From the NCBI RefSeq assembly GCF_018919265.1, contig NZ_JAHLQO010000001.1:186001-250000 (forward strand): a DNA stretch of 64,000 nt, read 5' to 3'. Both the position numbers and the translations under genes were made by a program. This DNA comes from Peptoniphilus ovalis. Its GTDB lineage: Bacteria; Bacillota; Clostridia; Tissierellales; Peptoniphilaceae. Under the pieces are notes generated by a model. That model saw only the letters and a list, made by a program, of their open reading frames with translations. It did no database searches and had not been told where the DNA came from. Shown piece by piece: positions 1 through 64,000 of this stretch (positions within the stretch are counted from its first letter, which is position 1; each line of letters starts with the position of its first letter).

Positions 1-920
1 GAAATTGGTCTTGCGATAAATAACATAAATAGCATAACTATTAGCCCAACTGGAAGTGCTTTTAAAATCATATTCACATCAGATAAAAGTCCCAATAGGA
101 AGAACATTGCTATTTGAAAGATTGATGAAAGTCCGTCGTAGAAAAATACAACATCTCTTTTCTTTTCAAATTCGTGATTTCCTATGTAGATTCCAAGAAT
201 GTAAAGTGCAAGGAAACCATTACCTCCCAGTGTTGATGTTATTGAATATGTCCCAAGCATAATAGTTGCTATAAATACTGAAAATAATCCGTCATCATCA
301 AGGGATAAAATTTCTATTATCTTGAAAAATATTATTCCAAGTAAAAATCCTGCCGAAATTCCTATTACTACCTGCTTTAATACAAGTACTGGAACAGAAA
401 TATCAGTGCCCATAATAAGCGATAAGAAAACCATTGTCATAGTATAAGCAGTAGGGTCGTTGGAACCACTTTCAATTTCAAGAAGTGGTGCTGTGGAATA
501 TTTTAAGTTTAAATTTTTTGAAACTAGTATTCCCGATACAGATGCATAATCAGTTGATGCAACAACTGAACCAAGTAGCATTGATTCTAATAGGCTAAAT
601 TTTAAAATAAAATAGCAAAATCCTCCAGTTATAAACGCAGTTAGCACAACTCCAAGTGATGCCAAAACTATTGCCTCTTTGGCAGTAGGCTTTGCCATAT
701 TCCAATTTGTACCAAATCCGCCGTAAAACATAATAATCATAAGTGCAACTGTTGCGATTTGTTCTGCTATGTGAAAATCATTAAAATTTATTCCCATAGC
801 TGAAAATACTACTCCCAAAAATAAGAATAATAACAGCGATGGAAGTCCTGATCTATTAGATACATTTGTTGCTATAATTGCTAAAAATAATACCACTGTA
901 ATAATTAATAAATTCATGCT
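1..920 (-). CDS. Cation:proton antiporter, NhaP/CvrA type (3' part cut by window)
   Basis: Reading the minus strand from the ATG at 920 gives about 306 residues of a polytopic membrane protein with no stop before the window edge, so the C-terminus is missing. It begins MNLLIITVVLFLAIIATNVS and shows about nine hydrophobic helices. The segment around residues 75-85 (MFYGGFGTNW) and the acidic SVVASTDYASV and EIESGSNDPTAYTMT motifs near residues 125-165 are typical of CPA1 antiporters, where the Asp and Asn-Asp residues carry cation and proton. A GGAGGAAAG ribosome site lies just before the ATG. The likely role is K+ or Na+ export in exchange for protons at the cell membrane. The ion is not decidable from this part. 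Confidence 0.85.
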
Positions 921-946
921 TTCCTCCAATCCTATTTATTTTTAAA

Positions 947-976
947 AAAAAGAGCCGCAAGTAGCTGCAGCTCCTT
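947..976 (-). terminator. Rho-independent terminator of the 4430-1012 gene cluster
   Basis: On the minus strand GAGC-GCAG pairs with its complement around a short loop and is followed by eight T. It lies after the small membrane gene and before the antiporter, so the antiporter probably has its own promoter. Confidence 0.75.
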
Positions 977-1011
977 TAAACAATTATATCATACTTTTTA
1001 AATATAAATCA

Positions 1012-1293
1012 CTAAATTCTATTTGCTGATCTAAAAACAACAAAAAGTACAGACATTAATGCATAAAAAATTAATAAAACTACAATAAGAGATTTGTTCT
1101 TATCAATGATTGCCATTATTAGAGAAAGTACTGCCACTAAAATTATTAAAACAATTTGGATTTGTCTTAAATAAAGATTAATTGAGCCCTCACTTGTCTT
1201 AATATATTGATTTGCAAGAACTGTAATCATTATAAGTGTGACAATTCCAATTATAACTTTTTCTAAAATCTTCTTTATCTTTTCTTTATTCAT
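1012..1293 (-). CDS. Small membrane protein, three TM segments
   Basis: This is a 93-residue protein with hydrophobic stretches at about residues 12-28, 44-60 and 68-86 and a Lys-rich start. I do not recognise a family. Its ATG overlaps the end of the aminotransferase gene by 4 nt, so it is probably translationally coupled to it and cotranscribed. A terminator follows at 947-976. Confidence 0.7.
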   Translation of the reverse strand: MNKEKIKKILEKVIIGIVTLIMITVLANQYIKTSEGSINLYLRQIQIVLIILVAVLSLIMAIIDKNKSLIVVLLIFYALMSVLFVVFRSANRI

Positions 1294-2480
1294 AGGCTAT
1301 TATACGCCTCTAATCCAAGTCTTAAAATTTTCATACTTCTTCTTATGGCATCTTCATTTAATACAAAGGCAATTCTAACCATTTGCTTGCCATCTTCAGC
1401 GTCTTTAAAAAATCCACTTGCCGGCGCAAACATTACAGTTTCTCCATCTACGTCAAACTCTTCTAAAATCCATTTTGCAAACTTTTCAGTATCATCAACT
1501 GGAAGCTTTGGCATTACATAAAAGGCTCCCTTTGGTTTTTTTACAGTGACACCAGGGATTGCTATTAATTCTTCGTAGATTACATCTCTTCTTCTTTGAT
1601 ATTCTTTGTTTACAGTTTCAAAGTAATCTTTGTCTATTCCGTAAAGTTTTGAAGCTGCAAGTTGTTCAATAGTAGGAGCTGCAAGTCTACAGTTGCATAA
1701 TTTATTAATTCCATCTAAAAATTCTTTATTCTTTGATGCCACAGATCCAACTCTTGCACCACAAGCTCCAAATCTCTTTGAGATTGAATCGATTAAAATT
1801 AAATTTTCTTCAATTCCATCGATTTCTCCAAAAGAAGTGTAGTCGTTGTCGTCATAGATAAATTCTCTATAAACTTCATCTGCCACAATGTATAGATTGT
1901 GTCTTTTTGCAACATTCACAATTCTTTCGATTTCTTCTCTTGAATAAAGAGCTCCCGTTGGATTTGTAGGATTAGAAAGAAGTATTGCTACTGTATTATC
2001 AAGCACACAATTTTCTATTGCGTCTTCTTCAGGAATTGCAAACCCCTTATCTGGATCAGTAGGAAATGCAGATATTTCTATGTCTAGTTGTTCAAAAATT
2101 GTGCTGTAATTTGTATAAAATGGATTAGTTGTAAGAACAGTATCTCCATCATCTGCTATTGTTTGAAATGTAAACATCAGTGCTTCACTTGCGCCCATTG
2201 TGATATAAATATCTTCTGGTTCAAAGTTTATATTTCTATTTTTATAGTATTTTGAAGTTGCTTCTCTTAACTCTGGCATTCCAGCTGAAGGAGCATAAGG
2301 AAGTGGTCCTCTTTCTAAATTTTCAAAAGTTTCGTAATATTCATCTGGTACTGGAACATCAGGAGCTCCAATATTTAGATGATAAATTTTCTTTCCAGCT
2401 TTTACTGCCCTGTCTGCGTAAGGAGATAATGATCTCACTGCAGAATAATGTACATTTTCTATTCTTTTTGATAATTTCAT
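1290..2480 (-). CDS. PLP-dependent aminotransferase, class I/II (aspartate aminotransferase-like)
   Basis: This 396-residue fold-type I aminotransferase transfers an amino group between an amino acid and a 2-oxo acid in the cytoplasm, probably with an aspartate or aromatic donor. Visible signatures are YAPSAGMPELREA near residue 65, LLSNPTNPTGALYS near 170, VADEVYREF near 205 and the Schiff-base lysine in SISKRFGACGARVGS near 235. The conserved Arg that binds the substrate carboxylate lies in MVRIAFV near 370. The reading frame stays open upstream, but GGAGG lies 10 nt before the ATG at 2480, so that start is preferred to the one at 2501. The substrate cannot be read from sequence alone. Confidence 0.9.
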   Translation of the reverse strand: MKLSKRIENVHYSAVRSLSPYADRAVKAGKKIYHLNIGAPDVPVPDEYYETFENLERGPLPYAPSAGMPELREATSKYYKNRNINFEPEDIYITMGASEALMFTFQTIADDGDTVLTTNPFYTNYSTIFEQLDIEISAFPTDPDKGFAIPEEDAIENCVLDNTVAILLSNPTNPTGALYSREEIERIVNVAKRHNLYIVADEVYREFIYDDNDYTSFGEIDGIEENLILIDSISKRFGACGARVGSVASKNKEFLDGINKLCNCRLAAPTIEQLAASKLYGIDKDYFETVNKEYQRRRDVIYEELIAIPGVTVKKPKGAFYVMPKLPVDDTEKFAKWILEEFDVDGETVMFAPASGFFKDAEDGKQMVRIAFVLNEDAIRRSMKILRLGLEAYNSL

Positions 2481-2482
2481 CT

Positions 2483-3445
2483 TTATTTTTCCTCCTGCCA
2501 TCTCAAATCTGGACCAAAAAATCTGACTGGCACAAATTTTTGAAATACTCTCGAAAAAACTCTGTCGGTATAAGTTATAGAAAGTTCCTTAGGTGATAAA
2601 TTCGTTGAAATTAATGTCTTCTTACCCCTTAAAAGTCTTGTGTTAATGATGTTAAAAATCTCAGAATTAGTAAAAGCATTGGTCATTTCTATTCCAAGAT
2701 CGTCTACAATTAATAAATCTGCTTCGAAGAATAAATTATACTTTTCAGTTTTTTCATTTCTAAACTTTCTGTCTTCAATTGTCTTTAAAATCTCATAAGC
2801 TGTCTGATAAATTACAATTGCATCAGTTTTTATTATCTCCTTTGCAATACAGTTAAGTAAAAATGTCTTGCCTTGACCAGTTGGACCCCAAAAAATTAGA
2901 TTTACATCATTTTTTTCATCAAAGGTATTGATGAAATTTCTAGCAATAGTCAAAATCCCTCTCATATTTTCTCTAGGCGAAAGTCCAAACTTTTCATAAG
3001 TCTTTTCTGAAAAAACATTTAAATCAAAGGTATCAAAATTTTCTTTTTCAAGCATATAAGAAATTGAGCTCATATCGTAGAGTTCTTCTACAATTAGCTT
3101 TTGCATGCAGTGACACTTCTTGCCATTAAAGACACCAGTATCATGACAATCACTACAAGTGTAAATTTCCTCTAGATAATCTTTAGGATACCCATTTTTT
3201 GTGAGAATCTCATCTTTTTTTTGCTTTAAATTGTAAATTTCTTGAGAATCTTTTATAGTTTTATCTGAGTCAGGATTTTTGATTTGATAAATTGCAGCTT
3301 TTATCCCAATATTTTTTATCAAGGCGTCAATTTCTCGCATTTCTGGAATTTTCTTATAGACTTCTTCAACTCTTCTCTCGTGAATTTCTTCATTTTTTCG
3401 TCTATTATTTTCGTAATAATTGCTAATTTTAGTCCTCAGTTCCAT
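2483..3445 (-). CDS. dnaI: Primosomal protein DnaI (DnaC-like helicase loader ATPase)
   Basis: This 320-residue AAA+ ATPase loads the replicative helicase. The N-terminal third carries a zinc-binding pattern (CSDCHDTGVFNGKKCHC near residues 95-113) typical of DnaI. The ATPase part has Walker A WGPTGQGKTFLLNC near residue 187 and Walker B LLIVDDLGIE near 243, followed by the Arg-rich sensor region RLLRGKKTLISTN. The start is set at ATG 3445 because AGGTG lies 6 nt upstream. An earlier GTG at 3454 would sit inside that site. It overlaps the DnaD-domain gene by 17 nt, a normal pairing of loader subunits. Confidence 0.92.
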   Translation of the reverse strand: MELRTKISNYYENNRRKNEEIHERRVEEVYKKIPEMREIDALIKNIGIKAAIYQIKNPDSDKTIKDSQEIYNLKQKKDEILTKNGYPKDYLEEIYTCSDCHDTGVFNGKKCHCMQKLIVEELYDMSSISYMLEKENFDTFDLNVFSEKTYEKFGLSPRENMRGILTIARNFINTFDEKNDVNLIFWGPTGQGKTFLLNCIAKEIIKTDAIVIYQTAYEILKTIEDRKFRNEKTEKYNLFFEADLLIVDDLGIEMTNAFTNSEIFNIINTRLLRGKKTLISTNLSPKELSITYTDRVFSRVFQKFVPVRFFGPDLRWQEEK

Positions 3446-4430
3446 AATCAACACCTAATTTTTTAAAGCCTTCTCTTTGCTTTCTCATGGCAACATCTTC
3501 AAGCTCTTCCTCAGAGAAGTTATCTGTAATTTGCTTGAAATTGTGAAAGGCTGTTGGTTTTCTAACTTTTTTCTTTTTGTCTTTTTCTTCTATATCTTCG
3601 ACTTTTTCAATGCCAAGTCTTTTCCATTCTTTTAAAATTGCATCTACATAAGCCACATTTGGATTTTGAATTCTAGAAGTTCTGTTGCAAGCTGCAAGAA
3701 TTACATCATTTGGAAGATTGTATTCTTCAAACCAAGAATTCACCATATTAAGATCTGCTTGTGAGAAACTCTTTTCCATTCCAATATATCTTTTGACTTT
3801 TTTGTATCTCAAGTATCTAATGTCATTTGCCAGATAAGATTTCTCAACATCTTCCATAGTTCTAATATTATTTTTAGACCAGTTCCTAACAACTTTTTCC
3901 ACATAATTTACGGAATAAACATTTTTTATTTCAGTGGTATAAAAAAATGCCTCTTCAATTAAATCAACTGGCATATTGTAAACTGTAATCCAATTAATAA
4001 TATCTATTTTTTTCATTGGGGCGATGGGCTCGCGCATTAAGAATTCAGCCCTTGTTAATAGATTTGCGTATTCTTTATTTTCAACTAACTTTGAGTAGGA
4101 TTTCTCTTCTTTTCTATCTTCTTTTAAGTTGTAGACATTTTGAATATAAAGCTCCTTTAAATTTATAAACTCAATATTTTCTGCCTCTATTTTTACAATA
4201 CCCATTTTTTGCCAGTATTCCCAAGCTCTTTTTACATCTGTTTCTAAAATTCCAAGAAAATCTGCAATAGTTCTATCGTCTATGTCCTCTTTTTTTTCCT
4301 TGGCAAATTTTAATCCCAATATATAAACTTTTACAAATTCTCCATTGGCACTTGGCATAAAATCATTTATAAAAATATTTTCGATGCTAGTTTCGCCTAG
4401 GTCGTATTTATTATTTTCAAGTAAAAACAT
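3429..4430 (-). CDS. DnaD/DnaB-domain replication initiation protein
   Basis: This 333-residue protein works with DnaI to load helicase at origins and restart sites. It has an N-terminal winged-helix-like part (about 20-90, ending AWEYWQKMGIVKIE) and two DnaB_2/DnaD repeats. The second shows the family signature SQADLNMVNSWFEEY followed by YVDAILKEWKRLGI near residues 215-275. The C-terminal tail is Lys/Glu-rich. The gene leads the cluster 4430 to 1012 and overlaps dnaI. It could be named dnaB in the Bacillus sense or dnaD; I leave the symbol blank. Confidence 0.88.
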   Translation of the reverse strand: MFLLENNKYDLGETSIENIFINDFMPSANGEFVKVYILGLKFAKEKKEDIDDRTIADFLGILETDVKRAWEYWQKMGIVKIEAENIEFINLKELYIQNVYNLKEDRKEEKSYSKLVENKEYANLLTRAEFLMREPIAPMKKIDIINWITVYNMPVDLIEEAFFYTTEIKNVYSVNYVEKVVRNWSKNNIRTMEDVEKSYLANDIRYLRYKKVKRYIGMEKSFSQADLNMVNSWFEEYNLPNDVILAACNRTSRIQNPNVAYVDAILKEWKRLGIEKVEDIEEKDKKKKVRKPTAFHNFKQITDNFSEEELEDVAMRKQREGFKKLGVDYGTED

Positions 4431-4444
4431 AACACATTCTCTTT

Positions 4445-5005
4445 CTAAAGCTTTTTTTCCATTTTATAAACATAGAAAAAAGTTCTGTTTAACATTCTCT
4501 TAAAGCTATCTCTATTATTGTAAAAATCTGCATTTCTTTCGTCGTATTCGCCATTATTAAATTTCATAACAAATTTATATTTTATTTTAAAGCCAAGCTT
4601 TTTATAAACTTTAAGCGCCCTATTGTTATAAAGCGCGACGTTTAAATAAATTATTTTAAAATTTTCATCTCTTAGATAATCTAGAAATTTTTCTAAAATC
4701 AAGCTACCCAATCCATGATCTATGTATTTAGGATCCATGGCGATTCCTATAGTTGCAGTTTTTAAAATTTTATTTATATTTTTAAGTGACATATATCCAA
4801 TTGGAGATTCTTTATAAATTATTGCATAATATTCTGTAAAGGGAACTTCTGTCTTCCACTTATACCAATTTTTTATATCTTCTTCAGTTTCCTCCATGAA
4901 ATTATAATCATAAAAGAGAACTGATTCGTGTTTTTTCCAATTTTTAAATGTATATACGTCCTCAAGTCTTAGTTTTCTAAAATAAAGGTCAGATATATTT
5001 TTCAT
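4445..5005 (-). CDS. GNAT family N-acetyltransferase
   Basis: This 186-residue protein is likely to transfer an acetyl group from acetyl-CoA to an amine. The fold signatures are present: YYAIIYKESPIGYMSLKNI (beta strands), IGIAMDPKYIDHGLGSLIL near residues 92-110 containing the CoA-loop pattern, and NVALYNNRALKVYKKLGFK near 130-150. GGAGG lies 5 nt before ATG 5005, which is preferred over the upstream TTG at 5020. The acceptor is unknown. A run of 14 bases separates it from the DnaD-domain gene. Confidence 0.88.
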   Translation of the reverse strand: MKNISDLYFRKLRLEDVYTFKNWKKHESVLFYDYNFMEETEEDIKNWYKWKTEVPFTEYYAIIYKESPIGYMSLKNINKILKTATIGIAMDPKYIDHGLGSLILEKFLDYLRDENFKIIYLNVALYNNRALKVYKKLGFKIKYKFVMKFNNGEYDERNADFYNNRDSFKRMLNRTFFYVYKMEKKL

Positions 5006-5188
5006 AAAAACCTCCGACAAATTAATTATATACTATTTTAACTTTTCTATAAAGAATATAGTAAATTTAATAAATTTTGATATCCTTCAAGAAAATATAA
5101 TTTTACTTTGTTTAATTTTTGTTAAAATATGTTAAAATAAAGTAAGGTTTAAAAATGAAAATTCTACAAAAAGTAACAAGGAGAGTTT

Positions 5189-5683
5189 ATGAGAAAAAAT
5201 AATAATTTAGACGAGATTGATATCGAAATCTTGCAACTTCTTAGTGAAAACGGCAGAATGAGCCATGAAGATATTTCAAAAAAACTTAATCTTACAAGAC
5301 CAGCTATCCACAGAAGAATTTACAAAATGGAAGACTCAGGATACATCAAGGGCTATAAAGTTTTAATAGATTGGCAAAAAATCGGCTATAATTTAGATAC
5401 CTATGTGCTTTGCAAGGTTAATACAAATGATTTTGAAAGATTGATTTCAGAAATTATGGAAATTAAAGATCCTAATTTCAAAATTTTTGAATGTTATAGA
5501 GTTACTGGCGATCATTGTGTAATGCTTCGCATTAAGACCATTAATACAGCAGATTTGACTAGATTTTATGATATGATATTAAGAATAGAAGGAATTGTTG
5601 ATACAAAGACACTTTTAATTTTATATTCAGAAAAAGGAAATGAAAAAATTTTCGAAAAGAGTGATGAGGATAATAATAAATAA
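5189..5683 (+). CDS. Lrp/AsnC family transcriptional regulator
   Basis: This 164-residue DNA-binding regulator has an N-terminal helix-turn-helix (LDEIDIEILQLLSENGRMSH through TRPAIHRRIYKMEDSGYIKGY, about residues 7-58) and a C-terminal RAM ligand domain with the usual ECYRVTGDHCVMLRI core near 110-125. Such proteins sense amino acids and oligomerise. AAGGAG precedes the ATG by 5 nt. It ends 14 nt before walR, so it may be cotranscribed with the wal operon, which is not the usual Bacillus arrangement. Confidence 0.92.
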   Translation: MRKNNNLDEIDIEILQLLSENGRMSHEDISKKLNLTRPAIHRRIYKMEDSGYIKGYKVLIDWQKIGYNLDTYVLCKVNTNDFERLISEIMEIKDPNFKIFECYRVTGDHCVMLRIKTINTADLTRFYDMILRIEGIVDTKTLLILYSEKGNEKIFEKSDEDNNK

Positions 5684-5697
5684 CAAAGGATGATTTT

Positions 5698-6402
5698 ATG
5701 GACGAGAAAATACTCGTAGTTGATGACGAGACCGCTATTTCTGATATTATTAAATATAATTTTGAAAAAGAAGGATATTTTATTGATACTGCAAATAATG
5801 GTGTTGAGGCAATTGGGCTCACTGAAAAAAATGACTACGACTTAATATTATTAGACATAATGATGCCAAAGCTAAATGGATTTGAAACTCTTCGTGAAAT
5901 CAGAAAAAATTCTGATATTCCAGTTATTATGCTAACTGCAAGAGAAGATGAAGTAGATAAAGTCCTAGGTCTTGAACTTGGTGCTGATGATTATGTAGTT
6001 AAACCCTTTTCAATGAGAGAGTTAATTGCTAGGGTTAAGGCTGTCCTTAGAAGATTTGATTCTAAAGAAAAGAAGGATGATGAAGAATCTACTTTAAAAA
6101 TTAAGGATTTAGAAATCGATTTAAATAAATACCAAGTAATTAAAAACGGAGAAGTAATTGAGCTCACACTTCGTGAGTTTGAACTTCTAAAGTTTTTAGC
6201 AAATTCTCCAGGCAAAGTTTTTTCAAGAGAAGAACTTCTTGAAGAAGTTTGGGAATATGAATATTACGGAGATATTAGAACAGTTGATGTAACTGTGAGA
6301 AGACTTCGTGAAAAAATCGAAGACGAAAGTGGCGATTTTAAATACATCAAAACTAAAAGAGGCGTTGGATATTTCTTTGGATCAGATGATGGTGAGAGTT
6401 AA
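5698..6402 (+). CDS. walR: Response regulator WalR (YycF)
   Basis: This 234-residue OmpR/PhoB-type regulator controls cell-wall hydrolase genes in Bacillota. The receiver domain (1-115) has the acidic pocket D9-D10, phosphoacceptor D53 in LILLDIMMPKLNG, and the switch Thr and Lys in MLTAREDE and DDYVVKPFS. The C-terminal winged helix (about 135-232) has the family motif LTLREFELLKFLA and DVTVRRLREKIE. The stop overlaps the walK start by one base (TAATG), so translation is coupled. Confidence 0.96.
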   Translation: MDEKILVVDDETAISDIIKYNFEKEGYFIDTANNGVEAIGLTEKNDYDLILLDIMMPKLNGFETLREIRKNSDIPVIMLTAREDEVDKVLGLELGADDYVVKPFSMRELIARVKAVLRRFDSKEKKDDEESTLKIKDLEIDLNKYQVIKNGEVIELTLREFELLKFLANSPGKVFSREELLEEVWEYEYYGDIRTVDVTVRRLREKIEDESGDFKYIKTKRGVGYFFGSDDGES

Positions 6403-8213
6403 TGTTTCATAGTATTAAATACAGATTTATTTTAATATATGTTGTTTTAGTTTTAATATCTATGTTTATAGCTTCAACTTTTATAGTTGATAGATTGGAA
6501 AAAGTTCAGATAGACACTGCAACTGACTCTATGAATAAAACCATGGATACTCTTACCACAACTATCTCTGCACTTTTTAAAGAAGATGCAAACAATACAA
6601 ATAAAGATGTTAATACACTGCCCCAGCTTGACGAAACGCTCAAAGACTGGGGTATTTCCAGTGATGAATCAGTTTATATTATTTCAACTGGAGATAATCC
6701 CGTAGTTCTTGCAAGTACTAAAAATATTGAAGGGCGAGATATAAAATCAGCTTACAATATAAAATCACTTGAACCTAAACTAATTATGGATGGAGTTTCT
6801 GGAAAAGTCAGAGATAAAATTGTCTCATATGATAATGAATATAGAGTTGAAAAACACATTGTAAGACCTATTTTATCTCCTGAAGGAAGAATTTTTTGCA
6901 TAATTTATATGACAAGAGATCTTAATTCAATTTATTCAGTAATTGAAGATTCAAAAGTAATTATAACTTATGCGACTTTAATTTCACTAATAATCACATC
7001 AATTCTTGGATATTTTATTGCAAATTCCATAGCAGGTCCTATTACGCTTTTAACTAGAAAGGCAAGACAAATGGCAAAGGGTAATTTCAATCAAAGAGTG
7101 GATGTTAAAAGTGATGACGAAATTGGTCAGCTTGGTCTGATGTTTAACTTCCTTACTAAGGAACTTTCTGAAACAATTGAAAAAATGGACCTTGAAAGAT
7201 CAAAGCTTGATACAATTTTTAACTACATGGCTGAGGGCGTAATTGCAATAGATAAGAGCAATAAGCTAATACATGCAAATTCAGTTGCCAAGGGAATTTT
7301 AAATATTTCTGATAAGGATTTATTAAGAGAGATAAATCTAAATAGTATCAACCTTTCTAAGATTGACTACACTGAAGAAGAGAGTTTAAAGGGTGAAGAG
7401 CTTACAAAAATTGGGAATAAGTTCTACAAAGTTAAATACGCACCTTATAAATCTGATTTAAATATTAATTCAGGTCTAATTATTGTGCTTCAAGACATAG
7501 ATAAGGAGCACATGCTTGATATAATGCGTAAAGAATTTGTAGCAAATGTAAGCCACGAGCTTAAAACACCTATTACTACAATTAAATCATACACTGAAAC
7601 TCTTTTAGATGGAGAACTTGGAAACGACACTGAAAGAAAATTCTTAAAGGTAATTGAAAGAGAAAATTCTAGAATGTCTAGAATAGTGACAGATTTGTTA
7701 TCTCTATCTAATCTCGATTACAACAGAGAAAAATTAAACTTTTCAAAAATTGACACTTATGAGTTTATAGATGAAGCAATTGAATCTCAATCACTTCTTA
7801 TCACTCAAAAAAGACATAGAATTAAACTTGATATCGCCATGGACATTAACGATATTTATGCCGATAGAGATGGTGCCGACCAAGTTTTAAATAATATTAT
7901 TTCAAATGCTTGTAAATATACAGAAGAAGATGGAGAAATTTCCATAACTGCAAAAAATTCTGGCAATTTTGTTGAAATTGAAGTTAGAGACAATGGTATT
8001 GGAATTCCAAAGGAAGACCTTCCAAGAATTACTGAGAGATTTTACAGAGTTGAAAAGGGCAGAAGCCGTGAAATGGGCGGAACTGGTCTTGGGCTTTCTA
8101 TTGCAAATGAAATGATTAAAAGCTTCGGCGGAGATTTAAAATTAGATTCAGAACTTGGCAAATACACTTCAGTTACACTTTTATTCAAATCAGGTGATGA
8201 TGATGATGAATAG
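6402..8213 (+). CDS. walK: Sensor histidine kinase WalK (YycG)
   Basis: This 603-residue membrane kinase is the partner of WalR. In order it has a first TM segment (about 8-28), an extracellular PAS-like domain, a second TM (about 185-205), a HAMP domain (to about 260), an intracellular PAS domain (about 265-370), the phosphorylated His in FVANVSHELKTPITT near residue 388, and an ATPase domain with N box NNIISNACKYT, G1 VRDNGIGIP and G2 GGTGLGLSIA. This is the full domain set of the Bacillus protein. It is part of walRKHIJ. Confidence 0.96.
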   Translation: MFHSIKYRFILIYVVLVLISMFIASTFIVDRLEKVQIDTATDSMNKTMDTLTTTISALFKEDANNTNKDVNTLPQLDETLKDWGISSDESVYIISTGDNPVVLASTKNIEGRDIKSAYNIKSLEPKLIMDGVSGKVRDKIVSYDNEYRVEKHIVRPILSPEGRIFCIIYMTRDLNSIYSVIEDSKVIITYATLISLIITSILGYFIANSIAGPITLLTRKARQMAKGNFNQRVDVKSDDEIGQLGLMFNFLTKELSETIEKMDLERSKLDTIFNYMAEGVIAIDKSNKLIHANSVAKGILNISDKDLLREINLNSINLSKIDYTEEESLKGEELTKIGNKFYKVKYAPYKSDLNINSGLIIVLQDIDKEHMLDIMRKEFVANVSHELKTPITTIKSYTETLLDGELGNDTERKFLKVIERENSRMSRIVTDLLSLSNLDYNREKLNFSKIDTYEFIDEAIESQSLLITQKRHRIKLDIAMDINDIYADRDGADQVLNNIISNACKYTEEDGEISITAKNSGNFVEIEVRDNGIGIPKEDLPRITERFYRVEKGRSREMGGTGLGLSIANEMIKSFGGDLKLDSELGKYTSVTLLFKSGDDDDE

Positions 8214-9543
8214 AGTTAAAAAACATAGAGATATTTTTATAATAATATTCTTGATATTTCTTTTAATCTTTCAATCGAGAAATCTCTGGCTTTCCTTTGA
8301 CAGAAAACCTGAGTCGAGAAATGCTGTAAATGACGTATCTGAAATACTTGATGAAATCTTAATGCCGCAGAGAATTATCTCAAACTTTGGCAACAGAAAC
8401 CACTACATCTCTACAAATGTTTTGGACTTTTGGAAAGATTATGGAAATGATATCTCTAAGATTTTACAAGAAATAAATACAAAAAACCTAGAGGCAATTT
8501 CTCTTAAAGATTATTTAAATCTTCAAGATAAGGAGTCAATTATTTTTAAATTTAATTCTCCACTATCAGGTTCGATTTTTGTAAACTTTCTTGGCGATGA
8601 CTATGGAGAAAATAATGTAAATATAAGTGTGGATTCAATTTATATTTCAAAAGATGGAGAAATTTATCTTACTGGAGTTGGAAATTATTATAAAATTTTG
8701 GACCATAAGGTTGAATTTTCCATTGACGATATGCTTGCTGATGGTGAGAAATCTGGTATCAAGGCCATAAATTTTTATGAGGCTTATGGCATTGAAAAAG
8801 ATATTTATATACCAGTTGCATCTTACACAAGTGTTCAAAAAGTTTCCTACACTTCAGGACTTTTTAATCTCGATGAGAGAAGTAAATCAAATCTTGCAGA
8901 AAGATTTTTAGATACTCCAATTGACTACATCAGAGAAATTTCTGTTGCAGGTAAAAATACCTATGTCTACGAGGGCGAATATCTTTCAATTTCTGAAAAT
9001 GGATTCTTGGAATATTCTCTTGAATCAGAATTTAATGTACCTGAGAGAAATTTATACAAATCACTTAATAGAGCAGTGGAATTTATTGCACAAAAGACAG
9101 GCATAAGCAGTGGAATTTATCTTGAAAACACTGAACAAATTGAATTTAATGGAAGTCTTGGATATAGATTTTTCTTCAACTTAAAAGAAGGGCAAACTCC
9201 AATGATTTTGACATCAAGGGATCACAGTTTTATAGAAATCGATGTGTTCTCTGATTATGTAAAAAATTACAGAGAATTTTATATAAGAAAAGCAGACAAC
9301 CCAATATATGAAGAAGATGAAATTTATTTGGAATCTATTCACAAAATTTTAAAGAAAAATAAAAAAATCTTCTCCGACACACCAGTCATGGATATATTAA
9401 AAGAAATTGACAATTTATCAATAGTTTATCTCAGCTTTTCAAGCTTAGAATACGATGATTTGCTCCTAGTATATGAAATGGTCTACAAGGGCAACAAGTA
9501 TTATCTAAGTGTTGATGAAGGCAAAATTGTAATGGTAAGGTAA
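8197..9543 (+). CDS. walH: WalH (YycH), regulator of the WalK kinase
   Basis: About 449 residues: a single N-terminal TM helix (DIFIIIFLIFLLIFQ) followed by a long extracellular region matching the YycH architecture. In Bacillus, YycH and YycI bind the WalK TM region and restrain it. The start is ambiguous because four consecutive ATG codons (8197-8208) overlap the GATGATGATGATGAA end of walK; any of them is usable. The gene overlaps walK and is followed after 4 nt by walI. Confidence 0.9.
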   Translation: MMMMNRVKKHRDIFIIIFLIFLLIFQSRNLWLSFDRKPESRNAVNDVSEILDEILMPQRIISNFGNRNHYISTNVLDFWKDYGNDISKILQEINTKNLEAISLKDYLNLQDKESIIFKFNSPLSGSIFVNFLGDDYGENNVNISVDSIYISKDGEIYLTGVGNYYKILDHKVEFSIDDMLADGEKSGIKAINFYEAYGIEKDIYIPVASYTSVQKVSYTSGLFNLDERSKSNLAERFLDTPIDYIREISVAGKNTYVYEGEYLSISENGFLEYSLESEFNVPERNLYKSLNRAVEFIAQKTGISSGIYLENTEQIEFNGSLGYRFFFNLKEGQTPMILTSRDHSFIEIDVFSDYVKNYREFYIRKADNPIYEEDEIYLESIHKILKKNKKIFSDTPVMDILKEIDNLSIVYLSFSSLEYDDLLLVYEMVYKGNKYYLSVDEGKIVMVR

Positions 9544-9547
9544 TAAT

Positions 9548-10399
9548 ATGGAATGGAATAAAATCAAAAAAATATTAATAATTGCCCTAGTCATTGCAAA
9601 TATAATTTTATTTTTATACATTCAGTTCAATGACTTGAGGTTAAAGGACGAGTCTACGACAAGAGAATTTACAAATGAAGTAATTTCAATGCTGGATAAG
9701 AAAAATATAAATGTGGATACAAAAATACCTAGAAAAATAAATAAGCTTCCATCACTTTTTGTTGAGTTTCAAACAATGTCTGAGGACAAAATAAATGCAG
9801 ACTTCTTCAATGGAGAGGGCGTTATATCAAGGCCTAGTACAGACCTTGCAGAAATTTCTCTAGGTGATGAGTATATAAACCTTGTTAACAACAGAAGAAT
9901 TTATTACGAAAATCGTGTCAAAAAAAATAATTTCAACAAAATCAATAGCCTTGATAAGGCTCAAGAAATTGCCAAGAGATTTATGCTAGATAAAAAATTT
10001 GACATTAGAGATATTTTTCTAAGTTATTATCGTATCGAGGACGACATGTATATTTTAAATTACACAAAAAAACATGAAAATCTTCCAGTTGAAAGCTCCT
10101 ATACAAATTTTATAATTGACTCTAGAGGAGTTGTCTCAATGGATAGACTCTGGCTAAATGTATTAGATAGTTCTGAGCAAAAGATCACTCTATACCCTGC
10201 ACCCAAGGCACTTTTATACCTTTTAAACAAGGACGAGTACTATGACAAGACTATAAATAAAATTAGCCCATGCTTTTATTTTAATCCAGAAGATCAAGGT
10301 TATATTGAAGATATAACGCGTGCTGTAAATGGTCGTGCAATTCCAGCTTGGAAGATTGAATTTACTGACGGCGAATATACAGTTATCGACAACTACTGA
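9548..10399 (+). CDS. walI: WalI (YycI), regulator of the WalK kinase
   Basis: This 283-residue protein has one N-terminal TM helix (KKILIIALVIANIILFLYI) and an extracellular domain of the YycI type that forms a complex with YycH and WalK. The order walR-walK-walH-walI-walJ is the conserved Bacillota arrangement, which supports the name more strongly than sequence alone. Confidence 0.9.
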   Translation: MEWNKIKKILIIALVIANIILFLYIQFNDLRLKDESTTREFTNEVISMLDKKNINVDTKIPRKINKLPSLFVEFQTMSEDKINADFFNGEGVISRPSTDLAEISLGDEYINLVNNRRIYYENRVKKNNFNKINSLDKAQEIAKRFMLDKKFDIRDIFLSYYRIEDDMYILNYTKKHENLPVESSYTNFIIDSRGVVSMDRLWLNVLDSSEQKITLYPAPKALLYLLNKDEYYDKTINKISPCFYFNPEDQGYIEDITRAVNGRAIPAWKIEFTDGEYTVIDNY

Positions 10400-10448
10400 T
10401 ATGGTAAAAGAAAACTCTCTGTGTTAAAATAAAAATGGAGGTTTGAGG

Positions 10449-11234
10449 ATGAAGTTTTGCTCATTGGCAAGTGGCTCTAGTGGCAACTGCCAATATATAG
10501 AATATAAAGACACAAAAATTTTAATAGATGCTGGACTTTCAGGCAAAAAAATCGAAGAAAACTTAGCTTCAATTGGAGTAAATCCATCAGAACTTGATGC
10601 AATTTTTGTAACGCATGAGCATATTGACCATATTAAATCTGTGGGAGTGCTTTCTAGAAGATACAACTTAAAAGTATTTTCAAATATGATGACATTAGAT
10701 GGAATGCTACCAACTATAAAGAAATTAGACTCTTCCAATGTATTCATCTTTGAAAATGGAAAGGACTTTACCTTTAAAGACCTTGACATCATGCCCATCT
10801 CTACCTTTCACGATTGTGCCAACGGCTGCGGATTTGTGGTAAAGGGAGACAAAAAAATATCACTACTAACTGACACTGGTTGGGTAAATAAAGAAGCAAT
10901 GGATAATATGGAAGATTCAGACATATATTATTTAGAATCAAATCACGATGTGGATATGCTAATTAATGGAACATATCCTTATCCTACAAAACAGAGGATA
11001 CTTTCAACAAAGGGGCATCTATCCAATGAAAATGCAGGAGAAGTCCTTTCAATGATTTTAAAAAAGAAGGGCGAAAAAGTTATGCTGGGACATTTATCCA
11101 CAGACAATAATTTGCCTGAACTTGCACTAGATACTATTAAAAAAATACTTCTTTCTGAACACAAGGAAGAAAATGTAGATTATACAATAGAAGTGGCACC
11201 GAGATATGTGCCTTCTACTATTTTGGAAATTTAA
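10449..11234 (+). CDS. walJ: Metallo-beta-lactamase fold hydrolase WalJ (YycJ)
   Basis: This 261-residue protein has the MBL metal motif THEHIDHI near residues 58-65, an upstream LASGSSGNCQYIEY start typical of YycJ, LLTDTGWV near 140, LESNHDVDML near 160 and LGHLSTDNN near 220 as further metal ligands. Related proteins act as 5'-3' DNA exonucleases in mismatch repair (established for Bacillus YycJ). GGAGG lies 7 nt before ATG 10449. The in-frame TTG at 10443 has no usable spacing. Confidence 0.92.
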   Translation: MKFCSLASGSSGNCQYIEYKDTKILIDAGLSGKKIEENLASIGVNPSELDAIFVTHEHIDHIKSVGVLSRRYNLKVFSNMMTLDGMLPTIKKLDSSNVFIFENGKDFTFKDLDIMPISTFHDCANGCGFVVKGDKKISLLTDTGWVNKEAMDNMEDSDIYYLESNHDVDMLINGTYPYPTKQRILSTKGHLSNENAGEVLSMILKKKGEKVMLGHLSTDNNLPELALDTIKKILLSEHKEENVDYTIEVAPRYVPSTILEI

Positions 11235-11255
11235 TTTTAGAGAGTGAGGATTTAA

Positions 11256-12002
11256 TTGAATATTTTAGTTACAAATGATGACGGAATTAATGCTGAGGGA
11301 ATAGAAATCCTCGCAAAAAAAATAATTGAAGCTGGACATAAAGTTACAATTTCTGCACCAAATGTTGAAAATTCTGGTAAATCTCATGCCATCACTTTTA
11401 AAAGTCCGCTTATGGTTCAAGATGTAGACATCGAAGGACTCGAAGATGTGAGAAGCCTTTGCGTTTACGGAACACCTGCAGACTGTGTGCGTGCAGCAGT
11501 TCATTTACTAGATGAAAAATTTGACTTTTGCTTTTCAGGAATCAACTCAGGATTTAACGCTGCGACAAATGTACTTTATTCAGGAACAGTTTCAGCTGCA
11601 ATAGAGGCTAATCTTTTTGACATTCCATCAATTGCAGTTTCAGCACAGTGGATTAAGGGCCATTCAAAGTACGAAGCAGCAGCACAAGTTGCAATGGATG
11701 TATTTAATAATCTTGACGACTTAAAAAGACTTCAAGTATTAAATATAAATGTGCCTTATTTAGATTACGATGAACTTAAGGGAATTAAAGTTTGTAAAGT
11801 TGGCAGAGATGTAATGAGTATTTACGATGTATCTGAAGAAAAGGAAGGATACAATATGAGACTTAGGGGTTTTCCTAAGGACAATAACGAAGAGGATTCA
11901 GACATTTATTACCTAAATAGAAATTACGCAACAGTTAGTCCCCTTTTATACGATGTAACAAATACAACTTTAATCAATGAATTAAAGGAAATGTTAAAGT
12001 AA
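11256..12002 (+). CDS. surE: 5'-nucleotidase SurE
   Basis: This 248-residue metal-dependent phosphatase dephosphorylates nucleoside monophosphates. The start MNILVTNDDGINAEG carries the metal-binding Asp-Asp pair at residues 8-9. VENSGKSHAIT near 40 and FSGINSGFNAATNVLYSGTVSAA near 95-117 are the other family blocks. Translation starts at TTG: no ATG lies upstream in frame, the family always begins at this point, and GTGAGGA is correctly spaced. It follows walJ by 21 nt. Confidence 0.95.
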   Translation: MNILVTNDDGINAEGIEILAKKIIEAGHKVTISAPNVENSGKSHAITFKSPLMVQDVDIEGLEDVRSLCVYGTPADCVRAAVHLLDEKFDFCFSGINSGFNAATNVLYSGTVSAAIEANLFDIPSIAVSAQWIKGHSKYEAAAQVAMDVFNNLDDLKRLQVLNINVPYLDYDELKGIKVCKVGRDVMSIYDVSEEKEGYNMRLRGFPKDNNEEDSDIYYLNRNYATVSPLLYDVTNTTLINELKEMLK

Positions 12003-12012
12003 GAAGGTCGAA

Positions 12013-12090
12013 ATGAGTTATAAATTAAGATTAATGTTTTTAGTAGTTTTAGTATTTGGACTATTCATTAAATCAATGATAATAGCATAA
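12013..12090 (+). CDS. Possible 25-residue membrane peptide at the end of the wal-surE operon
   Basis: A short ORF 10 nt after surE begins with ATG after an AGAAGG ribosome site and encodes a Lys/Arg start (MSYKLR) and a single hydrophobic helix (LMFLVVLVFGLFI). It ends 5 nt before the operon terminator. Its position and composition fit a real small membrane protein, but there is no conservation evidence here. Confidence 0.4.
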   Translation: MSYKLRLMFLVVLVFGLFIKSMIIA

Positions 12091-12095
12091 GTTTG

Positions 12096-12131
12096 AATCA
12101 CTTAAATTATTTTGATTTAAGTGATTTTTTT
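12096..12131 (+). terminator. Terminator of the wal-surE operon
   Basis: A perfect 12-bp stem (AATCACTTAAAT with its complement) around a 7-nt loop is followed by a T-run. It closes the plus-strand operon that starts at or before walR. Confidence 0.9.
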
Positions 12132-12141
12132 ATGAGGTAGT

Positions 12142-12627
12142 ATGAAAAATAAAGTATTTATCATTTTGTTTTTGATTTTAATATCAATTTCATTTATAGC
12201 ATGTAGTAAAAAAGAAGATTCTATTCTAGATTATAAAACAGATTATGTTGGAGATAATTCAAAGGTTGATAGAATTTTGGATATGCAAAAATATCCAAAT
12301 AACGTGAGCAAAAAAGCTATACAAATACTATCAGATGAAGAACCATACTCTCTAAATGTATATTTAGATGGATATGAAGGTCTAAATGAGGATAACTTAT
12401 TTAACAATGCAGCAATTACATTTTCTTTAATTGGCAATTTGAAGAATTTAAATTATCTATATCTTACAGAAGAAGATTATAAAATTAATAACTTCTCTAA
12501 CCCTAAGCATATAGCAGAATTTAGTCGAGAAGAAATAGAAGTAAAGCTTAAAGAAAATAATTTAAGCTTAGAAGAAATATCAAAAGATGAAGAAAGTTTA
12601 AATAAATTTTTAAATCTTGATATGTAA
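12142..12627 (+). CDS. Lipoprotein of unknown function
   Basis: This 161-residue protein has a lipoprotein signal peptide (Lys-rich start, hydrophobic core, lipobox SFIAC with the lipidated Cys near residue 21) followed by a polar, acidic domain. It is probably anchored on the outer face of the membrane. I do not recognise the mature domain. It has its own terminator. Confidence 0.75.
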   Translation: MKNKVFIILFLILISISFIACSKKEDSILDYKTDYVGDNSKVDRILDMQKYPNNVSKKAIQILSDEEPYSLNVYLDGYEGLNEDNLFNNAAITFSLIGNLKNLNYLYLTEEDYKINNFSNPKHIAEFSREEIEVKLKENNLSLEEISKDEESLNKFLNLDM

Positions 12628-12628
12628 A

Positions 12629-12660
12629 AGAGGGCTATCCTAAAGAACGCCCTCTTTTTT
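12629..12660 (+). terminator. Terminator of the lipoprotein gene
   Basis: AGAGGGC pairs with GCCCTCT across a 13-nt loop and is followed by six T. Confidence 0.88.
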
Positions 12661-12734
12661 ATTTAATATGATATGATTTATTTGAAATTTTTCATTAAAT
12701 ATTTATTTTTTTGAATCTAAGATTCAATTTTATA

Positions 12735-12762
12735 GGGGGAAGACTCTTGATTGTCTTCCCCC
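12735..12762. repeat. Perfect 10-bp hairpin, GGGGGAAGAC
   Basis: GGGGGAAGAC and GTCTTCCCCC form a perfect inverted repeat around an 8-nt loop in the 430-bp gap between the lipoprotein gene and mgtE. Neither side has a T-run, so it is not an ordinary terminator. It sits immediately before the dispersed repeat described next. Confidence 0.7.
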
Positions 12763-12777
12763 TAAGACCCCCCTTTC

Positions 12778-12908
12778 AACGCACTGAATGTCCAAAAAAT
12801 CAGTCATGCTAAATTTTCAAAACTCACTTCGCTTCGCTCGTTCAAACAGTTGAAAATTTTATACGCATAACTAATTTTTTTGCTTATGATGCACAATTAC
12901 CAACCTCA
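12778..12908 (-). repeat. Dispersed intergenic hairpin repeat, copy 1
   Basis: About 130 bp that recurs at 63400-63525. Shared blocks are CATGCTAAATTTTCAAAA, CTCACTTCG, TTCAAAC and GTTGAAAATT. The element folds on itself: an outer stem joins AAAAAATCAGTCATGC to GCATAACTAATTTTTT and an inner stem joins AATTTTCAA to TTGAAAATT. In the outer stem the two unpaired positions are C-A on the plus strand but become G-U on the minus strand, so the minus-strand RNA folds better. It resembles REP-like intergenic elements; no coding capacity. Confidence 0.65.
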
Positions 12909-13030
12909 CTATTATCAAAAGATATCTTTTGAAATAATAAATTTTATTTGTATATTACGGGGCTGTCCTTTGCATATTATTATGAAATTTTATTTTTAAT
13001 CAAATTTATTATTTCTAAACCTAATATTAT
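12909..13030. other. Intergenic, palindromic, no gene seen
   Basis: It contains an 18-bp perfect palindrome TCAAAAGATATCTTTTGA at about 12917-12934 and the phrase GGGCTGTCC at about 12960, which recurs in the mgtE terminator at 13036. No ORF with a ribosome site was found. Confidence 0.5.
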
Positions 13031-13068
13031 CAAAAGGGCTGTCCCTTTCTAAATATCAGAACAACCCT
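13031..13068 (-). terminator. Terminator of mgtE
   Basis: On the minus strand AGGGTTGTTC pairs with GGACAGCCCT (with two G-U pairs) and is followed by TTTTG. Confidence 0.7.
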
Positions 13069-13091
13069 CAAATAAATTCCTATTTATTTTT

Positions 13092-14414
13092 TTATAACCC
13101 CATTAAAAAGCTTGCCACTTCGAAATATATCATTAGTACGAAAGTATCTACTATAGTAGTAATTAGTGGTCCCGCCATAATTGTTGGGTCTATTTTTAAT
13201 TTATCTGCTATTAGTGGCAATACTCCACCAATTATTTTTGATAAAATTATTGTAAGAAGTAGTGTCACAGAAACTGTAAGACTTATTGTGTGACTTACTC
13301 CATCTAACAAATACATTCTTATATAATTTATTAAAACCAAGGCAATTCCTACAAATATTCCTATACTAAATTCTTTAAATATTACGCGGAAAAATTCTTT
13401 AAAGTTAACTTCTCCTGTGTATAGGCTACGAATTATTGTAGTTGAAGATTGTGTACCTGCATTTCCGCCAGAATCCATTAGCATTGGTATATAAGCTGTA
13501 AGAGCCACGCTCGCTGCCAAAACTGATTCATATCTTTTAATTATAAATCCTGTCATAGTTGCAGTTATCAAGCAAATGATTAGCCAAGTTGTTCTCTCTC
13601 TTGCAATTTGAAAACTTGATTTGTCCCAATAAGAATCAGAAGATGATTCGCTAATACCATGGATATTGCCAAGGTCTTCTTCGTATTCTTCGTGCAATAC
13701 ATCAATTGCCCATTCTGCTGGCACAATTCCCACAAGTCTTCCCTCAGAGTCAGTTACTGGAATTTCTCCCAAGTCATATCTTCTAGCAAGTTTTGCAACA
13801 ATTTCTTGGTCATCAGTTGCAAAAACTGAAGCAGTGATATGATGGAAAAATTCTTCAATACTTTTATTTCGATTTCTAATAATATCTGCAAGATATACAA
13901 AACCCATTAACACAAGAGAATCATCTGTTATCCAAATTTGTTCAAGTCTGTCAGAATCAAGTTCTGATTTTTTAATTTTTTCAAGAGCATCTTCTGGGCT
14001 TGTGCTTATTTTAATAGACATAAAATCAACTGACATTATTGATCCAACACTTTCTTCAGGATAGCCTAGAAGTTTGTTAATAATAGGTCGTCTCTTGCTG
14101 TCTATAAATCTATTCATTAGATTTCTAACCATATTAGCAGGAAGTTCTTGTAATGTGTCTACAAGTTCATCTCCGTCAAGCTCTCTAACTAAGTCTTGAA
14201 TATTTTCATCAGATAAAGACTCCATAACCTCTACCTTTTTATTTCTTGGAAGTTCTGCAAAGGCATCTGCCAATAAATCTTTGTTTAATAACTTAATCCA
14301 AATTGCAAGATCTTCGTTAGAAAGTTCAACTAATCTTTCTGCCAAGTCAACTGGGTTCATTGTGTTAATTTCTTCTTGTAAGTCTTTTAATTTTTCTACA
14401 TTGTAATTAATCAT
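13092..14414 (-). CDS. mgtE: Magnesium transporter MgtE
   Basis: This 440-residue Mg2+ channel has the three expected parts: an N domain of about 120 residues with the superhelical LPRNKKVEVMESL and LPANMVRNLMNR repeats, two CBS domains (about 130-250, including VGSIMSVDFMSI and LGEIPVTDSEGRLVGIV) that sense cytoplasmic Mg2+, and a C-terminal pore with five TM segments (YIPMLMDSGGNAGTQSSTTIIR near 310-330 is the conserved pore motif). The leader upstream carries an upstream ORF and an attenuator, so expression is probably controlled by magnesium in addition to gating. Confidence 0.96.
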   Translation of the reverse strand: MINYNVEKLKDLQEEINTMNPVDLAERLVELSNEDLAIWIKLLNKDLLADAFAELPRNKKVEVMESLSDENIQDLVRELDGDELVDTLQELPANMVRNLMNRFIDSKRRPIINKLLGYPEESVGSIMSVDFMSIKISTSPEDALEKIKKSELDSDRLEQIWITDDSLVLMGFVYLADIIRNRNKSIEEFFHHITASVFATDDQEIVAKLARRYDLGEIPVTDSEGRLVGIVPAEWAIDVLHEEYEEDLGNIHGISESSSDSYWDKSSFQIARERTTWLIICLITATMTGFIIKRYESVLAASVALTAYIPMLMDSGGNAGTQSSTTIIRSLYTGEVNFKEFFRVIFKEFSIGIFVGIALVLINYIRMYLLDGVSHTISLTVSVTLLLTIILSKIIGGVLPLIADKLKIDPTIMAGPLITTIVDTFVLMIYFEVASFLMGL

Positions 14415-14445
14415 ACTTTCCCTCCTATTTAATTAAATTTGGGCA

Positions 14446-14544
14446 TAAAAATACCGCTAGTCATAGCGGATAAATTGAGCATGATTAATAAACTTTCTTA
14501 AAAGCACAAAAACTCAGAAAGCCCAATCAGATTTTTATCGCTAT
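14446..14544 (-). promoter_or_regulatory. mgtE leader attenuator: terminator with antiterminator
   Basis: On the minus strand CCGCTA-TGAC-TAGCGG (14454-14469) is followed by TATTTTTA, an intrinsic terminator placed 31 nt before mgtE. The segment ATAGCGATAAA (complement of 14534-14544), which lies inside the upstream ORF, can pair with TTTATCCGCTAT (complement of 14463-14474) with a single bulged base. That pairing would remove the 5' arm of the terminator. Mutually exclusive pairings of this kind indicate attenuation. A partial likeness to the M-box riboswitch (GACGCC-GTGGG) is present, but the conserved M-box 5' segment is not. Confidence 0.75.
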
Positions 14545-14587
14545 AACTATTGAAATAAAAAATTTTATTCGGCCCACTGGCGTCCAT
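14498..14587 (-). CDS. mgtE upstream ORF, candidate 29-residue leader peptide
   Basis: GGAGG lies 9 nt before ATG 14587. The ORF encodes a 29-residue peptide starting MDASGPNKIFYF and ending SEFLCF. Codons 15-18 contain the antiterminator arm, so the position of a ribosome on this ORF decides which hairpin forms. In enterobacteria, Mg2+ transporter leaders encode Pro- or acid-rich peptides on which ribosomes fall apart at low Mg2+ (established for mgtL). This peptide has acidic and Pro residues near its start, but the same mechanism is only an inference here. Confidence 0.65.
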   Translation of the reverse strand: MDASGPNKIFYFNSYSDKNLIGLSEFLCF

Positions 14588-14671
14588 GTACTTTCACCTC
14601 CATAAATTAGTACAAAAATTAACTACCAATTGATATTTTACCATAGAATTAGATATAAATCTATTTACAAA

Positions 14672-14700
14672 TAAAAAATCCACTCTAATAAGTGGACTCT
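14672..14700 (-). terminator. Terminator of the XRE regulator gene
   Basis: On the minus strand TCCACT-TATTAG-AGTGGA is followed by TTTTTTAT. It ends just downstream of the stop codon. Confidence 0.85.
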
Positions 14701-15234
14701 TTAAATAAATGATTTAACTATTTTATTAACCACAATAAAAGGAGAAATTATATAAACTATTGGCAAAACAACTTTAGAAAATAAATTATAATCTAAATCT
14801 TCTAACTTGTCCCCCACATAATCATAAGCCTGTGGAAATGATATAAGTGCAATTATCATATAAATTGTAATTAAAAGATAGGGCATCTCCATTGGATTTA
14901 CTCCAAAAAATTCAGGCATTACCAAAAAGTAATAAGCAGCGAAAAATACAAAACCTATAAAAGCAGAAATCATCCAGAAAAAGAAATTCTTTCCTTCTTT
15001 TTTTAAGTCTAATTTCTCTTTATCATCTTCATTATTTTCAAAACTCTCTCCAATAAAATATGCTATATCTACATTAAAAACATCAGAAAGTTCTTTTAAA
15101 TTCCTATTAGTTGGATCAGCTTTATTCATTTCCCATTTAGAAATTGCCTGCCTAGTTACATCTAATTTTTGTGCTAAATCTTCTTGAGAAAGTCTGTGAG
15201 ATTTTCTCAAATCTCTAATTTTTTCTCCATACAT
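14701..15234 (-). CDS. XRE-family regulator with C-terminal membrane helices
   Basis: 177 residues. An N-terminal Cro/C1-type helix-turn-helix (KIRDLRKSHRLSQEDLAQKL, then TRQAISKWE, residues 4-60) is followed by a charged linker and three or four hydrophobic segments (about 85-105, 118-135, 155-172). Such membrane-anchored repressors are common in Bacillota and sense an unknown envelope signal. The ATG at 15234 is chosen because the helix-turn-helix starts there and AAAGAGTG precedes it. An in-frame extension to 15273 is unlikely. Confidence 0.85.
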   Translation of the reverse strand: MYGEKIRDLRKSHRLSQEDLAQKLDVTRQAISKWEMNKADPTNRNLKELSDVFNVDIAYFIGESFENNEDDKEKLDLKKEGKNFFFWMISAFIGFVFFAAYYFLVMPEFFGVNPMEMPYLLITIYMIIALISFPQAYDYVGDKLEDLDYNLFSKVVLPIVYIISPFIVVNKIVKSFI

Positions 15235-15294
15235 AAAATCACTCTTTCTTAAATTCTGAAATAATGTTATCAAAATTTATAAACTATAACAAGA

Positions 15295-15327
15295 AAATAT
15301 CCCGCAACTTTTGGTTGCGAGGCTATT
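15295..15327. terminator. Hairpin between the AraC and XRE genes
   Basis: CGCAAC-TTTTG-GTTGCG is followed by a T-rich tract on both strands (GGCTATTTTTAG on plus, GGATATTTTC on minus). It probably ends the AraC-type transcript, although the T-run is imperfect. Confidence 0.55.
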
Positions 15328-15332
15328 TTTAG

Positions 15333-16538
15333 CTAATTATTTTCCCTATAATTTTTAGGACTCATTTTATAATGTTCTTTAAAGATTTTTGAGAAGTAAG
15401 AATAATCATTAAATCCAACTTCATTAGAAATATCTACTATTCCCTCATCAGAATTTTTAATTAGCTTTGCGGCATTTTCGAGTCTAACATCAATTAAATA
15501 TTTTGAAAAATTAATTCCCATATACTTTTTAAACATTCTCGAAAAATGACTTTTGCTATACCCTGCAACAAGGGAAATTTCATCTAGAGTTATTTCTTTT
15601 CCATAGTACTTATTTATATATGAAATAGTATTTTCAAGTGCGATTTTCTTTTCGCTTTTTGTGGAAAGATTGCTGATAATAATATTTACAAATTCTTTTA
15701 AACTCTTTTCAATGTCATCGATTGTGTTTGCAGAAACTATTTTCTCAATTGACTGAATATAAATTATGGAAAACTGCTGATCTTTATTTTCTCTGTTAAA
15801 ATAAGAAATAACTTCTACAATAAGCCTTATAATACTTGATTTAATGTAGTCACTGTTCATATCTTTGTATGTCATCTGTGCGAGGAGATTATCAATAATA
15901 TTTTCTGATTCATCAATATCTTTAAAACCAATTTTTACAAGTAGGCTGTGAATCGATTTATCAAGTAAGGATTTATAATCATAATTTATAGAAATTTTTT
16001 CCTCATTTGGCCTTAAAATTTTTCCCTTTCCTTTAGTAAAAATATTTTCAAGAAGACTAAAAGATTCTTGATATCCTTTCATAATGTCAATATTATTGTT
16101 ACAAAAGTTACTAATTGCAATACTTACAGAATTAGTCATATATTTCTTAAGTCCTTTTAAAATATCTTTAGCAATTTTTTCACTAGTGGCAAAATCTTCT
16201 TCGATTGAATTATTTTCACACTCCAAAAATATTATTATTTTATCTGTACCAGTTAAAGTTGTAGAAATTGTTTTATAATCTGTAATTATTTTTCTCACAT
16301 CTTCAAGAAGTTTTCTCTTAACATTGTATCTAAATTGATTGTCTCTATTTTTGCAAATCTTCCAAAAATCATCGTACATCACTGTAATCACATAGTTTGT
16401 TTCTATAGCAATCTCATATTCTTTAAATCTTTCTTTAAAAAGTTTAGTCCTGTAAAAATCTCCATAAATTAAATTGTGTATGTATTCTTTTGTCAAAATA
16501 TCATAAAGTAGTTGGTCTTTCTTAAATTTTTCTTGCAT
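15333..16538 (-). CDS. AraC-family transcriptional regulator
   Basis: This 401-residue protein has two helix-turn-helix motifs in the last 100 residues (LDEISLVAGYSKSHFSRMFKK then VDISNEVGFNDYSYFSKIFKE, ending KMSPKNYRENN), the classic AraC/XylS pair. The N-terminal 290 residues look like a degenerate GGDEF-like sensor region of the YesN kind and carry no clear catalytic motif. GTGAGGA precedes ATG 16538 and is preferred to the GTG four codons earlier. It is divergent from the YjiH-flavin reductase pair, its likely target. Confidence 0.85.
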   Translation of the reverse strand: MQEKFKKDQLLYDILTKEYIHNLIYGDFYRTKLFKERFKEYEIAIETNYVITVMYDDFWKICKNRDNQFRYNVKRKLLEDVRKIITDYKTISTTLTGTDKIIIFLECENNSIEEDFATSEKIAKDILKGLKKYMTNSVSIAISNFCNNNIDIMKGYQESFSLLENIFTKGKGKILRPNEEKISINYDYKSLLDKSIHSLLVKIGFKDIDESENIIDNLLAQMTYKDMNSDYIKSSIIRLIVEVISYFNRENKDQQFSIIYIQSIEKIVSANTIDDIEKSLKEFVNIIISNLSTKSEKKIALENTISYINKYYGKEITLDEISLVAGYSKSHFSRMFKKYMGINFSKYLIDVRLENAAKLIKNSDEGIVDISNEVGFNDYSYFSKIFKEHYKMSPKNYRENN

Positions 16539-16671
16539 TTTTATCCTCACTTTTAATATTTCTAATCACTTTATCATTATAAAGCATAATCTTTAAAAAG
16601 AAAAGCAATATATTCCATGTGATTTTGTTTGTGAAAAGGTTATTATTTTATCAAAAGGAGGTAAGAATTAT

Positions 16672-18000
16672 ATGAACGATAACCTACATAAAGATAAAAA
16701 GCTTTATAAAGACCCAATGCTTTTATTAAAGTTTATAGTGCTAAGTGCCATTGGAATTTTTGCTTTTTTCATTCCAATTACAGTAGATGGACATTCAACT
16801 ATTCCACTTGAGTATGTAATTTCACTATTTATTAACAACTTCCCTAAAATTGCAACAGCTTATGCTTTTATAATCATAATGATTGGAGCAATAAGACCTT
16901 TTGTCAAGGGAACTTGGAAATCAGACAAAGTTACAATGGTCTTTTCTTTCACTAAACTTATAGGTGCATTCTTTACTATTTACTTATTCTCAGGTTTTGC
17001 ACCTGAAGCAGTTGCAAGAGATGACCACGGACCATTTTTATTTAATTCACTTGCAATACAAGTTGGTACACTTATTCCAATTTCAGCAATTTTTATTACA
17101 TTCTTAATGGACTATGGTTTTATAGATTTTATAGGAAATTTCTTAAGACCTGTCATGAGAGCAATTTGGAAAACTCCTGGCAGAACAGCCGTAATTGCCG
17201 TAGCTGCATTCATGGGATCTACTGCTGTTGGAGTTATGATGACTGATGATTTATACAGAGATAGAAAATATACATTAAGAGAAGCAGTTGCTGTTGTAAC
17301 AGGATTTACTACAGTTGCAATTTCATTTTTAATAGTTATTGCAAATACAACTGATCTTATGGATTATTGGATGGAGTATGTATTTGTTTCACTATTTGTT
17401 ACATTCGCACTAAGTGCAATCACAGTGAGAATTCCACCAATTTCAAAAATGCCAGACACTTATTATAAAAATATGGAAGGATATCCTGAAGAAAAACTTC
17501 AAGGAAATATCTTTAAGGCTTCACTAAATGAAGGACTAACTCTTTGTAAAGAAGCTGGTCCTGTTATACCAAGAACTACAAAAAATGTTCTAGATTCATT
17601 TAACTTAGTATTTGAAGTACTTCCAAACTTTATGTCAATTGGTTTAGTTGCACTAATTATTGCTAACTATACACAGATATTTGACTACTTTGGATATATT
17701 CTTTATCCAGTTACACTACTTCTAAGAATACCTGAACCACTACTAGCGGCAAAAGCAGCAATGCTTGGACTAGCAGAAATGTTCCTACCAGTAATGGTAG
17801 TAACAAAGGCACCTCTTGTTACAAGATTTATCATATCTGTAATGAGTGTTGCACAAGTAATTATGTTCTCAACTACAATTCCAACAATTGTAGCTTCTGA
17901 AATACCAGTGTCAATTAAGGACTTAGTTATAATATGGTTTGAAAGAACTGTATTCTGTTTCTTAATCACTGCACCAATAGCTTACTTAATAATAAAATAA
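16672..18000 (+). CDS. YjiH family membrane protein (nucleoside-recognition Gate domain)
   Basis: This 442-residue polytopic membrane protein has about ten helices. The start (FIVLSAIGIFAFFIPITVDG) and the segment AVIAVAAFMGSTAVGVMMTDDLYRD are split below 20 residues in the family pattern of YjiH. The Gate domain near the C-terminus has LLAAKAAMLGLAEMFLP. The substrate is unknown; members often sit beside amino-acid catabolism genes. An AAAGGAGG site precedes the ATG. The neighbour 22 nt downstream is a flavin reductase. Confidence 0.85.
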   Translation: MNDNLHKDKKLYKDPMLLLKFIVLSAIGIFAFFIPITVDGHSTIPLEYVISLFINNFPKIATAYAFIIIMIGAIRPFVKGTWKSDKVTMVFSFTKLIGAFFTIYLFSGFAPEAVARDDHGPFLFNSLAIQVGTLIPISAIFITFLMDYGFIDFIGNFLRPVMRAIWKTPGRTAVIAVAAFMGSTAVGVMMTDDLYRDRKYTLREAVAVVTGFTTVAISFLIVIANTTDLMDYWMEYVFVSLFVTFALSAITVRIPPISKMPDTYYKNMEGYPEEKLQGNIFKASLNEGLTLCKEAGPVIPRTTKNVLDSFNLVFEVLPNFMSIGLVALIIANYTQIFDYFGYILYPVTLLLRIPEPLLAAKAAMLGLAEMFLPVMVVTKAPLVTRFIISVMSVAQVIMFSTTIPTIVASEIPVSIKDLVIIWFERTVFCFLITAPIAYLIIK

Positions 18001-18022
18001 ATAATTAAAAAGGAGAGATTTT

Positions 18023-18694
18023 ATGTTTTACGAACCAAAAAATAATGACCACGGACTACCTAAAAACCCATTTAAATCATGTACAGTACCTAGAGTAATT
18101 GGATGGATTTCAACTAAAAACGAAGATGGAACAGACAATATTGCTCCATATTCACAATTTACAAACTTAACTTTCGATCCACCACTAGTATTATTCTCAG
18201 CTAATCAAAATGTATTTGACGATAGAAAAAACACTGTTAAAAACATTGAAAGAACTGGAGAATTTGTATACAACTTAGTGCCAGAATCACTAGCACAAGA
18301 AATGAATAAATCTTCAATTGCTGAGCTTCCAGAAGGTTTTAAAGATAAATTCGAATACTGCGGACTTGAAAAAGAAAAATCAAATGTAGTTGATGTAGCA
18401 AGAGTTAAAGGCTCACCTGTTCAATACGAAATCAAATACAAACAAACAATAAGACTTCCAGGAGTTGATACAATTAATACAATTGACATCATCATTGGAG
18501 AAGTTGTTGGAGTTCACATTGCTGACGAATACATCACTGACGAAGGTTTAGTAGATGTTGTTAAAATTAGACCTGTTGCTAGACTTGGTTACTTCGACTT
18601 CACAGTTGTAGACAATTCATTTACAATGGATACACCTAAGATTTCACCAGAAAAGCAAGCTCTCGTTGATAAGGGACTTGAAGGTAAGGTATAG
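18023..18694 (+). CDS. Flavin reductase family protein (FMN-binding split barrel)
   Basis: This 223-residue protein matches the flavoredoxin/flavin reductase-like barrel: PRVIGWISTKNEDGTDNIAPYSQF near residues 20-45 is the FMN-phosphate-binding start, then PPLVLFSANQN and ERTGEFVYNLVPE near 50-85. It binds FMN and probably transfers electrons between NAD(P)H or ferredoxin and a partner enzyme. It is cotranscribed with the YjiH gene and followed by its own terminator. Confidence 0.9.
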   Translation: MFYEPKNNDHGLPKNPFKSCTVPRVIGWISTKNEDGTDNIAPYSQFTNLTFDPPLVLFSANQNVFDDRKNTVKNIERTGEFVYNLVPESLAQEMNKSSIAELPEGFKDKFEYCGLEKEKSNVVDVARVKGSPVQYEIKYKQTIRLPGVDTINTIDIIIGEVVGVHIADEYITDEGLVDVVKIRPVARLGYFDFTVVDNSFTMDTPKISPEKQALVDKGLEGKV

Positions 18695-18745
18695 GCTTTT
18701 AAGAAAATTAAAAAAAGAGTATTAATAATCAAATGAAATATTTAT

Positions 18746-18774
18746 CCCAGGTTTCAGCCTGGGACTTTTAATTT
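18746..18774 (+). terminator. Terminator of the YjiH-flavin reductase pair
   Basis: CCCAGG-TTTCAG-CCTGGG is followed by ACTTTTAATTT. Confidence 0.8.
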
Positions 18775-18800
18775 AAAAAAGAGAAAGCCCACGCCTTCTC
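18775..18800 (-). terminator. Terminator of the thioesterase gene
   Basis: On the minus strand GAGAA and TTCTC pair across 10 nt and are followed by TTTTTT. Confidence 0.7.
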
Positions 18801-18806
18801 TTCTTA

Positions 18807-19280
18807 TTACATATTATCTTTTACACCAACTGCAACCATCTTTGCCTTAGCACGAACTTCGCCATCAGCTTCCATAACCATATCAACGATTACTTTTCTT
18901 TCGCCAATTTCTTCTGCTGTTGCTGTTACAGTTATTTCTTTATCCATTGGTGTTGGTTTTTTAAAATCTATTTCAAGTCTTGCTGTTATAAATCTTCCTA
19001 TTACAGTATCTTCTGTAAGCTCTTTACCAAGTACCTTGTGCTTGAAGTATGCTGCAGATGCTGTGCCGTGACAGTCAAAAATCATGGCAATCATTCCACC
19101 AAATAAATTTGCAGGAACTCCTCCTGTATACATTTTGTCTGGAGTAATTTTTGTAACGCACTCTTTTCCACTTTCACTTGGGTAAGATTTCATATGAAGA
19201 CCATCTTCATTTTTAGGACCGCATCCCCAGCAGTGTTGAAATCTTTCGCCATAAGTTTCTTGTATTGCAATTTTATTCAT
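18807..19280 (-). CDS. PaaI-type hotdog thioesterase
   Basis: This 157-residue single-hotdog protein has the catalytic-region pattern GGVPANLFGGMIAMIFDCHGTASAA cut as GGVPANLFGGM near residue 53 and FDCHGTASAAYF near 68, followed by ARLEIDFKKPTPMDKEITV. It begins with a small CWGCGPKNEDGLHMKSY segment seen in the acyl-CoA thioesterase group of the family. Likely reaction: hydrolysis of an acyl-CoA. The acyl chain is unknown. Single-gene transcript. Confidence 0.85.
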   Translation of the reverse strand: MNKIAIQETYGERFQHCWGCGPKNEDGLHMKSYPSESGKECVTKITPDKMYTGGVPANLFGGMIAMIFDCHGTASAAYFKHKVLGKELTEDTVIGRFITARLEIDFKKPTPMDKEITVTATAEEIGERKVIVDMVMEADGEVRAKAKMVAVGVKDNM

Positions 19281-19350
19281 TTAAATCCCCCTTTAAAGTA
19301 AATCAATAATAAATCTATTATATCATTATAATTAAATTTATCCTATATCA

Positions 19351-20913
19351 TTAGTCATCGTAAGACTTGAAGGGTTGATCTTTCTTAGGGAGCCTTTCCG
19401 GCTTTATTTTAAGACCCATTTTATTCTTCTCATGATATAACTCTTTTAAGAGAGACAACACAATTAATATAATTACTAGAGAAAATGGAAGTGCTACTAT
19501 TATTAATGTGTTTTCCAATGCTGTAAGTCCACCTGAAAATAATAACACTATGGCAATCGCTGCAAGTAATATTCCCCAGATTACTTTTTTTCGTCCCGTT
19601 GGAAGTAAGTCCCCATCTTCTGATAGCATTGCAAGCACATATGTTGCAGAGTCAGCTGATGTTACAAAAAATGTAACTACTAATATAATTGATATTAATG
19701 AGAGAATTGTGCCTCCAAAATAGTTGTTAAAGGTTGCAAAGAGAACTTCTTCGGTTGCAAAGGACCTAAGATCTATCCCCATATTTTGTACATGAGTTGA
19801 AAGTGTTCCAAAGGCTGAGAACCATAGAAAACTTAAAAGAGTTGGTATTAATAGTACAACTGTTAAAAACTCACGAATTGTACGTCCCTTTGAAATTCTT
19901 GCAATAAATACTCCTACAAATGGTGACCAAGATATCCACCATGCCCAATAAAATATTGTCCATGTGTTTATCCATTCTCTTTTTGTGCCATCAAATGCAG
20001 CTGATCTAAAGCTCATTCTAAAGAAGTTTTGCAAATATCCGCCTATTGATTCTGTCATATTGTCAAAAATCTGCACAGTTGGACCAACTACTATTGCAAT
20101 TGCAAGAAGACCTATTGCCAATATTAAATTAATATTTGACAGTATCTTTACACCTTTGCCAAGTCCTGAAAGTGCAGACATTATAAATAATGCAGTGGCT
20201 ATGATTATTATAATTATCTGAAGGACTATATTGTTTGGAATTTTAAATAAATACGAAAGCCCTCCATTTATTTGTGCAGCTCCAAAACCAAGAGTTGTTG
20301 CAACTCCTATTACCGTTGCTATTATTGTCACTATATCAATTGATTTTCCAATTATGCCTTCGGAGTGATTTCCAAGTATTGGCTTTAAAGTAACTGATAA
20401 GAGATACTTTTCTTGTTTTCTAAAGCCAAAATATGCAAGTGCAAGTCCTATTATTGCATAAACTGCCCAAGCATGAATTCCCCAATGAAAAAATGTAAAC
20501 CTAAAGGAATCTGCCAACGCCTCTCTACTTCCTGCTGGTGCAATAGGGGTCATCTTTGCAAAGTGACTAAGTGGCTCTGCTGCTCCATAAAATACAAGCC
20601 CTATTCCCATTCCCGCTGAAAACATCATAGCTATCCATGAAAGTGTTCCATGTTCAGGTCTTGAATCAGGCTCACCTAATCTTATTTGTCCTATTGGACT
20701 TAATATTAAATAAACACAAAAAAACAAAATACCAGTTACTAATAATAAGTAGAACCAACCAAAGTTTGTTGTTATTTTATTTCTTAAAAGTTCTGTAACT
20801 TTTTGATATGGCTCAGGTATTGCAATTCCCATTAAAACTAAAATTGATAAAAATCCCAGTGATAGGAAATAAACAAAATGCTCACTAAAAATTCTACGAG
20901 TTTTCTTCTTCAT
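19351..20913 (-). CDS. BCCT family betaine/choline/carnitine transporter
   Basis: This 520-residue protein with 12 TM helices imports compatible solutes such as glycine betaine using Na+ or H+. The family aromatic box is WTIFYWAWWISWSPFVGVFIA near residue 330 (here given in part: YWAWWISWSPFVG). The substrate site includes the Trp-rich helix 8. GGGGAGG lies before ATG 20913, so the ORF extension to 20937 is not used. The promoter region carries an operator-like palindrome and a leader hairpin (see 20943-21021). Confidence 0.93.
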   Translation of the reverse strand: MKKKTRRIFSEHFVYFLSLGFLSILVLMGIAIPEPYQKVTELLRNKITTNFGWFYLLLVTGILFFCVYLILSPIGQIRLGEPDSRPEHGTLSWIAMMFSAGMGIGLVFYGAAEPLSHFAKMTPIAPAGSREALADSFRFTFFHWGIHAWAVYAIIGLALAYFGFRKQEKYLLSVTLKPILGNHSEGIIGKSIDIVTIIATVIGVATTLGFGAAQINGGLSYLFKIPNNIVLQIIIIIIATALFIMSALSGLGKGVKILSNINLILAIGLLAIAIVVGPTVQIFDNMTESIGGYLQNFFRMSFRSAAFDGTKREWINTWTIFYWAWWISWSPFVGVFIARISKGRTIREFLTVVLLIPTLLSFLWFSAFGTLSTHVQNMGIDLRSFATEEVLFATFNNYFGGTILSLISIILVVTFFVTSADSATYVLAMLSEDGDLLPTGRKKVIWGILLAAIAIVLLFSGGLTALENTLIIVALPFSLVIILIVLSLLKELYHEKNKMGLKIKPERLPKKDQPFKSYDD

Positions 20914-20942
20914 ATTGTTTTTCCTCCCCGTTCTCATAAAAA

Positions 20943-21021
20943 TAATGCTTATCTAATAAATTAAATAAGCATTTTTAAAACATACTGTATTAGTGTACAG
21001 TAAAATTCCATCCCTTGTCAA
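20943..21021 (-). promoter_or_regulatory. BCCT gene promoter with overlapping operator palindrome and leader hairpin
   Basis: On the minus strand TTGACA (21016-21021) and TACACT (20992-20997) are 18 nt apart. The -10 overlaps a palindrome TACTGTA-TTAGTG-TACAGTA (20983-21002), as expected for a repressor operator. Downstream, ATGCTTAT and ATAAGCAT (about 20945-20971) form a hairpin followed by TATTTTTA inside the leader, before the ribosome site. Confidence 0.55.
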
Positions 21022-21115
21022 AAATAGCAAACTTCTAAAAATCTCATCTGTTTATAATTTTCTATTACGGATATATTTTATTTAAAGTATGTTTTAAAAT
21101 TATAGGAGTGATTTA

Positions 21116-21961
21116 ATGGATAGAAAGATAATTGCAAAAGTTAGAGGGCAAAGAGCAGTTGATGGTGCAGGTGTAAGTCTTGTAAGGGTTCTTGGACTAA
21201 ATACTGTTAAGGCCTTTGATCCAATCCTAATGCTTGATTCCTTTGACTCCACTGATCCCAATGATTATATAGCAGGTTTTCCTGAACATCCTCACAGAGG
21301 TATTGAAACAATCTCATATATTTCTAGAGGCAATATGGTTCATAAGGACAGCATGGGTAATGAGGATGCCATAAGTGATGGCGAAGTGCAGTGGATGAAT
21401 GCAGGAAGTGGTGTTATGCACGAAGAGATGCTTCCAGCTTCTGAAAGAATGCTTGGCGTCCAACTTTGGCTAAATCTTCCAAGTGATGAGAAGATGTCAA
21501 ATCCAAGTTATAAAAGCATTAAAAATTCTGAAATTGAAGAAATCGAGTTTGAAGGCGGAAAGATAAGGCTTCTTTCTGGTAGCTACAAAGATCACAAAGG
21601 TCACAAGGGGGAACACCTTCCACTTGATTATTATGACATTCATTTAGAAAAAGATGCTAAGATAAAAATAGATACAAATCGAGATGATTCTATTATGATT
21701 TTCACTCTACTTGGTGATGTCTACATTGGAGATGAATTAATAGAAGAAAAAACTGCAGTAAAATTTTCAGAGGGCGATTTTATAAATATTAAAAATGCTT
21801 CAGAATATGCACAAGTACTTTTCATAAGTTCTAAAAAACTTGACGAAGATATTGCATGGGCAGGTCCAATTGTAATGAATACTCGTGAGGAGCTCGAAGT
21901 TGCATTTAATGACTTAAGAAATGGAAACTTTATCAAAGAAAAAATTGATTATGAAGAATAA
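21116..21961 (+). CDS. Pirin family protein
   Basis: This 281-residue bicupin protein has the pirin metal motif: GFPEHPHRGIETISYISRG near residues 58-76 with two His, then H in GNMVHKDSMG and Glu in GSGVMHEEMLP near 105-110. The C-terminal half is the pirin_C cupin. Bacterial pirins bind Fe or Mn and some act as quercetinases or enzyme modulators; the role here is unknown. It is divergent from the BCCT gene. Confidence 0.92.
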   Translation: MDRKIIAKVRGQRAVDGAGVSLVRVLGLNTVKAFDPILMLDSFDSTDPNDYIAGFPEHPHRGIETISYISRGNMVHKDSMGNEDAISDGEVQWMNAGSGVMHEEMLPASERMLGVQLWLNLPSDEKMSNPSYKSIKNSEIEEIEFEGGKIRLLSGSYKDHKGHKGEHLPLDYYDIHLEKDAKIKIDTNRDDSIMIFTLLGDVYIGDELIEEKTAVKFSEGDFINIKNASEYAQVLFISSKKLDEDIAWAGPIVMNTREELEVAFNDLRNGNFIKEKIDYEE

Positions 21962-22020
21962 TGGGGATTGTTTAGCTCCATATTTTTTGGGAATATATGA
22001 ATTTAAATATCGAGGTGTTT

Positions 22021-23706
22021 ATGAAAAATAAAATTTTAGCTTTAGTTACTATTTTTATCTTCGTGCCAAGTTTTGTCTTTGCAGAAGAATTTAAGTCTAT
22101 TAATATTGATGCAAAAATAGATAAAAATGGCGTTGGTCATATTACAGAGACTTGGAAAATCCATGAAGATAACGACAACTACACAGAAAGATATAAAACA
22201 ATAAATAATTTGCAGGGAATTAAAATCGAGGACTTTTCGCTAAATGCCTTGGGAAGAGACTTCACCGAATTATCTCCTTGGGATATTGACGCATCCTTTG
22301 ATGACAAAAAATATCGCTACGGAAGAATTGACAAGGGCGATGAAATTGAACTAACTTGGGGTATTAGTGAATACTCAGACAATACTTATAATTTAAATTA
22401 TAAAATAAATCCACTTGTTGTTGGACTTAATGACAGCGACATGTTGTTTTTTAATTTTGTAGGAGATAATTTTGACCCAGAACCTAAAAATATAAGCATT
22501 AAGATAAGCGGCTTTGAACCCTTTAAAGATGTGAAGATGTGGGGCTTTGGACTTCAAGGAGAAATTCACAATGTAAATGGAGATATTCTTTTAAATTCTA
22601 CAGGAGATGTCAACTACGCAACAATTATGCTTAAATTTCCAAAGGGATACTTTAACACAGCTATGAAAATCGACAAAAACTTCGATGATTATGCAAAAGA
22701 AGCCTCTATTGGATCAGACTGGCAAGATAGAGAAGGCGAAGCTTATAAGCCACCTATGTCAACTGGCGAAAAAATTGCAGTAGTTGGTGGACTTGCAGGA
22801 TTTTCTTTAATTTTATTTTTTATAGTTGGAGCATTTTATCTAACCTTTAGAGAAAAAAACATTCAAAATAAATCCATACTCCCAGGCAAGAAAAAATTTA
22901 AAAATAATTATTTAAAAGAAGTGCCTTATGATGGAAATATTGAAGATATAGCTTTCTTTATAAAAGAGGCAAATCTTGTGTATACCGATTTAGTTGGAAA
23001 CTATATAAATTCTTTTATATTAAAGTGGCTTCTATCAAATAATATTGAATTTATTGAAGATTCAGGAATCTTTGCTGAAAATAAAATTAAAATTCTTTCA
23101 AGACCTAATGATATGGGCAAAATGGAAGAAGAATTATTTGAAATGCTTTCTGCTGCAAATGAAAAAACAGATTCAGAATATCTTACAAGTAAAGACTTTG
23201 AAAAATATGTAAAGAAAAATAAAGACGACATGGAAAATTATTATGAAAAGTTTGAAGATGAGTCCATAAAAGCATTAGAATATGGTGGATATCTTGAAGA
23301 TTATGAATTTGAAAAGAAATTTTTTGGTTTTAAAAATACTGGAAAAGAATTAAAAATCACAGATAAGGGAATCAAGTTGTACGGCGATATAATTAAATTC
23401 TACAATTATCTAGATGATTACTATGAATTAGTAGAAGATGAAAAACTTCCAAATTGGGAGAATCTTTTAATCTACTCATCAGTATTCTTCTTAGATAAAG
23501 AATTTGCTAAGGGAGCAGAAAATTACAACAGCTCATTTAATCCTGCACTCTATGTTAATTTAACCTCAAATTCAAGAGATTTTTCAAAATCAATTAATCA
23601 GTCTTACGGAAGTGCAACTGGCTTTAGTAACGCTGGCTTTGGAGGAGCAACATCAGCAGGTGGCGGTGGCGGCAGCTTCGGCGGAGGAGGCGGCGGTGGC
23701 CGTTAA
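22021..23706 (+). CDS. DUF2207 membrane protein with Gly-rich C-terminus
   Basis: 561 residues: a signal peptide (KNKILALVTIFIFVPSFVFA), a beta-rich DUF2207 extracellular domain to about residue 240 (INIDAKIDKNGVGHITETW, LTWGISEYSDNTYNLNYKI), a TM helix near 258-280, a cytoplasmic region of about 230 residues, and a tail of almost pure Gly/Ser (GGGGGSFGGGGGGGR). The Gly tail is a recurring feature of DUF2207 proteins, function unknown. GAGG lies before ATG 22021, which is also the signal-peptide start. An upstream ATG at 21997 is less likely. Confidence 0.9.
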   Translation: MKNKILALVTIFIFVPSFVFAEEFKSINIDAKIDKNGVGHITETWKIHEDNDNYTERYKTINNLQGIKIEDFSLNALGRDFTELSPWDIDASFDDKKYRYGRIDKGDEIELTWGISEYSDNTYNLNYKINPLVVGLNDSDMLFFNFVGDNFDPEPKNISIKISGFEPFKDVKMWGFGLQGEIHNVNGDILLNSTGDVNYATIMLKFPKGYFNTAMKIDKNFDDYAKEASIGSDWQDREGEAYKPPMSTGEKIAVVGGLAGFSLILFFIVGAFYLTFREKNIQNKSILPGKKKFKNNYLKEVPYDGNIEDIAFFIKEANLVYTDLVGNYINSFILKWLLSNNIEFIEDSGIFAENKIKILSRPNDMGKMEEELFEMLSAANEKTDSEYLTSKDFEKYVKKNKDDMENYYEKFEDESIKALEYGGYLEDYEFEKKFFGFKNTGKELKITDKGIKLYGDIIKFYNYLDDYYELVEDEKLPNWENLLIYSSVFFLDKEFAKGAENYNSSFNPALYVNLTSNSRDFSKSINQSYGSATGFSNAGFGGATSAGGGGGSFGGGGGGGR

Positions 23707-23718
23707 TTTAAATTTTTT

Positions 23719-23760
23719 AAAACCCCAAAATCCAATATGGATTAAGGGGTTTTATTTTAT
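23719..23760 (+). terminator. Terminator of the DUF2207 gene
   Basis: AAAACCCC and GGGGTTTT pair across a 19-nt loop that itself contains ATCCAATATGGAT, followed by ATTTTAT. Confidence 0.85.
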
Positions 23761-23828
23761 AAATTTATTGTACTTTTAAATAAAATTGATAAAATTTAAT
23801 TGAAAAATTATATCATTAGAGGTGTTTT

Positions 23829-24464
23829 ATGAAATATAAACCTATTTTTTGGTTAATTGTGAATCCTTTTATAAAAAAGTATTTGAAGAAATATTTTTCA
23901 AAATCAGAGATTAAAGAAATTATGAAAAAGTCAAAGGCTGAATACATAAATTTACTTTCAAAAGCTGATGACATTGGAGAAAATAATCCCATGGCTTCAA
24001 ATTTATATTTTGCCCTTTTATTTCTATCTTTTCACACAGCAAATCAAAATATTTTTTCCGAAGATATGTTAATTGAAATGATTAGATTTGTTCTAACTGA
24101 TCCTTTTCTTTTAAAAATTATGAAATTTGACTTTAATAAAGAAAAAGACATGGCAAAAATGAAAAAGAAAATGGATATTGCTTATAAATGGTCTGAGGAA
24201 AATAAAGACAAGCATCCAGAAGCATGGCAGTTTGTATTTGACAATTCTCATGAAGACGGAATTTATTATTACTTTACAAAATGCCCAATTGCAAAATTTT
24301 TTAATGACAATAATTTATCTCATCTCACTCATATTTTTTGCGAAATTGATTATCTAAGTCTAGAAAACAGAGGCGGCAAATTAATTAGAAGTCACACAAT
24401 AGCAGATGGTGAAGAAATTTGTGATTTCTGGATATTACCAAGCAAATTAAAAAATCCAAAATAG
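23829..24464 (+). CDS. L-2-amino-thiazoline-4-carboxylic acid hydrolase family protein
   Basis: This 211-residue protein shows the C-terminal blocks of the ATC hydrolase family: YYYFTKCPIAKFF near residue 145, HIFCEIDYLSL near 165, and RSHTIADGEEICDFWI near 188-203. The founding enzyme opens a thiazoline ring in cysteine synthesis from DL-ATC. Most relatives have no tested role, so the substrate here is open. An AGGTG site lies 5 nt upstream. Confidence 0.8.
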   Translation: MKYKPIFWLIVNPFIKKYLKKYFSKSEIKEIMKKSKAEYINLLSKADDIGENNPMASNLYFALLFLSFHTANQNIFSEDMLIEMIRFVLTDPFLLKIMKFDFNKEKDMAKMKKKMDIAYKWSEENKDKHPEAWQFVFDNSHEDGIYYYFTKCPIAKFFNDNNLSHLTHIFCEIDYLSLENRGGKLIRSHTIADGEEICDFWILPSKLKNPK

Positions 24465-24471
24465 TTTTTAT

Positions 24472-24597
24472 AAAAAAACCCAAGTGCGAACTCGAGGAAA
24501 ACTTGTAAACAAAACCAGTATAACGCTCACTGGATTTCACTTTTATAGTGACCTTTGTTTATCAACAGTCTGACTTCAAATAAAACTTGGGGCTTTT
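24472..24597. ncRNA. Candidate structured RNA element, also acts as bidirectional terminator
   Basis: An outer stem joins CCCAAGT (24479-24485) and ACTTGGG (24585-24591). Inside, TAAACAAA (24506-24513) pairs with TTTGTTTA (24554-24561), enclosing two hairpins CCAGT/ACTGG (24515-24533) and TCACT/AGTGA (24537-24551). T-runs follow the outer stem on both strands (GCTTTTT on plus, TTTTTTT on minus). It lies between convergent genes. The nested design exceeds what a terminator needs, but no promoter was identified and I cannot assign a family. Confidence 0.55.
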
Positions 24598-24656
24598 TCA
24601 TATTATATTAAAGAGGATTTTATTATATATTTAATGAGGATTTATATTTTTATGGC

Positions 24657-25940
24657 TTAGATGGCTGCAAATCCTTTTTCTAAATCTGCAATTATATCGT
24701 CTATGTGTTCTGTACCAATTGATAGTCTAATTGTGTTTTGTTTGATACCTTGATCTTTTAGTTCATCTTCACTAAGTTGTGAGTGAGTTGTAGTTGCTGG
24801 GTGAATTACAAGACTCTTAACATCAGCTACATTTGCAAGAAGTGAGAAAATTTCTAGATTGTCTATAAATTTCCAAGCTTCTTCCTTGCCACCTTTGATT
24901 TCAAAAGTGAAGATACTTGCTCCTCCATTAGGGAAGTATTCTTTGTAAAGCTCATGATCTGGGTGGGTTTCAATGCTTGGGTGATTTACTCTTTCAACTT
25001 TAGGATGATTTGTTAAAAACTCTACAACTTTCTTTGTATTTTCAGCATGTCTTTCAAGTCTTAATGAAAGTGTTTCAGTTCCTTGAAGAAGTAAAAACGC
25101 ATTAAATGGTGAGATTGTAGCTCCAGTGTCACGAAGTAAGATTGCACGAATGTATGTCACAAATGCAGCTTCTCCTGCAGCTTCAACAAAGGAAATTCCG
25201 TGATAAGATGGATTTGCATCAGCAATTGGTGCGTATTTGCCAGCGGCTTTCCAATCAAATTTTCCTGAGTCAACAATAATTCCGCCAAGTGTAGTTCCAT
25301 GTCCACCGATAAATTTAGTTGCAGAGTGAACTACGATGTCTGCTCCATGTTCAATTGGTCTAATTAAATATGGAGTTCCAAAAGTGTTGTCGATAACTAG
25401 AGGAATGTTGTGTTTGTGAGCAATTTCAGAAATCTTGTCAATATTTGGTATGTCGGAGTTTGGATTGCCTAGAGTTTCTAAATAAATTGCCTTTGTGTTT
25501 TCTTTGATTGCTCCTTCAACTTCGTCAAAATTATGAGCATCTACAAAAGTTGTTGTCACTCCGCTAAGTGGTAATGTGTGAGCAAGAAGATTGTAGCTTC
25601 CGCCGTAAATTGTCTTTTGTGCAACAATGTGATCTCCTTCTTGTGCAAGAGCTTGAATAGTATAAGTTATAGCAGCTGCACCTGATGCTGTTGCAAGTGC
25701 TGCAACTCCACCTTCAAGTGCTGCAATTCTTTTTTCTAACACGTCTTGAGTTGAGTTTGTAAGTCTTCCGTAAATATTTCCAGCATCAGCAAGTCCAAAA
25801 CGAGCTGCTGCGTGTTCTGAGTTGTGGAATACATAAGAAGTAGTTTGGTAAATCGGCACTGCTCTTGAATCAGTTGCTGGGTCTGCTTGTTCTTGTCCTA
25901 CATGTAATTGTAATGTTTCAAATTTTAATTTATTAGTCAT
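24657..25940 (-). CDS. metY: O-acetylhomoserine sulfhydrylase (MetY)
   Basis: This 427-residue PLP enzyme makes homocysteine from O-acetylhomoserine and sulfide in methionine synthesis. Visible: RAVPIYQTTSYVF near residue 28, IYGRLTNSTQDVLEKRIAALEGG near 56-78, the phosphate-binding SGAAAITY, and the Schiff-base lysine in VVHSATKFIGGHGTTLGG near 207. The length and the AALEGGVAALATASG block fit MetY better than cystathionine gamma-synthase. It sits alone behind a strong promoter and a Met-rich leader peptide with attenuator, which supports a role in methionine supply. Confidence 0.95.
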   Translation of the reverse strand: MTNKLKFETLQLHVGQEQADPATDSRAVPIYQTTSYVFHNSEHAAARFGLADAGNIYGRLTNSTQDVLEKRIAALEGGVAALATASGAAAITYTIQALAQEGDHIVAQKTIYGGSYNLLAHTLPLSGVTTTFVDAHNFDEVEGAIKENTKAIYLETLGNPNSDIPNIDKISEIAHKHNIPLVIDNTFGTPYLIRPIEHGADIVVHSATKFIGGHGTTLGGIIVDSGKFDWKAAGKYAPIADANPSYHGISFVEAAGEAAFVTYIRAILLRDTGATISPFNAFLLLQGTETLSLRLERHAENTKKVVEFLTNHPKVERVNHPSIETHPDHELYKEYFPNGGASIFTFEIKGGKEEAWKFIDNLEIFSLLANVADVKSLVIHPATTTHSQLSEDELKDQGIKQNTIRLSIGTEHIDDIIADLEKGFAAI

Positions 25941-26035
25941 CTTTTTTCTCCTTTTTTCTTTTTTCTTCTCTTAAATCTTTTTTCTTCTTTAAATTATTTT
26001 AACTTCATCATCTTTTTTTAATCCGATTTTAAGCA

Positions 26036-26165
26036 CAAAAAAACCGGAAGCAATTAAGCTCCCGGGCAAATGACTAATACCAAAAATTAAATTTGGTTAT
26101 GAGGCGAAGAGTCTATGCAAAATGCGCGCACGACACTAGCCCAGTCATTATTATATGCCCGGGAG
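26036..26165 (-). promoter_or_regulatory. metY leader attenuator: terminator and antiterminator
   Basis: On the minus strand CCGGGAGC-TTAATT-GCTTCCGG (26044-26065) is followed by TTTTTTTT, an intrinsic terminator about 100 nt before metY. The segment CTCCCGGGCA in codons 16-19 of the leader ORF (complement of 26156-26165) is perfectly complementary over 10 bp to TGCCCGGGAG (complement of 26059-26068), which contains the 5' arm of the terminator. The two pairings exclude each other. Confidence 0.85.
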
Positions 26166-26212
26166 TATTGCATTCGCATCATCATGTTGTTTATATTAAA
26201 TAAGTTTTTCAT
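26087..26212 (-). CDS. metY leader peptide, methionine-rich (41 residues)
   Basis: GGAGG lies 8 nt before ATG 26212. The peptide begins MKNLFNINNMMMRMQYSRAY, with Met at residues 10, 11, 12 and 14, and ends IDSSPHNQI. The antiterminator arm starts at the last base of codon 16, just past the Met run, so a ribosome waiting for charged Met-tRNA at codons 10-12 would leave the arm free and prevent termination. This is the classic logic of amino-acid attenuators. The tail after residue 20 (WASVVRAFCIDSSP) may have a separate conserved role. An in-frame extension to 26278 crosses the promoter and is not used. Confidence 0.85.
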   Translation of the reverse strand: MKNLFNINNMMMRMQYSRAYNNDWASVVRAFCIDSSPHNQI

Positions 26213-26249
26213 AGCTCTCGCCTCCTTTACTAAATGATTTATGTTTTCA

Positions 26250-26278
26250 ATGATAACAAGATTTAAAAATGTTGTCAA
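26250..26278 (-). promoter_or_regulatory. metY promoter
   Basis: On the minus strand TTGACA (26273-26278) and TATCAT (26250-26255) are separated by exactly 17 nt. Transcription would start near 26243 and include the leader ORF. Confidence 0.85.
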
Positions 26279-26296
26279 CTATTTTTTAAATAATTA

Positions 26297-27532
26297 TTAA
26301 TCTTCAATTCTATAATATTCCTTATAATGCTTTATAGATCCGTATTTTCTTCTCCAATAAGTCATCTTTCTGCTTAAGCTAAAGTCCTTTTTATTGTCAA
26401 TAGTAAACTCATAACCATTCCTTAGGACTTCATCGATTATATCGTAATGTTTTTTATCAGAATATTCTTTTAAAAGTTTTGGATGTGCATTCATCCATAT
26501 TTTTTTAGTTTCTTTATGATAATAACATTCCTCTTCAAAACCTAAATCAAGTAAATCTCTGATGTAGAAGTCAAGCACATTTACACCACCTGCTGCCATG
26601 AAATAATGTGACTGTGGAAGTCTCAAATTCATTTCAAAAGCCTTGTAAGTGTCATCTCTGTAGTCGTATTTTAAATCGATATTTGAAAATCCAGTGTAGT
26701 TAATTGACTCTAGCTTTTCTCTGTAAAAATCAAAAATTTCTGGCATGTATTTTGTATAAATTGCGTCATTATTTCCAATTCTAAGTGGAAGTGGATCTGC
26801 GAGAAGAATTTGACCATATACAAACATTCTAACCTTTCCATTTTTGTCGCAATAAGCATTAAGTGAAGCTTGGTTAGAAGGATCTCCTGGTATAAATTCT
26901 TGCACCAGCATTGTACCTTCGTAATTTAAATCATAAATTGTCTTTACAACTATTTTAAGTTCATCTTCTGAGTGAATTGTGTAAACTTTGTACTTTCCTG
27001 GGAAAGATAATTTTAAATAGCTAATTGAATCATTAGGTTTTAAAATTAGTGGAAATTTAAGATTAAGTCCTTCTAACTCATCAACTGATTTTATAATGTC
27101 AAACTTAGGATATGGAATTCCAAGTTCTTCACAAGAATTGTAAAAATCAATTTTATTTTCAAGCCTTTCGTTTAAGCTAATATCTGGAATGTTGAAAAGA
27201 TAGTACTTTTTAAGCTCTTCTGCATTCTCACTTAAAAGCCTAGAATAGCCATCTCCACAAGGTATTGTAATTAAAATTGCGTTACTATTTTCTTTTGCAT
27301 AGTCCACAAGAGTTTTTACAAAGACATCTCCTTCACCAAAATTTTTAACAACTTTTCTCTCTAAGATTTTAGAATTATCAGTTGCAGGAAGAGTGTCTTG
27401 GCAGAAAAGCATGGGATGAATTCCGTAATTATCATCTAATAGTCTTGCAACTCCATAGGCATTTTCATCAGAACCAAGGACTACAAATTTCACATTTCTC
27501 TCTTTTAATATATCTCTAGAAATATTTTTCAT
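26297..27532 (-). CDS. ATP-grasp ligase, D-aspartate ligase-like
   Basis: This 411-residue ATP-grasp enzyme resembles the Enterococcus D-aspartate ligase that adds D-Asp to the lysine of peptidoglycan precursors. Shared blocks include VVLGSDENAYGVARLLDDNYG near residue 16, TIPCGDGYSRLLS near 85, RLENKIDFYNSCEELGIPYPK near 120, MLVQEFIPGDPSNQASLNAY near 205 and FEMNLRLPQSHYF near 295 with metal ligands. The likely acceptor is the third residue of the stem peptide. The donor could be D-Asp or another D-amino acid. It has its own ribosome site and lies upstream of the metY promoter, on the same strand. Confidence 0.8.
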   Translation of the reverse strand: MKNISRDILKERNVKFVVLGSDENAYGVARLLDDNYGIHPMLFCQDTLPATDNSKILERKVVKNFGEGDVFVKTLVDYAKENSNAILITIPCGDGYSRLLSENAEELKKYYLFNIPDISLNERLENKIDFYNSCEELGIPYPKFDIIKSVDELEGLNLKFPLILKPNDSISYLKLSFPGKYKVYTIHSEDELKIVVKTIYDLNYEGTMLVQEFIPGDPSNQASLNAYCDKNGKVRMFVYGQILLADPLPLRIGNNDAIYTKYMPEIFDFYREKLESINYTGFSNIDLKYDYRDDTYKAFEMNLRLPQSHYFMAAGGVNVLDFYIRDLLDLGFEEECYYHKETKKIWMNAHPKLLKEYSDKKHYDIIDEVLRNGYEFTIDNKKDFSLSRKMTYWRRKYGSIKHYKEYYRIED

Positions 27533-27613
27533 ATTACCTCCGAATCTATGTATAAATAAGAATAATCAAACTTTATCTTTATATTATACACTATATTAGG
27601 AAATAATTTTTTA

Positions 27614-27832
27614 CTAGTCTTCAAACTTTTTCTTAAGTTTTGGAATATCATCTAGATCAATCCATTCTTCAGAAAAACCACAGTTGCAACACACATAACG
27701 CTTAACTTCAACTATATTTAACATTGTTATTCCAACTCTAATAACATTTCCATAAGCTGAACTTTCCATGCCACCATAGATAAATAAAATATCTTTAGAG
27801 CCACATTTAGGGCAAATATTTTTATTTTTCAT
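27614..27832 (-). CDS. Small zinc-ribbon protein
   Basis: A 72-residue protein with two CxxC pairs (CPKCGS at 8-13 and CCNCGF near 48-53) spaced for one zinc ribbon, and an acidic C-terminus. Function unknown; such proteins are common single-gene units in Bacillota. An AGGAAT ribosome site precedes the ATG. Confidence 0.75.
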   Translation of the reverse strand: MKNKNICPKCGSKDILFIYGGMESSAYGNVIRVGITMLNIVEVKRYVCCNCGFSEEWIDLDDIPKLKKKFED

Positions 27833-27889
27833 AAATTCCTCTAGACAGGATTATATTAAAAAAGAGCAAGATTGCATCTGTCTTTACCA

Positions 27890-28270
27890 CTAATCGCCTA
27901 AGCCAATTAAATTATATTGATTTTCTACTGCATAATCGCAGACAGAATTTAATTTATCCATGTATTTTCTAATTTTAGAAAAAGATAGATTAAATTCATT
28001 TATAATCATATTTTCTTTATTTCTATTCAACTTTAAAAAATTTAATACAGAATCTGCAAATTCAGACAAATCTTCTACTTCAAAATTATCAATTTTAGAT
28101 AGTCCATCAGGATTTAATTTATAATAAATATTATAATTTTTAAATTTATTTCTATATTTAAATGCAAAATCTTGGAAATTTTTTATTTCCACCACATAAC
28201 TTTTCTTGTTTTTAACTGTAACTACCTTATTAGCCTGTTCTACATCTATTGCTGCAACTATATAAAGCAC
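27890..28270 (-). CDS. Hypothetical protein
   Basis: 126 residues starting at GTG 28270 behind an AGGAG site with 5-nt spacing. No family recognised. The N-terminus (LYIVAAIDVEQANKVV) looks like a beta-strand start; the rest is Lys/Asn-rich and helical. It has no TM segment or signal peptide. Confidence 0.6.
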   Translation of the reverse strand: MLYIVAAIDVEQANKVVTVKNKKSYVVEIKNFQDFAFKYRNKFKNYNIYYKLNPDGLSKIDNFEVEDLSEFADSVLNFLKLNRNKENMIINEFNLSFSKIRKYMDKLNSVCDYAVENQYNLIGLGD

Positions 28271-28343
28271 ATTATTCTCCTAATCTTCAATAATACAGAA
28301 TACAAATTGTTTAAAGAAATAATTTAAAATATTTCTAATTTAC

Positions 28344-29132
28344 TCATTTTATTCCTACTAATAATTTTGAACCTTTTAGCATAAGTAATTTTGCTTCTCT
28401 TCTGTCAATAAATTTCCCATTATCAGTGTCTATTAATTCTACTTTTTCATAACCCATAGGTTTTAATTTATTTACAAAATCATTCATATCTCCATATCTT
28501 TTTTCAGTCATTATATCATGAATTGCAAATGTGCCGCCCTTCTTTAAGACTCTTAAACTTTCTAACAACAAATTCTTTTTATCTACGCCATTAATATTGT
28601 GATAGACATAATTACTCATTACTGCATCGAAATATTCATCGGGAAAATCCAGTTTAACAGCATTTCCTGATTGAAATTTTACATTTAATGCGGATTCTAA
28701 TTTTGCATTTTCCTCACATAAGTTTTTATTAAATGAAGCATATTCTTTCCCCCACTTATCTATCCCAAGTAAATTTGCTTTAGGATTTTTCTTTGCAACA
28801 GAAATTGTAAGTGCCCCACTTCCACATCCAACATCAAGACCCTTACCTCCTAAAGGAATATTTACAAAATTTGAAATTCCATCAATAATTTCCATTGAAA
28901 GTTTTCTGTTTCCATTATAGGAAAATTTATTGTAAGCATAAATGCACCACAAACTTGATATTAAGAAAAATAAAAATAATATTAAAAAAATGATTCTTAA
29001 TATATTATTTATTTTTTCGTTTTGAAAATTATATTTTCCAGATAATATAAATAAAAATATTGTAACTAAAGTACCTGTAATAAATGATAAAATCAATCCT
29101 TTTGGCACCCAGTTTTTATAATTAGCTTTCAT
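28344..29132 (-). CDS. SAM-dependent methyltransferase with N-terminal TM helices
   Basis: 262 residues: two hydrophobic segments (about 10-30 and 40-63), then a class I methyltransferase domain with motif I GLDVGCGSGALTISVA near residue 98, the acidic motif II in LLGIDKWG near 122, and motif IV DAVMSNYVYHNI near 165. The substrate is unknown. The membrane anchor suggests a lipid-like or quinone-like substrate, an inference only. Confidence 0.82.
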   Translation of the reverse strand: MKANYKNWVPKGLILSFITGTLVTIFLFILSGKYNFQNEKINNILRIIFLILFLFFLISSLWCIYAYNKFSYNGNRKLSMEIIDGISNFVNIPLGGKGLDVGCGSGALTISVAKKNPKANLLGIDKWGKEYASFNKNLCEENAKLESALNVKFQSGNAVKLDFPDEYFDAVMSNYVYHNINGVDKKNLLLESLRVLKKGGTFAIHDIMTEKRYGDMNDFVNKLKPMGYEKVELIDTDNGKFIDRREAKLLMLKGSKLLVGIK

Positions 29133-29189
29133 ATTACACCTCTTTTGATTTTCATTATCATTATAATTTTCTCTTAAGTTAATTGTAAA

Positions 29190-29213
29190 TAAAAAAAGCG
29201 AGATTTACTCGCC
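29190..29213 (-). terminator. Terminator of the VWA gene
   Basis: On the minus strand GGCGAG-TAAAT-CTCGC is followed by seven T. Confidence 0.85.
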
Positions 29214-29229
29214 TTTAATAATTATTAAA

Positions 29230-29874
29230 TTAACCTCTATTTTTATAATCTCTTCTTATCTCATTAAGACTGGATTTTTCAATTTTTCCACTTCTTCTAT
29301 AATCGCTAATAGTATCTGCCATTACTTTGTAATTTAGCTCCGTTCCTTTTTTATCTGCGTGATAATTGACTGCGTTGTCTTCATCTATTCCAAGGATTCT
29401 TGCTGTTTCTATTGAATCTATATTTGCTCCTAAGAAAATAAATTCCCAGTTGTAATTTTTTCTTTGGTTTTCAATCATTGTTTTTATTTGTGATAGTGAA
29501 TATTCTCTGCTTGAATTTTCCATGCCGTCAGTAATTATTACAAATAAAATTTTCTCAGCTTGATATTCTTCTTTAGTGTGTCTTTCTACGCTAACCATAT
29601 TTTCAATTGACTCGCCTATTGCATCAAGAAGTGCAGTGTTTCCGTAAACTTCGTAATCTTTTTCTGTAAGTTTTCTCACTTCATTCATGTCAACTCTATT
29701 GTGAATGACTTCAGTCTTATGATTAAATAGAACTGTCGTAATCTTGCACTCTCCTTGGATATTTTTTTGCTTTTCAAGCATTGAATTGTATCCGCCGATA
29801 GTGTCTTTTTCCAATCCATACATTGATCCGCTTCTGTCTAGTATAAAAATTAATTCTGTTAAACCTTTTTTCAT
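29230..29874 (-). CDS. VWA domain protein, cytoplasmic
   Basis: This 214-residue protein is nearly all von Willebrand A fold. The MIDAS metal site is visible: DRSGSM at residues 13-18, the Thr region in VYGNTALLDAIGES near 77-90, and Asp in FVIITDGMENSS near 113. There is no signal peptide. Relatives with the same GGYNSMLEKQK segment are found beside toxic-metal or TerY-like genes, but no such neighbour is seen here. Function unknown. Confidence 0.85.
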   Translation of the reverse strand: MKKGLTELIFILDRSGSMYGLEKDTIGGYNSMLEKQKNIQGECKITTVLFNHKTEVIHNRVDMNEVRKLTEKDYEVYGNTALLDAIGESIENMVSVERHTKEEYQAEKILFVIITDGMENSSREYSLSQIKTMIENQRKNYNWEFIFLGANIDSIETARILGIDEDNAVNYHADKKGTELNYKVMADTISDYRRSGKIEKSSLNEIRRDYKNRG

Positions 29875-29917
29875 TTTAAAGCCCCCTTTGATTAATTAAA
29901 GGATAGCATCTTTAGAA

Positions 29918-29943
29918 ATAAAAAAGGTCGCTTCTAAAGCGAC
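29918..29943 (-). terminator. Terminator-like hairpin upstream of the VWA gene
   Basis: On the minus strand GTCGCTT-TAG-AAGCGAC is followed by CTTTTTTATTT. It points toward the VWA gene but lies 44 nt before its start codon, with the divergent nuclease gene on the other side. It would either attenuate a long leader or end a short transcript from the nuclease promoter region. Confidence 0.55.
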
Positions 29944-30095
29944 AAATAATGTGAAATTTATTTTAATCTTACAAAGAATTTACATTGAGTTTACATGAGA
30001 ACTACAATTTATATTTACAATAATTGTGGTATGTGTTTATATAAATACACTTATTCATAAGATGAAAGGTTTCAAAAACGGGAGGTTTTAGAAAA

Positions 30096-33000
30096 ATGAA
30101 ACAAAGTAAAAGATTTTTATCGCTTATATTAGCTTTTGTGCTAATTTTAGGAGCGGGACCTGTGCAGGCTGCCGAGGCTTTGAGTAATAATATAGCCATT
30201 TCAGACAGGGCTGCATCAGAAAGACTAGAAAGCGGAAAGTACGTCCTAGTAGATTCTAATAATCAAGTACCAGGAGTGTTAGGGAAAAATTGGGTTACAA
30301 GAAGTGATGTAGCTGCTGACCCTACTTCTATGACTAATTTCATTATGACTTTAGAAATAAGTGGCGATAAAGTTAAGATTAAGGACTCAAGTGGAAAATA
30401 CCTTGCTCCTAATGGAGGAAATAATAATGGTATTAAAGAAGGTGAGTACTCTTGGCTACTTGTAGATAATGGAGATGGAACTTATTCCTTTAAAGGTCAA
30501 GGAAAAGATACTGTTACATTTGCAAATAATACAATGTCAAATTCTTCTGGTTATAGAGCATATAAAAATACAACAGTTTCAGGAAATCAAAAAAATAATT
30601 ACTTTACTGACTTTAAATTAATACAAGTCGAAAAATCAACAGAACCTACTGACCCTACACCAACTGATCCTACTGATACAGAAAATCCTGGCGATAATAA
30701 TCCAACAGAACCAGAATCTAATGTATTAACTATTAAAGAAGCTAGAGATGCATCTGGCGAAGTTACAACAAAAGGTATTGTTACATTTTTAGATGGTAAA
30801 AATATTACTATCCAAGATGATACTGCTGGTATTGTATTTAGAGTAGAAACTTATGACCATGGTTATAATTTAGGTGATGAAATAAAAGTTACTGGAATTC
30901 GTGGTAATTTTAATGGAATTGAGCAAATTAATGGAAATACTTCTAATACAGAAAAAATTTCTACAAAAGAATTGCCAACACCAAAAGAAGTAACAATATC
31001 TGAAATTCTCACAAATGGAGAAAATTACGAATCTCAAAGAGTTATATTAAAAGATGTTCAAATTGGTTCAGAATCAAATAACAACACTCCTATAACTCAA
31101 AATGGAAATACAATAAATATCTACAGATTAAATCCTACTTTTGCACCAAATGCAAATTCAAAAATAAATTTAATTGCAGTTGTTGGCCAATTTAACGATT
31201 ACCAACTAAGGGTTGCCCAAAAAAGTGATATTACTATATTAAGTGAAGGGGAAGGACCTCTTCCATTTGAAAATTATAAAAAAATATCTGAAATTCAAGG
31301 AACTAAACTTGTATCACCAATGGTTGGACAAAATGTAGAAATCAAAGGTGTAGTTATCTCAGGAAGCGATGATTACTTTAATAAAGGATATTATATCCAT
31401 TCATTAAAAGAAGATATGGATGAAGACCCTAGAACATCTGAAGCACTTTTTGTACAAACTAATTGGAGTGGTGCTAACAGAGGAGATATAGTAACTGTAA
31501 GTGGAACTGTAGCAGAAAGAAAATTTATGTCTAGCTGGTCTGACCAATTAACAGTTACATCTCTAAGCAATGGATATGTAAATTTAATTAATGAAAAATA
31601 TGACGAAGCTCAACTAGACGAACTTGTAACTCATATTAATGTAGTCGATATACCAACAAAAGTGTCTAGCGTAAATTTTGACAAGGCAAGTCATGGAAAT
31701 GTAGAAATAAATAGAGATGACGCAATAGGTTTCTATGAATCACTAGAAAATATGCCAGTTAAAATCTCTGATGCAGAAATTGTTGCACAAGTAGAAGGTC
31801 ATGGAGACATCACTGTTCTTCCAAATAGAGGTGAAGGTGCAAGTGTAATTAGAACAGAAAGTAAGGGAGTTAAATACACTTACGAAAATCCAAATACTCA
31901 AACAATTACAATTTCTGATAAGATTATTCCAATTACAAATAACAAGCAATATATAGACTCTGAGTTTAGACCATACCCAGGCAAAGTTTTTGATGGAGAT
32001 ATTGAAGGTGTATTTGTATACGCATTTTCATATGTAAAGTTATTAAATTATAAGCCACTTCCAGAACTTAAAGGTGAAGGTGTGGGACCAGAAGGACCTT
32101 CAGAACTTAAAACAGATTATGACTCAATTACAGCAACAATTTATAATGTACTAAACTTCTCTGCAAAAGATACAGACAGAGCACCTATGATTGCTAAACA
32201 AATTGTAAATAAACTAAATGCACCAGATTTAGTGGCTCTTGTTGAAATCCAAGACAATGACGGTCCTGGTAAAACAAATATCCAAGATGCAACAGAAACT
32301 CTAGAATTATTAGTAAGTGAAATTGCAAAAGCTGGCGGACCAAAATACGAATATTTAAATATTGATCCACAACCTGGAAATAAAGAAGGTGGTCAACCAC
32401 ATGCAAACATTAGACCAGCATTTTTATACAATCCAAAAAAACTAAAGCTTGCAGAATCTAAAACTGGAGGAGCTTCATCACCAGAAGAAGAAATCGAACT
32501 TATAAATGACAATGGAGCACTTAAATTAAAACAAAATCCTTCAAGATTTGGTTTATCTCTTCAAGGAAGTTCTTTCAAATCAACAAGACTTCCACTTGTA
32601 GGACAATTCGAAATTCTTAAAGGAGAAGGTGCTGGAGAAAAAATAACTTTCATCAACAATCACCTTTCTTCTAAGGGCGGAGACACTCCAATTATTGGAC
32701 CTGTATATCCACAAGTAAGAGGTTCAGAAGTAAAAAGACATGCACAAGCAGAGGCACTTGCTGGACTTGTAAATGAAATGAGAAAAATAAATCCAGATGA
32801 ACACATTGTTGTTATGGGAGATTTAAATGATTATGAATTTTCAGAAACTTTAGGAATCTTGACAAGTAAGGCAAAGCTTGCAAACTTAATTGAAAAACTT
32901 CCTGAAAATGCAAGATCATCTTATAGCTACCAAGGAAATTCTCAAGTTTTAGACCATATACTTGTATCTCCTAGCTTAAATAAGTTATCTCCAGAAGTTG

Positions 33001-33926
33001 ATATGGTAAATATCAACGCAAACTACAGAGCTATTGATGGAAGTGCATCAGACCACGATCCAGTACTTGCTAAATTTTCATTTAAAGCAAAACAAGAAGA
33101 TGACAATACTGATAAACCAGTAGTTAATCCAGATGAACCTACTGATAATCCAGATACTCCAGTAGTAGAACCTGAAAAACCTATTGATAAGAAAGAAGAA
33201 CCTATCGTAAATCCAGTAAGACCAGTTGAAACTGATGAAGATCCATTTGCTTATCTAGTAAATAATGACTCAGACAAAGATAGAGAAACTGCAAAAGTAT
33301 TTGTAAGCACTTCTCCAGTTAGAATCGATTCTAATAAAGATGAAACAAAATCAGAAAATAAATACCATGCAGAAGTTAAATCAACTGAAGTTAATTATAT
33401 AGAAAAAACTGAAAACTTCAGACCAAATGACAAAGCAACAAGAAATGACATTATTGAATGGCTTGATGAAATTCTAAAATTCACAGGAACTAAACCAGAA
33501 GTAAACTTAGAATTTTCTGACTTAAATAAAGAGCAAATGAATGTATTAGAAAAATTCATCGCTGCAGGTGCTGTAGATGGATATCCAGACGGAACTTTTA
33601 GACCAGAAAACCCAATTACAAGAGCAGAATTTGTAAAAATCCTAGAAAAATTATTTAATTTGGGAATTGAAGATGGAAGCACTAACCTAAGTGATATTAG
33701 TGGACATTGGGCAGAAAAGAGCATAGTAAGTATGGTTCAAAAAGGATTAATCAAGGGCTATCCTGATGGAACTTTTAGACCAGATGAAAATATAACTAGA
33801 GCCGAAGTTATAACTTTAATAAACAGAGTTGCAGGCCTTGATACAAAAGTTTTATCAGACCATAACTTCGCTGACCTAGATGAAAACCACTGGGCTTATA
33901 AAGAAATTATGGCATCAGTAAAATAA
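30096..33926 (+). CDS. Surface-anchored extracellular nuclease with SLH domains
   Basis: 1276 residues. In order: a signal peptide ending near VQAAEA (residue 27), a beta-rich domain to about 165, a Pro/Thr linker (EPTDPTPTDPTDTENPGDNN, 185-205), OB-fold repeats (about 208-385 and 400-480), an endonuclease/exonuclease/phosphatase domain (about 690-1010) with LVALVEIQDND, FINNHLSSKGG, VVMGDLNDYEF and the catalytic SDHDPV, a Pro/Glu linker, and S-layer homology domains at about 1125-1190 and 1195-1250. A third SLH unit stops after HWAYKEIMASVK and is incomplete. The ExeM/NucH-type nuclease would degrade extracellular DNA while bound to secondary cell-wall polymer. Confidence 0.9.
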   Translation: MKQSKRFLSLILAFVLILGAGPVQAAEALSNNIAISDRAASERLESGKYVLVDSNNQVPGVLGKNWVTRSDVAADPTSMTNFIMTLEISGDKVKIKDSSGKYLAPNGGNNNGIKEGEYSWLLVDNGDGTYSFKGQGKDTVTFANNTMSNSSGYRAYKNTTVSGNQKNNYFTDFKLIQVEKSTEPTDPTPTDPTDTENPGDNNPTEPESNVLTIKEARDASGEVTTKGIVTFLDGKNITIQDDTAGIVFRVETYDHGYNLGDEIKVTGIRGNFNGIEQINGNTSNTEKISTKELPTPKEVTISEILTNGENYESQRVILKDVQIGSESNNNTPITQNGNTINIYRLNPTFAPNANSKINLIAVVGQFNDYQLRVAQKSDITILSEGEGPLPFENYKKISEIQGTKLVSPMVGQNVEIKGVVISGSDDYFNKGYYIHSLKEDMDEDPRTSEALFVQTNWSGANRGDIVTVSGTVAERKFMSSWSDQLTVTSLSNGYVNLINEKYDEAQLDELVTHINVVDIPTKVSSVNFDKASHGNVEINRDDAIGFYESLENMPVKISDAEIVAQVEGHGDITVLPNRGEGASVIRTESKGVKYTYENPNTQTITISDKIIPITNNKQYIDSEFRPYPGKVFDGDIEGVFVYAFSYVKLLNYKPLPELKGEGVGPEGPSELKTDYDSITATIYNVLNFSAKDTDRAPMIAKQIVNKLNAPDLVALVEIQDNDGPGKTNIQDATETLELLVSEIAKAGGPKYEYLNIDPQPGNKEGGQPHANIRPAFLYNPKKLKLAESKTGGASSPEEEIELINDNGALKLKQNPSRFGLSLQGSSFKSTRLPLVGQFEILKGEGAGEKITFINNHLSSKGGDTPIIGPVYPQVRGSEVKRHAQAEALAGLVNEMRKINPDEHIVVMGDLNDYEFSETLGILTSKAKLANLIEKLPENARSSYSYQGNSQVLDHILVSPSLNKLSPEVDMVNINANYRAIDGSASDHDPVLAKFSFKAKQEDDNTDKPVVNPDEPTDNPDTPVVEPEKPIDKKEEPIVNPVRPVETDEDPFAYLVNNDSDKDRETAKVFVSTSPVRIDSNKDETKSENKYHAEVKSTEVNYIEKTENFRPNDKATRNDIIEWLDEILKFTGTKPEVNLEFSDLNKEQMNVLEKFIAAGAVDGYPDGTFRPENPITRAEFVKILEKLFNLGIEDGSTNLSDISGHWAEKSIVSMVQKGLIKGYPDGTFRPDENITRAEVITLINRVAGLDTKVLSDHNFADLDENHWAYKEIMASVK

Positions 33927-33940
33927 TTTCAAAAATATTA

Positions 33941-33975
33941 AAACCTAGACCTTTAAATAGGCCTAGGTTTTTTAC
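33941..33975 (+). terminator. Terminator of the surface nuclease gene
   Basis: AAAACCTAG and CTAGGTTTT pair, with CCT/AGG extending the stem inside, followed by T. The element works on both strands and also separates the convergent macro-domain gene. Confidence 0.85.
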
Positions 33976-33979
33976 ATAA

Positions 33980-34936
33980 TTATAAAATTGGTTGATTATA
34001 AGAAAATAATACATCATTTATTTCAAAAATATCGTAATTTTCATTTGTTAAAAAGTACTCAATTATTACATCAAATAATATTGAATGAGAAAGAGCATAA
34101 CTTGCGATTTCCAGAAAGTTTTTTGTTTCATCTAAGCTAAGTCTTAGACTAATTGCAAGGGCGATTGCAGTATTTTTGCTAGGTTTATAATTTTTCTTGT
34201 TCTTAATTTTTGAAAAAAGCTTTCTGTCGATGTTGGCTCTTTTATAAACTTCCACATCTGTCATATTTTTCTCATCAATTAAATTTAAAAGTGTTTCAGA
34301 AAAAGATTTTTCAAGATTTGGATTAAATTCAAAAGTTTGACAGTCATAATCTAAACTTTCGCAATAAATCCTCTCTCTATTACTAAATTCTAAAATATTT
34401 TCATCTATATAATTCTCATCAATATAACTTTTTACATCTCCCATTAGTTTCTCGCTGATTTTAAAAGATTCATTGTCATATACCACAAGATAAACATCAA
34501 TATCGTGGTCTCTTATAAAATCTTTAATTGCAGAACTTGCAACTTTAATAGCTTCATCTTTAGGAAATCCATAATGTCCACTAGATATCAAAGGAAATGC
34601 AATGCTCTTGCAATTATTCTCGCAGGCTCTTTTCATAGAATTTATGTAAGATTTATACAGTAGATTTTCATTATCTCCATTGTGAGTTTTAGTATAAATT
34701 GGTCCTTGAGTGTGAATTACATATTTTGAATTAAGATTAAATGCAGAAGTTATTACAGCTTCTGATGTTTCAATGGGAAATAACTTCTCGCAAGCTTTTT
34801 TTAACTTCTCAAAGCCTGCAGCTTTAAAAATAGCAGCACTAACACCGCCAATTTCACTTAAATCTCCACTTACAGTATTTACAATTGCATCAACACTTAT
34901 TTTTGTAATATCATCTCTTACAATTTTAAATGGCAT
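33980..34936 (-). CDS. Macro-domain protein with C-terminal helix-turn-helix-like region
   Basis: 318 residues. The N-terminal 160 residues are a macro domain that binds or hydrolyses ADP-ribose derivatives: DAIVNTVSGDLSEIGGVSAAIF near 15-37 and FPLISSGHYGFPKDEA near 113-128 form the ligand loops. The C-terminal 110 residues (MTDVEVYKRANIDRKLFSKI, then AIALAISLRLSLDET) look like a Cro-type helix-turn-helix. This fusion is common in Bacillota, role untested. It may reverse ADP-ribosylation. Confidence 0.88.
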   Translation of the reverse strand: MPFKIVRDDITKISVDAIVNTVSGDLSEIGGVSAAIFKAAGFEKLKKACEKLFPIETSEAVITSAFNLNSKYVIHTQGPIYTKTHNGDNENLLYKSYINSMKRACENNCKSIAFPLISSGHYGFPKDEAIKVASSAIKDFIRDHDIDVYLVVYDNESFKISEKLMGDVKSYIDENYIDENILEFSNRERIYCESLDYDCQTFEFNPNLEKSFSETLLNLIDEKNMTDVEVYKRANIDRKLFSKIKNKKNYKPSKNTAIALAISLRLSLDETKNFLEIASYALSHSILFDVIIEYFLTNENYDIFEINDVLFSYNQPIL

Positions 34937-35053
34937 TTTATCCCTCTTATTTCTTATTACAAAATTTTTTCTCTGGAGTTAAAATCTTTATACATTTCAT
35001 CTCCTCTTTGATTAATTACATTTAGCTTATCACAATATTTTATATTTTAAAAT

Positions 35054-35080
35054 TAAAAAACGGCAAGTCAAAACCTGCCG
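35054..35080 (-). terminator. Terminator of the HdeD-like gene
   Basis: On the minus strand CGGCA and TGCCG pair across 10 nt and are followed by TTTTTT. Confidence 0.8.
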
Positions 35081-35086
35081 CAAATA

Positions 35087-35608
35087 TTAAAATGCCGTTA
35101 TAATTTGTCTTACTCCTGCCAGAAGAAGATAAAATCCTGCCAGCCAAACTATAGTAAACATAGCTGATATAGGATTATTTAGCATGAAAAATCCTATTAT
35201 AATTCCAATAATATTTAGAATTAAAAGAAGTACAAATACTCCTGTTGAAATATGTCTAATTGGCCAAACACCAACAAGCCCCACAATTGATGAAAAAATA
35301 AACCAAAAAGCAAAAATAAATGGAAGAGACACAATAGTTCCTTCAAGATTAAAAAATAAAAAAAGTCCCAATAAAATTTGGATAACTCCTGAAACAATTC
35401 TAAGAGATGAAGCATCTCCTCTGTACTTTTTGATTTTATTTCTTAAAATAATTTCTCCAACACCAGACAAAATAGCCATAATTGCAAAAAGCATTGCAAT
35501 ACTACCAAGAGTTGCCGCTGGATTTCTAAATACACTAATAGCTCCAATAATTAAAATAATCCCAAGAATGAGATTAAACCATGAAAAATTTTCAGTTTTG
35601 CTGTTCAT
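35087..35608 (-). CDS. HdeD/DUF308 family membrane protein
   Basis: A 173-residue protein of six TM helices arranged as three hairpins, with the DUF308 pattern LILGIILIIGAISVFRNP near residue 13 and GVIQILLGLFLF near 75. HdeD is linked to acid resistance in E. coli, but most relatives are untested. A ribosome site AAGGAG lies before the ATG. Confidence 0.88.
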   Translation of the reverse strand: MNSKTENFSWFNLILGIILIIGAISVFRNPAATLGSIAMLFAIMAILSGVGEIILRNKIKKYRGDASSLRIVSGVIQILLGLFLFFNLEGTIVSLPFIFAFWFIFSSIVGLVGVWPIRHISTGVFVLLLILNIIGIIIGFFMLNNPISAMFTIVWLAGFYLLLAGVRQIITAF

Positions 35609-35944
35609 ATTACTCCTTTCTTACATAAAAAATTTTAATAACTTTCTATAAGTAATATACCCTAATATTGTAAAAATAATATATATTTAAATATATATTT
35701 ATATGAAAGATGTTTTTGCGAAAAAAACTTTGAGTCTATAAAACCCAAAGCTTAACTTATTATTTAACAATATAATAATTTTTCACATATGAAATTATTG
35801 GATTAAGAGTATTAAAATCCACAAAATTAACTTTACTATAAAAGACTAAATTATAATTATGCCACCTATTAAATAAAAAATATTTTTTACAGTTTACTAT
35901 TAATCTCTTTTTATAAAAAATAAACCTTGAGATTGAGCATAATC
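35609..35944. other. AT-rich intergenic region
   Basis: No ORF with a ribosome site was seen. It holds a minus-strand terminator (35721-35750) and a long AT palindrome near 35685-35705 (ATATATTTAAATATAT). Confidence 0.5.
35721..35750 (-). terminator. Terminator downstream of the 82-residue hypothetical gene
   Basis: On the minus strand CTTTG and CAAAG pair around 13 nt and are followed by seven T. It is about 195 nt after the stop of the gene at 35945. Confidence 0.5.
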
Positions 35945-36193
35945 TTACATATCTTTTAAAAACTCTTCATCTTCTGAATAAAAAGTAGTGTCAAAACCAG
36001 GTTCAATTGCTATAAGACTGTTTTTGCAAGGAATATAAATATTCATGCTCGTTTTCCCTTTTATGATAACAAGATCTAAAGCTCTTGCGATTTCATCTAA
36101 ACCCTTGTCTCTAAAATTTTCATATTCATACTTTTCGAAACTTTCAAGAGAATTCCCTTCATAAAAATCCCAGTTTCTAAGAAAAGATGACAA
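35945..36193 (-). CDS. Hypothetical protein, possibly 5'-truncated
   Basis: An open frame of 82 residues beginning at TTG with a weak GAAAG ribosome site. The acidic C-terminus (EPGFDTTFYSEDEEFLKDM) and a strand-like ALDLVIIKGKTSMNIYIP segment look protein-like, but no family is recognised. It is followed by a terminator. It lies between the chromosome proper and the decayed island, so it could be a remnant. Confidence 0.45.
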   Translation of the reverse strand: MSSFLRNWDFYEGNSLESFEKYEYENFRDKGLDEIARALDLVIIKGKTSMNIYIPCKNSLIAIEPGFDTTFYSEDEEFLKDM

Positions 36194-36207
36194 ACTTTGC
36201 TTTCAAA

Positions 36208-36260
36208 GTAAAAACCCACTATAAAGAAACCAAATCAAGCTTCTCTATAGTGGGTTTTCA
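36208..36260. repeat. Long perfect hairpin, 13-bp stem
   Basis: AAAACCCACTATA (36211-36223) and its exact complement (36246-36258) flank a 22-nt loop whose ends (AGAA, TTCT) extend the stem after one mismatch. The T-run at the stem end would terminate on either strand. Confidence 0.7.
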
Positions 36261-36270
36261 AACAGCTTCA

Positions 36271-36301
36271 AGAGAGCCTATTCTATATGCTCTCTTTTTA
36301 T
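36271..36301 (+). terminator. Terminator-like hairpin, plus strand
   Basis: AGAGAGC and GCTCTCT pair across 11 nt, followed by TTTTTA. No plus-strand gene is seen upstream, so it may end a small transcript or lie downstream of a lost gene. Confidence 0.55.
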
Positions 36302-36469
36302 TTAATCTTCATTAATATAATCAGTCTTCTTCATGTCTTGGAAAATAACGTGAATATGTTCCCTTGGAGCATTTGCATTTTTGTGAACTGATTCGATTAT
36401 ATCTTTGGCGATTTGCTTTTTTGCTTCGTCAGATCTTCCTTCGACTAGCTCTACATGAATAAATGGCAT
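36302..36469 (-). CDS. 4-oxalocrotonate tautomerase family protein
   Basis: A 55-residue protein starting MPFIHVELVEGRSDEAKKQ. After removal of Met, Pro-2 (residue 2 here) is the catalytic base of this tautomerase family, and the length is the usual 55-62. The C-terminal HIHVIFQDM strand also fits. AGGAGG lies before the ATG. The physiological substrate is unknown. Confidence 0.88.
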   Translation of the reverse strand: MPFIHVELVEGRSDEAKKQIAKDIIESVHKNANAPREHIHVIFQDMKKTDYINED

Positions 36470-36546
36470 AAAAAACCTCCTAATTTCATTAGTCTATTCT
36501 ATAATAGTATAATAAAAATTACCTATAAACAATATTTTTTCTTGAT

Positions 36547-36720
36547 TTAAGTACAACACATTCCCTATGCATCCTTCTAGGGAATTGGTCAAGTCCAAAT
36601 ATTTTTTCTACCTCATAACCTGCTTCTATAAATTCTTTTAATCCTCTGCAAGAATCGCTGGGTTACAAGATATATACAAAATATATACAAAAAATCCTCA
36701 GGTTTAAATTCCAAAATCTT
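36547..36720 (-). pseudogene. Fragment of the rlmD 3' end (island boundary)
   Basis: About 170 bp aligns with the last 170 bp of the intact rlmD at 45168-45350, at roughly 85 percent identity by eye. Shared blocks include GGAATTGGTCAAGTCC-like text and CATAACCTGCTTCTATAAA. This copy has an 11-bp tandem duplication (ATATATACAAA) and frame breaks. Upstream of it the sequence changes to an unrelated fragment coding MRISYTLNLDKIQNGINF, so the junction is chimeric. It probably marks an old integration site. Confidence 0.8.
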
Positions 36721-37326
36721 TCACAACTTAGTATATCTAAATCTATTAGATTTTCAACAATTTTTAATAAATCTCTTCCTGGTTTAAAATTAATTCCGTT
36801 TTGGATTTTATCTAAGTTTAGAGTATAAGATATTCTCATTAAACTCAATCCTATTTAAAAATAATTCCATCTAGGATATATTTCTATATCAAATTTTTAA
36901 CTTTTTCCTTCAAGTGTTTATCCATAATTCATTCAAGTGTTTGTTTATTCATTATTATATATTTAAATCTTTATGATATAATATTTGTATAAAAAGCCTT
37001 ACATTAAAGTAGGGCTATTTTTTCAATCAAAAGAGTGGACTTTGTACGCTTTAATATTAGAGGTATGTTAATACTGTTAATATTATTCTAAATTTATCTG
37101 ACTATTTTGCAGATAGTATGTTTTCTTCGAAATATTAAAGCAAGAAATTTAAAGGTTAAAATATTTAAGTCTTAAGAAACCAGACTCAAATATTTTTTAT
37201 TGTTTTTGGTATAAAGTCCAACTTTTTTGGGGTCATCTTAAAATCCTTATTAGCTTTTTATTTTAAACTTATTCTTAAAAATTACATTAGATACTTAATA
37301 TACTTAAATAGTAAAAGAAGTGTGAT
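36721..37326. other. Non-coding junction region of the island
   Basis: It contains a short minus-strand fragment (up to 36848) and two plus-strand terminator hairpins without genes: AGCCTTAC/GTAGGGCT at 36995-37024 and AATATTTAAGTCT/AGACTCAAATATT at 37160-37199. TATAAT-like boxes are abundant. No intact gene seen. Confidence 0.5.
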
Positions 37327-37975
37327 ATGAACAAAAACAGCTTATTTTTATCTATAGTAGATAGAGGAAGAGCAGAGGATATATTAAAAGAACTAAGGGT
37401 ATTTGGCATTGACCATGGATTAGTAATTCATGGTGAAGGGACAGTTTCTAATAAGATATTAAAATTTTTAGATTTAGATGATACAGAAAAAGATATAGTT
37501 GGCACAACTATTTTGTCTAAGGACACTGAAAGACTCCACCTATTTATGGAGGAACATTTTAATATGGAAAAAAAATAAGGGTATAGCCTTTTCTGTTCCC
37601 CTTAGTCACTTTGCAAGAGATAGTTATTTACAGAGCAATGAGGTATATAAAAGCGAGCAGTTTCAATACCATTGTCTCTTTGCCATAGTAAAAGAAGGAG
37701 AAGGAAGGACTTGCGTAGATCTTGCCAAATCAATTGGTGTCTATGGCGGAACTATAATACATGGTAGAGGCAGAGGGGTAAGGCAAAAAGCAGCATTTGA
37801 CCTTGTTTTACAACCCAATGAAGATATAGTCATGATTATATCCTTTAAAGAAAATCTTTTAAAGGTTAAAGATTTGATAAAGGACTGCCAAAGTGCTAAT
37901 TCTCAAAAGGAAACAGCCATTTTTATCCTTCCAGTTTCACATGTAACAGGTATTTATAAGGAAGAAGATAAATAA
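37327..37975 (+). pseudogene. P-II family regulatory protein gene, frameshifted
   Basis: Two overlapping frames together make one protein of about 215 residues. The first frame (37327-37578) ends in MEEHFNMEKK at a run of eight A; the second continues with NKGIAFSVPLSHFARDS and holds the P-II signature YGGTIIHGRGRGVRQKAAF near 37740-37800. Adding one A restores the frame. The usual neighbour of this P-II subgroup is a DUF1538 membrane gene, which indeed follows with a TAATG overlap. It could be a real mutation, a homopolymer sequencing error, or slippage on A8. Confidence 0.8.
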
Positions 37976-39776
37976 TGAATTTATTCCAGTCAAAAATAAG
38001 AGAAGTTCTTCAATCTCTTGTACCAGTAGTTATCTTTGTAAGTATTATAGCCCTTATCTTTATACCTGTTAATCTCCAAGTTACACAACGTTTTTTACTT
38101 GGATCTATTTTTATATTTTTAGGACTTTCTATATTTTTATGGGGTGTGGACAAGTCCATGGAACCTATAGGTAAGCTCATGGCTGAGGAAATTGCAAAAT
38201 CAAAAACAATGTTATTTGCCATTGCACTATCTTTTTTACTAGGATTCCTAATAACAGTAGCAGAGCCTGATTTACTTATTTTAGGAATCCAAATAGAAAG
38301 TGCATCTGGAGGAAAATTGGGGCAAGTCTAATAGTATATACAGTTTCTATTGGAGTGGGGCTAATGATATCTATAGGATCACTTAGACTTTTACTCTCAA
38401 AAAGATATAATATCTTGATGGCAATTATATATGGAATTGTAGCCCTGCTATCAATCTTTATATCCAGTCAATTTTTAGCCATAGCTTTTGATGCTTCTGG
38501 AGCGACAACTGGAGCGTTGACAACTCCATTTATATTGGCAATATCTTTAGGGTTGTCTAGGATGAAGGGTGGATCAAATGAAGCAGATTCATTCGGTCTA
38601 GTAGATGTCATGTCTACGGGACCTATACTGGCGGTATTACTACTTTCTATAATAACAAGGCAAGATACAATCCAGGAAACTAGCCAAGATATAGAAATGG
38701 CAAAGGGTGTAATTTCGCCAATGATTGAATCACTTGGCAATATCTTTATGGAATCTCTAATGGCACTATTGCCGATTGTGGCTCTATTTTTAATATTTAA
38801 TATCTTTAAATTTAAACTAAAAGGACCGGCTCTCTTTAGAATTTTTAGAGGACTAATATACAGTCTTATTGGACTTACATTTTTCTTAGCTGGTGCCAAT
38901 CAGGGCTTTATGGATATGGGAAGACTTTTAGGTATGGGACTTGCAGAAAATTACAGCCAATTTTTAATAATATTGGGATTTATCTTAGGTTTTATAATAG
39001 TATTGGCAGAACCAGCAGTCCATGTCCTTTCAGATCAAATAGAAGAGGTAACTGCAGGGGCTATCCCAGGAATGGTTATTTCTAGAACTTTATCAATTGG
39101 AGTAGGTTTAGCAGTTGCACTTTCCATGGTAAGGATTATGGTACCAGCTGTTCAATTATGGCATTTCATCCTACCAGGATTTTTGCTTTCTATAATATTA
39201 TCCTTTTATGTGGATCCTATCTTTGTAGGAATAGCCTTTGACTCAGGTGGTGTAGCATCGGGACCTATGGCTGCTACATTTGTACTAGCATTTGCTCAAG
39301 GAGTGGCGGATAAGATAGAAACTGCAAGTGTAATAGCAGATGGCTTTGGAGTTATAGCTATGATAGCCATGACACAAGTCTTGAGTATAATGATACTAGG
39401 AGCAATGACCAAGGCTAATGAAAAGAAGAAAGAAGGATATGAGACAAAACCTGAAGAAAAGATTCTTATAAAAGAAAAAATAGAAAGAGAAGAAGTCTTA
39501 ACAGATTTATTAATAATAGAAGTAAGAGACGGATTGGCTGATCAAATCATAGAATATGTACATGGCATTACAAAATCTGGCCCAATAAAGATACATGGTC
39601 GTGACACTAGAGCAGAAGCTTGGAGAAAATACTCATTTGATGTGACTAGCGATTTAGATATAATATGGATTCTACTTCCATCAGACCAAACAAGCCAAAC
39701 TACAGAAAAAATATTAGATGAATTTGGACCTTTGAGTATTTATGCAGTACAAACAGAATTGATGGAAAAAATATAA
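37975..39776 (+). pseudogene. DUF1538 family membrane protein gene, frameshifted
   Basis: Two frames (37975-38331 and 38355-39776) together give about 600 residues with the two internally repeated DUF1538 halves, each holding the motif FLAIAFDASGATTGALTTPF or FVGIAFDSGGVASGPMAATF, and the EPDLLILG/EPAVHVLSDQIEEV pairs. The break is at GGAAAATTGGGG near 38318; one extra A restores the frame. A C-terminal P-II-like extension (LLIIEVRDGLADQIIEYV) is visible after residue 480. DUF1538 proteins are probable transporters controlled by the linked P-II protein. If both breaks are real, the operon is dead. Confidence 0.8.
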
Positions 39777-39796
39777 ATTTAAAAAGCTAATTTATA

Positions 39797-39826
39797 CAAA
39801 AAAGCAGCCTAGAGAGGCTGTTTTTT
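39797..39826 (+). terminator. Terminator of the P-II/DUF1538 operon
   Basis: AGCAGCCT-AGAG-AGGCTG is followed by seven T. Confidence 0.85.
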
Positions 39827-40190
39827 TGAAAAATCTGATAATTTAATAATTAGACCTAAGTCATAATAGTTAATATGGCATAGACTATATTAATAGTTAA
39901 AGCGTAAAATATAGTAATAAAATTTATAAATTTTCCTATAAATTTCCCTAGATAAATTAAAAGTGAGATTGATGCTACAGCCTCACTTTTAATCTTTCAC
40001 TATAAAAATAATGCAGTAATGATTTTTTGCATTCTTCAAATGATTCTTTCTTAGTAGCCTTTAAATCTAATTGGCACTGCATAAATAAATTCATCTCATT
40101 ATTTATCTACCTATTTTCATGACATAAGTACTACACATGGTTTGAGTGGTCATTATGGATAAAACTCTTGATTTTTAAAAAGTATAGTAT
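39827..40190. other. Island DNA with a third trace of the rlmD 3' end
   Basis: A minus-strand fragment of 39 codons (40094 to 39975) has no recognisable family. At 40112-40137 the text TATTTTCATGACATAAGTAC continues as TACACA and matches the last bases of rlmD at 45166-45190 with a few changes; on the minus strand it still reads CVVLMS before a stop. A 9-bp hairpin AAAAGTGAG/CTCACTTTT lies at about 39959-39990. Confidence 0.5.
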
Positions 40191-40800
40191 TTGAGAATAG
40201 GTCAATCACTATCAATTCATCAAATTAGTTCCTATATATCTAAGCTAATTCTATCTAATAAAAAGTCAAATAAATTAATTGTCAGAATACCATATTCATC
40301 CAAGAATGGTTTAATTCTATCTTTTACTATAATAATTTTTTTAAATGAATCATCAATATTTAGAAAAGATGATTTTTCTTGATTTATTTTTTTATAGATG
40401 GAATGTTATAAGCTGATTGTATATAATATTTTTTACTTCCAAGATTGGCTATGAAATCAACTTCCAGCTGTTGTTTTACATTTTTATTATTATCATTTTC
40501 TCTTTTTATAACCATTCCTACATCTAGCATATACCTCTGTATCTTAGCTAGTTAAAGATAATATTTTCATTAGATGTGTTGGATCTATCTATCTAAAATT
40601 TAATCGTGCATTTCTAATCCAAATATCTTCATAATATATCTTGTAAGGTGTTCCTATATATTTTCTCCCTTTTACATCGTACCTATACTCTCTTTTTATA
40701 ATAAAAGAATCTTCAAAATAGCCTATAAATTTATCAATAGTATTTGCCCGCAATCTATTCAAATACTTGGTTATTTTTATTAAATTATTTGAAATTTATA
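40191..40800 (-). pseudogene. Remnant of an AAA ATPase (DUF4143 type)
   Basis: The minus-strand translation retains typical C-terminal blocks: IGYFEDSFIIKREYRYDVKG, KYIGTPYKIYYEDIWIRNAR, QLEVDFIANLGSKKYYIQSA and LDEYGILTINLFDFLLD. Several stops and small frame changes break it, and the N-terminal ATPase half is missing. A genomic-island cargo gene in decay. Confidence 0.75.
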
Positions 40801-41079
40801 CATGAGAACCCGACTTTCATATCTTTAGGAAATGTGTCGGGTAGTGTTTATTTCAAAGAGTTAATTATTAATATTTTTACAATTCAGTTTTTCTAAAATT
40901 TTTATTTGTATGAAGTAATCTCTTATAATATTCATTATAAGACCTACTAAATTTTTTGATAAGTGAAATTTTAACTTCATAATATTGATTGCTTAGCTTA
41001 TAATTTTAAAATTAACTTGTATTATCTTAAGTATACTATTTAAATAAATACTTATTACTTTTTTATAATTTTTATATTC
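40801..41079. other. Non-coding island DNA
   Basis: No gene seen. A hairpin CCCGAC/GTCGGG at about 40807-40836 stands out against very AT-rich surroundings. Confidence 0.4.
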
Positions 41080-41720
41080 AGCAATAACTTTTTTCATTAT
41101 CTTTGAACTATTCTTAATCATTATTCACCGCATCAATTTTTGACGTTTTTAATTTTTCTTCATCCTCCATCGAAAAAATTTTGCTATATTTTCAACATAT
41201 TCATTTCATCATTTGATAACACGAATGCTGATAGATTATCTAAATATATAATATATTTTACAAAAGCTTCTTCCTCTTCTAATTTTCCTTTATAAATGAT
41301 TTCTACAATGAAAAAAATAGCTGACCAAAATATCCTGTAAATCTATCAGTTAAACTCTGATAAAAAATTTTATTAGTCTCTAATAAAGTTAGTAAAGTTA
41401 GCTTTTTATTTAATGATTTTCTTTTTTAATATTAATTTCAAGAATTTCTTTCTTCTTTTATTCAATATCAAGTGCATATTCTCTTTTTCTTAAAAAAGTA
41501 GATAGCGATGAATCCTTTTTCTTTAACACTTTTTTATTCCATCTATACTTAATACAATTTTAGAAAATATATAAATTTTTCTAAAATTGTAAGGTCTCAT
41601 CATTATAATCTCTATAATCATTTTCAAGTCTTAAGGATTGAATAGTGCCTTTTCTTCATAATATTTAATAGCTTTTCTTGTAAGACCTGTTTTATTTTGA
41701 ACTTTCACTTCTAAGCATAA
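41080..41720 (-). pseudogene. Remnant of a MerR-family regulator
   Basis: GGAGGTATATT precedes an ATG near 41716. The translation, with frame shifts and stops, contains TGLTRKAIKYYEEKALFNPL, the MerR helix-turn-helix start, then RLENDYRDYNDETLQF and a coiled region (KDSSLSTFLRKREYALDIE), ending near ALVLSNDEMNMLKI. The upstream ATACTATCGTCTCTTTGGGA region resembles MerR-type promoter spacing but no target gene is left. Confidence 0.7.
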
Positions 41721-41773
41721 TATACCTCCTGTATTTAAAGGATACTATCGTCTCTTTGGGACAAGTCAAATAA

Positions 41774-42337
41774 TTATATAGCATAGTCTAAATTTCTAGC
41801 TAAAACAACATCATTTTCATCTTGATATATTGGTATAGCATTAATATCAAGTAACTCATTTATTAAATGTACTCTATCTGATTTATTTAGGTTTAAAATT
41901 AATGCTTTAGACATAAAAAGTAATGTTCCTGTCCCAATTATCTGTAATTTTTCTATTGTTTTAGCTAAAAAATATTTGATGATTTGTATTTTCTCAGATA
42001 AATCTTTTGTGTCTATTGTTAATCTAAATTCATCTATTATAGCAACAGATCCTATTCCTCCACTATCATCACTATAAGCAATATATGCATTTGCTACATA
42101 CTCTAAATCTGAAGAAACACAGTCAGCTAATAGCAATATATCTTCTAAATTATAATTATTGAAAATAAAAAAATTTATTGTAGCTATATTATATTTAATT
42201 TCCCCATTCTCTAAGTCAGTAAAATCAGAGAAATTTATACATCCATCCATCATATCATCGTCATAGCTAGAAGTTAAAAAAATATCATAACTAGCTAGCT
42301 CATATTTTTTAGAAAATTGATTTAATTGAAATTTCAT
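41774..42337 (-). CDS. Second gene of a two-gene accessory cassette, unknown
   Basis: An intact 187-residue ORF overlapping the end of the HEPN-type gene by 29 nt, hence translationally coupled. It is acidic, with predicted strands (ANAYIAYSDDSGGIGSVAII) and helices (SEKIQIIKYFLAKTIEKLQ). The final third (LNKSDRVHLINELLDINAIPIYQDENDVVLARNL) is helix plus strand. I do not recognise a family; a weak acetyltransferase-like feel to the strand region is not enough to call it. The two genes are the only intact ones in the 40-45 kb part of the island. Confidence 0.65.
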   Translation of the reverse strand: MKFQLNQFSKKYELASYDIFLTSSYDDDMMDGCINFSDFTDLENGEIKYNIATINFFIFNNYNLEDILLLADCVSSDLEYVANAYIAYSDDSGGIGSVAIIDEFRLTIDTKDLSEKIQIIKYFLAKTIEKLQIIGTGTLLFMSKALILNLNKSDRVHLINELLDINAIPIYQDENDVVLARNLDYAI

Positions 42338-43136
42338 CTAAGCCCCCATATTCTGGTAGAATCATAAGTTTAATATATTTAGCTATTACATTTTGATCAA
42401 GAATTTCTCCCTCAAATGCGATATGACTTAAATCATCCATCAAATAAGCATATTGTTCAGACTCTATCTTCTTTTTTATTTCAAACTTATTCAATAGTTT
42501 TATTTTTTCTACATCAATGAAATTCCTTTTACTTTTAAAAGAAACAAGAAAAGAGCTAACAAGTCCAGTTATAAATAAATGTGGGTAATAAATTTTCCCC
42601 TTTTTTTCGACTTTGTATTCAAAAATTATTTTATTATACCTATTATCATCACTATCGAAAGCTAGGCACTCTGAAAATTGATTAAGAATATATGCGGTAT
42701 TTCTAATATAATTCCATATATATTCCGATAAAGATAAACAATCATTAGCTGAAGGAGGTAAATGGTTTTCATGCTCAATTAAATTTCTAATTTTAAGATA
42801 TTTACTTATTGTTACTGTTTTTATAATTTCAAAATACTCTAAATCGCCTAAAAAATCTTTGCTTTTCTTTTTAGAATCATATTTAATTTTATCAATAGCT
42901 AAATTCTTTCTTAATTCTATGGAAGTTACGTTAAATGCCCTCTTTAAAGATAGAAATCCTTGATTTAATTTTTCCTCATTGTTGTTACAGTTTAATATGG
43001 TATTATTTGCTTCTTCCCATATTCTATAAGCGCTATCTAATCCATAAATCTTATTAATGTTTATACTTTTAAGCATCGAAGCATTTTCGAAAATTTTTGT
43101 ATCTATCCATATATTTTCTATAAAATTATTTCCCAT
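42309..43136 (-). CDS. HEPN-motif protein of a two-gene accessory cassette
   Basis: 275 residues, starting at ATG 43136 behind AAGGAAG. The segment KYLKIRNLIEHENHLPP contains R117-N-L-I-E-H122, the Rx4H pattern of HEPN domains, in an all-helical setting (helices near 60-115 and 125-155). HEPN proteins are metal-independent RNases or RNA-binding partners in many toxin-antitoxin and phage-defence systems. The rest (strands near 170-200, FEYKVEKKGKIYYPHLF) is not recognised. The assignment rests on one motif and its context. Confidence 0.6.
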   Translation of the reverse strand: MGNNFIENIWIDTKIFENASMLKSININKIYGLDSAYRIWEEANNTILNCNNNEEKLNQGFLSLKRAFNVTSIELRKNLAIDKIKYDSKKKSKDFLGDLEYFEIIKTVTISKYLKIRNLIEHENHLPPSANDCLSLSEYIWNYIRNTAYILNQFSECLAFDSDDNRYNKIIFEYKVEKKGKIYYPHLFITGLVSSFLVSFKSKRNFIDVEKIKLLNKFEIKKKIESEQYAYLMDDLSHIAFEGEILDQNVIAKYIKLMILPEYGGLDEISIKSIF

Positions 43137-43830
43137 ATTCACTTCCTTAATAAAAATATAATTTATCATAAATTAATTATCAACAAATCCATTACAGTCT
43201 TAAATTGATTCATAGTTGATAATATCTAGTAAATACTGCTTTCAAGAAATTCTTGCACTTAATCTAGATTTTTTAATAAGGCAGAATTCAGTCCTTATTA
43301 ATAAGTGTTATAGCTTCCACATGTGATAGTTAGGTTATATCTTACTTTTTATTTATCATGTAAGATAGCTGATTTACTTTGTCTATCATCTTTATAGTCT
43401 ACACTGACTTTAATTTTTAATTCGGCTATTTTATACTTAACTGATAAGTTGACACTCGAATATTTTGATAGGGTCATTTTCACATAATATGGATATTCTA
43501 TAAGCCTTAAGTAATTCTTTGATGCTAGGAGTATTTCTGCTTCGTCTCTTCTAGTAACAGTATTCACATAAATCCCTTTTCTTGGTTTGGGATTGAATCT
43601 GCAATTTATTATTTTTTATTAGCTCATTAATGAAAACATCATTTACTACCCTGTAAACAACTATATCATCCTTTATTTTAGGAGCGGAGCACAACGTCAT
43701 TATCAATATGTCAACCATCTTATCATACAAGTGTTTGTCTTAATGATGTTCAAACCTTAAAAGTTCGTTGATTTCTCTATAGGTATCGCCACAGTAACAC
43801 TCAATTGTTAATGTTTCTATAGAGCGATTA
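43137..43830 (-). pseudogene. Fragments including an ADP-ribosyltransferase-like piece
   Basis: A 72-residue frame at 43349-43567 (start MNTVTRRDEAEILLASKNYL) has no recognised family. Upstream of it, 43600-43780 translates with stops to KMVDILIMTLCSAPKIKDD and IVVYRVVNDVFINELIKNNK, which resembles the start of phage- or toxin-type mono-ADP-ribosyltransferase domains (pattern IVVYRG). It is not intact. Confidence 0.4.
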
Positions 43831-43834
43831 TTAT

Positions 43835-44940
43835 TTATTTTTTTGCCAATGACATTACTTCTTTATATCCTCTGGCCCAATTAGAATAATAATCTCCCCA
43901 TTTTCTACACTCTTCCACAATTAAAAGCTCTTTGTATCTAGATTTATCATCTATTTTTGAATATAGGTCTCCGTATATATGTTTATTCTTCATATTTATT
44001 ATACATCTCTTCATTTTTACTAATGAATTTAGAGCTATATTTTCTACTCTTTCTATTATTTTCCTCATCAAGATTATTCCTGCTTGATTTTTCTTTTTGG
44101 ACTTTATTAAATGCTTCCTCTGTAATAATTGCTTCGTGATTATCTTTTAGAAGATAATAATTTTCTTTATTTACTGAATCTAATAGTTTTACAGAACCTG
44201 TATACTTTTCATTTTCTAGCATGGTTTTAACACTTCTTTTTGGCCATTTATTTTTCCTTGTTGGGGATTTAATATTTTATTTTTCGAGTTCTTTGACAAT
44301 GGCTATGACACTTTTTCCATCTAAGTACCATTCAAATATTTTCCTGACTACTTTTTGCTTGTTGGAAGTTTATAATAATTCTCCATTTTCATCATGATCA
44401 TAGCCATAGAACTTTCGATTATAAAGTTTTGATGTGCCTTGTGCTGCTCTTTGCTATAGACCCCATTTTATATTTTCACTTCGTTGTTCATTTTCTGACT
44501 GGGCTATTGATTATACTATGGATATAATTAAGTCGGCATCATCTTCTTGACTATCTAAATTTTCTTGTTCAAAAATAACTCTTGCACTTGCTTGCCTTAT
44601 TATTTTTAACGCTTCTAAAGCGTCTAACGTATCTCTACCAAATCAGCTAACGCTTTTGGTCACAATGATGTTTAAATCTTCTTTCTTTATATCTTCAAGC
44701 ATTCTTGAGAATGCTTTTCTACTAGATTTAGTTTTTCCTGATGCAATATCGATATAAATATCTACAAGCTTCCAATTAGAATAATAAGATGTAAGTCTCG
44801 TTAATGCTTATATTTATGCAACAAGACTATTCAATTGATCTCTATCAGATGTGCTGACTCGTGCATAGGTTCCAACTCGTTGGATTTGAAGTTGTTTTTT
44901 TAGGAAGTATCGCATTTACTTTTTTACTCATATTGAACTC
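43835..44940 (-). pseudogene. Decayed large serine recombinase
   Basis: The minus-strand reading keeps one frame over long stretches: TYARVSTSDRDQLNSLVA (resolvase start with the catalytic-region Ser), KLVDIYIDIASGKTKSSRKAF, SVS-stop-FGRDTLDALEALK, IAQSENEQRSENIKWG, KFYGYDHDENG, RKIFEWYLDGKSVIAIVKEL, KTMLENEKYTGSVKLLDSVN and DNHEAIITEEAFNKVQKE (recombinase domain). At least five in-frame stops interrupt it, several explained by a single C-to-T change of CGA or CAA. It was probably the integrase of the island. Confidence 0.88.
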
Positions 44941-45089
44941 CCTAATTCATCCTATTTATTATATCATTTTATGTATATGATGAGCAGCCTCATGTTGTCC
45001 ATCTTGTTCACTTTTCCTAAAATATCCATAGTGTCTACACACCCTGTAATAATCTTTAATTGACCTGTTTGCTCATATTGATTTTATAG

Positions 45090-45131
45090 CAAAAAATGGC
45101 TTTTAAGATTTCATTTAAAATCCTAAAAGCC
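45090..45131 (-). terminator. Terminator of rlmD
   Basis: On the minus strand GGCTTTTA and TAAAAGCC form the base of a long stem with GATT/AATC inside, followed by ATTTTTTG. Confidence 0.8.
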
Positions 45132-45162
45132 ACCCATTTCAACACTTTTATAGCCTGTTATC

Positions 45163-46485
45163 TCATTTTCTTGACATCAATACTACACACTCAACATGCA
45201 TCGTCCTAGGAAATTGGTCAAGTCCGCATATTTTATCCACTTCATAACCTGCTTCTATAAATTCCTTTAAATCCTCCGCAAGACTTGCTGGGTTACAAGA
45301 TATATACAAAAACTCTTCAGGTTTAAATTCCAAAATCTTTCCAATTGCCTTTGGATGGATACCCTCTCTTGGCGGGTCGAGGACAACTACATCTGCTTCA
45401 AAATCCAAATCTTCAACTTCTTTTAGCACATCTCCTGCGATAAATTTCACATTATCTATCCCATTTTCTTTGGCATTTTCAATTGCATCATTAACTGCAT
45501 CTTCTACAATCTCAATTCCAAGTGCTGATTTTGCATTTTGTCCTAAGATTTGAGTTATCGTTCCCGTTCCAGAATACAAATCTAGAATATTTTTCCCCTC
45601 AATTTCGCCAAGATAATCTATTGCAATAGAATAAAGTGTTTCTGCTGAATAGGAGTTTGTTTGGAAAAAAGAAAATGGTCCAATTTTAAATTTCAATCCG
45701 TGAAGTTCCTCTACACAATAATCTCTACCGTATAAAATTTCCATGCCTTCATTTATAATCGCATCGGAAAGTGAATCGTTGAGAGTGTGCACTATCCCTA
45801 CGATTTTTGCCTCTAAATCTAGTTCAAGAAGGCCTTTTACAAATCCTTCAAGCTCAAGATTATCTTCACTTACAGTAACAAGATTTATAAGAATTTCTCC
45901 ATAATTTGTCCTTCTAATCATTAAATGACGAAGCACTCCAGTATGCCTCATCCTGTTGTAAAATTCACAGTCTTTGAAGTATTCTCTAGCAAAATATCTT
46001 ATTTTATTCATGTCTTCGTGGACAATTCTGCAATGAGTTGTGTTTTCAATCTCGTAAAATCTATTTTTCTTGTGAAGACCTAGAGCAATTTCGGATCCCT
46101 TGTACTCATCTCCAAAAGTGTATTCCATCTTATTTCTGTAAGCTGTATAGTGAGAATTTCCAATTAAGTGAAAATCAAAGTCGTATCCATGGTCTTTAAA
46201 CAACTTTTGAAGTAGTTTTTCTTTGTACTTTACCTCGTCTTCATAAGCCATGGAATCATAGGTGCAGCCGCCACATTCCCTATGAATGCATCCATCTATA
46301 TTTTCAAGATTAGATTTATTTATAATATTTAAGAGCTTGGCCTTCTCTCTTCTAGTCTTTTTAATTTCAACCTCTTGACCGAGAATTCCGCCTTTTATCT
46401 TAAAATTTCCAGATTCAGTTTTAACAATATTTTTGTTTGGAAAATTTGCCTCAACAATTTCTCCCCTAAGTAATTTATTTTTCAA
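45163..46485 (-). CDS. rlmD: 23S rRNA (uracil-C5)-methyltransferase, RlmD/RlmCD type
   Basis: This 440-residue enzyme methylates C5 of uracil in 23S rRNA using SAM. An N-terminal TRAM-like domain (1-55) is followed by the iron-sulfur cysteines CIHRECGGCTYD near residue 67 and the methyltransferase domain with LDLYSGTGTITQIL near 300, VVLDPPREGIHPKAI near 372 and the catalytic Cys in FLYISCNPASLAEDL near 392. In Gram-positives one enzyme may do both RlmC and RlmD sites. Its 3' end is duplicated at 36547 and traced at 40112, so it served as an insertion site for mobile DNA. Confidence 0.93.
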   Translation of the reverse strand: MKNKLLRGEIVEANFPNKNIVKTESGNFKIKGGILGQEVEIKKTRREKAKLLNIINKSNLENIDGCIHRECGGCTYDSMAYEDEVKYKEKLLQKLFKDHGYDFDFHLIGNSHYTAYRNKMEYTFGDEYKGSEIALGLHKKNRFYEIENTTHCRIVHEDMNKIRYFAREYFKDCEFYNRMRHTGVLRHLMIRRTNYGEILINLVTVSEDNLELEGFVKGLLELDLEAKIVGIVHTLNDSLSDAIINEGMEILYGRDYCVEELHGLKFKIGPFSFFQTNSYSAETLYSIAIDYLGEIEGKNILDLYSGTGTITQILGQNAKSALGIEIVEDAVNDAIENAKENGIDNVKFIAGDVLKEVEDLDFEADVVVLDPPREGIHPKAIGKILEFKPEEFLYISCNPASLAEDLKEFIEAGYEVDKICGLDQFPRTMHVECVVLMSRK

Positions 46486-46966
46486 TCTATCGCTCCTAAC
46501 TTCCTTTATTTTAACATATGGAAGGTGTTTTATAGTCGATAATATATTTGTTTTTACTTTAATTTAACAAATTTTCATAAAAATAAATATAAAATATCTC
46601 ATAATAATTTTGCAAGCTTATATATTATAATTAAATCTAAAAAATTCCATCACATACAAAAAAGCACAATAACATAAAATTGTTTGTGCTTTTAGCCTAA
46701 AATTATTTTATATGCAATTTATAGTTTTTGAAAATATCTTTAATATCAAATATTGAGTGTAAAAAATATTTAATTTTTCTTTTCTACACTCATTAAAAGA
46801 ATTCTATTTAATAATAATTTTAAAATTTATTTTATCAAAATTAAAATTTTTCACCTTACCTCACAAGAAATGAAGTATTTAAGTATTTATGTAAAGAGAA
46901 AATACTATAAGTGGACCATTTTTCGATTAAAAATATGGACCATTTTTCAGTTGAAATTTTCAATAG
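46486..46966. other. Non-coding region beyond the old end of the CRISPR array
   Basis: It has a probable pre-crRNA terminator (46656-46693), an inverted repeat TGAGTGTA/TACACTCA at about 46755-46795, and near the array two direct copies of TGGACCATTTTTC at 46912 and 46936, 24 nt apart, that resemble the multiple terminal sites of IS21-type elements. No gene seen. Confidence 0.5.
46656..46693 (-). terminator. Probable terminator of the CRISPR transcript
   Basis: On the minus strand AAAAGCACAA and TTGTGCTTTT pair and are followed by TTG after six T in total. It is the first terminator met by a minus-strand transcript leaving the array. Confidence 0.65.
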
Positions 46967-49900
46967 ATTTAAACACATCACATGTTGTTGGTCAAGAACA
47001 TCAGTAGTAATTCCAGAAAGTGTCACTAGTATATTTAAATACATCTTATATTATTGGTCAAGTAGATATATTTTTAATAATGGCACTAAGGCAGAACTAT
47101 TTAAATACATCTTATGTTATTGGTCAAGTTTAATAAAACAGAAGAATCAAAAAAAGCATCACTAATTTAAATACATCTTATGTTATTGGTCAAGGCTTTA
47201 TTTTAGTGGAAATCTTAATAAGAAAAACTTATTTAAATACATCTTATGTTATTGGTCAAGAATGTAGCTTTCCTGTTTCTTTTGTCAAGTTTAACTATTT
47301 AAATACATCTTATGTTATTGGTCAAGAAAGTCTTCTTCATAATCTTTAATAGCATTTTTAAAATCTTGTTTTAATGCTTCTATGTTTTCCCCATAAATCC
47401 CAATTATAGGTTCAACTCCTAAGATTCTGCCGTGATATTCTTCATCTTCTTCAATCCATTCATACCAAGCTAAATAATCATTATATTTAATATACTTTTT
47501 CATCAAATCCTCCTTTCAATATAGCATCTCTAATGTCTTCTGCCCTACCTCTTCCCAGATTTAAATACATCTTATGTTATTGGTCAAGAGAATTAACTGA
47601 TTGGCCTAGAATATTCACAGATGGATTTAAATACATCTTATGTTATTGGTCAAGAAACACTATAAAAGAAGAAACTGGTGTGGAGATAGATTTAAATACA
47701 TCTTATGTTATTGGTCAAGTTTGTGGTTCATAATTCTCAAGAAAGCACACGTTACGATTTAAATACATCTTATGTTATTGGTCAAGTCTTAAGTTTAATG
47801 ATGATTGTCTTATGTTTACTGAATTTAAATACATCTTATGTTATTGGTCAAGTTATCAATTCTCTCTAACAGTACTGACAACCTTTTGATTTAAATACAT
47901 CTTATGTTATTGGTCAAGATGGCAAAATTGAAGGTACTGCGACTTTATTTAAGAATTTAAATACATCTTATGTTATTGGTCAAGTATATGCTTCCCATAA
48001 GGATTAGTAAAAATATAATATTTAAATACATCTTATGTTATTGGTCAAGGAACAGGAGCACAAAAGCTATTTAAAAAAATATGGCTATTTAAATACATCT
48101 TATGTTATTGGTCAAGTTTGAAGTATATTCCTAGATTTTATGATGGGCAATCATTTAAATACATCTTATGTTATTGGTCAAGTGTGAAATGAAATTTCCT
48201 ACACTTGGGTGAGGATGATTTAAATACATCTTATGTTATTGGTCAAGTAATAAAATTTTTTTTTACGAGAGAAGGTGAGAAGAATTTAAATACATCTTAT
48301 GTTATTGGTCAAGGGAGTAACGGCTGATGAAATAAGTGGTCAAGTCCTATTTAAATACATCTTATGTTATTGGTCAAGATAAAGAAAAACAAGAAAAATA
48401 TAAACATTTTACCGTATTTAAATACATCTTATGTTATTGGTCAAGGTGGAGTACTAGCTTCATATAAATAAAAATATGTCATTTAAATACATCTTATGTT
48501 ATTGGTCAAGTGTGAAATGAAATTTCCTACACTTGGGTGAGGATGATTTAAATACATCTTATGTTATTGGTCAAGTGTGAAATGAAATTTTTTTTACGAG
48601 AGAAGGTGAGAAGAATTTAAATACATCTTATGTTATTGGTCAAGAGAATTTGGTACAGATTTAAAAGATTTTGAAATGATATTTAAATACATCTTATGTT
48701 ATTGGTCAAGGTTGTCCTTATCTGTCATTTTATTTTTGCAATACCAAATTTAAATACATCTTATGTTATTGGTCAAGAGCAGGGGCAGGAGTAAAACAAA
48801 TGGAAGATAGCATATTTAAATACATCTTATGTTATTGGTCAAGGCAGTTAAGAGATAACAAACCTGATGCTATCTCCAATTTAAATACATCTTATGTTAT
48901 TGGTCAAGCCGCAAATGGCACTTGTCGGAGAAGGCGGAGACCAATTTAAATACATCTTATGTTATTGGTCAAGCCCACATTTAGGACATCTTATATTCCA
49001 TTCCTCTATTTAAATACATCTTATGTTATTGGTCAAGCAACTGCTGCAATGGAAATCTTTAACCCAAATTTATTTAAATACATCTTATGTTATTGGTCAA
49101 GAAGTGTTCATCTGTTTCTCTTTCAGCTCCACCAAAATTTAAATACATCTTATGTTATTGGTCAAGTTGGACCGACCAAATATAAAACATTATCTTCTCC
49201 AGCATTTAAATACATCTTATGTTATTGGTCAAGTTTTTATTGGATTTTTCTTACACAGACAATGACAAATTTAAATACATCTTATGTTATTGGTCAAGAC
49301 TCCTTAAATAAATCTAAAATGCTTAGAACCATAAAATTTAAATACATCTTATGTTATTGGTCAAGTGCACAACCTTCTGCAATTGTAACAAACGTCTTAT
49401 GATTTAAATACATCTTATGTTATTGGTCAAGAAATTGTGATTTCATACTTGAAAAAATAAAATCAGAATTTAAATACATCTTATGTTATTGGTCAAGATA
49501 TAGGAAAAATTCTTGATACCAACCATTATATTTATTTAAATACATCTTATGTTATTGGTCAAGTGGAAAATTATGAAGGTATAAATAGAGACTACAATAG
49601 ATTTAAATACATCTTATGTTATTGGTCAAGCAGTAAGGAGGAAATTATGAGCGTAGAATTTAATAAATTTAAATACATCTTATGTTATTGGTCAAGATTG
49701 ACAAAAAGTATGAAATTGGAGACGACCTAAGGATATTTAAATACATCTTATGTTATTGGTCAAGCGTAGTTATGGATGAGAAAACAAACATAATCTTAGA
49801 ATTTAAATACATCTTATGTTATTGGTCAAGACAACTCTTCAAGTTGCCCTTGTTGATAAGACAGCATTTAAATACATCTTATGTTATTGGTCAAGATTCT

Positions 49901-51799
49901 TACAATGCTATTTAGTGCTGGCTCTTTGATTATTTAAATACATCTTATGTTATTGGTCAAGTCTAAATTAAACAATTTAACATTTTCTTCGTTGTGATTT
50001 AAATACATCTTATGTTATTGGTCAAGGGAACTCTCTTGTTTACATAAGTTGTGAAGTTCTTTATTTAAATACATCTTATGTTATTGGTCAAGAAGCCACA
50101 AGGTAAGCCTACTCTAGTAGAAGAAAGATTTAAATACATCTTATGTTATTGGTCAAGTTTGAGAAATCAGATAAGTTTAAAAACTTCTATGAATTTAAAT
50201 ACATCTTATGTTATTGGTCAAGTAAGTGGTATCTGTGTATTTAGGATTGTTAGGTATATTTAAATACATCTTATGTTATTGGTCAAGACCCCTTCCCAGT
50301 TAATACCACGACTTAAGCATTCATTTAAATACATCTTATGTTATTGGTCAAGTTTATGATTTATTTGGTGGTGGAGGAGCTATAACGCTATTTAAATACA
50401 TCTTATGTTATTGGTCAAGTATATCAGACCAGTTTAAAGAAATGTTTGAAAGTGTATTTAAATACATCTTATGTTATTGGTCAAGAATGTATTTATACAA
50501 ATATCGCAAGACAGAGATAAATTTAAATACATCTTATGTTATTGGTCAAGTTTGTTCATAATTTAACTCCTTACCAGCTAGCTACTATTTAAATACATCT
50601 TATGTTATTGGTCAAGTTTCTTTTCTTCCTTGTTTTTCTTTTTGTTTTTCTCATTTAAATACATCTTATGTTATTGGTCAAGTATTCATAAAGTTCGTTA
50701 CAAAAAACGAAAAGGTAAATTTAAATACATCTTATGTTATTGGTCAAGTATTAACAAAAATATGACTTATATAGAAGAAACAGAATTTAAATACATCTTA
50801 TGTTATTGGTCAAGACAACAACAACTATATAGAGACGAGAAAAATTTAAAATTTAAATACATCTTATGTTATTGGTCAAGTGGATTTGGTCTAAATGGAA
50901 TCCAAAAGGTTAAAGAATTTAAATACATCTTATGTTATTGGTCAAGAAGAAACCAACACAAATAAAAAGGAGATTGAGAAAAATTTAAATACATCTTATG
51001 TTATTGGTCAAGTTGCTTTAAAACAACTTGGTGCATTCCAGACTTTAAATTTAAATACATCTTATGTTATTGGTCAAGCCTTTATAATTTCTTTTATAAA
51101 AATTACGGCATCATATTTAAATACATCTTATGTTATTGGTCAAGAAGGCATAAAACCAGACGGAGAGGTGCCAAGCTGATTTAAATACATCTTATGTTAT
51201 TGGTCAAGCTTTATTTAATAGGAATTTACTCAAAGGCACGAAGATTTAAATACATCTTATGTTATTGGTCAAGGAAACTTTATCAGGTGCGGGCATTGCT
51301 GGAGAAACATTTAAATACATCTTATGTTATTGGTCAAGAGACAAAACACTTTAGAACTTAAAAGAGCCTTTAAATTTAAATACATCTTATGTTATTGGTC
51401 AAGTCCCCTGCACAAGCACGTGCAAGGGACAAATGGAAATTTAAATACATCTTATGTTATTGGTCAAGCTTGGTAAAGTCTTATTTGCTCTTTTTACGCT
51501 TGCAAATTTAAATACATCTTATGTTATTGGTCAAGTATATCACAACTAAATTCTACTCATATATCAGCAGAATTTAAATACATCTTATGTTATTGGTCAA
51601 GACTGAATCAAATCCAATAAAGTTGTCAAAATCTCCAATTTAAATACATCTTATGTTATTGGTCAAGCTGGTCTTGGTGCTGCAATGGTTGCAATGGGTA
51701 CATTTAAATACATCTTATGTTATTGGTCAAGATGACAGATTGGAACATGAAATAGAAAGGATTGGCTTAATTTAAATACATCTTATGTTATTGGTCAAG
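46967..51799 (-). CRISPR. Type I-B CRISPR array, 71 repeats
   Basis: By hand count there are 71 copies of a 30-nt repeat. On the plus strand it begins ATTTAAATACATC and ends TTATTGGTCAAG. Spacers are 34-39 nt, apart from one 232-nt interval (47327-47558). The crRNA sense is the minus strand: the repeat then ends in ATTTAAAT, the 8-nt 5' handle of clostridial I-B crRNAs, and ACAT-AAG-ATGT makes the Cas6 hairpin. Repeats 1 (46967-46996) and 2 (47033-47062) are mutated, marking the old end. All the rest look identical. New spacers would enter at 51799 next to cas2. Several spacers translate like phage genes, such as YDLFGGGGAI at 50353-50389. Confidence 0.98.
47315..47503 (-). CDS. HicB-like antitoxin gene enclosed in the CRISPR array
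   Basis: A 62-residue ORF with GGAGG before its ATG. It begins MKKYIKYNDYLAWYEWIEED and continues EYHGRILGVEPIIGIYG, the partial RNase-H-like fold of HicB antitoxins (compare the usual HGRVLGI pattern), then ALKQDFKNAIKDYEEDF. Its last residues LDQ and the stop are encoded by CRISPR repeat 6, so the C-terminal DNA-binding part is missing. A preceding frame (47558-47487, LGRGRAEDIRDAILKGGF) is the tail of another gene cut by repeat 7. The piece therefore looks like a fragment of a two-gene unit captured between repeats. Confidence 0.7.
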   Translation of the reverse strand: MKKYIKYNDYLAWYEWIEEDEEYHGRILGVEPIIGIYGENIEALKQDFKNAIKDYEEDFLDQ

Positions 51800-51935
51800 T
51801 AACGTAATTTAGCCCTTCTTCAAGTTTTATTTTTATAGATTTCTAGGTATTTTCTTATTTTCAAGGTTTTTTTACCAGCTAATCTCATTTTTTATAAATC
51901 TTGTATTTTTAGCTATTTTTGTTATTTTCATGGTA
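51800..51935 (-). promoter_or_regulatory. CRISPR leader
   Basis: 136 bp of very AT-rich DNA between cas2 and the newest repeat, with T-rich and A-rich blocks (AAAATAAGAAAATACC on the minus strand) and no ORF. A minus-strand promoter such as ATAATATAG near 51925-51940 would overlap the end of cas2. Confidence 0.75.
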
Positions 51936-52223
51936 CTATATTATGTCATTAATATCAATATCTATCTTGTGTGATCTTCCCATGCTTTCTTCTTCAAAGT
52001 TATTTCTGCTATACATTTTTATTATTGTTACAAAATCTTCATTTGGCTCTATTAAATTTTTTATTTCTCTTTTTAACGCCATAATTTTTGATGGTGTTAT
52101 TTCTCCTCGAAATACTGACATTTGATGATGTGTTAGATATTTTTTGCATATTTTAAATATCTTTCCAACTCTTTTTTCTCCTACGTCATAAAACAGAAAT
52201 ACATAATTATAATTTTTTTCCAT
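51936..52223 (-). CDS. cas2: CRISPR adaptation protein Cas2
   Basis: A 95-residue ferredoxin-fold protein that forms the Cas1-Cas2 spacer integrase. The first strand has FLFYDVGEKRVGKIF with the family Asp at residue 13, then YLTHHQMSVFRGEIT near 30-45. The start codon shares one base with the cas1 stop (TAATG). Confidence 0.95.
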   Translation of the reverse strand: MEKNYNYVFLFYDVGEKRVGKIFKICKKYLTHHQMSVFRGEITPSKIMALKREIKNLIEPNEDFVTIIKMYSRNNFEEESMGRSHKIDIDINDII

Positions 52224-53221
52224 TAGTATTTTCTTCCTAAATTAAAAGGTTCAAATTTTTTATCTTCTAATATATATTTGATTAGTTTGTAGCAGTCTAG
52301 TTTTATCTGAGTTCTATAACTTACATGTCTTTTTAATTTTTCGTTTCTAATTTTGCTTTCTATTCTATCTTCAAATGCTTGAATAAATATTTTCTTTCCT
52401 TCTTCGTTTAATATGCAATAGTTTAATTCTCTTACAAAATGTTTTTCTACTTTTATCTTCTTATTATTGACTAATTCAAATATAGTTTTAAACACTATGA
52501 TTGGTTTAAAAACTTCGCACATATCTAAAGATAAAGAAAATCTCGATTCGCTTGGTTCATGTAGATATGATATGCTCTGATTTAAATGTGTTTTATATAT
52601 TGCTGCTATTGTCTTTGTGTAAAGGAGCGAGTTCCCAAATGATATTAATGCATTTATTGGATTGTCAGGCGGTCTTTTAACTCTTTTATTTATTATAAAA
52701 TCTTCTTCTAAAAAATATCTAAAGTTATAATAAAGGCCTTGCCAAAGCTCTCCTTCATAGCTCAATAGTTCTTTTATATTTGTTGAGTTTTCGATTTTTA
52801 TAGAGAGTTCATTTTTTATATAGTCAAGGTATGGCTTCACTTCTTTTTTGTCATGTTTATAGTAATGATAGAGTACTTCATGGATGTTTTCTAATATTCC
52901 CCTTACTATGGCTCTTGCTATTTCCATTCTTCTATATTTATATGCATCTACTTGTGCTATCAAAAGTCTTCCACTTATATATGCTTCTCTGGGATAATAG
53001 GATCCGCTGTAGTTTCCATAGTAATTGAAAAAATGAAGCACTATTTTATGTTGTGATAAAAAGTCCAATAATTTTGTGTTAATACTTGTTTCATTTAATA
53101 GATATATTTCATTTATGTTTTCAATTGGGATATAATTATTTTTCCCATCTTTTCTAAAGCAAAGTGAATTATCTTTTCTTTTTAATTCCCCATCTGATAA
53201 AATATATTTTGTTTTACCCAT
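52223..53221 (-). CDS. cas1: CRISPR integrase Cas1, type I-B
   Basis: 332 residues. The metal-binding catalytic residues are visible as E156 (LLSYEGELWQ), H221 (SYLHEPSESR) and D233 (LSLDMCEVF). The N-terminal beta domain starts KTKYILSDGELKRKDNSLCF. Together with Cas2 and Cas4 it integrates new spacers at the leader end. The gene starts two bases after cas4. Confidence 0.96.
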   Translation of the reverse strand: MGKTKYILSDGELKRKDNSLCFRKDGKNNYIPIENINEIYLLNETSINTKLLDFLSQHKIVLHFFNYYGNYSGSYYPREAYISGRLLIAQVDAYKYRRMEIARAIVRGILENIHEVLYHYYKHDKKEVKPYLDYIKNELSIKIENSTNIKELLSYEGELWQGLYYNFRYFLEEDFIINKRVKRPPDNPINALISFGNSLLYTKTIAAIYKTHLNQSISYLHEPSESRFSLSLDMCEVFKPIIVFKTIFELVNNKKIKVEKHFVRELNYCILNEEGKKIFIQAFEDRIESKIRNEKLKRHVSYRTQIKLDCYKLIKYILEDKKFEPFNLGRKY

Positions 53222-53223
53222 GT

Positions 53224-53709
53224 CTACACCCTACAATATTCATAGTATGCACATTTAGTACATCCCTTAATCTTTTTAAATTTTGGAATTTCATCACCCT
53301 CGATTAGTTTTTCTATTTCACTTATTAATTTTTCTAACTCTTGAGTTTTCTCTTCGGTGAGTTCTAATATTTCTATTTTCTTGCCCACATTATTTTCAAC
53401 AAATTCTAGTTTTCCTCTTTTTTCAATTCCCTTACCTTTTAAAATGTATAAATAATAATATAGTTGCCATGATGCAGCTTCTTTATCTGCATCTGACTTT
53501 TTTATTTCTACTAAATAATCTTTTGTAATTTTATCGATTGCAATATTTTCTATTTTTATTTCTGCGTTTTTGCTACCCTCTTCTTTATTTTTATGGATTT
53601 CTCTTCCTATTGCCACAAGCTCGCTATTATCTTCAAAATTTAGCTTGTTTGCAAAAAGATAACATTGCCTCTTGCAATGAAAGTAATAATTTATTATTGT
53701 CCCATTCAT
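53224..53709 (-). CDS. cas4: Cas4 exonuclease
   Basis: 161 residues. The iron-sulfur cluster cysteines are in YYFHCKRQCYLF at the N-terminus and CTKCAYYEYC at the C-terminus. Nuclease residues include EIKKSDADKEAASWQLYYYL near 85-105 (the RecB-like motif). Cas4 trims prespacers and sets PAM choice. ATG 53709 is used because it directly precedes the family start. The upstream TTG at 53721 overlaps cas3. Confidence 0.93.
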   Translation of the reverse strand: MNGTIINYYFHCKRQCYLFANKLNFEDNSELVAIGREIHKNKEEGSKNAEIKIENIAIDKITKDYLVEIKKSDADKEAASWQLYYYLYILKGKGIEKRGKLEFVENNVGKKIEILELTEEKTQELEKLISEIEKLIEGDEIPKFKKIKGCTKCAYYEYCRV

Positions 53710-53717
53710 AGTTTCTC

Positions 53718-56234
53718 TCAAATAAATAAATCATCAAATGTATCATCTTTTGATAATTTAATTCTTCCATTTTTTAAGTATTTTTCGCCATCATCTAAAT
53801 AATATATATTACCTATAAAGTCATTGTAGTTTTTAATACAATCTTCAAACTTCACTTTGCTTATTTTGTACATAAAATTTGACATTATTACTTTTATTTT
53901 GGAAAGTTCTACAATTTTTCTACTATAATCCATTTTATAGTCTTGTAATAATTTTTTATAATCTTTCCAGACTTTTTCTCCTACAACTTCTTTGCCATCT
54001 AATTCAATTATTTGATTTGCAAAAATATTTACTTCTTCTATTTTATCAATTAATTTCATATGATTTGATATATCTAAAAACTTGTTTTCTGAAAGTGCTT
54101 TTTTATATTTTGAATAATTTAGGCTTTTTTGATCTTCTATAGCTTTTTCAATTTTTAAATTAAAATATTCTTCAAAATCTTTTTCTTCAAGGTTTTTTCT
54201 CCTGTTTTTATCTCTTAGTGTGAGTTCATTGTCAATATGTCCATAAATTACTGACTCATCTGCCATGTCGAAGAAATATGCTACAGAATTTGATTTTTTA
54301 GCAGATCTATTTATTCTTCCTAAAAACTGTTCTTCATTTTCAAGTTTTGATATGTCTTTATATCCTATGTCCATATCAATATCAACGCCGGCTTCTATTA
54401 CTTGTGTTGCAATTAAGATTAATTTTTCCTTAGATGTTTTTATCTCTTCCACGACGTCTTTTTTCTTTCTAGAATTATCTGCTCCTGTGAGTATAAATAC
54501 TTTATAATCCGCAAAAAACTTATCTTCACTTACCATGTCATAGAAATTTTCTGCATCGTCTTTTTTTATAAATTCTAGCAAAATCTTTTTATAATCTTTA
54601 ATATTATCTTTTAAATGGTCTAAAATATCTACATATTCTACTTTTCCTCTGTCTAAAAGTTCATAATTTAATTTGACTCTATTTTTAAATAGGTCCTCAT
54701 TAAAAATTTCTCTAGGATTATCAATTAGTTTTGCTACTTTATTTTTATTATTTTCGTCCAAAAGTTTTGACAAATCTGGAAGTGTTGCAGACATTATTAT
54801 TATTTTCATATTAAGTATTTCTGCATATTCACTCAACATTTCAATTATTTCGTTCCAAATTTTTTCTTTGTATGCTTGTATTTCATCTAGAACTATTACT
54901 GAATTTGTAAGTTGATATAGTCCAAATATGCTGGACCTTTTACTTGAAAATATTATTTCAAATAAAGCTACATTTGATGTAAGAATAAATGGAGAATGCA
55001 AAAATTGTCTATCCTGTAATACTTTTATATAGTAATTTTTCTGCTCAATAGAACCTTCTTCTTCATTTAAATTATTACCAATCTCTGTTACTGAGTTAAG
55101 AACGCTAATTTGTCCTCCAACTTCACTATCTTTATAATATTCTCTTAAAGTCTCTCTATTTTGTTCGACAAGTGTATTAAAGGGATAGGCATAAATTATT
55201 TTATTCATATTTTCATCTAGTAGTTTATAGGATAAGTTTATGGCAATATTACTTTTGCCTGAGCCCGTTGGACTTTCTAAGAAATATATATTTTTATCTT
55301 TATTTTTTTCAAAATTTTCTTCTACTTCTAAAAATATTTTAGTTCTTAAATCATTTAGTTTTTCTTTTTTCTTATAAGATTTAGTTTCTTCCTGATTTCT
55401 AATTGATTTCATAAGATTTGAGTTGTTATAGATATCAATTAAAGATTCTTTATCAATTTCTTCTTTTTGCGATTTGTAAGAGTTCATAAATTCAGTAGTT
55501 GCATAGAAGTCAGATGCTACTAATAGTGAGTACATCAGTCTTTGGTAAATAAATAAGGTTTTAGATTTTTCTTTTTTAAATTTTCCGATTTTTGAAGAAG
55601 TTAATAAGTTGTAGTTAGTTTTAAAAAAATTTTTTATTTTTCCTTCAAAACCACTTGAAAAATCTTTTGTAAAAATTCCCGTTTCAGATATTATTTTAAA
55701 GATTTCTAAATCGTTATTATTAATAGAGAAGTAATCCCAAAAACTTTTACCACTATACTCAAAATTATCTAAATCAGAATGATGTTTAGAAATTATGTAT
55801 GCATTCAAAAATAAAATGTATTGAATTTTTTGCAAGTCAGCTTTTATTAAACTCAAATTATCTAAATAATCTAAATAATAATATAGATATAAAGCTGCTG
55901 AAAGAATTGAGTGTTTACTGCTTATTCCTAAATCTATATCTTCAATTTTATTAAATAGTCTTTCTGATTGAAACTTTGAATTTATCTTGCCCCAATCATG
56001 TGCTGAAACCAAGGAGTCTGCAAGCTCTTTAAAAATTTCAAAGTATTCTGGGTTTATTTCAAGTTTTTCAAATATTCTCTTAAATACTTCATCAAGATTT
56101 TTCTCTTTTTTTAAATTTTTATAATAATCATCTACAAGTTCTATATGATTATCTAAAAGTTCCATTGTTTTATTTTTTTGATTTATGTGACCATAATATT
56201 TCTTATGGTCACATATTATTTCACTAATTTTCAT
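53718..56234 (-). CDS. cas3: Cas3 helicase-nuclease
   Basis: About 838 residues. The N-terminal HD nuclease has SAHDWGKINSKF near residue 85 and ISKHHSDLDN near 150. The SF2 helicase has Walker A LESPTGSGKSNIAI near 315, DEIQ box IVLDEIQAYKEKIW near 440, motif III MSATLP near 478 and motif VI QFLGRINRSAK near 655. It is recruited by Cascade and degrades target DNA. GAGGA precedes ATG 56234. The gene overlaps the end of cas5. Confidence 0.96.
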   Translation of the reverse strand: MKISEIICDHKKYYGHINQKNKTMELLDNHIELVDDYYKNLKKEKNLDEVFKRIFEKLEINPEYFEIFKELADSLVSAHDWGKINSKFQSERLFNKIEDIDLGISSKHSILSAALYLYYYLDYLDNLSLIKADLQKIQYILFLNAYIISKHHSDLDNFEYSGKSFWDYFSINNNDLEIFKIISETGIFTKDFSSGFEGKIKNFFKTNYNLLTSSKIGKFKKEKSKTLFIYQRLMYSLLVASDFYATTEFMNSYKSQKEEIDKESLIDIYNNSNLMKSIRNQEETKSYKKKEKLNDLRTKIFLEVEENFEKNKDKNIYFLESPTGSGKSNIAINLSYKLLDENMNKIIYAYPFNTLVEQNRETLREYYKDSEVGGQISVLNSVTEIGNNLNEEEGSIEQKNYYIKVLQDRQFLHSPFILTSNVALFEIIFSSKRSSIFGLYQLTNSVIVLDEIQAYKEKIWNEIIEMLSEYAEILNMKIIIMSATLPDLSKLLDENNKNKVAKLIDNPREIFNEDLFKNRVKLNYELLDRGKVEYVDILDHLKDNIKDYKKILLEFIKKDDAENFYDMVSEDKFFADYKVFILTGADNSRKKKDVVEEIKTSKEKLILIATQVIEAGVDIDMDIGYKDISKLENEEQFLGRINRSAKKSNSVAYFFDMADESVIYGHIDNELTLRDKNRRKNLEEKDFEEYFNLKIEKAIEDQKSLNYSKYKKALSENKFLDISNHMKLIDKIEEVNIFANQIIELDGKEVVGEKVWKDYKKLLQDYKMDYSRKIVELSKIKVIMSNFMYKISKVKFEDCIKNYNDFIGNIYYLDDGEKYLKNGRIKLSKDDTFDDLFI

Positions 56235-56967
56235 AAATTCCATCCTCATTATAGAAAATTAAATTATCCTCTTCATGAGAAAATACAATATTATTCATAT
56301 CTTCTTCAAATGTTATGTCGGCATTTGTGAAAATAAAATCTTCATATATATATCTTTCAGTTTCCTTTTCCAATTTAAAAGGTAACTTTTCTCTATATAT
56401 ATAACACATAAAAGATTCCATTTCCGAGATATTATTATTGATGAATAAAGAATTTATTCTAATTTCTCCAATACTTTGTTTATTTTTAAGTTCTACTATT
56501 TCTTGATCTTTAATATTTGCCAAATGGTCATTTGATCCTAAATAAGGTATAAATGTAGCTCTGTTATTTAATATTTTATCTGCAATTGATTCTGATATTT
56601 CGTCATCAATTATTATATAAATATCCCAAGATACATCTTCTAGCCAAACTTGTTTTACTATAAGATTTCCTCCAGCTTCATTAGATGCATGACCAGTGGA
56701 GTTATTAAATTTTTGAAGTTTTCTAGGAAAAGTTCCATCATTTGTTTTCGGCACAATTGAAATCTTAATATTTTTTAATTTTTCATAAAATTCTGGATAT
56801 TCTTTTCTATTTTTATCTGCATATCCCTTATATCCCATAATTGCTCCAATTAGTCCTAAAAGTGCTACTCGATGTATTTGACCATAGGAGTAATAAAGAT
56901 ATGTGTTTACATCTGGCATTTTAAAGAAGGCTGTTTTCCCAGATAGATTAAATTTTAAAGCCTTCAT
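56224..56967 (-). CDS. cas5: Cascade subunit Cas5, type I-B
   Basis: 247 residues of RAMP fold, beginning KALKFNLSGKTAFFKMPDVN with the Gly-rich AFFKMPDVNTYLYYSYGQIH segment typical of Cas5, then RVALLGLIGAIMGYKGY. It binds the 5' handle of the crRNA and contacts Cas8 and the first Cas7. The start shares one base with the cas7 stop. Confidence 0.93.
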   Translation of the reverse strand: MKALKFNLSGKTAFFKMPDVNTYLYYSYGQIHRVALLGLIGAIMGYKGYADKNRKEYPEFYEKLKNIKISIVPKTNDGTFPRKLQKFNNSTGHASNEAGGNLIVKQVWLEDVSWDIYIIIDDEISESIADKILNNRATFIPYLGSNDHLANIKDQEIVELKNKQSIGEIRINSLFINNNISEMESFMCYIYREKLPFKLEKETERYIYEDFIFTNADITFEEDMNNIVFSHEEDNLIFYNEDGIYEN

Positions 56968-57932
56968 TATTTTTCTCCTAGTTCTCTACCTGTGTAAATA
57001 TTAAATAATTTTGCAGATGCAGGGAAATCAACTAATTCTAGGACTGCATCATTATAATAAATTTCAATATCTATAATTTCATCTCTATTTTCTAAAATTC
57101 CACTATCTTTAAAAATTATTTTGTGCTTAGAATTATCATCTTCTCTTTTTTCGAATTTAATTAACTCTGCAAGATTTGGAAGATATAAATCTAAATCTGT
57201 TTCTACAAAAAGTGAAAATTCATTTTCTGCTCCTTTTTTGGAGTTTGTATCAAATCCTGTGGCTGATTTAATTGCTGCATCTTTAAATTCTTTAAAGTCA
57301 TCTTCAGTGTAGCCCTCAGTTACGCCAAGTTCTTCATATCCATTGTATGCAAGAGGATTAACTACAAAAGAATAAAAATAATGTGCCTCTTCAGAAACTA
57401 TTTTAGTTCCAAGTGTTGAACTTTTAGCATCTTCTTCAGTTTTTGATTTTTCCTTTGCCTTAGGATCTCTAAAAGGAGAAAGAATTGGTTGATCATTTGC
57501 CACAGGGTCTTCAAACTTATTCATTCCTTGTGAGAATTGAACCGCTCCAGTTATTGCAATATTATTTCCAGCTTCTGCAAAAGTTGCTCCAAAGTTTTTG
57601 ACATCAATTGCTGAGAATAAATTTTTAAGTACTTTTTCTGATTCGCCAGTCTTTTCATTTTTAAGCTCAGTGTCAAAGATTTGTTCATATCTTTCCTTTA
57701 ATGTTCTTGGAATTAAATATCCATTATCAGATATGATATAGGATTTTAAATATAAAACTTTTTTGTCTTCTTCATCCCATTTCTTTTTCATTGTGTATTT
57801 TAAAGCTTTGTCAGATCCAAATATTTCTCCATTTGACAATGATTTTGGATTTCCTGAAAAGTCAGCGTTCCAATTTGCCATAATTGAAGAAATTCCTATA
57901 ACTCCATATACTCTTTTATCTAGTTTATTCAT
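56967..57932 (-). CDS. cas7: Cascade backbone Cas7 (Csh2 type)
   Basis: 321 residues. The Csh2 start RVYGVIGISSIMANWNADFS and the loop NGEIFGSDKALKYTMKKKW near residues 38-55 are diagnostic, as is FSQGMNKFEDPVANDQPILS near 133. Six or so copies coat the crRNA; each flips out every sixth spacer base, which matters for the regulator described at 60505-60589. It overlaps cas8b by 8 nt. Confidence 0.95.
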   Translation of the reverse strand: MNKLDKRVYGVIGISSIMANWNADFSGNPKSLSNGEIFGSDKALKYTMKKKWDEEDKKVLYLKSYIISDNGYLIPRTLKERYEQIFDTELKNEKTGESEKVLKNLFSAIDVKNFGATFAEAGNNIAITGAVQFSQGMNKFEDPVANDQPILSPFRDPKAKEKSKTEEDAKSSTLGTKIVSEEAHYFYSFVVNPLAYNGYEELGVTEGYTEDDFKEFKDAAIKSATGFDTNSKKGAENEFSLFVETDLDLYLPNLAELIKFEKREDDNSKHKIIFKDSGILENRDEIIDIEIYYNDAVLELVDFPASAKLFNIYTGRELGEK

Positions 57933-59721
57933 TTTCTACTCCTTTAATTTCTTCCTTTTTCTTATTGTAGATATAACATTCATCTAAAAATCCTGCGATA
58001 ATATATTTATCATCTATTTTATTTTTTTGAAATTCATAAAGTATTATATTAGTTATTAATTGATTTAAGTTAGAAGCTCTATAAGCTTTTATAATATGAG
58101 CATATCTCTCAACAATCTTTTCAAAATTTCTCATAAGTATTTTAGGGTTATTTCTTCCTAAATAATTTTTTACAAAGCTTAGATTCTTATCCTTCATATT
58201 ATTTTGGTCTAGTATATATCTGAGAACTTGTCCAATTCCGAAAAGACATTCTTCATCACTTTCAAAATTATATTTTTCTTCGCTTCTAATTTTTTCTCTC
58301 ATGTTGTCTTGAAAATTCACAAACTCACCTTCACTTTCCTTGTTTAAAAATTCTTTAATAGATAAATAATAATTAAATTGACCAACTGCTTTATTGAAAT
58401 ATTCTTTTGACAGTGAATATTTAATAGAATCAAGTATTAAATTTTCCATTAGGCTGTTGATATTCACATCGTCTTCGTATAGAAAATATCTCGATAAATT
58501 ATCCCCATATTTAATTAAAATATTTTTTAAATCTCTGTCTCTAATGTTGAGGTCTTCAAGATTATCTCTATTTTTTAAATAATAATTATAAAAATAAACC
58601 CAATTAATATTTTTTAAGACTTCAAATCTATCATTAAGCTTTAAATATTTTGATTTTTGTTTAGTAATTTCTTCTTCACTTAAATCTCTTGATAGATTTT
58701 CTCTGATAAATTCCTTAAACTCTATATCAATAGATGGAACTGGTTTTGTATAATGTTTAAAATTTAGTATTGCAGCTTCATTTTTCTCAGGATATAGAAA
58801 AAGTTCATATCCAATAAATACATACTTTATATCTTTAAAACTAGTATAAATTTCTTTATTTTCAGTATTAAAATAAACTCTAGAAATTCCCTTTCTGGCT
58901 AAAGAATTCAAATAATCAAAGAAATCTTTTTGCTTTAAGGCCTCTTCACTAGTTATCATATATGGTTCTTTTACTTTCCTTACAAGATTAGCAAGATATG
59001 GTTTTTTATCATTTAGTCCCATATTGTCATTAGAAAGCCCATAACTTGTATTTCCAATTTTAATATTGTACTTATTTTTATTAAAACTATTGACCATTAC
59101 ATATCTATCTTGCTCTCTCTTATAATTTTTTATGTTTTTATCAAAAATTTCTTTTCGATTTTCACCATCATAAATAAAGAAAAACTTATAATAAACTTTG
59201 GAGTTTAAATCATATTCAAAATTATCTAGATTTTTAAGTAACCAATTTTCAATTTTCTCTAATTCTTCAATATTAACTTCTCCAAGTTTTTCCTCAACTT
59301 CTTTGTAAAGATTTTTTGATTCCTTGTCCTTATATTTTTTATATGGATCTTTTAAGATTTCAAAATATCTCTTAATTGCATCTCTGTTCATTTTTTCTGG
59401 ATAATTGCTTTCCTTGAAAAATACAGAGTAGTAGTTGGAGCTTTGTATTATTTTCTTGTTATCCAATGGCTTGTTCATATCAAGCAAGTTAGAATAGTAA
59501 TCTAAGTTTTTAATTAGATTATAATTTAGAGATTCTTCTCCTTTTAACTTATTATTTTTCTTGTCATATTCTAAAACTAGTGGTTCATCGCAAGTCCATT
59601 CTGCTTCATTCATTCTAACTAAGACATACTTTCCATCTTTTGGGACATAATTTTTAATTACAATATTTTGCCCATCTTCAATTTTATTTTCTTCAAAAAT
59701 TTCAATACATTCTTTTAGCAT
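57925..59721 (-). CDS. cas8b: Cascade large subunit Cas8b (Csh1 type)
   Basis: 598 residues with no simple motif, as usual for Cas8. The position between cas6 and csh2, the length, and helical blocks such as KAVGQFNYYLSIKEFLN and LFGIGQVLRYILDQNN near 470-530 support Csh1. It reads the PAM and recruits Cas3. The promoter-distal end overlaps cas7. Confidence 0.85.
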   Translation of the reverse strand: MLKECIEIFEENKIEDGQNIVIKNYVPKDGKYVLVRMNEAEWTCDEPLVLEYDKKNNKLKGEESLNYNLIKNLDYYSNLLDMNKPLDNKKIIQSSNYYSVFFKESNYPEKMNRDAIKRYFEILKDPYKKYKDKESKNLYKEVEEKLGEVNIEELEKIENWLLKNLDNFEYDLNSKVYYKFFFIYDGENRKEIFDKNIKNYKREQDRYVMVNSFNKNKYNIKIGNTSYGLSNDNMGLNDKKPYLANLVRKVKEPYMITSEEALKQKDFFDYLNSLARKGISRVYFNTENKEIYTSFKDIKYVFIGYELFLYPEKNEAAILNFKHYTKPVPSIDIEFKEFIRENLSRDLSEEEITKQKSKYLKLNDRFEVLKNINWVYFYNYYLKNRDNLEDLNIRDRDLKNILIKYGDNLSRYFLYEDDVNINSLMENLILDSIKYSLSKEYFNKAVGQFNYYLSIKEFLNKESEGEFVNFQDNMREKIRSEEKYNFESDEECLFGIGQVLRYILDQNNMKDKNLSFVKNYLGRNNPKILMRNFEKIVERYAHIIKAYRASNLNQLITNIILYEFQKNKIDDKYIIAGFLDECYIYNKKKEEIKGVENE

Positions 59722-59732
59722 CTATTCACCTC

Positions 59733-60419
59733 CTAACCTAAATATTTGTATCCACAGAATCCACTTCCGTAAGATATATTTTCACCTAAGCCAACGCCTA
59801 GAATTAAGTATGCAATATCTTGTGATAAATTATCTGGATTAATTTGAAGTTCTAATTTATCCCCTAAAAGAGTAATTCCTTTGCAATAAACTTTAACTGG
59901 TTTATTATTTAAGATTTTTAAATTACTATAAAAATCTTCTTCAGCAATTTCTTCTTCGACAAAATATTTATATTTTTTAAAAATATTGTCCTTGATTCTC
60001 TTTTCAAATTCATTCAAGCTAATTTCGTTGTTCCAATAACCATTAGCAGTTTTAATTACAACGGGACTTAAAGAGAATATCTTGTCTATTGAATGTTTTG
60101 GAATTATTCTTGCTCTTAATGTTAAATTTTTGAAATAGTCATTGCGAGCGTTTTCAAAATTCTTCAAAAAATAATTACACAAGTCCTGGTCTATTGTTCT
60201 TATTCTGAAATTATAGATATTTTCTTTTTCATATCCATTGTTAATAGGAAATAAATTATCAAAACAATAAGGTTTATACTTTTTAGACTTATGCAACTCT
60301 AAATATTTTTCATCTTTTGCAAGATATTCTGTTATGAACTTTGATAGTTGATATTGAGATTCTTCTACTGTTAGATTCCTTAGCAAATAAGTTTTTATTT
60401 GCAATTCATATATTTTCAT
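59733..60419 (-). CDS. cas6: CRISPR RNA endonuclease Cas6
   Basis: 228 residues. Two RAMP halves end in the Gly-rich signature LILGVGLGENISYGSGFCGY (last 22 residues), and the centre has LRARIIPKHSIDKIFSLSP. It cuts each repeat 8 nt from its 3' end and stays on the hairpin. First gene of the operon, with GGAGGTG 5 nt before the ATG. Its leader contains the protospacer-like site at 60436-60450. Confidence 0.94.
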   Translation of the reverse strand: MKIYELQIKTYLLRNLTVEESQYQLSKFITEYLAKDEKYLELHKSKKYKPYCFDNLFPINNGYEKENIYNFRIRTIDQDLCNYFLKNFENARNDYFKNLTLRARIIPKHSIDKIFSLSPVVIKTANGYWNNEISLNEFEKRIKDNIFKKYKYFVEEEIAEEDFYSNLKILNNKPVKVYCKGITLLGDKLELQINPDNLSQDIAYLILGVGLGENISYGSGFCGYKYLG

Positions 60420-60435
60420 TTTTCACCTCCAATTT

Positions 60436-60453
60436 ATTAATACTTTAGACTGA
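60436..60453 (-). promoter_or_regulatory. Protospacer-like site for the degenerate spacer, at the cas operon start
   Basis: On the minus strand GTCTAAAGTATTAAT (60450 to 60436) matches the first 15 nt of the degenerate spacer, GTCTATAGTATTAAT, except at position 6, which type I effectors do not read. It is preceded by TCA, a PAM used by some clostridial I-B systems. The site is about 7 nt after the predicted start of transcription and runs into the cas6 ribosome site. Confidence 0.8.
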
Positions 60454-60463
60454 ATCTGATTTG

Positions 60464-60492
60464 ATGTTAATATAAAAGGTTTAATTTGTCAA
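60464..60492 (-). promoter_or_regulatory. cas operon promoter
   Basis: On the minus strand TTGACA (60487-60492) and TAACAT (60464-60469) are 17 nt apart. The -35 lies at the edge of the loop of the 14-bp inverted repeat at 60474-60511, and the spacer lies in its downstream arm. Confidence 0.8.
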
Positions 60493-60511
60493 TAGATAAA
60501 TTAAACCTTTT
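60474..60511. repeat. 14-bp perfect inverted repeat over the cas promoter
   Basis: AAAAGGTTTAATTT (60474-60487) and AAATTAAACCTTTT (60498-60511) flank a 10-nt loop. It lies between the degenerate CRISPR unit and the cas promoter. In RNA it would give a hairpin followed by TATATT, so it may end the small regulator RNA; as DNA it could be an operator. Confidence 0.75.
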
Positions 60512-60589
60512 TACATCTTATGTTGTTGGTCAAAAAATATTTACATTAATACTATAGACATTTAAATACATCCCATGTTATTTTTTAAT
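60505..60589 (-). ncRNA. Degenerate mini-CRISPR upstream of cas6 (CreR-like regulator RNA)
   Basis: Two imperfect repeats surround a 25-nt spacer. In crRNA sense the first (60589-60560) keeps ACAT-GGG-ATGT and the intact ATTTAAAT handle. The second (60534-60505) keeps TTGACCAACAACATAAG and the Cas6 hairpin but has lost the handle. The spacer (60559-60535) starts GTCTATAGTATTAAT and matches the cas leader at 60450-60436. Cas6 could process it into a short crRNA-like guide. Partial pairing fits binding without Cas3 cleavage, as described for CreR and CreA regulators of other CRISPR loci (established knowledge). Function here is inferred. Confidence 0.8.
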
Positions 60590-60616
60590 AATATCATTTA
60601 TTATTTCAATATTCAA
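60588..60616 (-). promoter_or_regulatory. Candidate promoter of the mini-CRISPR RNA
   Basis: On the minus strand TTGAAT (60611-60616) and TATTAT (60588-60593) are 17 nt apart. Transcription would begin inside the first degenerate repeat near 60581, leaving the Cas6 hairpin and handle intact. Confidence 0.6.
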
Positions 60617-60632
60617 TCAAATAATTTTGTAA

Positions 60633-60659
60633 CAAAAAAGGACTGATATTATCAGTCCC
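60633..60659 (-). terminator. Terminator of rpsF-ssb-rpsR
   Basis: On the minus strand GGACTGAT-AAT-ATCAGTCC is followed by TTTTTTG. It insulates the cas locus from the ribosomal operon. Confidence 0.9.
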
Positions 60660-60671
60660 AAATCTATGCTA

Positions 60672-60896
60672 TTAGTCAGCACTATATGGTATAAGTGCAA
60701 TTTGTCTTGCTCTTTTTATAGCAGTTGTCATAGCTCTTTGATGTTTTGCATTTAGACCTGTGATTCTTCTTGGAAGAATTTTACCACGATCAGAAATGTA
60801 GTTCTTTAGCATTTCAACATCTTTATAGTCTATTTTTTTAGTCTTATCTTTTTCAAAAGGATCTACTTTTCTCCTTCTGCCAAATCTTCTTTGCAT
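60672..60896 (-). CDS. rpsR: 30S ribosomal protein S18
   Basis: 74 residues with the S18 core [20 protein letters not shown] near 23-42 and the tail [20 protein letters not shown]. Basic N-terminus. GGAGG precedes the ATG. Last gene of the rpsF-ssb-rpsR operon, which is conserved in Bacillota. Confidence 0.96.
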
Positions 60897-60910
60897 TTAT
60901 TTTACCCTCC

Positions 60911-61447
60911 TTAAAACGGAATATCGTCATTGTCAATAGGGAAAAATCCAGCGTTGTCGTCGTCTGTGTTTGAAAAGTCATTGTCATTGTATGCTGAATT
61001 TACAGGTTGAGTATTTGAAAAACCTTGGTTAAATCCACCTTGGTTCATATTATTTCCCATATTTTGGTTAAAACCGCCTTGATTCATGTTTTGGCCAGCT
61101 CCTTGATTAGAGCTTGATGAACCTATAAATGTAAGATTGTTTACTATTACATCAGTAGTGTAAATTGTTCTTCCATCTTTTTCATAGCTTCCTGTTTGAA
61201 TTCTTCCATCAATACCTATTTGGCTTCCCTTTTTATGATAATTGGCAATTAATTCTGCAACTTGATTAAAAGCTGTACAAGAAATAAAATCTGCTGTTGG
61301 TTGATTGTTTGCTTCAGCCTCAGCCTTTTTTTGCTTGTTCATTCTTCTATCAACAGCAACTGTAAATCTACAAACTGCCATACCATTTTGAGAATAACGA
61401 AGTTCCGGATCTCTTGCAAGTCTTCCTATTAAACTAACACAATTCAT
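60911..61447 (-). CDS. ssb: Single-stranded DNA-binding protein
   Basis: 178 residues: an OB fold in the first 110 (NCVSLIGRLARDPELRYSQN, FISCTAFNQVAELIANYH) that wraps ssDNA, a Gly/Asn/Gln-rich linker with repeated NMNQGGFNQ units, and the acidic tail DNDDIPF that recruits repair and replication proteins. Confidence 0.96.
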   Translation of the reverse strand: MNCVSLIGRLARDPELRYSQNGMAVCRFTVAVDRRMNKQKKAEAEANNQPTADFISCTAFNQVAELIANYHKKGSQIGIDGRIQTGSYEKDGRTIYTTDVIVNNLTFIGSSSSNQGAGQNMNQGGFNQNMGNNMNQGGFNQGFSNTQPVNSAYNDNDFSNTDDDNAGFFPIDNDDIPF

Positions 61448-61456
61448 AAAATCTCC

Positions 61457-61741
61457 TTAGTCTTCTAACTTAATTACCATTTGTCTCATAACTGGGTCCA
61501 TGATTCTTGCTAATCTGTTAACTTCAGCAATAACTTCTGGTTTTGTTTCGAATTCATATAAGATATAGTAAGCTTCCTTTTTGTATTCGATTTCGTAAGC
61601 TAACTTTCTCATTCCCCATTCATCAACGTTGTCGATTTTACCATCTTGTTCAATTACGTTTTTAATTCTTTCGAAAGAAGCATTTCTTTTTTCTTCTTCT
61701 ACTTCAGGATAAAACATAATCACTGCTTCATATTTATTCAT
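61457..61741 (-). CDS. rpsF: 30S ribosomal protein S6
   Basis: 94 residues of S6: NKYEAVIMFYPEVEEEKRN start, VDEWGMRKLAYEIEYKKEAYY near 38-58, and the LARIMDPVMRQMV end. First gene of the operon, with a leader that resembles the S6:S18 autoregulatory RNA. Confidence 0.96.
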   Translation of the reverse strand: MNKYEAVIMFYPEVEEEKRNASFERIKNVIEQDGKIDNVDEWGMRKLAYEIEYKKEAYYILYEFETKPEVIAEVNRLARIMDPVMRQMVIKLED

Positions 61742-61750
61742 TTATTTCAC

Positions 61751-61787
61751 CTCCTGGGCTTCGGCATAGTTTTTCTCTATGCAAGGA
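61751..61787 (-). promoter_or_regulatory. rpsF leader, S6:S18-binding RNA motif
   Basis: On the minus strand GCATAG-AGAAAAA-CTATGC is followed at once by CGAAGCCCAGGAGG. A hairpin whose 3' side runs into a CCG-containing bulge and a lower TCCT/AGGA pairing is the known S6:S18 motif of Bacillota, which lets the two proteins repress their own operon. The ribosome site is part of the lower stem. Confidence 0.6.
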
Positions 61788-61801
61788 TTTCAATCTTTGA
61801 T

Positions 61802-61830
61802 ATTATATATTAAGAAAGAAAATTAGTCAA
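61802..61830 (-). promoter_or_regulatory. rpsF operon promoter
   Basis: On the minus strand TTGACT (61825-61830) and TATAAT (61802-61807) are 17 nt apart, upstream of the S6:S18 leader. Confidence 0.85.
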
Positions 61831-61868
61831 GAAATTATTTTAGCTCATGCTCGTTAGAAAGGATAATT

Positions 61869-62339
61869 ATGGAAACTAAACAAATCAAAATCCAAAAGAA
61901 AAAGACAATTGCACTTGTTGCTCATGACCATAAAAAGAGAGAACTCCTTGAATGGGTTCGTGAAAATGAAAAAAAGCTTTCACATCACGAATTAATAGGA
62001 ACAGGCACAACTGCAACTCTTATTAGAAATAACACATCTCTTGATGTTAAGCGTCTTGCATCAGGTCCTCTTGGCGGCGACCAACAACTTGGTGCATTGA
62101 TTTCAAAATCAAAAATAGATATTTTAATATTTTTCTGGGATCCTCTTGAAGCACTGCCACATGATCCAGATGTAAAGGCACTTCTTAGAATCTCAACACT
62201 TTACGATGTGGCTATGGCAACTTCAAAAATCACAGCCGATTATTTAATTACTTCAAATTTATTTGACGAAGAATATAATGTCTATGTTCCTAACACTGAA
62301 GATAATGTGGAGAATAGAATTTCTGATAATAAATTTTGA
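61869..62339 (+). CDS. mgsA: Methylglyoxal synthase
   Basis: 156 residues. The enzyme converts dihydroxyacetone phosphate to methylglyoxal and phosphate. Family blocks are IALVAHDHKKRELLEWV near residue 14, the phosphate loop GTGTTATLI near 43, LASGPLGGDQQLGALI near 62-77 with the catalytic Asp, and FFWDPLEALPHDPDVKALLR near 92-110 with the catalytic His. AAAGGA precedes the ATG. Confidence 0.96.
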   Translation: METKQIKIQKKKTIALVAHDHKKRELLEWVRENEKKLSHHELIGTGTTATLIRNNTSLDVKRLASGPLGGDQQLGALISKSKIDILIFFWDPLEALPHDPDVKALLRISTLYDVAMATSKITADYLITSNLFDEEYNVYVPNTEDNVENRISDNKF

Positions 62340-62441
62340 TTAACTAATTAATATAAATTATAAATAAATACGAGGCTCAAAGACTCTTTTTTGTTTATAA
62401 ATTTTTATTCCTGGGTAGCAAATAAAAAAGAGGCGATAAAA

Positions 62442-62708
62442 ATGGATATTTTAAGAATAGTTTTGCCCTTTGCTTTATTAGCAATTGGAATCGCATGTTT
62501 AATCTTAAATATTTCTAATAAATCAAAAAATAATGAAGATAAATATAAAAAAAGTGAAAATAAAAATTTAGGTCTTGGTATTGGACTTGGATTATGCTTT
62601 GGAACAGCTTTTGCAATGATTCTTGGATTTGAAAATATAGGTGTTGGTGCAGGTGTAGGACTTGTAATAGGAATAATTATAGGTACAGTTTTAGATAAGA
62701 AGGAGTAA
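62442..62708 (+). CDS. Small membrane protein with glycine-zipper helices
   Basis: 88 residues with a TM helix at the N-terminus (RIVLPFALLAIGIACLIL), a Lys/Asn-rich loop and two Gly-rich helices (GLGIGLGLCFGTAFAMILG and GVGAGVGLVIGIIIGTVL). GAGGCG lies before ATG 62442, which is preferred over an in-frame codon at 62391. Function unknown. Three bases before the DUF296 gene, so probably cotranscribed. Confidence 0.7.
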   Translation: MDILRIVLPFALLAIGIACLILNISNKSKNNEDKYKKSENKNLGLGIGLGLCFGTAFAMILGFENIGVGAGVGLVIGIIIGTVLDKKE

Positions 62709-62711
62709 ATA

Positions 62712-63134
62712 ATGGATTACAGAAGATTTGGTAATAAAATTGTCGCAAGAATAGACAGAGGAGAAGAAGTTCAAGAAAAGTTAAAAGAGATTGCAGAAAA
62801 GGAAAATATAAAGCTTGCAAGCATCTCTGGACTTGGTGCAACTGATGATTTTACAATTGGAGTTTATAAAGTAAATGATAAAAGCTACACAGAAAAGAAT
62901 TTCAAGGGAATTTATGAAATCTTATCAATTATTGGAAGTATTTCCACAAAAGATGGAGAGTATTATCCGCATCTACACATCTCTGCAGCTGATGATAAGG
63001 GAAATGGCTTTGGCGGACATTTAATAAAATCACATATTAGCGTAACTTGTGAGCTTACTATTGATGTAATAGACGGAGTTGTTGAGAGAGAAATAAATGA
63101 AGAAACTGGATTAAATGTTTATAAATTTATTTAA
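62712..63134 (+). CDS. PPC/DUF296 domain protein
   Basis: 140 residues forming one PPC domain, with a putative metal site in YYPHLHISAADDKGNGFGGH near residues 84-103 (three His). In plants the domain sits in AT-hook proteins; bacterial single-domain members form trimers of unknown function. Nothing in the sequence indicates direct DNA binding. Confidence 0.88.
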   Translation: MDYRRFGNKIVARIDRGEEVQEKLKEIAEKENIKLASISGLGATDDFTIGVYKVNDKSYTEKNFKGIYEILSIIGSISTKDGEYYPHLHISAADDKGNGFGGHLIKSHISVTCELTIDVIDGVVEREINEETGLNVYKFI

Positions 63135-63193
63135 TTATAATTTTTTAATTTAATTTATCTAATTTATAAATTTTTAAAACTATTTTATTATTT
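63135..63193 (+). other. AT-rich leader of the structured RNA
   Basis: Very AT-rich stretch; several TATTAT/TTTATT boxes could serve as -10 elements for the RNA beginning at about 63194, but no convincing -35 was found. Confidence 0.35.
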
Positions 63194-63378
63194 GGAGGGG
63201 CATTAGGACGTCTTGTAATGGACCTTTAATTGTAGTGAATCGAGTGACTGGTCACGAGATGAACGGTCTTCACAGTGAATCTGAACTAAGTGAAGATGAA
63301 CTGATGAAGAACCTTATGCATGCGAATATAAAAAAGCGACTGAATAAAGAGCTTTTTTAGATGAGTCGCGGCCCCTCC
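63194..63378 (+). ncRNA. Candidate large structured non-coding RNA, about 185 nt
   Basis: The element is clearly GC-richer than its flanks. A closing stem GGAGGGGC/GCCCCTCC (63194-63201, 63371-63378) encloses at least four more helices: CATTA/TAATG (63201-63220), GTGAC/GTCAC (63244-63255), CTTCAC/GTGAAG (63268-63295) and GCGACT/AGTCGC (63336-63369), the last beside the closing stem. All are perfect. There is no ORF. The size and complexity resemble large Bacillota RNAs such as the raiA motif, but I cannot match a consensus from memory, so the class is left open. Confidence 0.7.
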
Positions 63379-63399
63379 AAGCCTCCCCAAAACACCTTG

Positions 63400-63525
63400 A
63401 CGCTGCTGAAAGTTCAAAAAAATCGTCCATGCTAAATTTTCAAAACTCACTTCGTTCAAACAAGTTGAAAATTCTTAACGCTTAGACGATTTTTTTGTTA
63501 ATTATATGCAAAATTGCAAACCTCA
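63400..63525 (-). repeat. Dispersed intergenic hairpin repeat, copy 2
   Basis: Second copy of the element at 12778-12908. The outer stem is AAAAAAATCGTC with GACGATTTTTTT and the inner one AATTTTCAA with TTGAAAATT, so the outer bases differ from copy 1 (CAGTCATGC) while pairing is mostly kept. It begins about 20 nt after the structured RNA and could end its transcript, since a T-run follows on plus. Confidence 0.65.
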
Positions 63526-63606
63526 TTTATTTGAACACTTTAAAATAGTAGATAAATTCTCAGTAAGATTTTAAAGCCTATTCACTAAAATTGATATTAA
63601 AAATAT

Positions 63607-64000
63607 TTAATCAATAACAATCATGGCAAGTGCCATTGCTGATATTATAATCAGTGCAAAAATCAATATGCTTCCAGCGATAAAATTCATTTTAAAGTTT
63701 TGCAATTTTTCGTTGGAGTCTTCGTAGCTTTCACTTATAAATTTGTAATTTCCCCTGTATTCAAACCAAGCGTATAAAAATGTTGCAATTCCAAGTAGAA
63801 CTAGCAGTATGCCAATTTTATTGGAGTATTCAAAGTTTTTGGAATTCTTAAGTACTTCTGATATAGTCACTCCTGCACCTGCTATTGCAAATCCAGTTCT
63901 TATCCAAGCTGCGAAGGTCCTCTCCGATGCAAGCAGTGATCTGTTTTGTGCAAGTGAAGTTCTTTTTTCTGCCAATTTATCTGAATCTGCTAAAATTTTT
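63607..64000 (-). CDS. DUF202 family membrane protein (5' end at or beyond the window edge)
   Basis: At least 122 residues with the DUF202 start block TSLAQNRSLLASERTFAAWIR and three TM helices (about 25-45, 55-72, 95-118 from the TTG at 63975). The frame is open to the end of the window and reads KILADSDKLAEKR before the block, as family members do, so the true start is probably upstream. Function unknown. Confidence 0.85.
   Translation of the reverse strand, partial: KILADSDKLAEKRTSLAQNRSLLASERTFAAWIRTGFAIAGAGVTISEVLKNSKNFEYSNKIGILLVLLGIATFLYAWFEYRGNYKFISESYEDSNEKLQNFKMNFIAGSILIFALIIISAMALAMIVID

What the first reader, a model, noticed from the sequence alone, without database searches (positions are those of the whole stretch)
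60426..60616. CreR-like mini-CRISPR: a degenerate spacer upstream of cas6 targets the cas operon's own start
Two decayed repeats (60560-60589, 60505-60534) that still hold the Cas6 hairpin, and in one case the full 8-nt handle, flank a 25-nt spacer. Its first 15 nt match the cas6 leader at 60450-60436 in 14 positions. The single mismatch is at position 6, exactly the base that type I Cascade flips out, and pairing ends after position 15, so Cascade should bind without Cas3 attack. The flank is TCA, a plausible I-B PAM. The target lies about 7 nt after the predicted start and reaches the ribosome site. The unit has its own -35/-10 with 17-nt spacing. Such crRNA-resembling regulators are known from some other CRISPR loci; I know of none reported from this clade.
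Basis: partly seen in the sequence, partly recalled or inferred. Interest (0 to 1): 0.95.

Follow-up and report, generated by a model that had tools for sequence, protein, structure and literature searches.

The report
RNA thermostat for CRISPR genes
Just in front of its CRISPR defence genes this bacterium carries a tiny worn-down CRISPR unit whose guide matches the start of those same genes, so the defence complex probably turns its own production down; the kind is known, and the same arrangement recurs in many related bacteria.

Summary
Upstream of cas6 (minus strand) lies a mini-CRISPR: a degenerate repeat with intact 8-nt handle (60560-60589), a 25-nt spacer (60535-60559), and a second repeat ending after the hairpin (60513-60534). 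The first 15 spacer bases match the cas6 leader (60436-60450, 5' flank TCA) except at position 6; that target is unique in the genome. Decisive evidence is comparative. In 29 of 89 clostridial I-B cas6 upstream regions, a handle-led spacer matches a TCA-flanked downstream target at 13 or more of 15 bases, against 0 in 1,780 shuffled regions and 0 sense-strand cases in 942 control windows. Spacer and target change together between lineages. In 24 non-redundant loci, 23 of 27 mismatches fall at positions 6 or 12, the bases type I Cascade leaves unpaired. I read it as a CreR-type RNA leading Cascade to repress its own operon without DNA attack. CreR and mini-arrays matching cas promoters are already known (Liu 2023, Shmakov 2023; neither readable here): a new member of a known kind. 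The claimed dedicated promoter is no better than chance. Transcription, processing and repression are untested.

The parts
60560..60589 (-). psiR1: degenerate repeat with intact hairpin half and 8-nt handle ATTTAAAT
   Evidence: 18/20 to the array repeat's last 20 nt; Rfam CRISPR-DR3 above gathering score; coordinates
60535..60559 (-). 25-nt spacer (psiS); first 15 nt match the cas leader at 14 of 15, mismatch at position 6
60513..60534 (-). psiR2: keeps repeat bases up to the presumed Cas6 cut after ATGT; the following 8 nt (60505-60512) no longer resemble the handle
   Evidence: 19/20 over repeat bases 3-22, handle score 3 of 8
60451..60453 (-). TCA, 5' flank of the target (PAM)
   Evidence: the same flank in the 29 loci, which were counted for having it (other flanks: 16 pairs)
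60436..60450 (-). target (protospacer seed) GTCTAAAGTATTAAT in the cas6 leader
   Evidence: unique in the genome; +7 from predicted start
60464..60492 (-). cas promoter-like site TTGACA-17-TAACAT
   Evidence: 10/12
60588..60616 (-). possible creR promoter TTGAAT-17-TATTAT; not better than chance
   Evidence: 9/12; 10 of 40 shuffles as good
60471..60511 (-). strong AT-rich stem-loop between psiR2 and the cas -10; it overlaps the -35. Possible end of the creR transcript or an operator
   Evidence: -14.7 kcal/mol, z -6.4, 0 of 200 shuffles
59733..60419 (-). cas6
   Evidence: TIGR01877 82.3 bits, above cut-off 58.65
57925..59721 (-). large subunit, cas8b by position only (no NCBIfam hit)
   Evidence: inference from gene order
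56967..57932 (-). cas7 (hits below curated cut-offs)
56224..56967 (-). cas5b
   Evidence: TIGR02592 168.5 bits
53718..56249 (-). cas3
   Evidence: TIGR01587 135 bits
51936..53721 (-). cas4 (53224-53721), cas1b (52223-53221), cas2 (51936-52223)
46967..51799 (-). canonical CRISPR array, 71 repeats, spacers 34-39 nt plus one 232-nt insert

Best explanation
The unit is a CreR-type cas-regulating RNA gene. A transcript through psiR1-spacer-psiR2 is cut by Cas6 after each ATGT, giving a short guide with the handle ATTTAAAT and a 25-nt spacer (inferred). Cascade carrying it reads TCA and pairs with positions 1-5 and 7-15 of the cas6 leader at about +7 from the predicted start, blocking the operon's own transcription (inferred). 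Pairing stops after position 15, so Cas3 cutting should not be triggered (inferred from published work on other I-B systems). When crRNAs or anti-CRISPR proteins take Cascade away, repression eases, so the loop should hold Cascade at a set level (inferred from reviews of CreR). What is shown is the anatomy, the unique TCA-flanked target, coordinated change of spacer and target across lineages, and mismatches concentrated at the 6th-base positions.
For: Anatomy in the window. Target unique in the genome. 29 of 89 cas6 upstream regions hold a handle-led spacer matching a TCA-flanked target downstream at 13 or more of 15; 0 such TCA cases in 1,780 shuffled regions and 0 sense-strand TCA cases in 942 control windows of the same loci. 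23 of 27 mismatches at positions 6/12 in 24 non-redundant loci, p 8e-17, chosen without a position rule. Spacers of other loci reach the own-locus match length in 0 of 43 for the window. Between the two Anaerococcus seed types, spacer and target changed together at bases 1 and 2, while the target alone changed at base 12 (read from the rows L024-L026, L029). psiR2 found in 25 of 29, with its handle gone in 24 of 25, as expected if only Cas6 cutting is selected. Targets cluster at predicted promoter edges: 15 of 17 against 4 of 23 other TCA sites (windows chosen). The spacer has the same sense as the mRNA, so it cannot act as an antisense RNA on it. Papers: TTTCA is a working I-B PAM in C. pasteurianum and TCA recurs in predictions for other clostridia (PMC4860712, passages). 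In a Parageobacillus I-B system crRNAs of 26 nt or less repress and 27 nt cuts (PMC10551041, passages). The archaeal relative CreA pairs at 1-5 and 7-11, and bases 6 and 12 are noted as not taking part in pairing (PMC8501985, passages).
Against: No transcript or expression data. The creR promoter is not distinguishable from chance. The Cas6 hairpin is not the predicted fold of psiR1, or of the array repeat. Two of the eight family genomes that hold this cas6 (L027 A. obesiensis, L028 A. hydrogenalis) have decayed repeats and no match. 60 of 89 loci gave no match of this form, and of 44 loci picked for a repeat pair 25 had no long match. No array spacer gave a convincing protospacer, so TCA was not verified as this system's own PAM.
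Confidence: 0.87

Rival explanations
1. A remnant CRISPR array with one accidental self-matching spacer and no present function.
For: The repeats are degenerate and the repeat-rich array lies at the other end of the operon. Two Anaerococcus relatives show decay without a match.
Against: Loci with different spacers keep them matched to their own leaders or promoters, with mismatches at positions 6 and 12. Thirteen loci that I picked by eye as ordinary array pieces (spacing 32-37 nt, repeats near intact) gave L* at most 8; four loci with spacers about as long (L032, L044, L061, L110) did match.
Confidence: 0.04
2. The element was a working CreR in the lineage but is silent or only marginally active in this genome.
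For: No creR promoter better than chance. The first 10 bases of psiR1 have diverged from the repeat.
Against: In the window the seed, PAM, handle and psiR2 hairpin half are all kept, and read-through from upstream genes could also supply the RNA. Anaerococcus units with a worse psiR1 keep the match.
Confidence: 0.07
3. A CreA-type antitoxin whose true client is a toxin RNA rather than the cas operon.
For: Same repeat-spacer-repeat anatomy and seed rule as CreA, and one haloarchaeal creTA lies immediately upstream of a cas operon (PMC8501985, passages). In other loci of the survey the target lies 100-360 nt from cas6, which leaves room for a small RNA.
Against: In the window cas6 starts 17 nt after the last matched base (60436 to 60419), and the predicted leader is only about 37 nt, so there is hardly room for a toxin RNA. 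No ORF of 80 aa or more lies in the gap.
Confidence: 0.02

Closest known systems
CreR, cas-regulating RNAs (Liu et al. 2023, Cell Host Microbe 10.1016/j.chom.2023.08.005; not held; known from recall, its title in a reference list and reviews PMC12737573 and PMC12948488, passages)
   Same: Mini-CRISPR RNA (mini-CRISPR named in PMC12948488) that leads Cascade to the cas promoter
   Different: Host lineage; bacterial I-B of the Anaerococcus/Peptoniphilus family with 15-nt pairing and TCA flank. Which clostridia that paper covers could not be checked
crRNA-like mini-arrays partially complementary to cas promoters (Shmakov et al. 2023, NAR 10.1093/nar/gkad495; not held, abstract recalled; title in reference lists)
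   Same: Two repeat-like sequences around a spacer partly matching a cas promoter (recalled); phage mini-arrays also credited to it in PMC13326750 (passage)
   Different: Here the leader is that of cas6; overlap with their list of loci unknown
CreA of CreTA (PMC8501985, PMC9458426; passages)
   Same: psiR1-psiS-psiR2, degenerate repeats; PAM and seed pairing with base 6 free (PMC8501985)
   Different: CreA represses a toxin RNA; here the target is the cas operon's own leader
Long-form tracrRNA of type II (Workman 2021, recalled; title seen in a reference list)
   Same: Autoregulation of cas genes by a natural guide
   Different: Cas9 and tracrRNA, unrelated parts

Membership tests
CreR | Two CRISPR-repeat analogues flanking a spacer analogue, outside the array, at the cas locus | tested here: met
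CreR | Limited, seed-type complementarity to the cas promoter or leader next to a PAM | tested here: met
   comparative. That TCA is this system's PAM is inferred
CreR | Repeats that Cas6 can process | tested here: inconclusive
   Hairpin half and handle conserved in sequence, but the hairpin is not the predicted fold, nor for the normal repeat
CreR | Transcribed and processed to a guide RNA | not testable with these tools
   No expression data; promoter scan not better than chance
CreR | Cascade-dependent repression of cas genes, relieved by crRNA competition or Acr | not testable with these tools
   Needs reporter and knock-outs
CreTA (CreA) | A toxin gene under the targeted promoter | tested here: not met
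   cas6 starts 17 nt after the last matched base; no ORF of 80 aa or more between; a very small toxin RNA cannot be excluded by sequence alone
Racr / solitary repeat unit | A single CRISPR repeat in a viral genome | tested here: not met
   Two repeats, next to cas6; definition from PMC10651486 passages

The most novel reading that the evidence does not exclude
In clostridial I-B systems with this repeat type, RNA-guided autorepression would be a common mode of cas control with strict rules that I have not seen stated. The flank would be TCA and the target almost always sense and downstream. Cascade would dock at one of two positions, either about +7 as a roadblock (as here) or about -56 to -68 to cover the -35. 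Spacer and target would co-evolve while bases 6 and 12 drift freely. Position and pairing length would set the level of Cascade in each species.
Probability: 0.4. Interest if true: 0.55.

Novelty: new member of a known kind. Interest (0 to 1): 0.45.

Why it matters
It predicts, base by base, a feedback circuit that sets the dose of CRISPR defence in a group of anaerobes, several of them human-associated (recalled). The natural variation across 24 non-redundant loci acts as an evolutionary mutagenesis of Cascade binding: bases 6 and 12 are free and the rest of the first 13 almost fixed. If confirmed, it suggests how these cells avoid overproducing Cascade and how they could respond to anti-CRISPRs, and it warns that genome tools built on clostridial I-B systems may work inside an existing feedback loop.

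Tried and rejected
PAM from array spacers: the array was compared with phages and plasmids, and spacers of at least 25 nt with a 5.7-kb stretch of the best phage hit and with the rest of the window. No convincing protospacer: the best full-length match was 26 of 36, no better than reversed spacers. The phage hit was to the repeat, not to spacers. The three plasmid hits were not opened and may be other arrays' repeats.

Own promoter of creR: 24 non-redundant loci scored 8.17 on average against 7.64 in shuffles, which I take as no support.

Antisense or upstream targets: 2 antisense and 2 upstream TCA matches among 89 regions (L042, L102, L068, L076), against 29 sense downstream. Kept as possible odd cases and not counted. 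With other flanks the 89 regions held 16 more sense downstream pairs of 13 or more of 15 (45 in all); some are repeat against repeat.

Phage-borne mini-arrays as mimics of CreR: the spacers of Dulem virus 30 and of five of eight IMG/VR loci gave no TCA-flanked match of 13 of 15 to the cas6 leaders held; left as a lead. One search listed 47 phage records with some similarity to the Dulem unit; only Dulem was opened.

A second psi-repeat on contig C3 (2 mismatches): I saw no second repeat after it in the printed stretch; read as chance.

Cas6 as query in genome contigs found nothing; Cas7 worked (best 80 of 179 relatives kept). Near-duplicate loci L025, L029, L034, L065, L084 were dropped before the mismatch count. 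Of 97 sequences given, cas6 was not found in 5 (L049, L064, L090, L098, L118), and L052, L119 and L082 were dropped for lack of upstream sequence, leaving 89. L027 and L028 were added to the 44 by hand.

Full report
What is there. On the minus strand upstream of cas6 the order is psiR1 (60560-60589), a 25-nt spacer (60535-60559), psiR2 (60513-60534, without the handle), a strong AT-rich stem-loop (60471-60511) that overlaps the -35, the cas promoter-like site (60464-60492), the target and the cas6 start at 60419. The operon reads cas6, a large subunit, cas7, cas5b, cas3, cas4, cas1b, cas2 (the large subunit is named by position, cas7 from hits below cut-off), followed by a 71-repeat array with spacers of 34-39 nt and one insert of 232 nt. 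It shares its family with Anaerococcus and Peptoniphilus sp. BV3C26 (the named loci share contig lengths with the G handles).

Is it chance? No. The pair score of psiR1 and psiR2 is reached by 0 of 100 shuffles. Rfam's CRISPR-DR3 model finds psiR1 above its curated score. Outside the array, psiR1 is the only genomic site with at most 1 mismatch to the hairpin+handle pattern; one more site has 2. The target with its TCA flank occurs once in 2.1 Mb, the only other site found having 2 mismatches.

Relatives. Cas6 of this type is in 8 of 130 genomes of the family including this one. It was not found in the 13 other genomes searched of the genus, and neither was the unit; so it appears to have come with the cas locus. 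Of the 8, six have a match between spacer and cas6 leader and two (L027, L028) show decay. The six carry four different seeds, each matching its own leader. The two Anaerococcus seed types differ at bases 1 and 2 in both spacer and target; the target alone also differs at base 12, which needs no pairing. In all six I count by eye 13 bases between the -10 and the first target base (sequences).

Wider survey. The best 80 of 179 Cas7 relatives in named genomes and 16 further loci from the order were added. After losses, 89 cas6 upstream regions were examined. A first scan took 44 loci with a repeat pair (two added by hand). 19 of them had a match of 14 or more bases with mismatches allowed at every sixth position, all 19 on the sense strand with TCA; 25 had none. 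A second search had no rule on mismatch position. It asked for a handle-like word, 15 bases of spacer, and a downstream target with 13 or more of 15 identical. With TCA as flank it found 29 pairs in 29 loci, and with other flanks 16 pairs. In 1,780 shuffled regions there were none with TCA and 120 with other flanks. In 942 windows of 550 bases from the same loci there were 0 sense TCA cases and 1 antisense; the 89 upstream regions also held 2 antisense and 2 upstream TCA cases. Positive loci include Anaerococcus, Peptoniphilus, Clostridium, Eubacterium multiforme, Mediterraneibacter, Muricomes and unnamed members of the order (titles). Thirteen loci that I picked by eye as ordinary array pieces (spacing 32-37 nt) gave no match for that spacer (L* at most 8); four of them (L034, L058, L107, L114) have a separate matching unit. 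Length alone does not separate the two: L032, L044, L061 and L110 have spacers of 32-35 nt and do match.

The Cascade signature. In 24 non-redundant loci there are 27 mismatches in positions 1-15: 12 at position 6, 11 at position 12, two at position 3, one each at 14 and 15, and none elsewhere (p 8e-17 for 23 of 27 at 6/12, treating mismatches as independent). From 16 to 25, 8 to 19 of the 24 mismatch at each position. Type I Cascade leaves every sixth base unpaired (established knowledge). In CreA the authors describe pairing at 1-5 and 7-11 and say bases 6 and 12 do not take part in pairing (PMC8501985, passages). I know of no other process that would leave this pattern.

Why repression rather than attack. 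The spacer is 25 nt and only the first 15 pair. In a Parageobacillus I-B system guides with 26 or fewer complementary bases repress and 27 cut, with Cas3 present (PMC10551041, passages). In the survey spacers run from 20 to 38 nt in the 25 loci with a recognisable psiR2. psiR2 keeps the repeat up to the presumed cut and has lost the handle in 24 of 25, as expected if it serves only to be cut by Cas6. TCA is among the functional or predicted PAMs of several clostridial I-B systems (PMC4860712, passages).

Where Cascade would sit. With simple consensus promoters, 15 of 17 non-redundant loci with a promoter nearby have the target at +5 to +10 or at -55 to -69 from the predicted start, against 4 of 23 other TCA sites in the same regions. 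The two windows were chosen, so the p value of 9e-6 is optimistic; 7 of 24 loci had no clear promoter. The window belongs to the first group (+7).

Against. No RNA evidence exists here. The creR promoter is not better than chance. The hairpin is too weak for ViennaRNA, as it is for the ordinary repeat. 60 of 89 loci gave no match of this form, and two close relatives lost it. The PAM of this very system was not established.

What is known. CreR is described in reviews as a crRNA-like RNA, in type I and V-A systems, that represses cas genes and senses crRNA and Acr (PMC12737573 and PMC12948488, passages). The primary papers, Liu 2023 and Shmakov 2023, are not held. From recall, the first names types I-B, I-E and V-A, and the second reports mini-arrays matching cas promoters, mostly in type I, and in phages. 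My searches (only named Clostridium) listed no paper on clostridial CreR, which says little since those papers are outside the library. I therefore file it as a new member of a known kind. It meets the two sequence criteria for CreR; processing is inconclusive and regulation untestable here. It fails the CreTA and Racr criteria.

Noticed in passing
47327-47558 (minus strand), inside the array: One 'spacer' is 232 nt long between two perfect repeats. It carries the start of a small ORF that I read as HicB-like (PF21748 UPF0150 E 0.004, below its cut-off) and is 82% identical to a stretch in a same-genus genome (G010:C84:1220-1448). It looks like an oversized acquisition.
   Followed up: partly
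48183-48217 and 48511-48545: The same 35-nt spacer occurs twice in the array, which suggests a recombination or duplication within it.
   Followed up: no
60471-60511: 14-bp AT-rich stem (z -6.4) overlapping the cas -35; I did not see it by eye in the relatives' upstream sequences. It could end the creR transcript or be an operator.
   Followed up: partly
L124 28473-28545 and about 27899-27990 (phage PP511706.1, Dulem virus 30): A phage from lemur faeces carries two units with this I-B repeat: hairpin half and handle (one diverged), a short spacer, then a truncated or decayed second repeat. The spacers matched no cas6 leader held with TCA.
   Followed up: partly
L135 (IMGVR_UViG_3300030055_000033), repeat at 11543-11562 on the minus strand: A viral contig with a two-repeat mini-array of the same repeat type and a spacer of about 25 nt; no TCA-flanked cas target found.
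   Followed up: partly
L042: A repeat upstream of cas6 precedes a spacer matching an antisense TCA-flanked target at 14 of 15, mismatch at 12: possibly a unit of opposite orientation.
   Followed up: no
L076: Target (TCA, L* 15) lies upstream of the unit itself, next to a TTGACT, so the RNA may repress its own promoter or one shared with cas.
   Followed up: no
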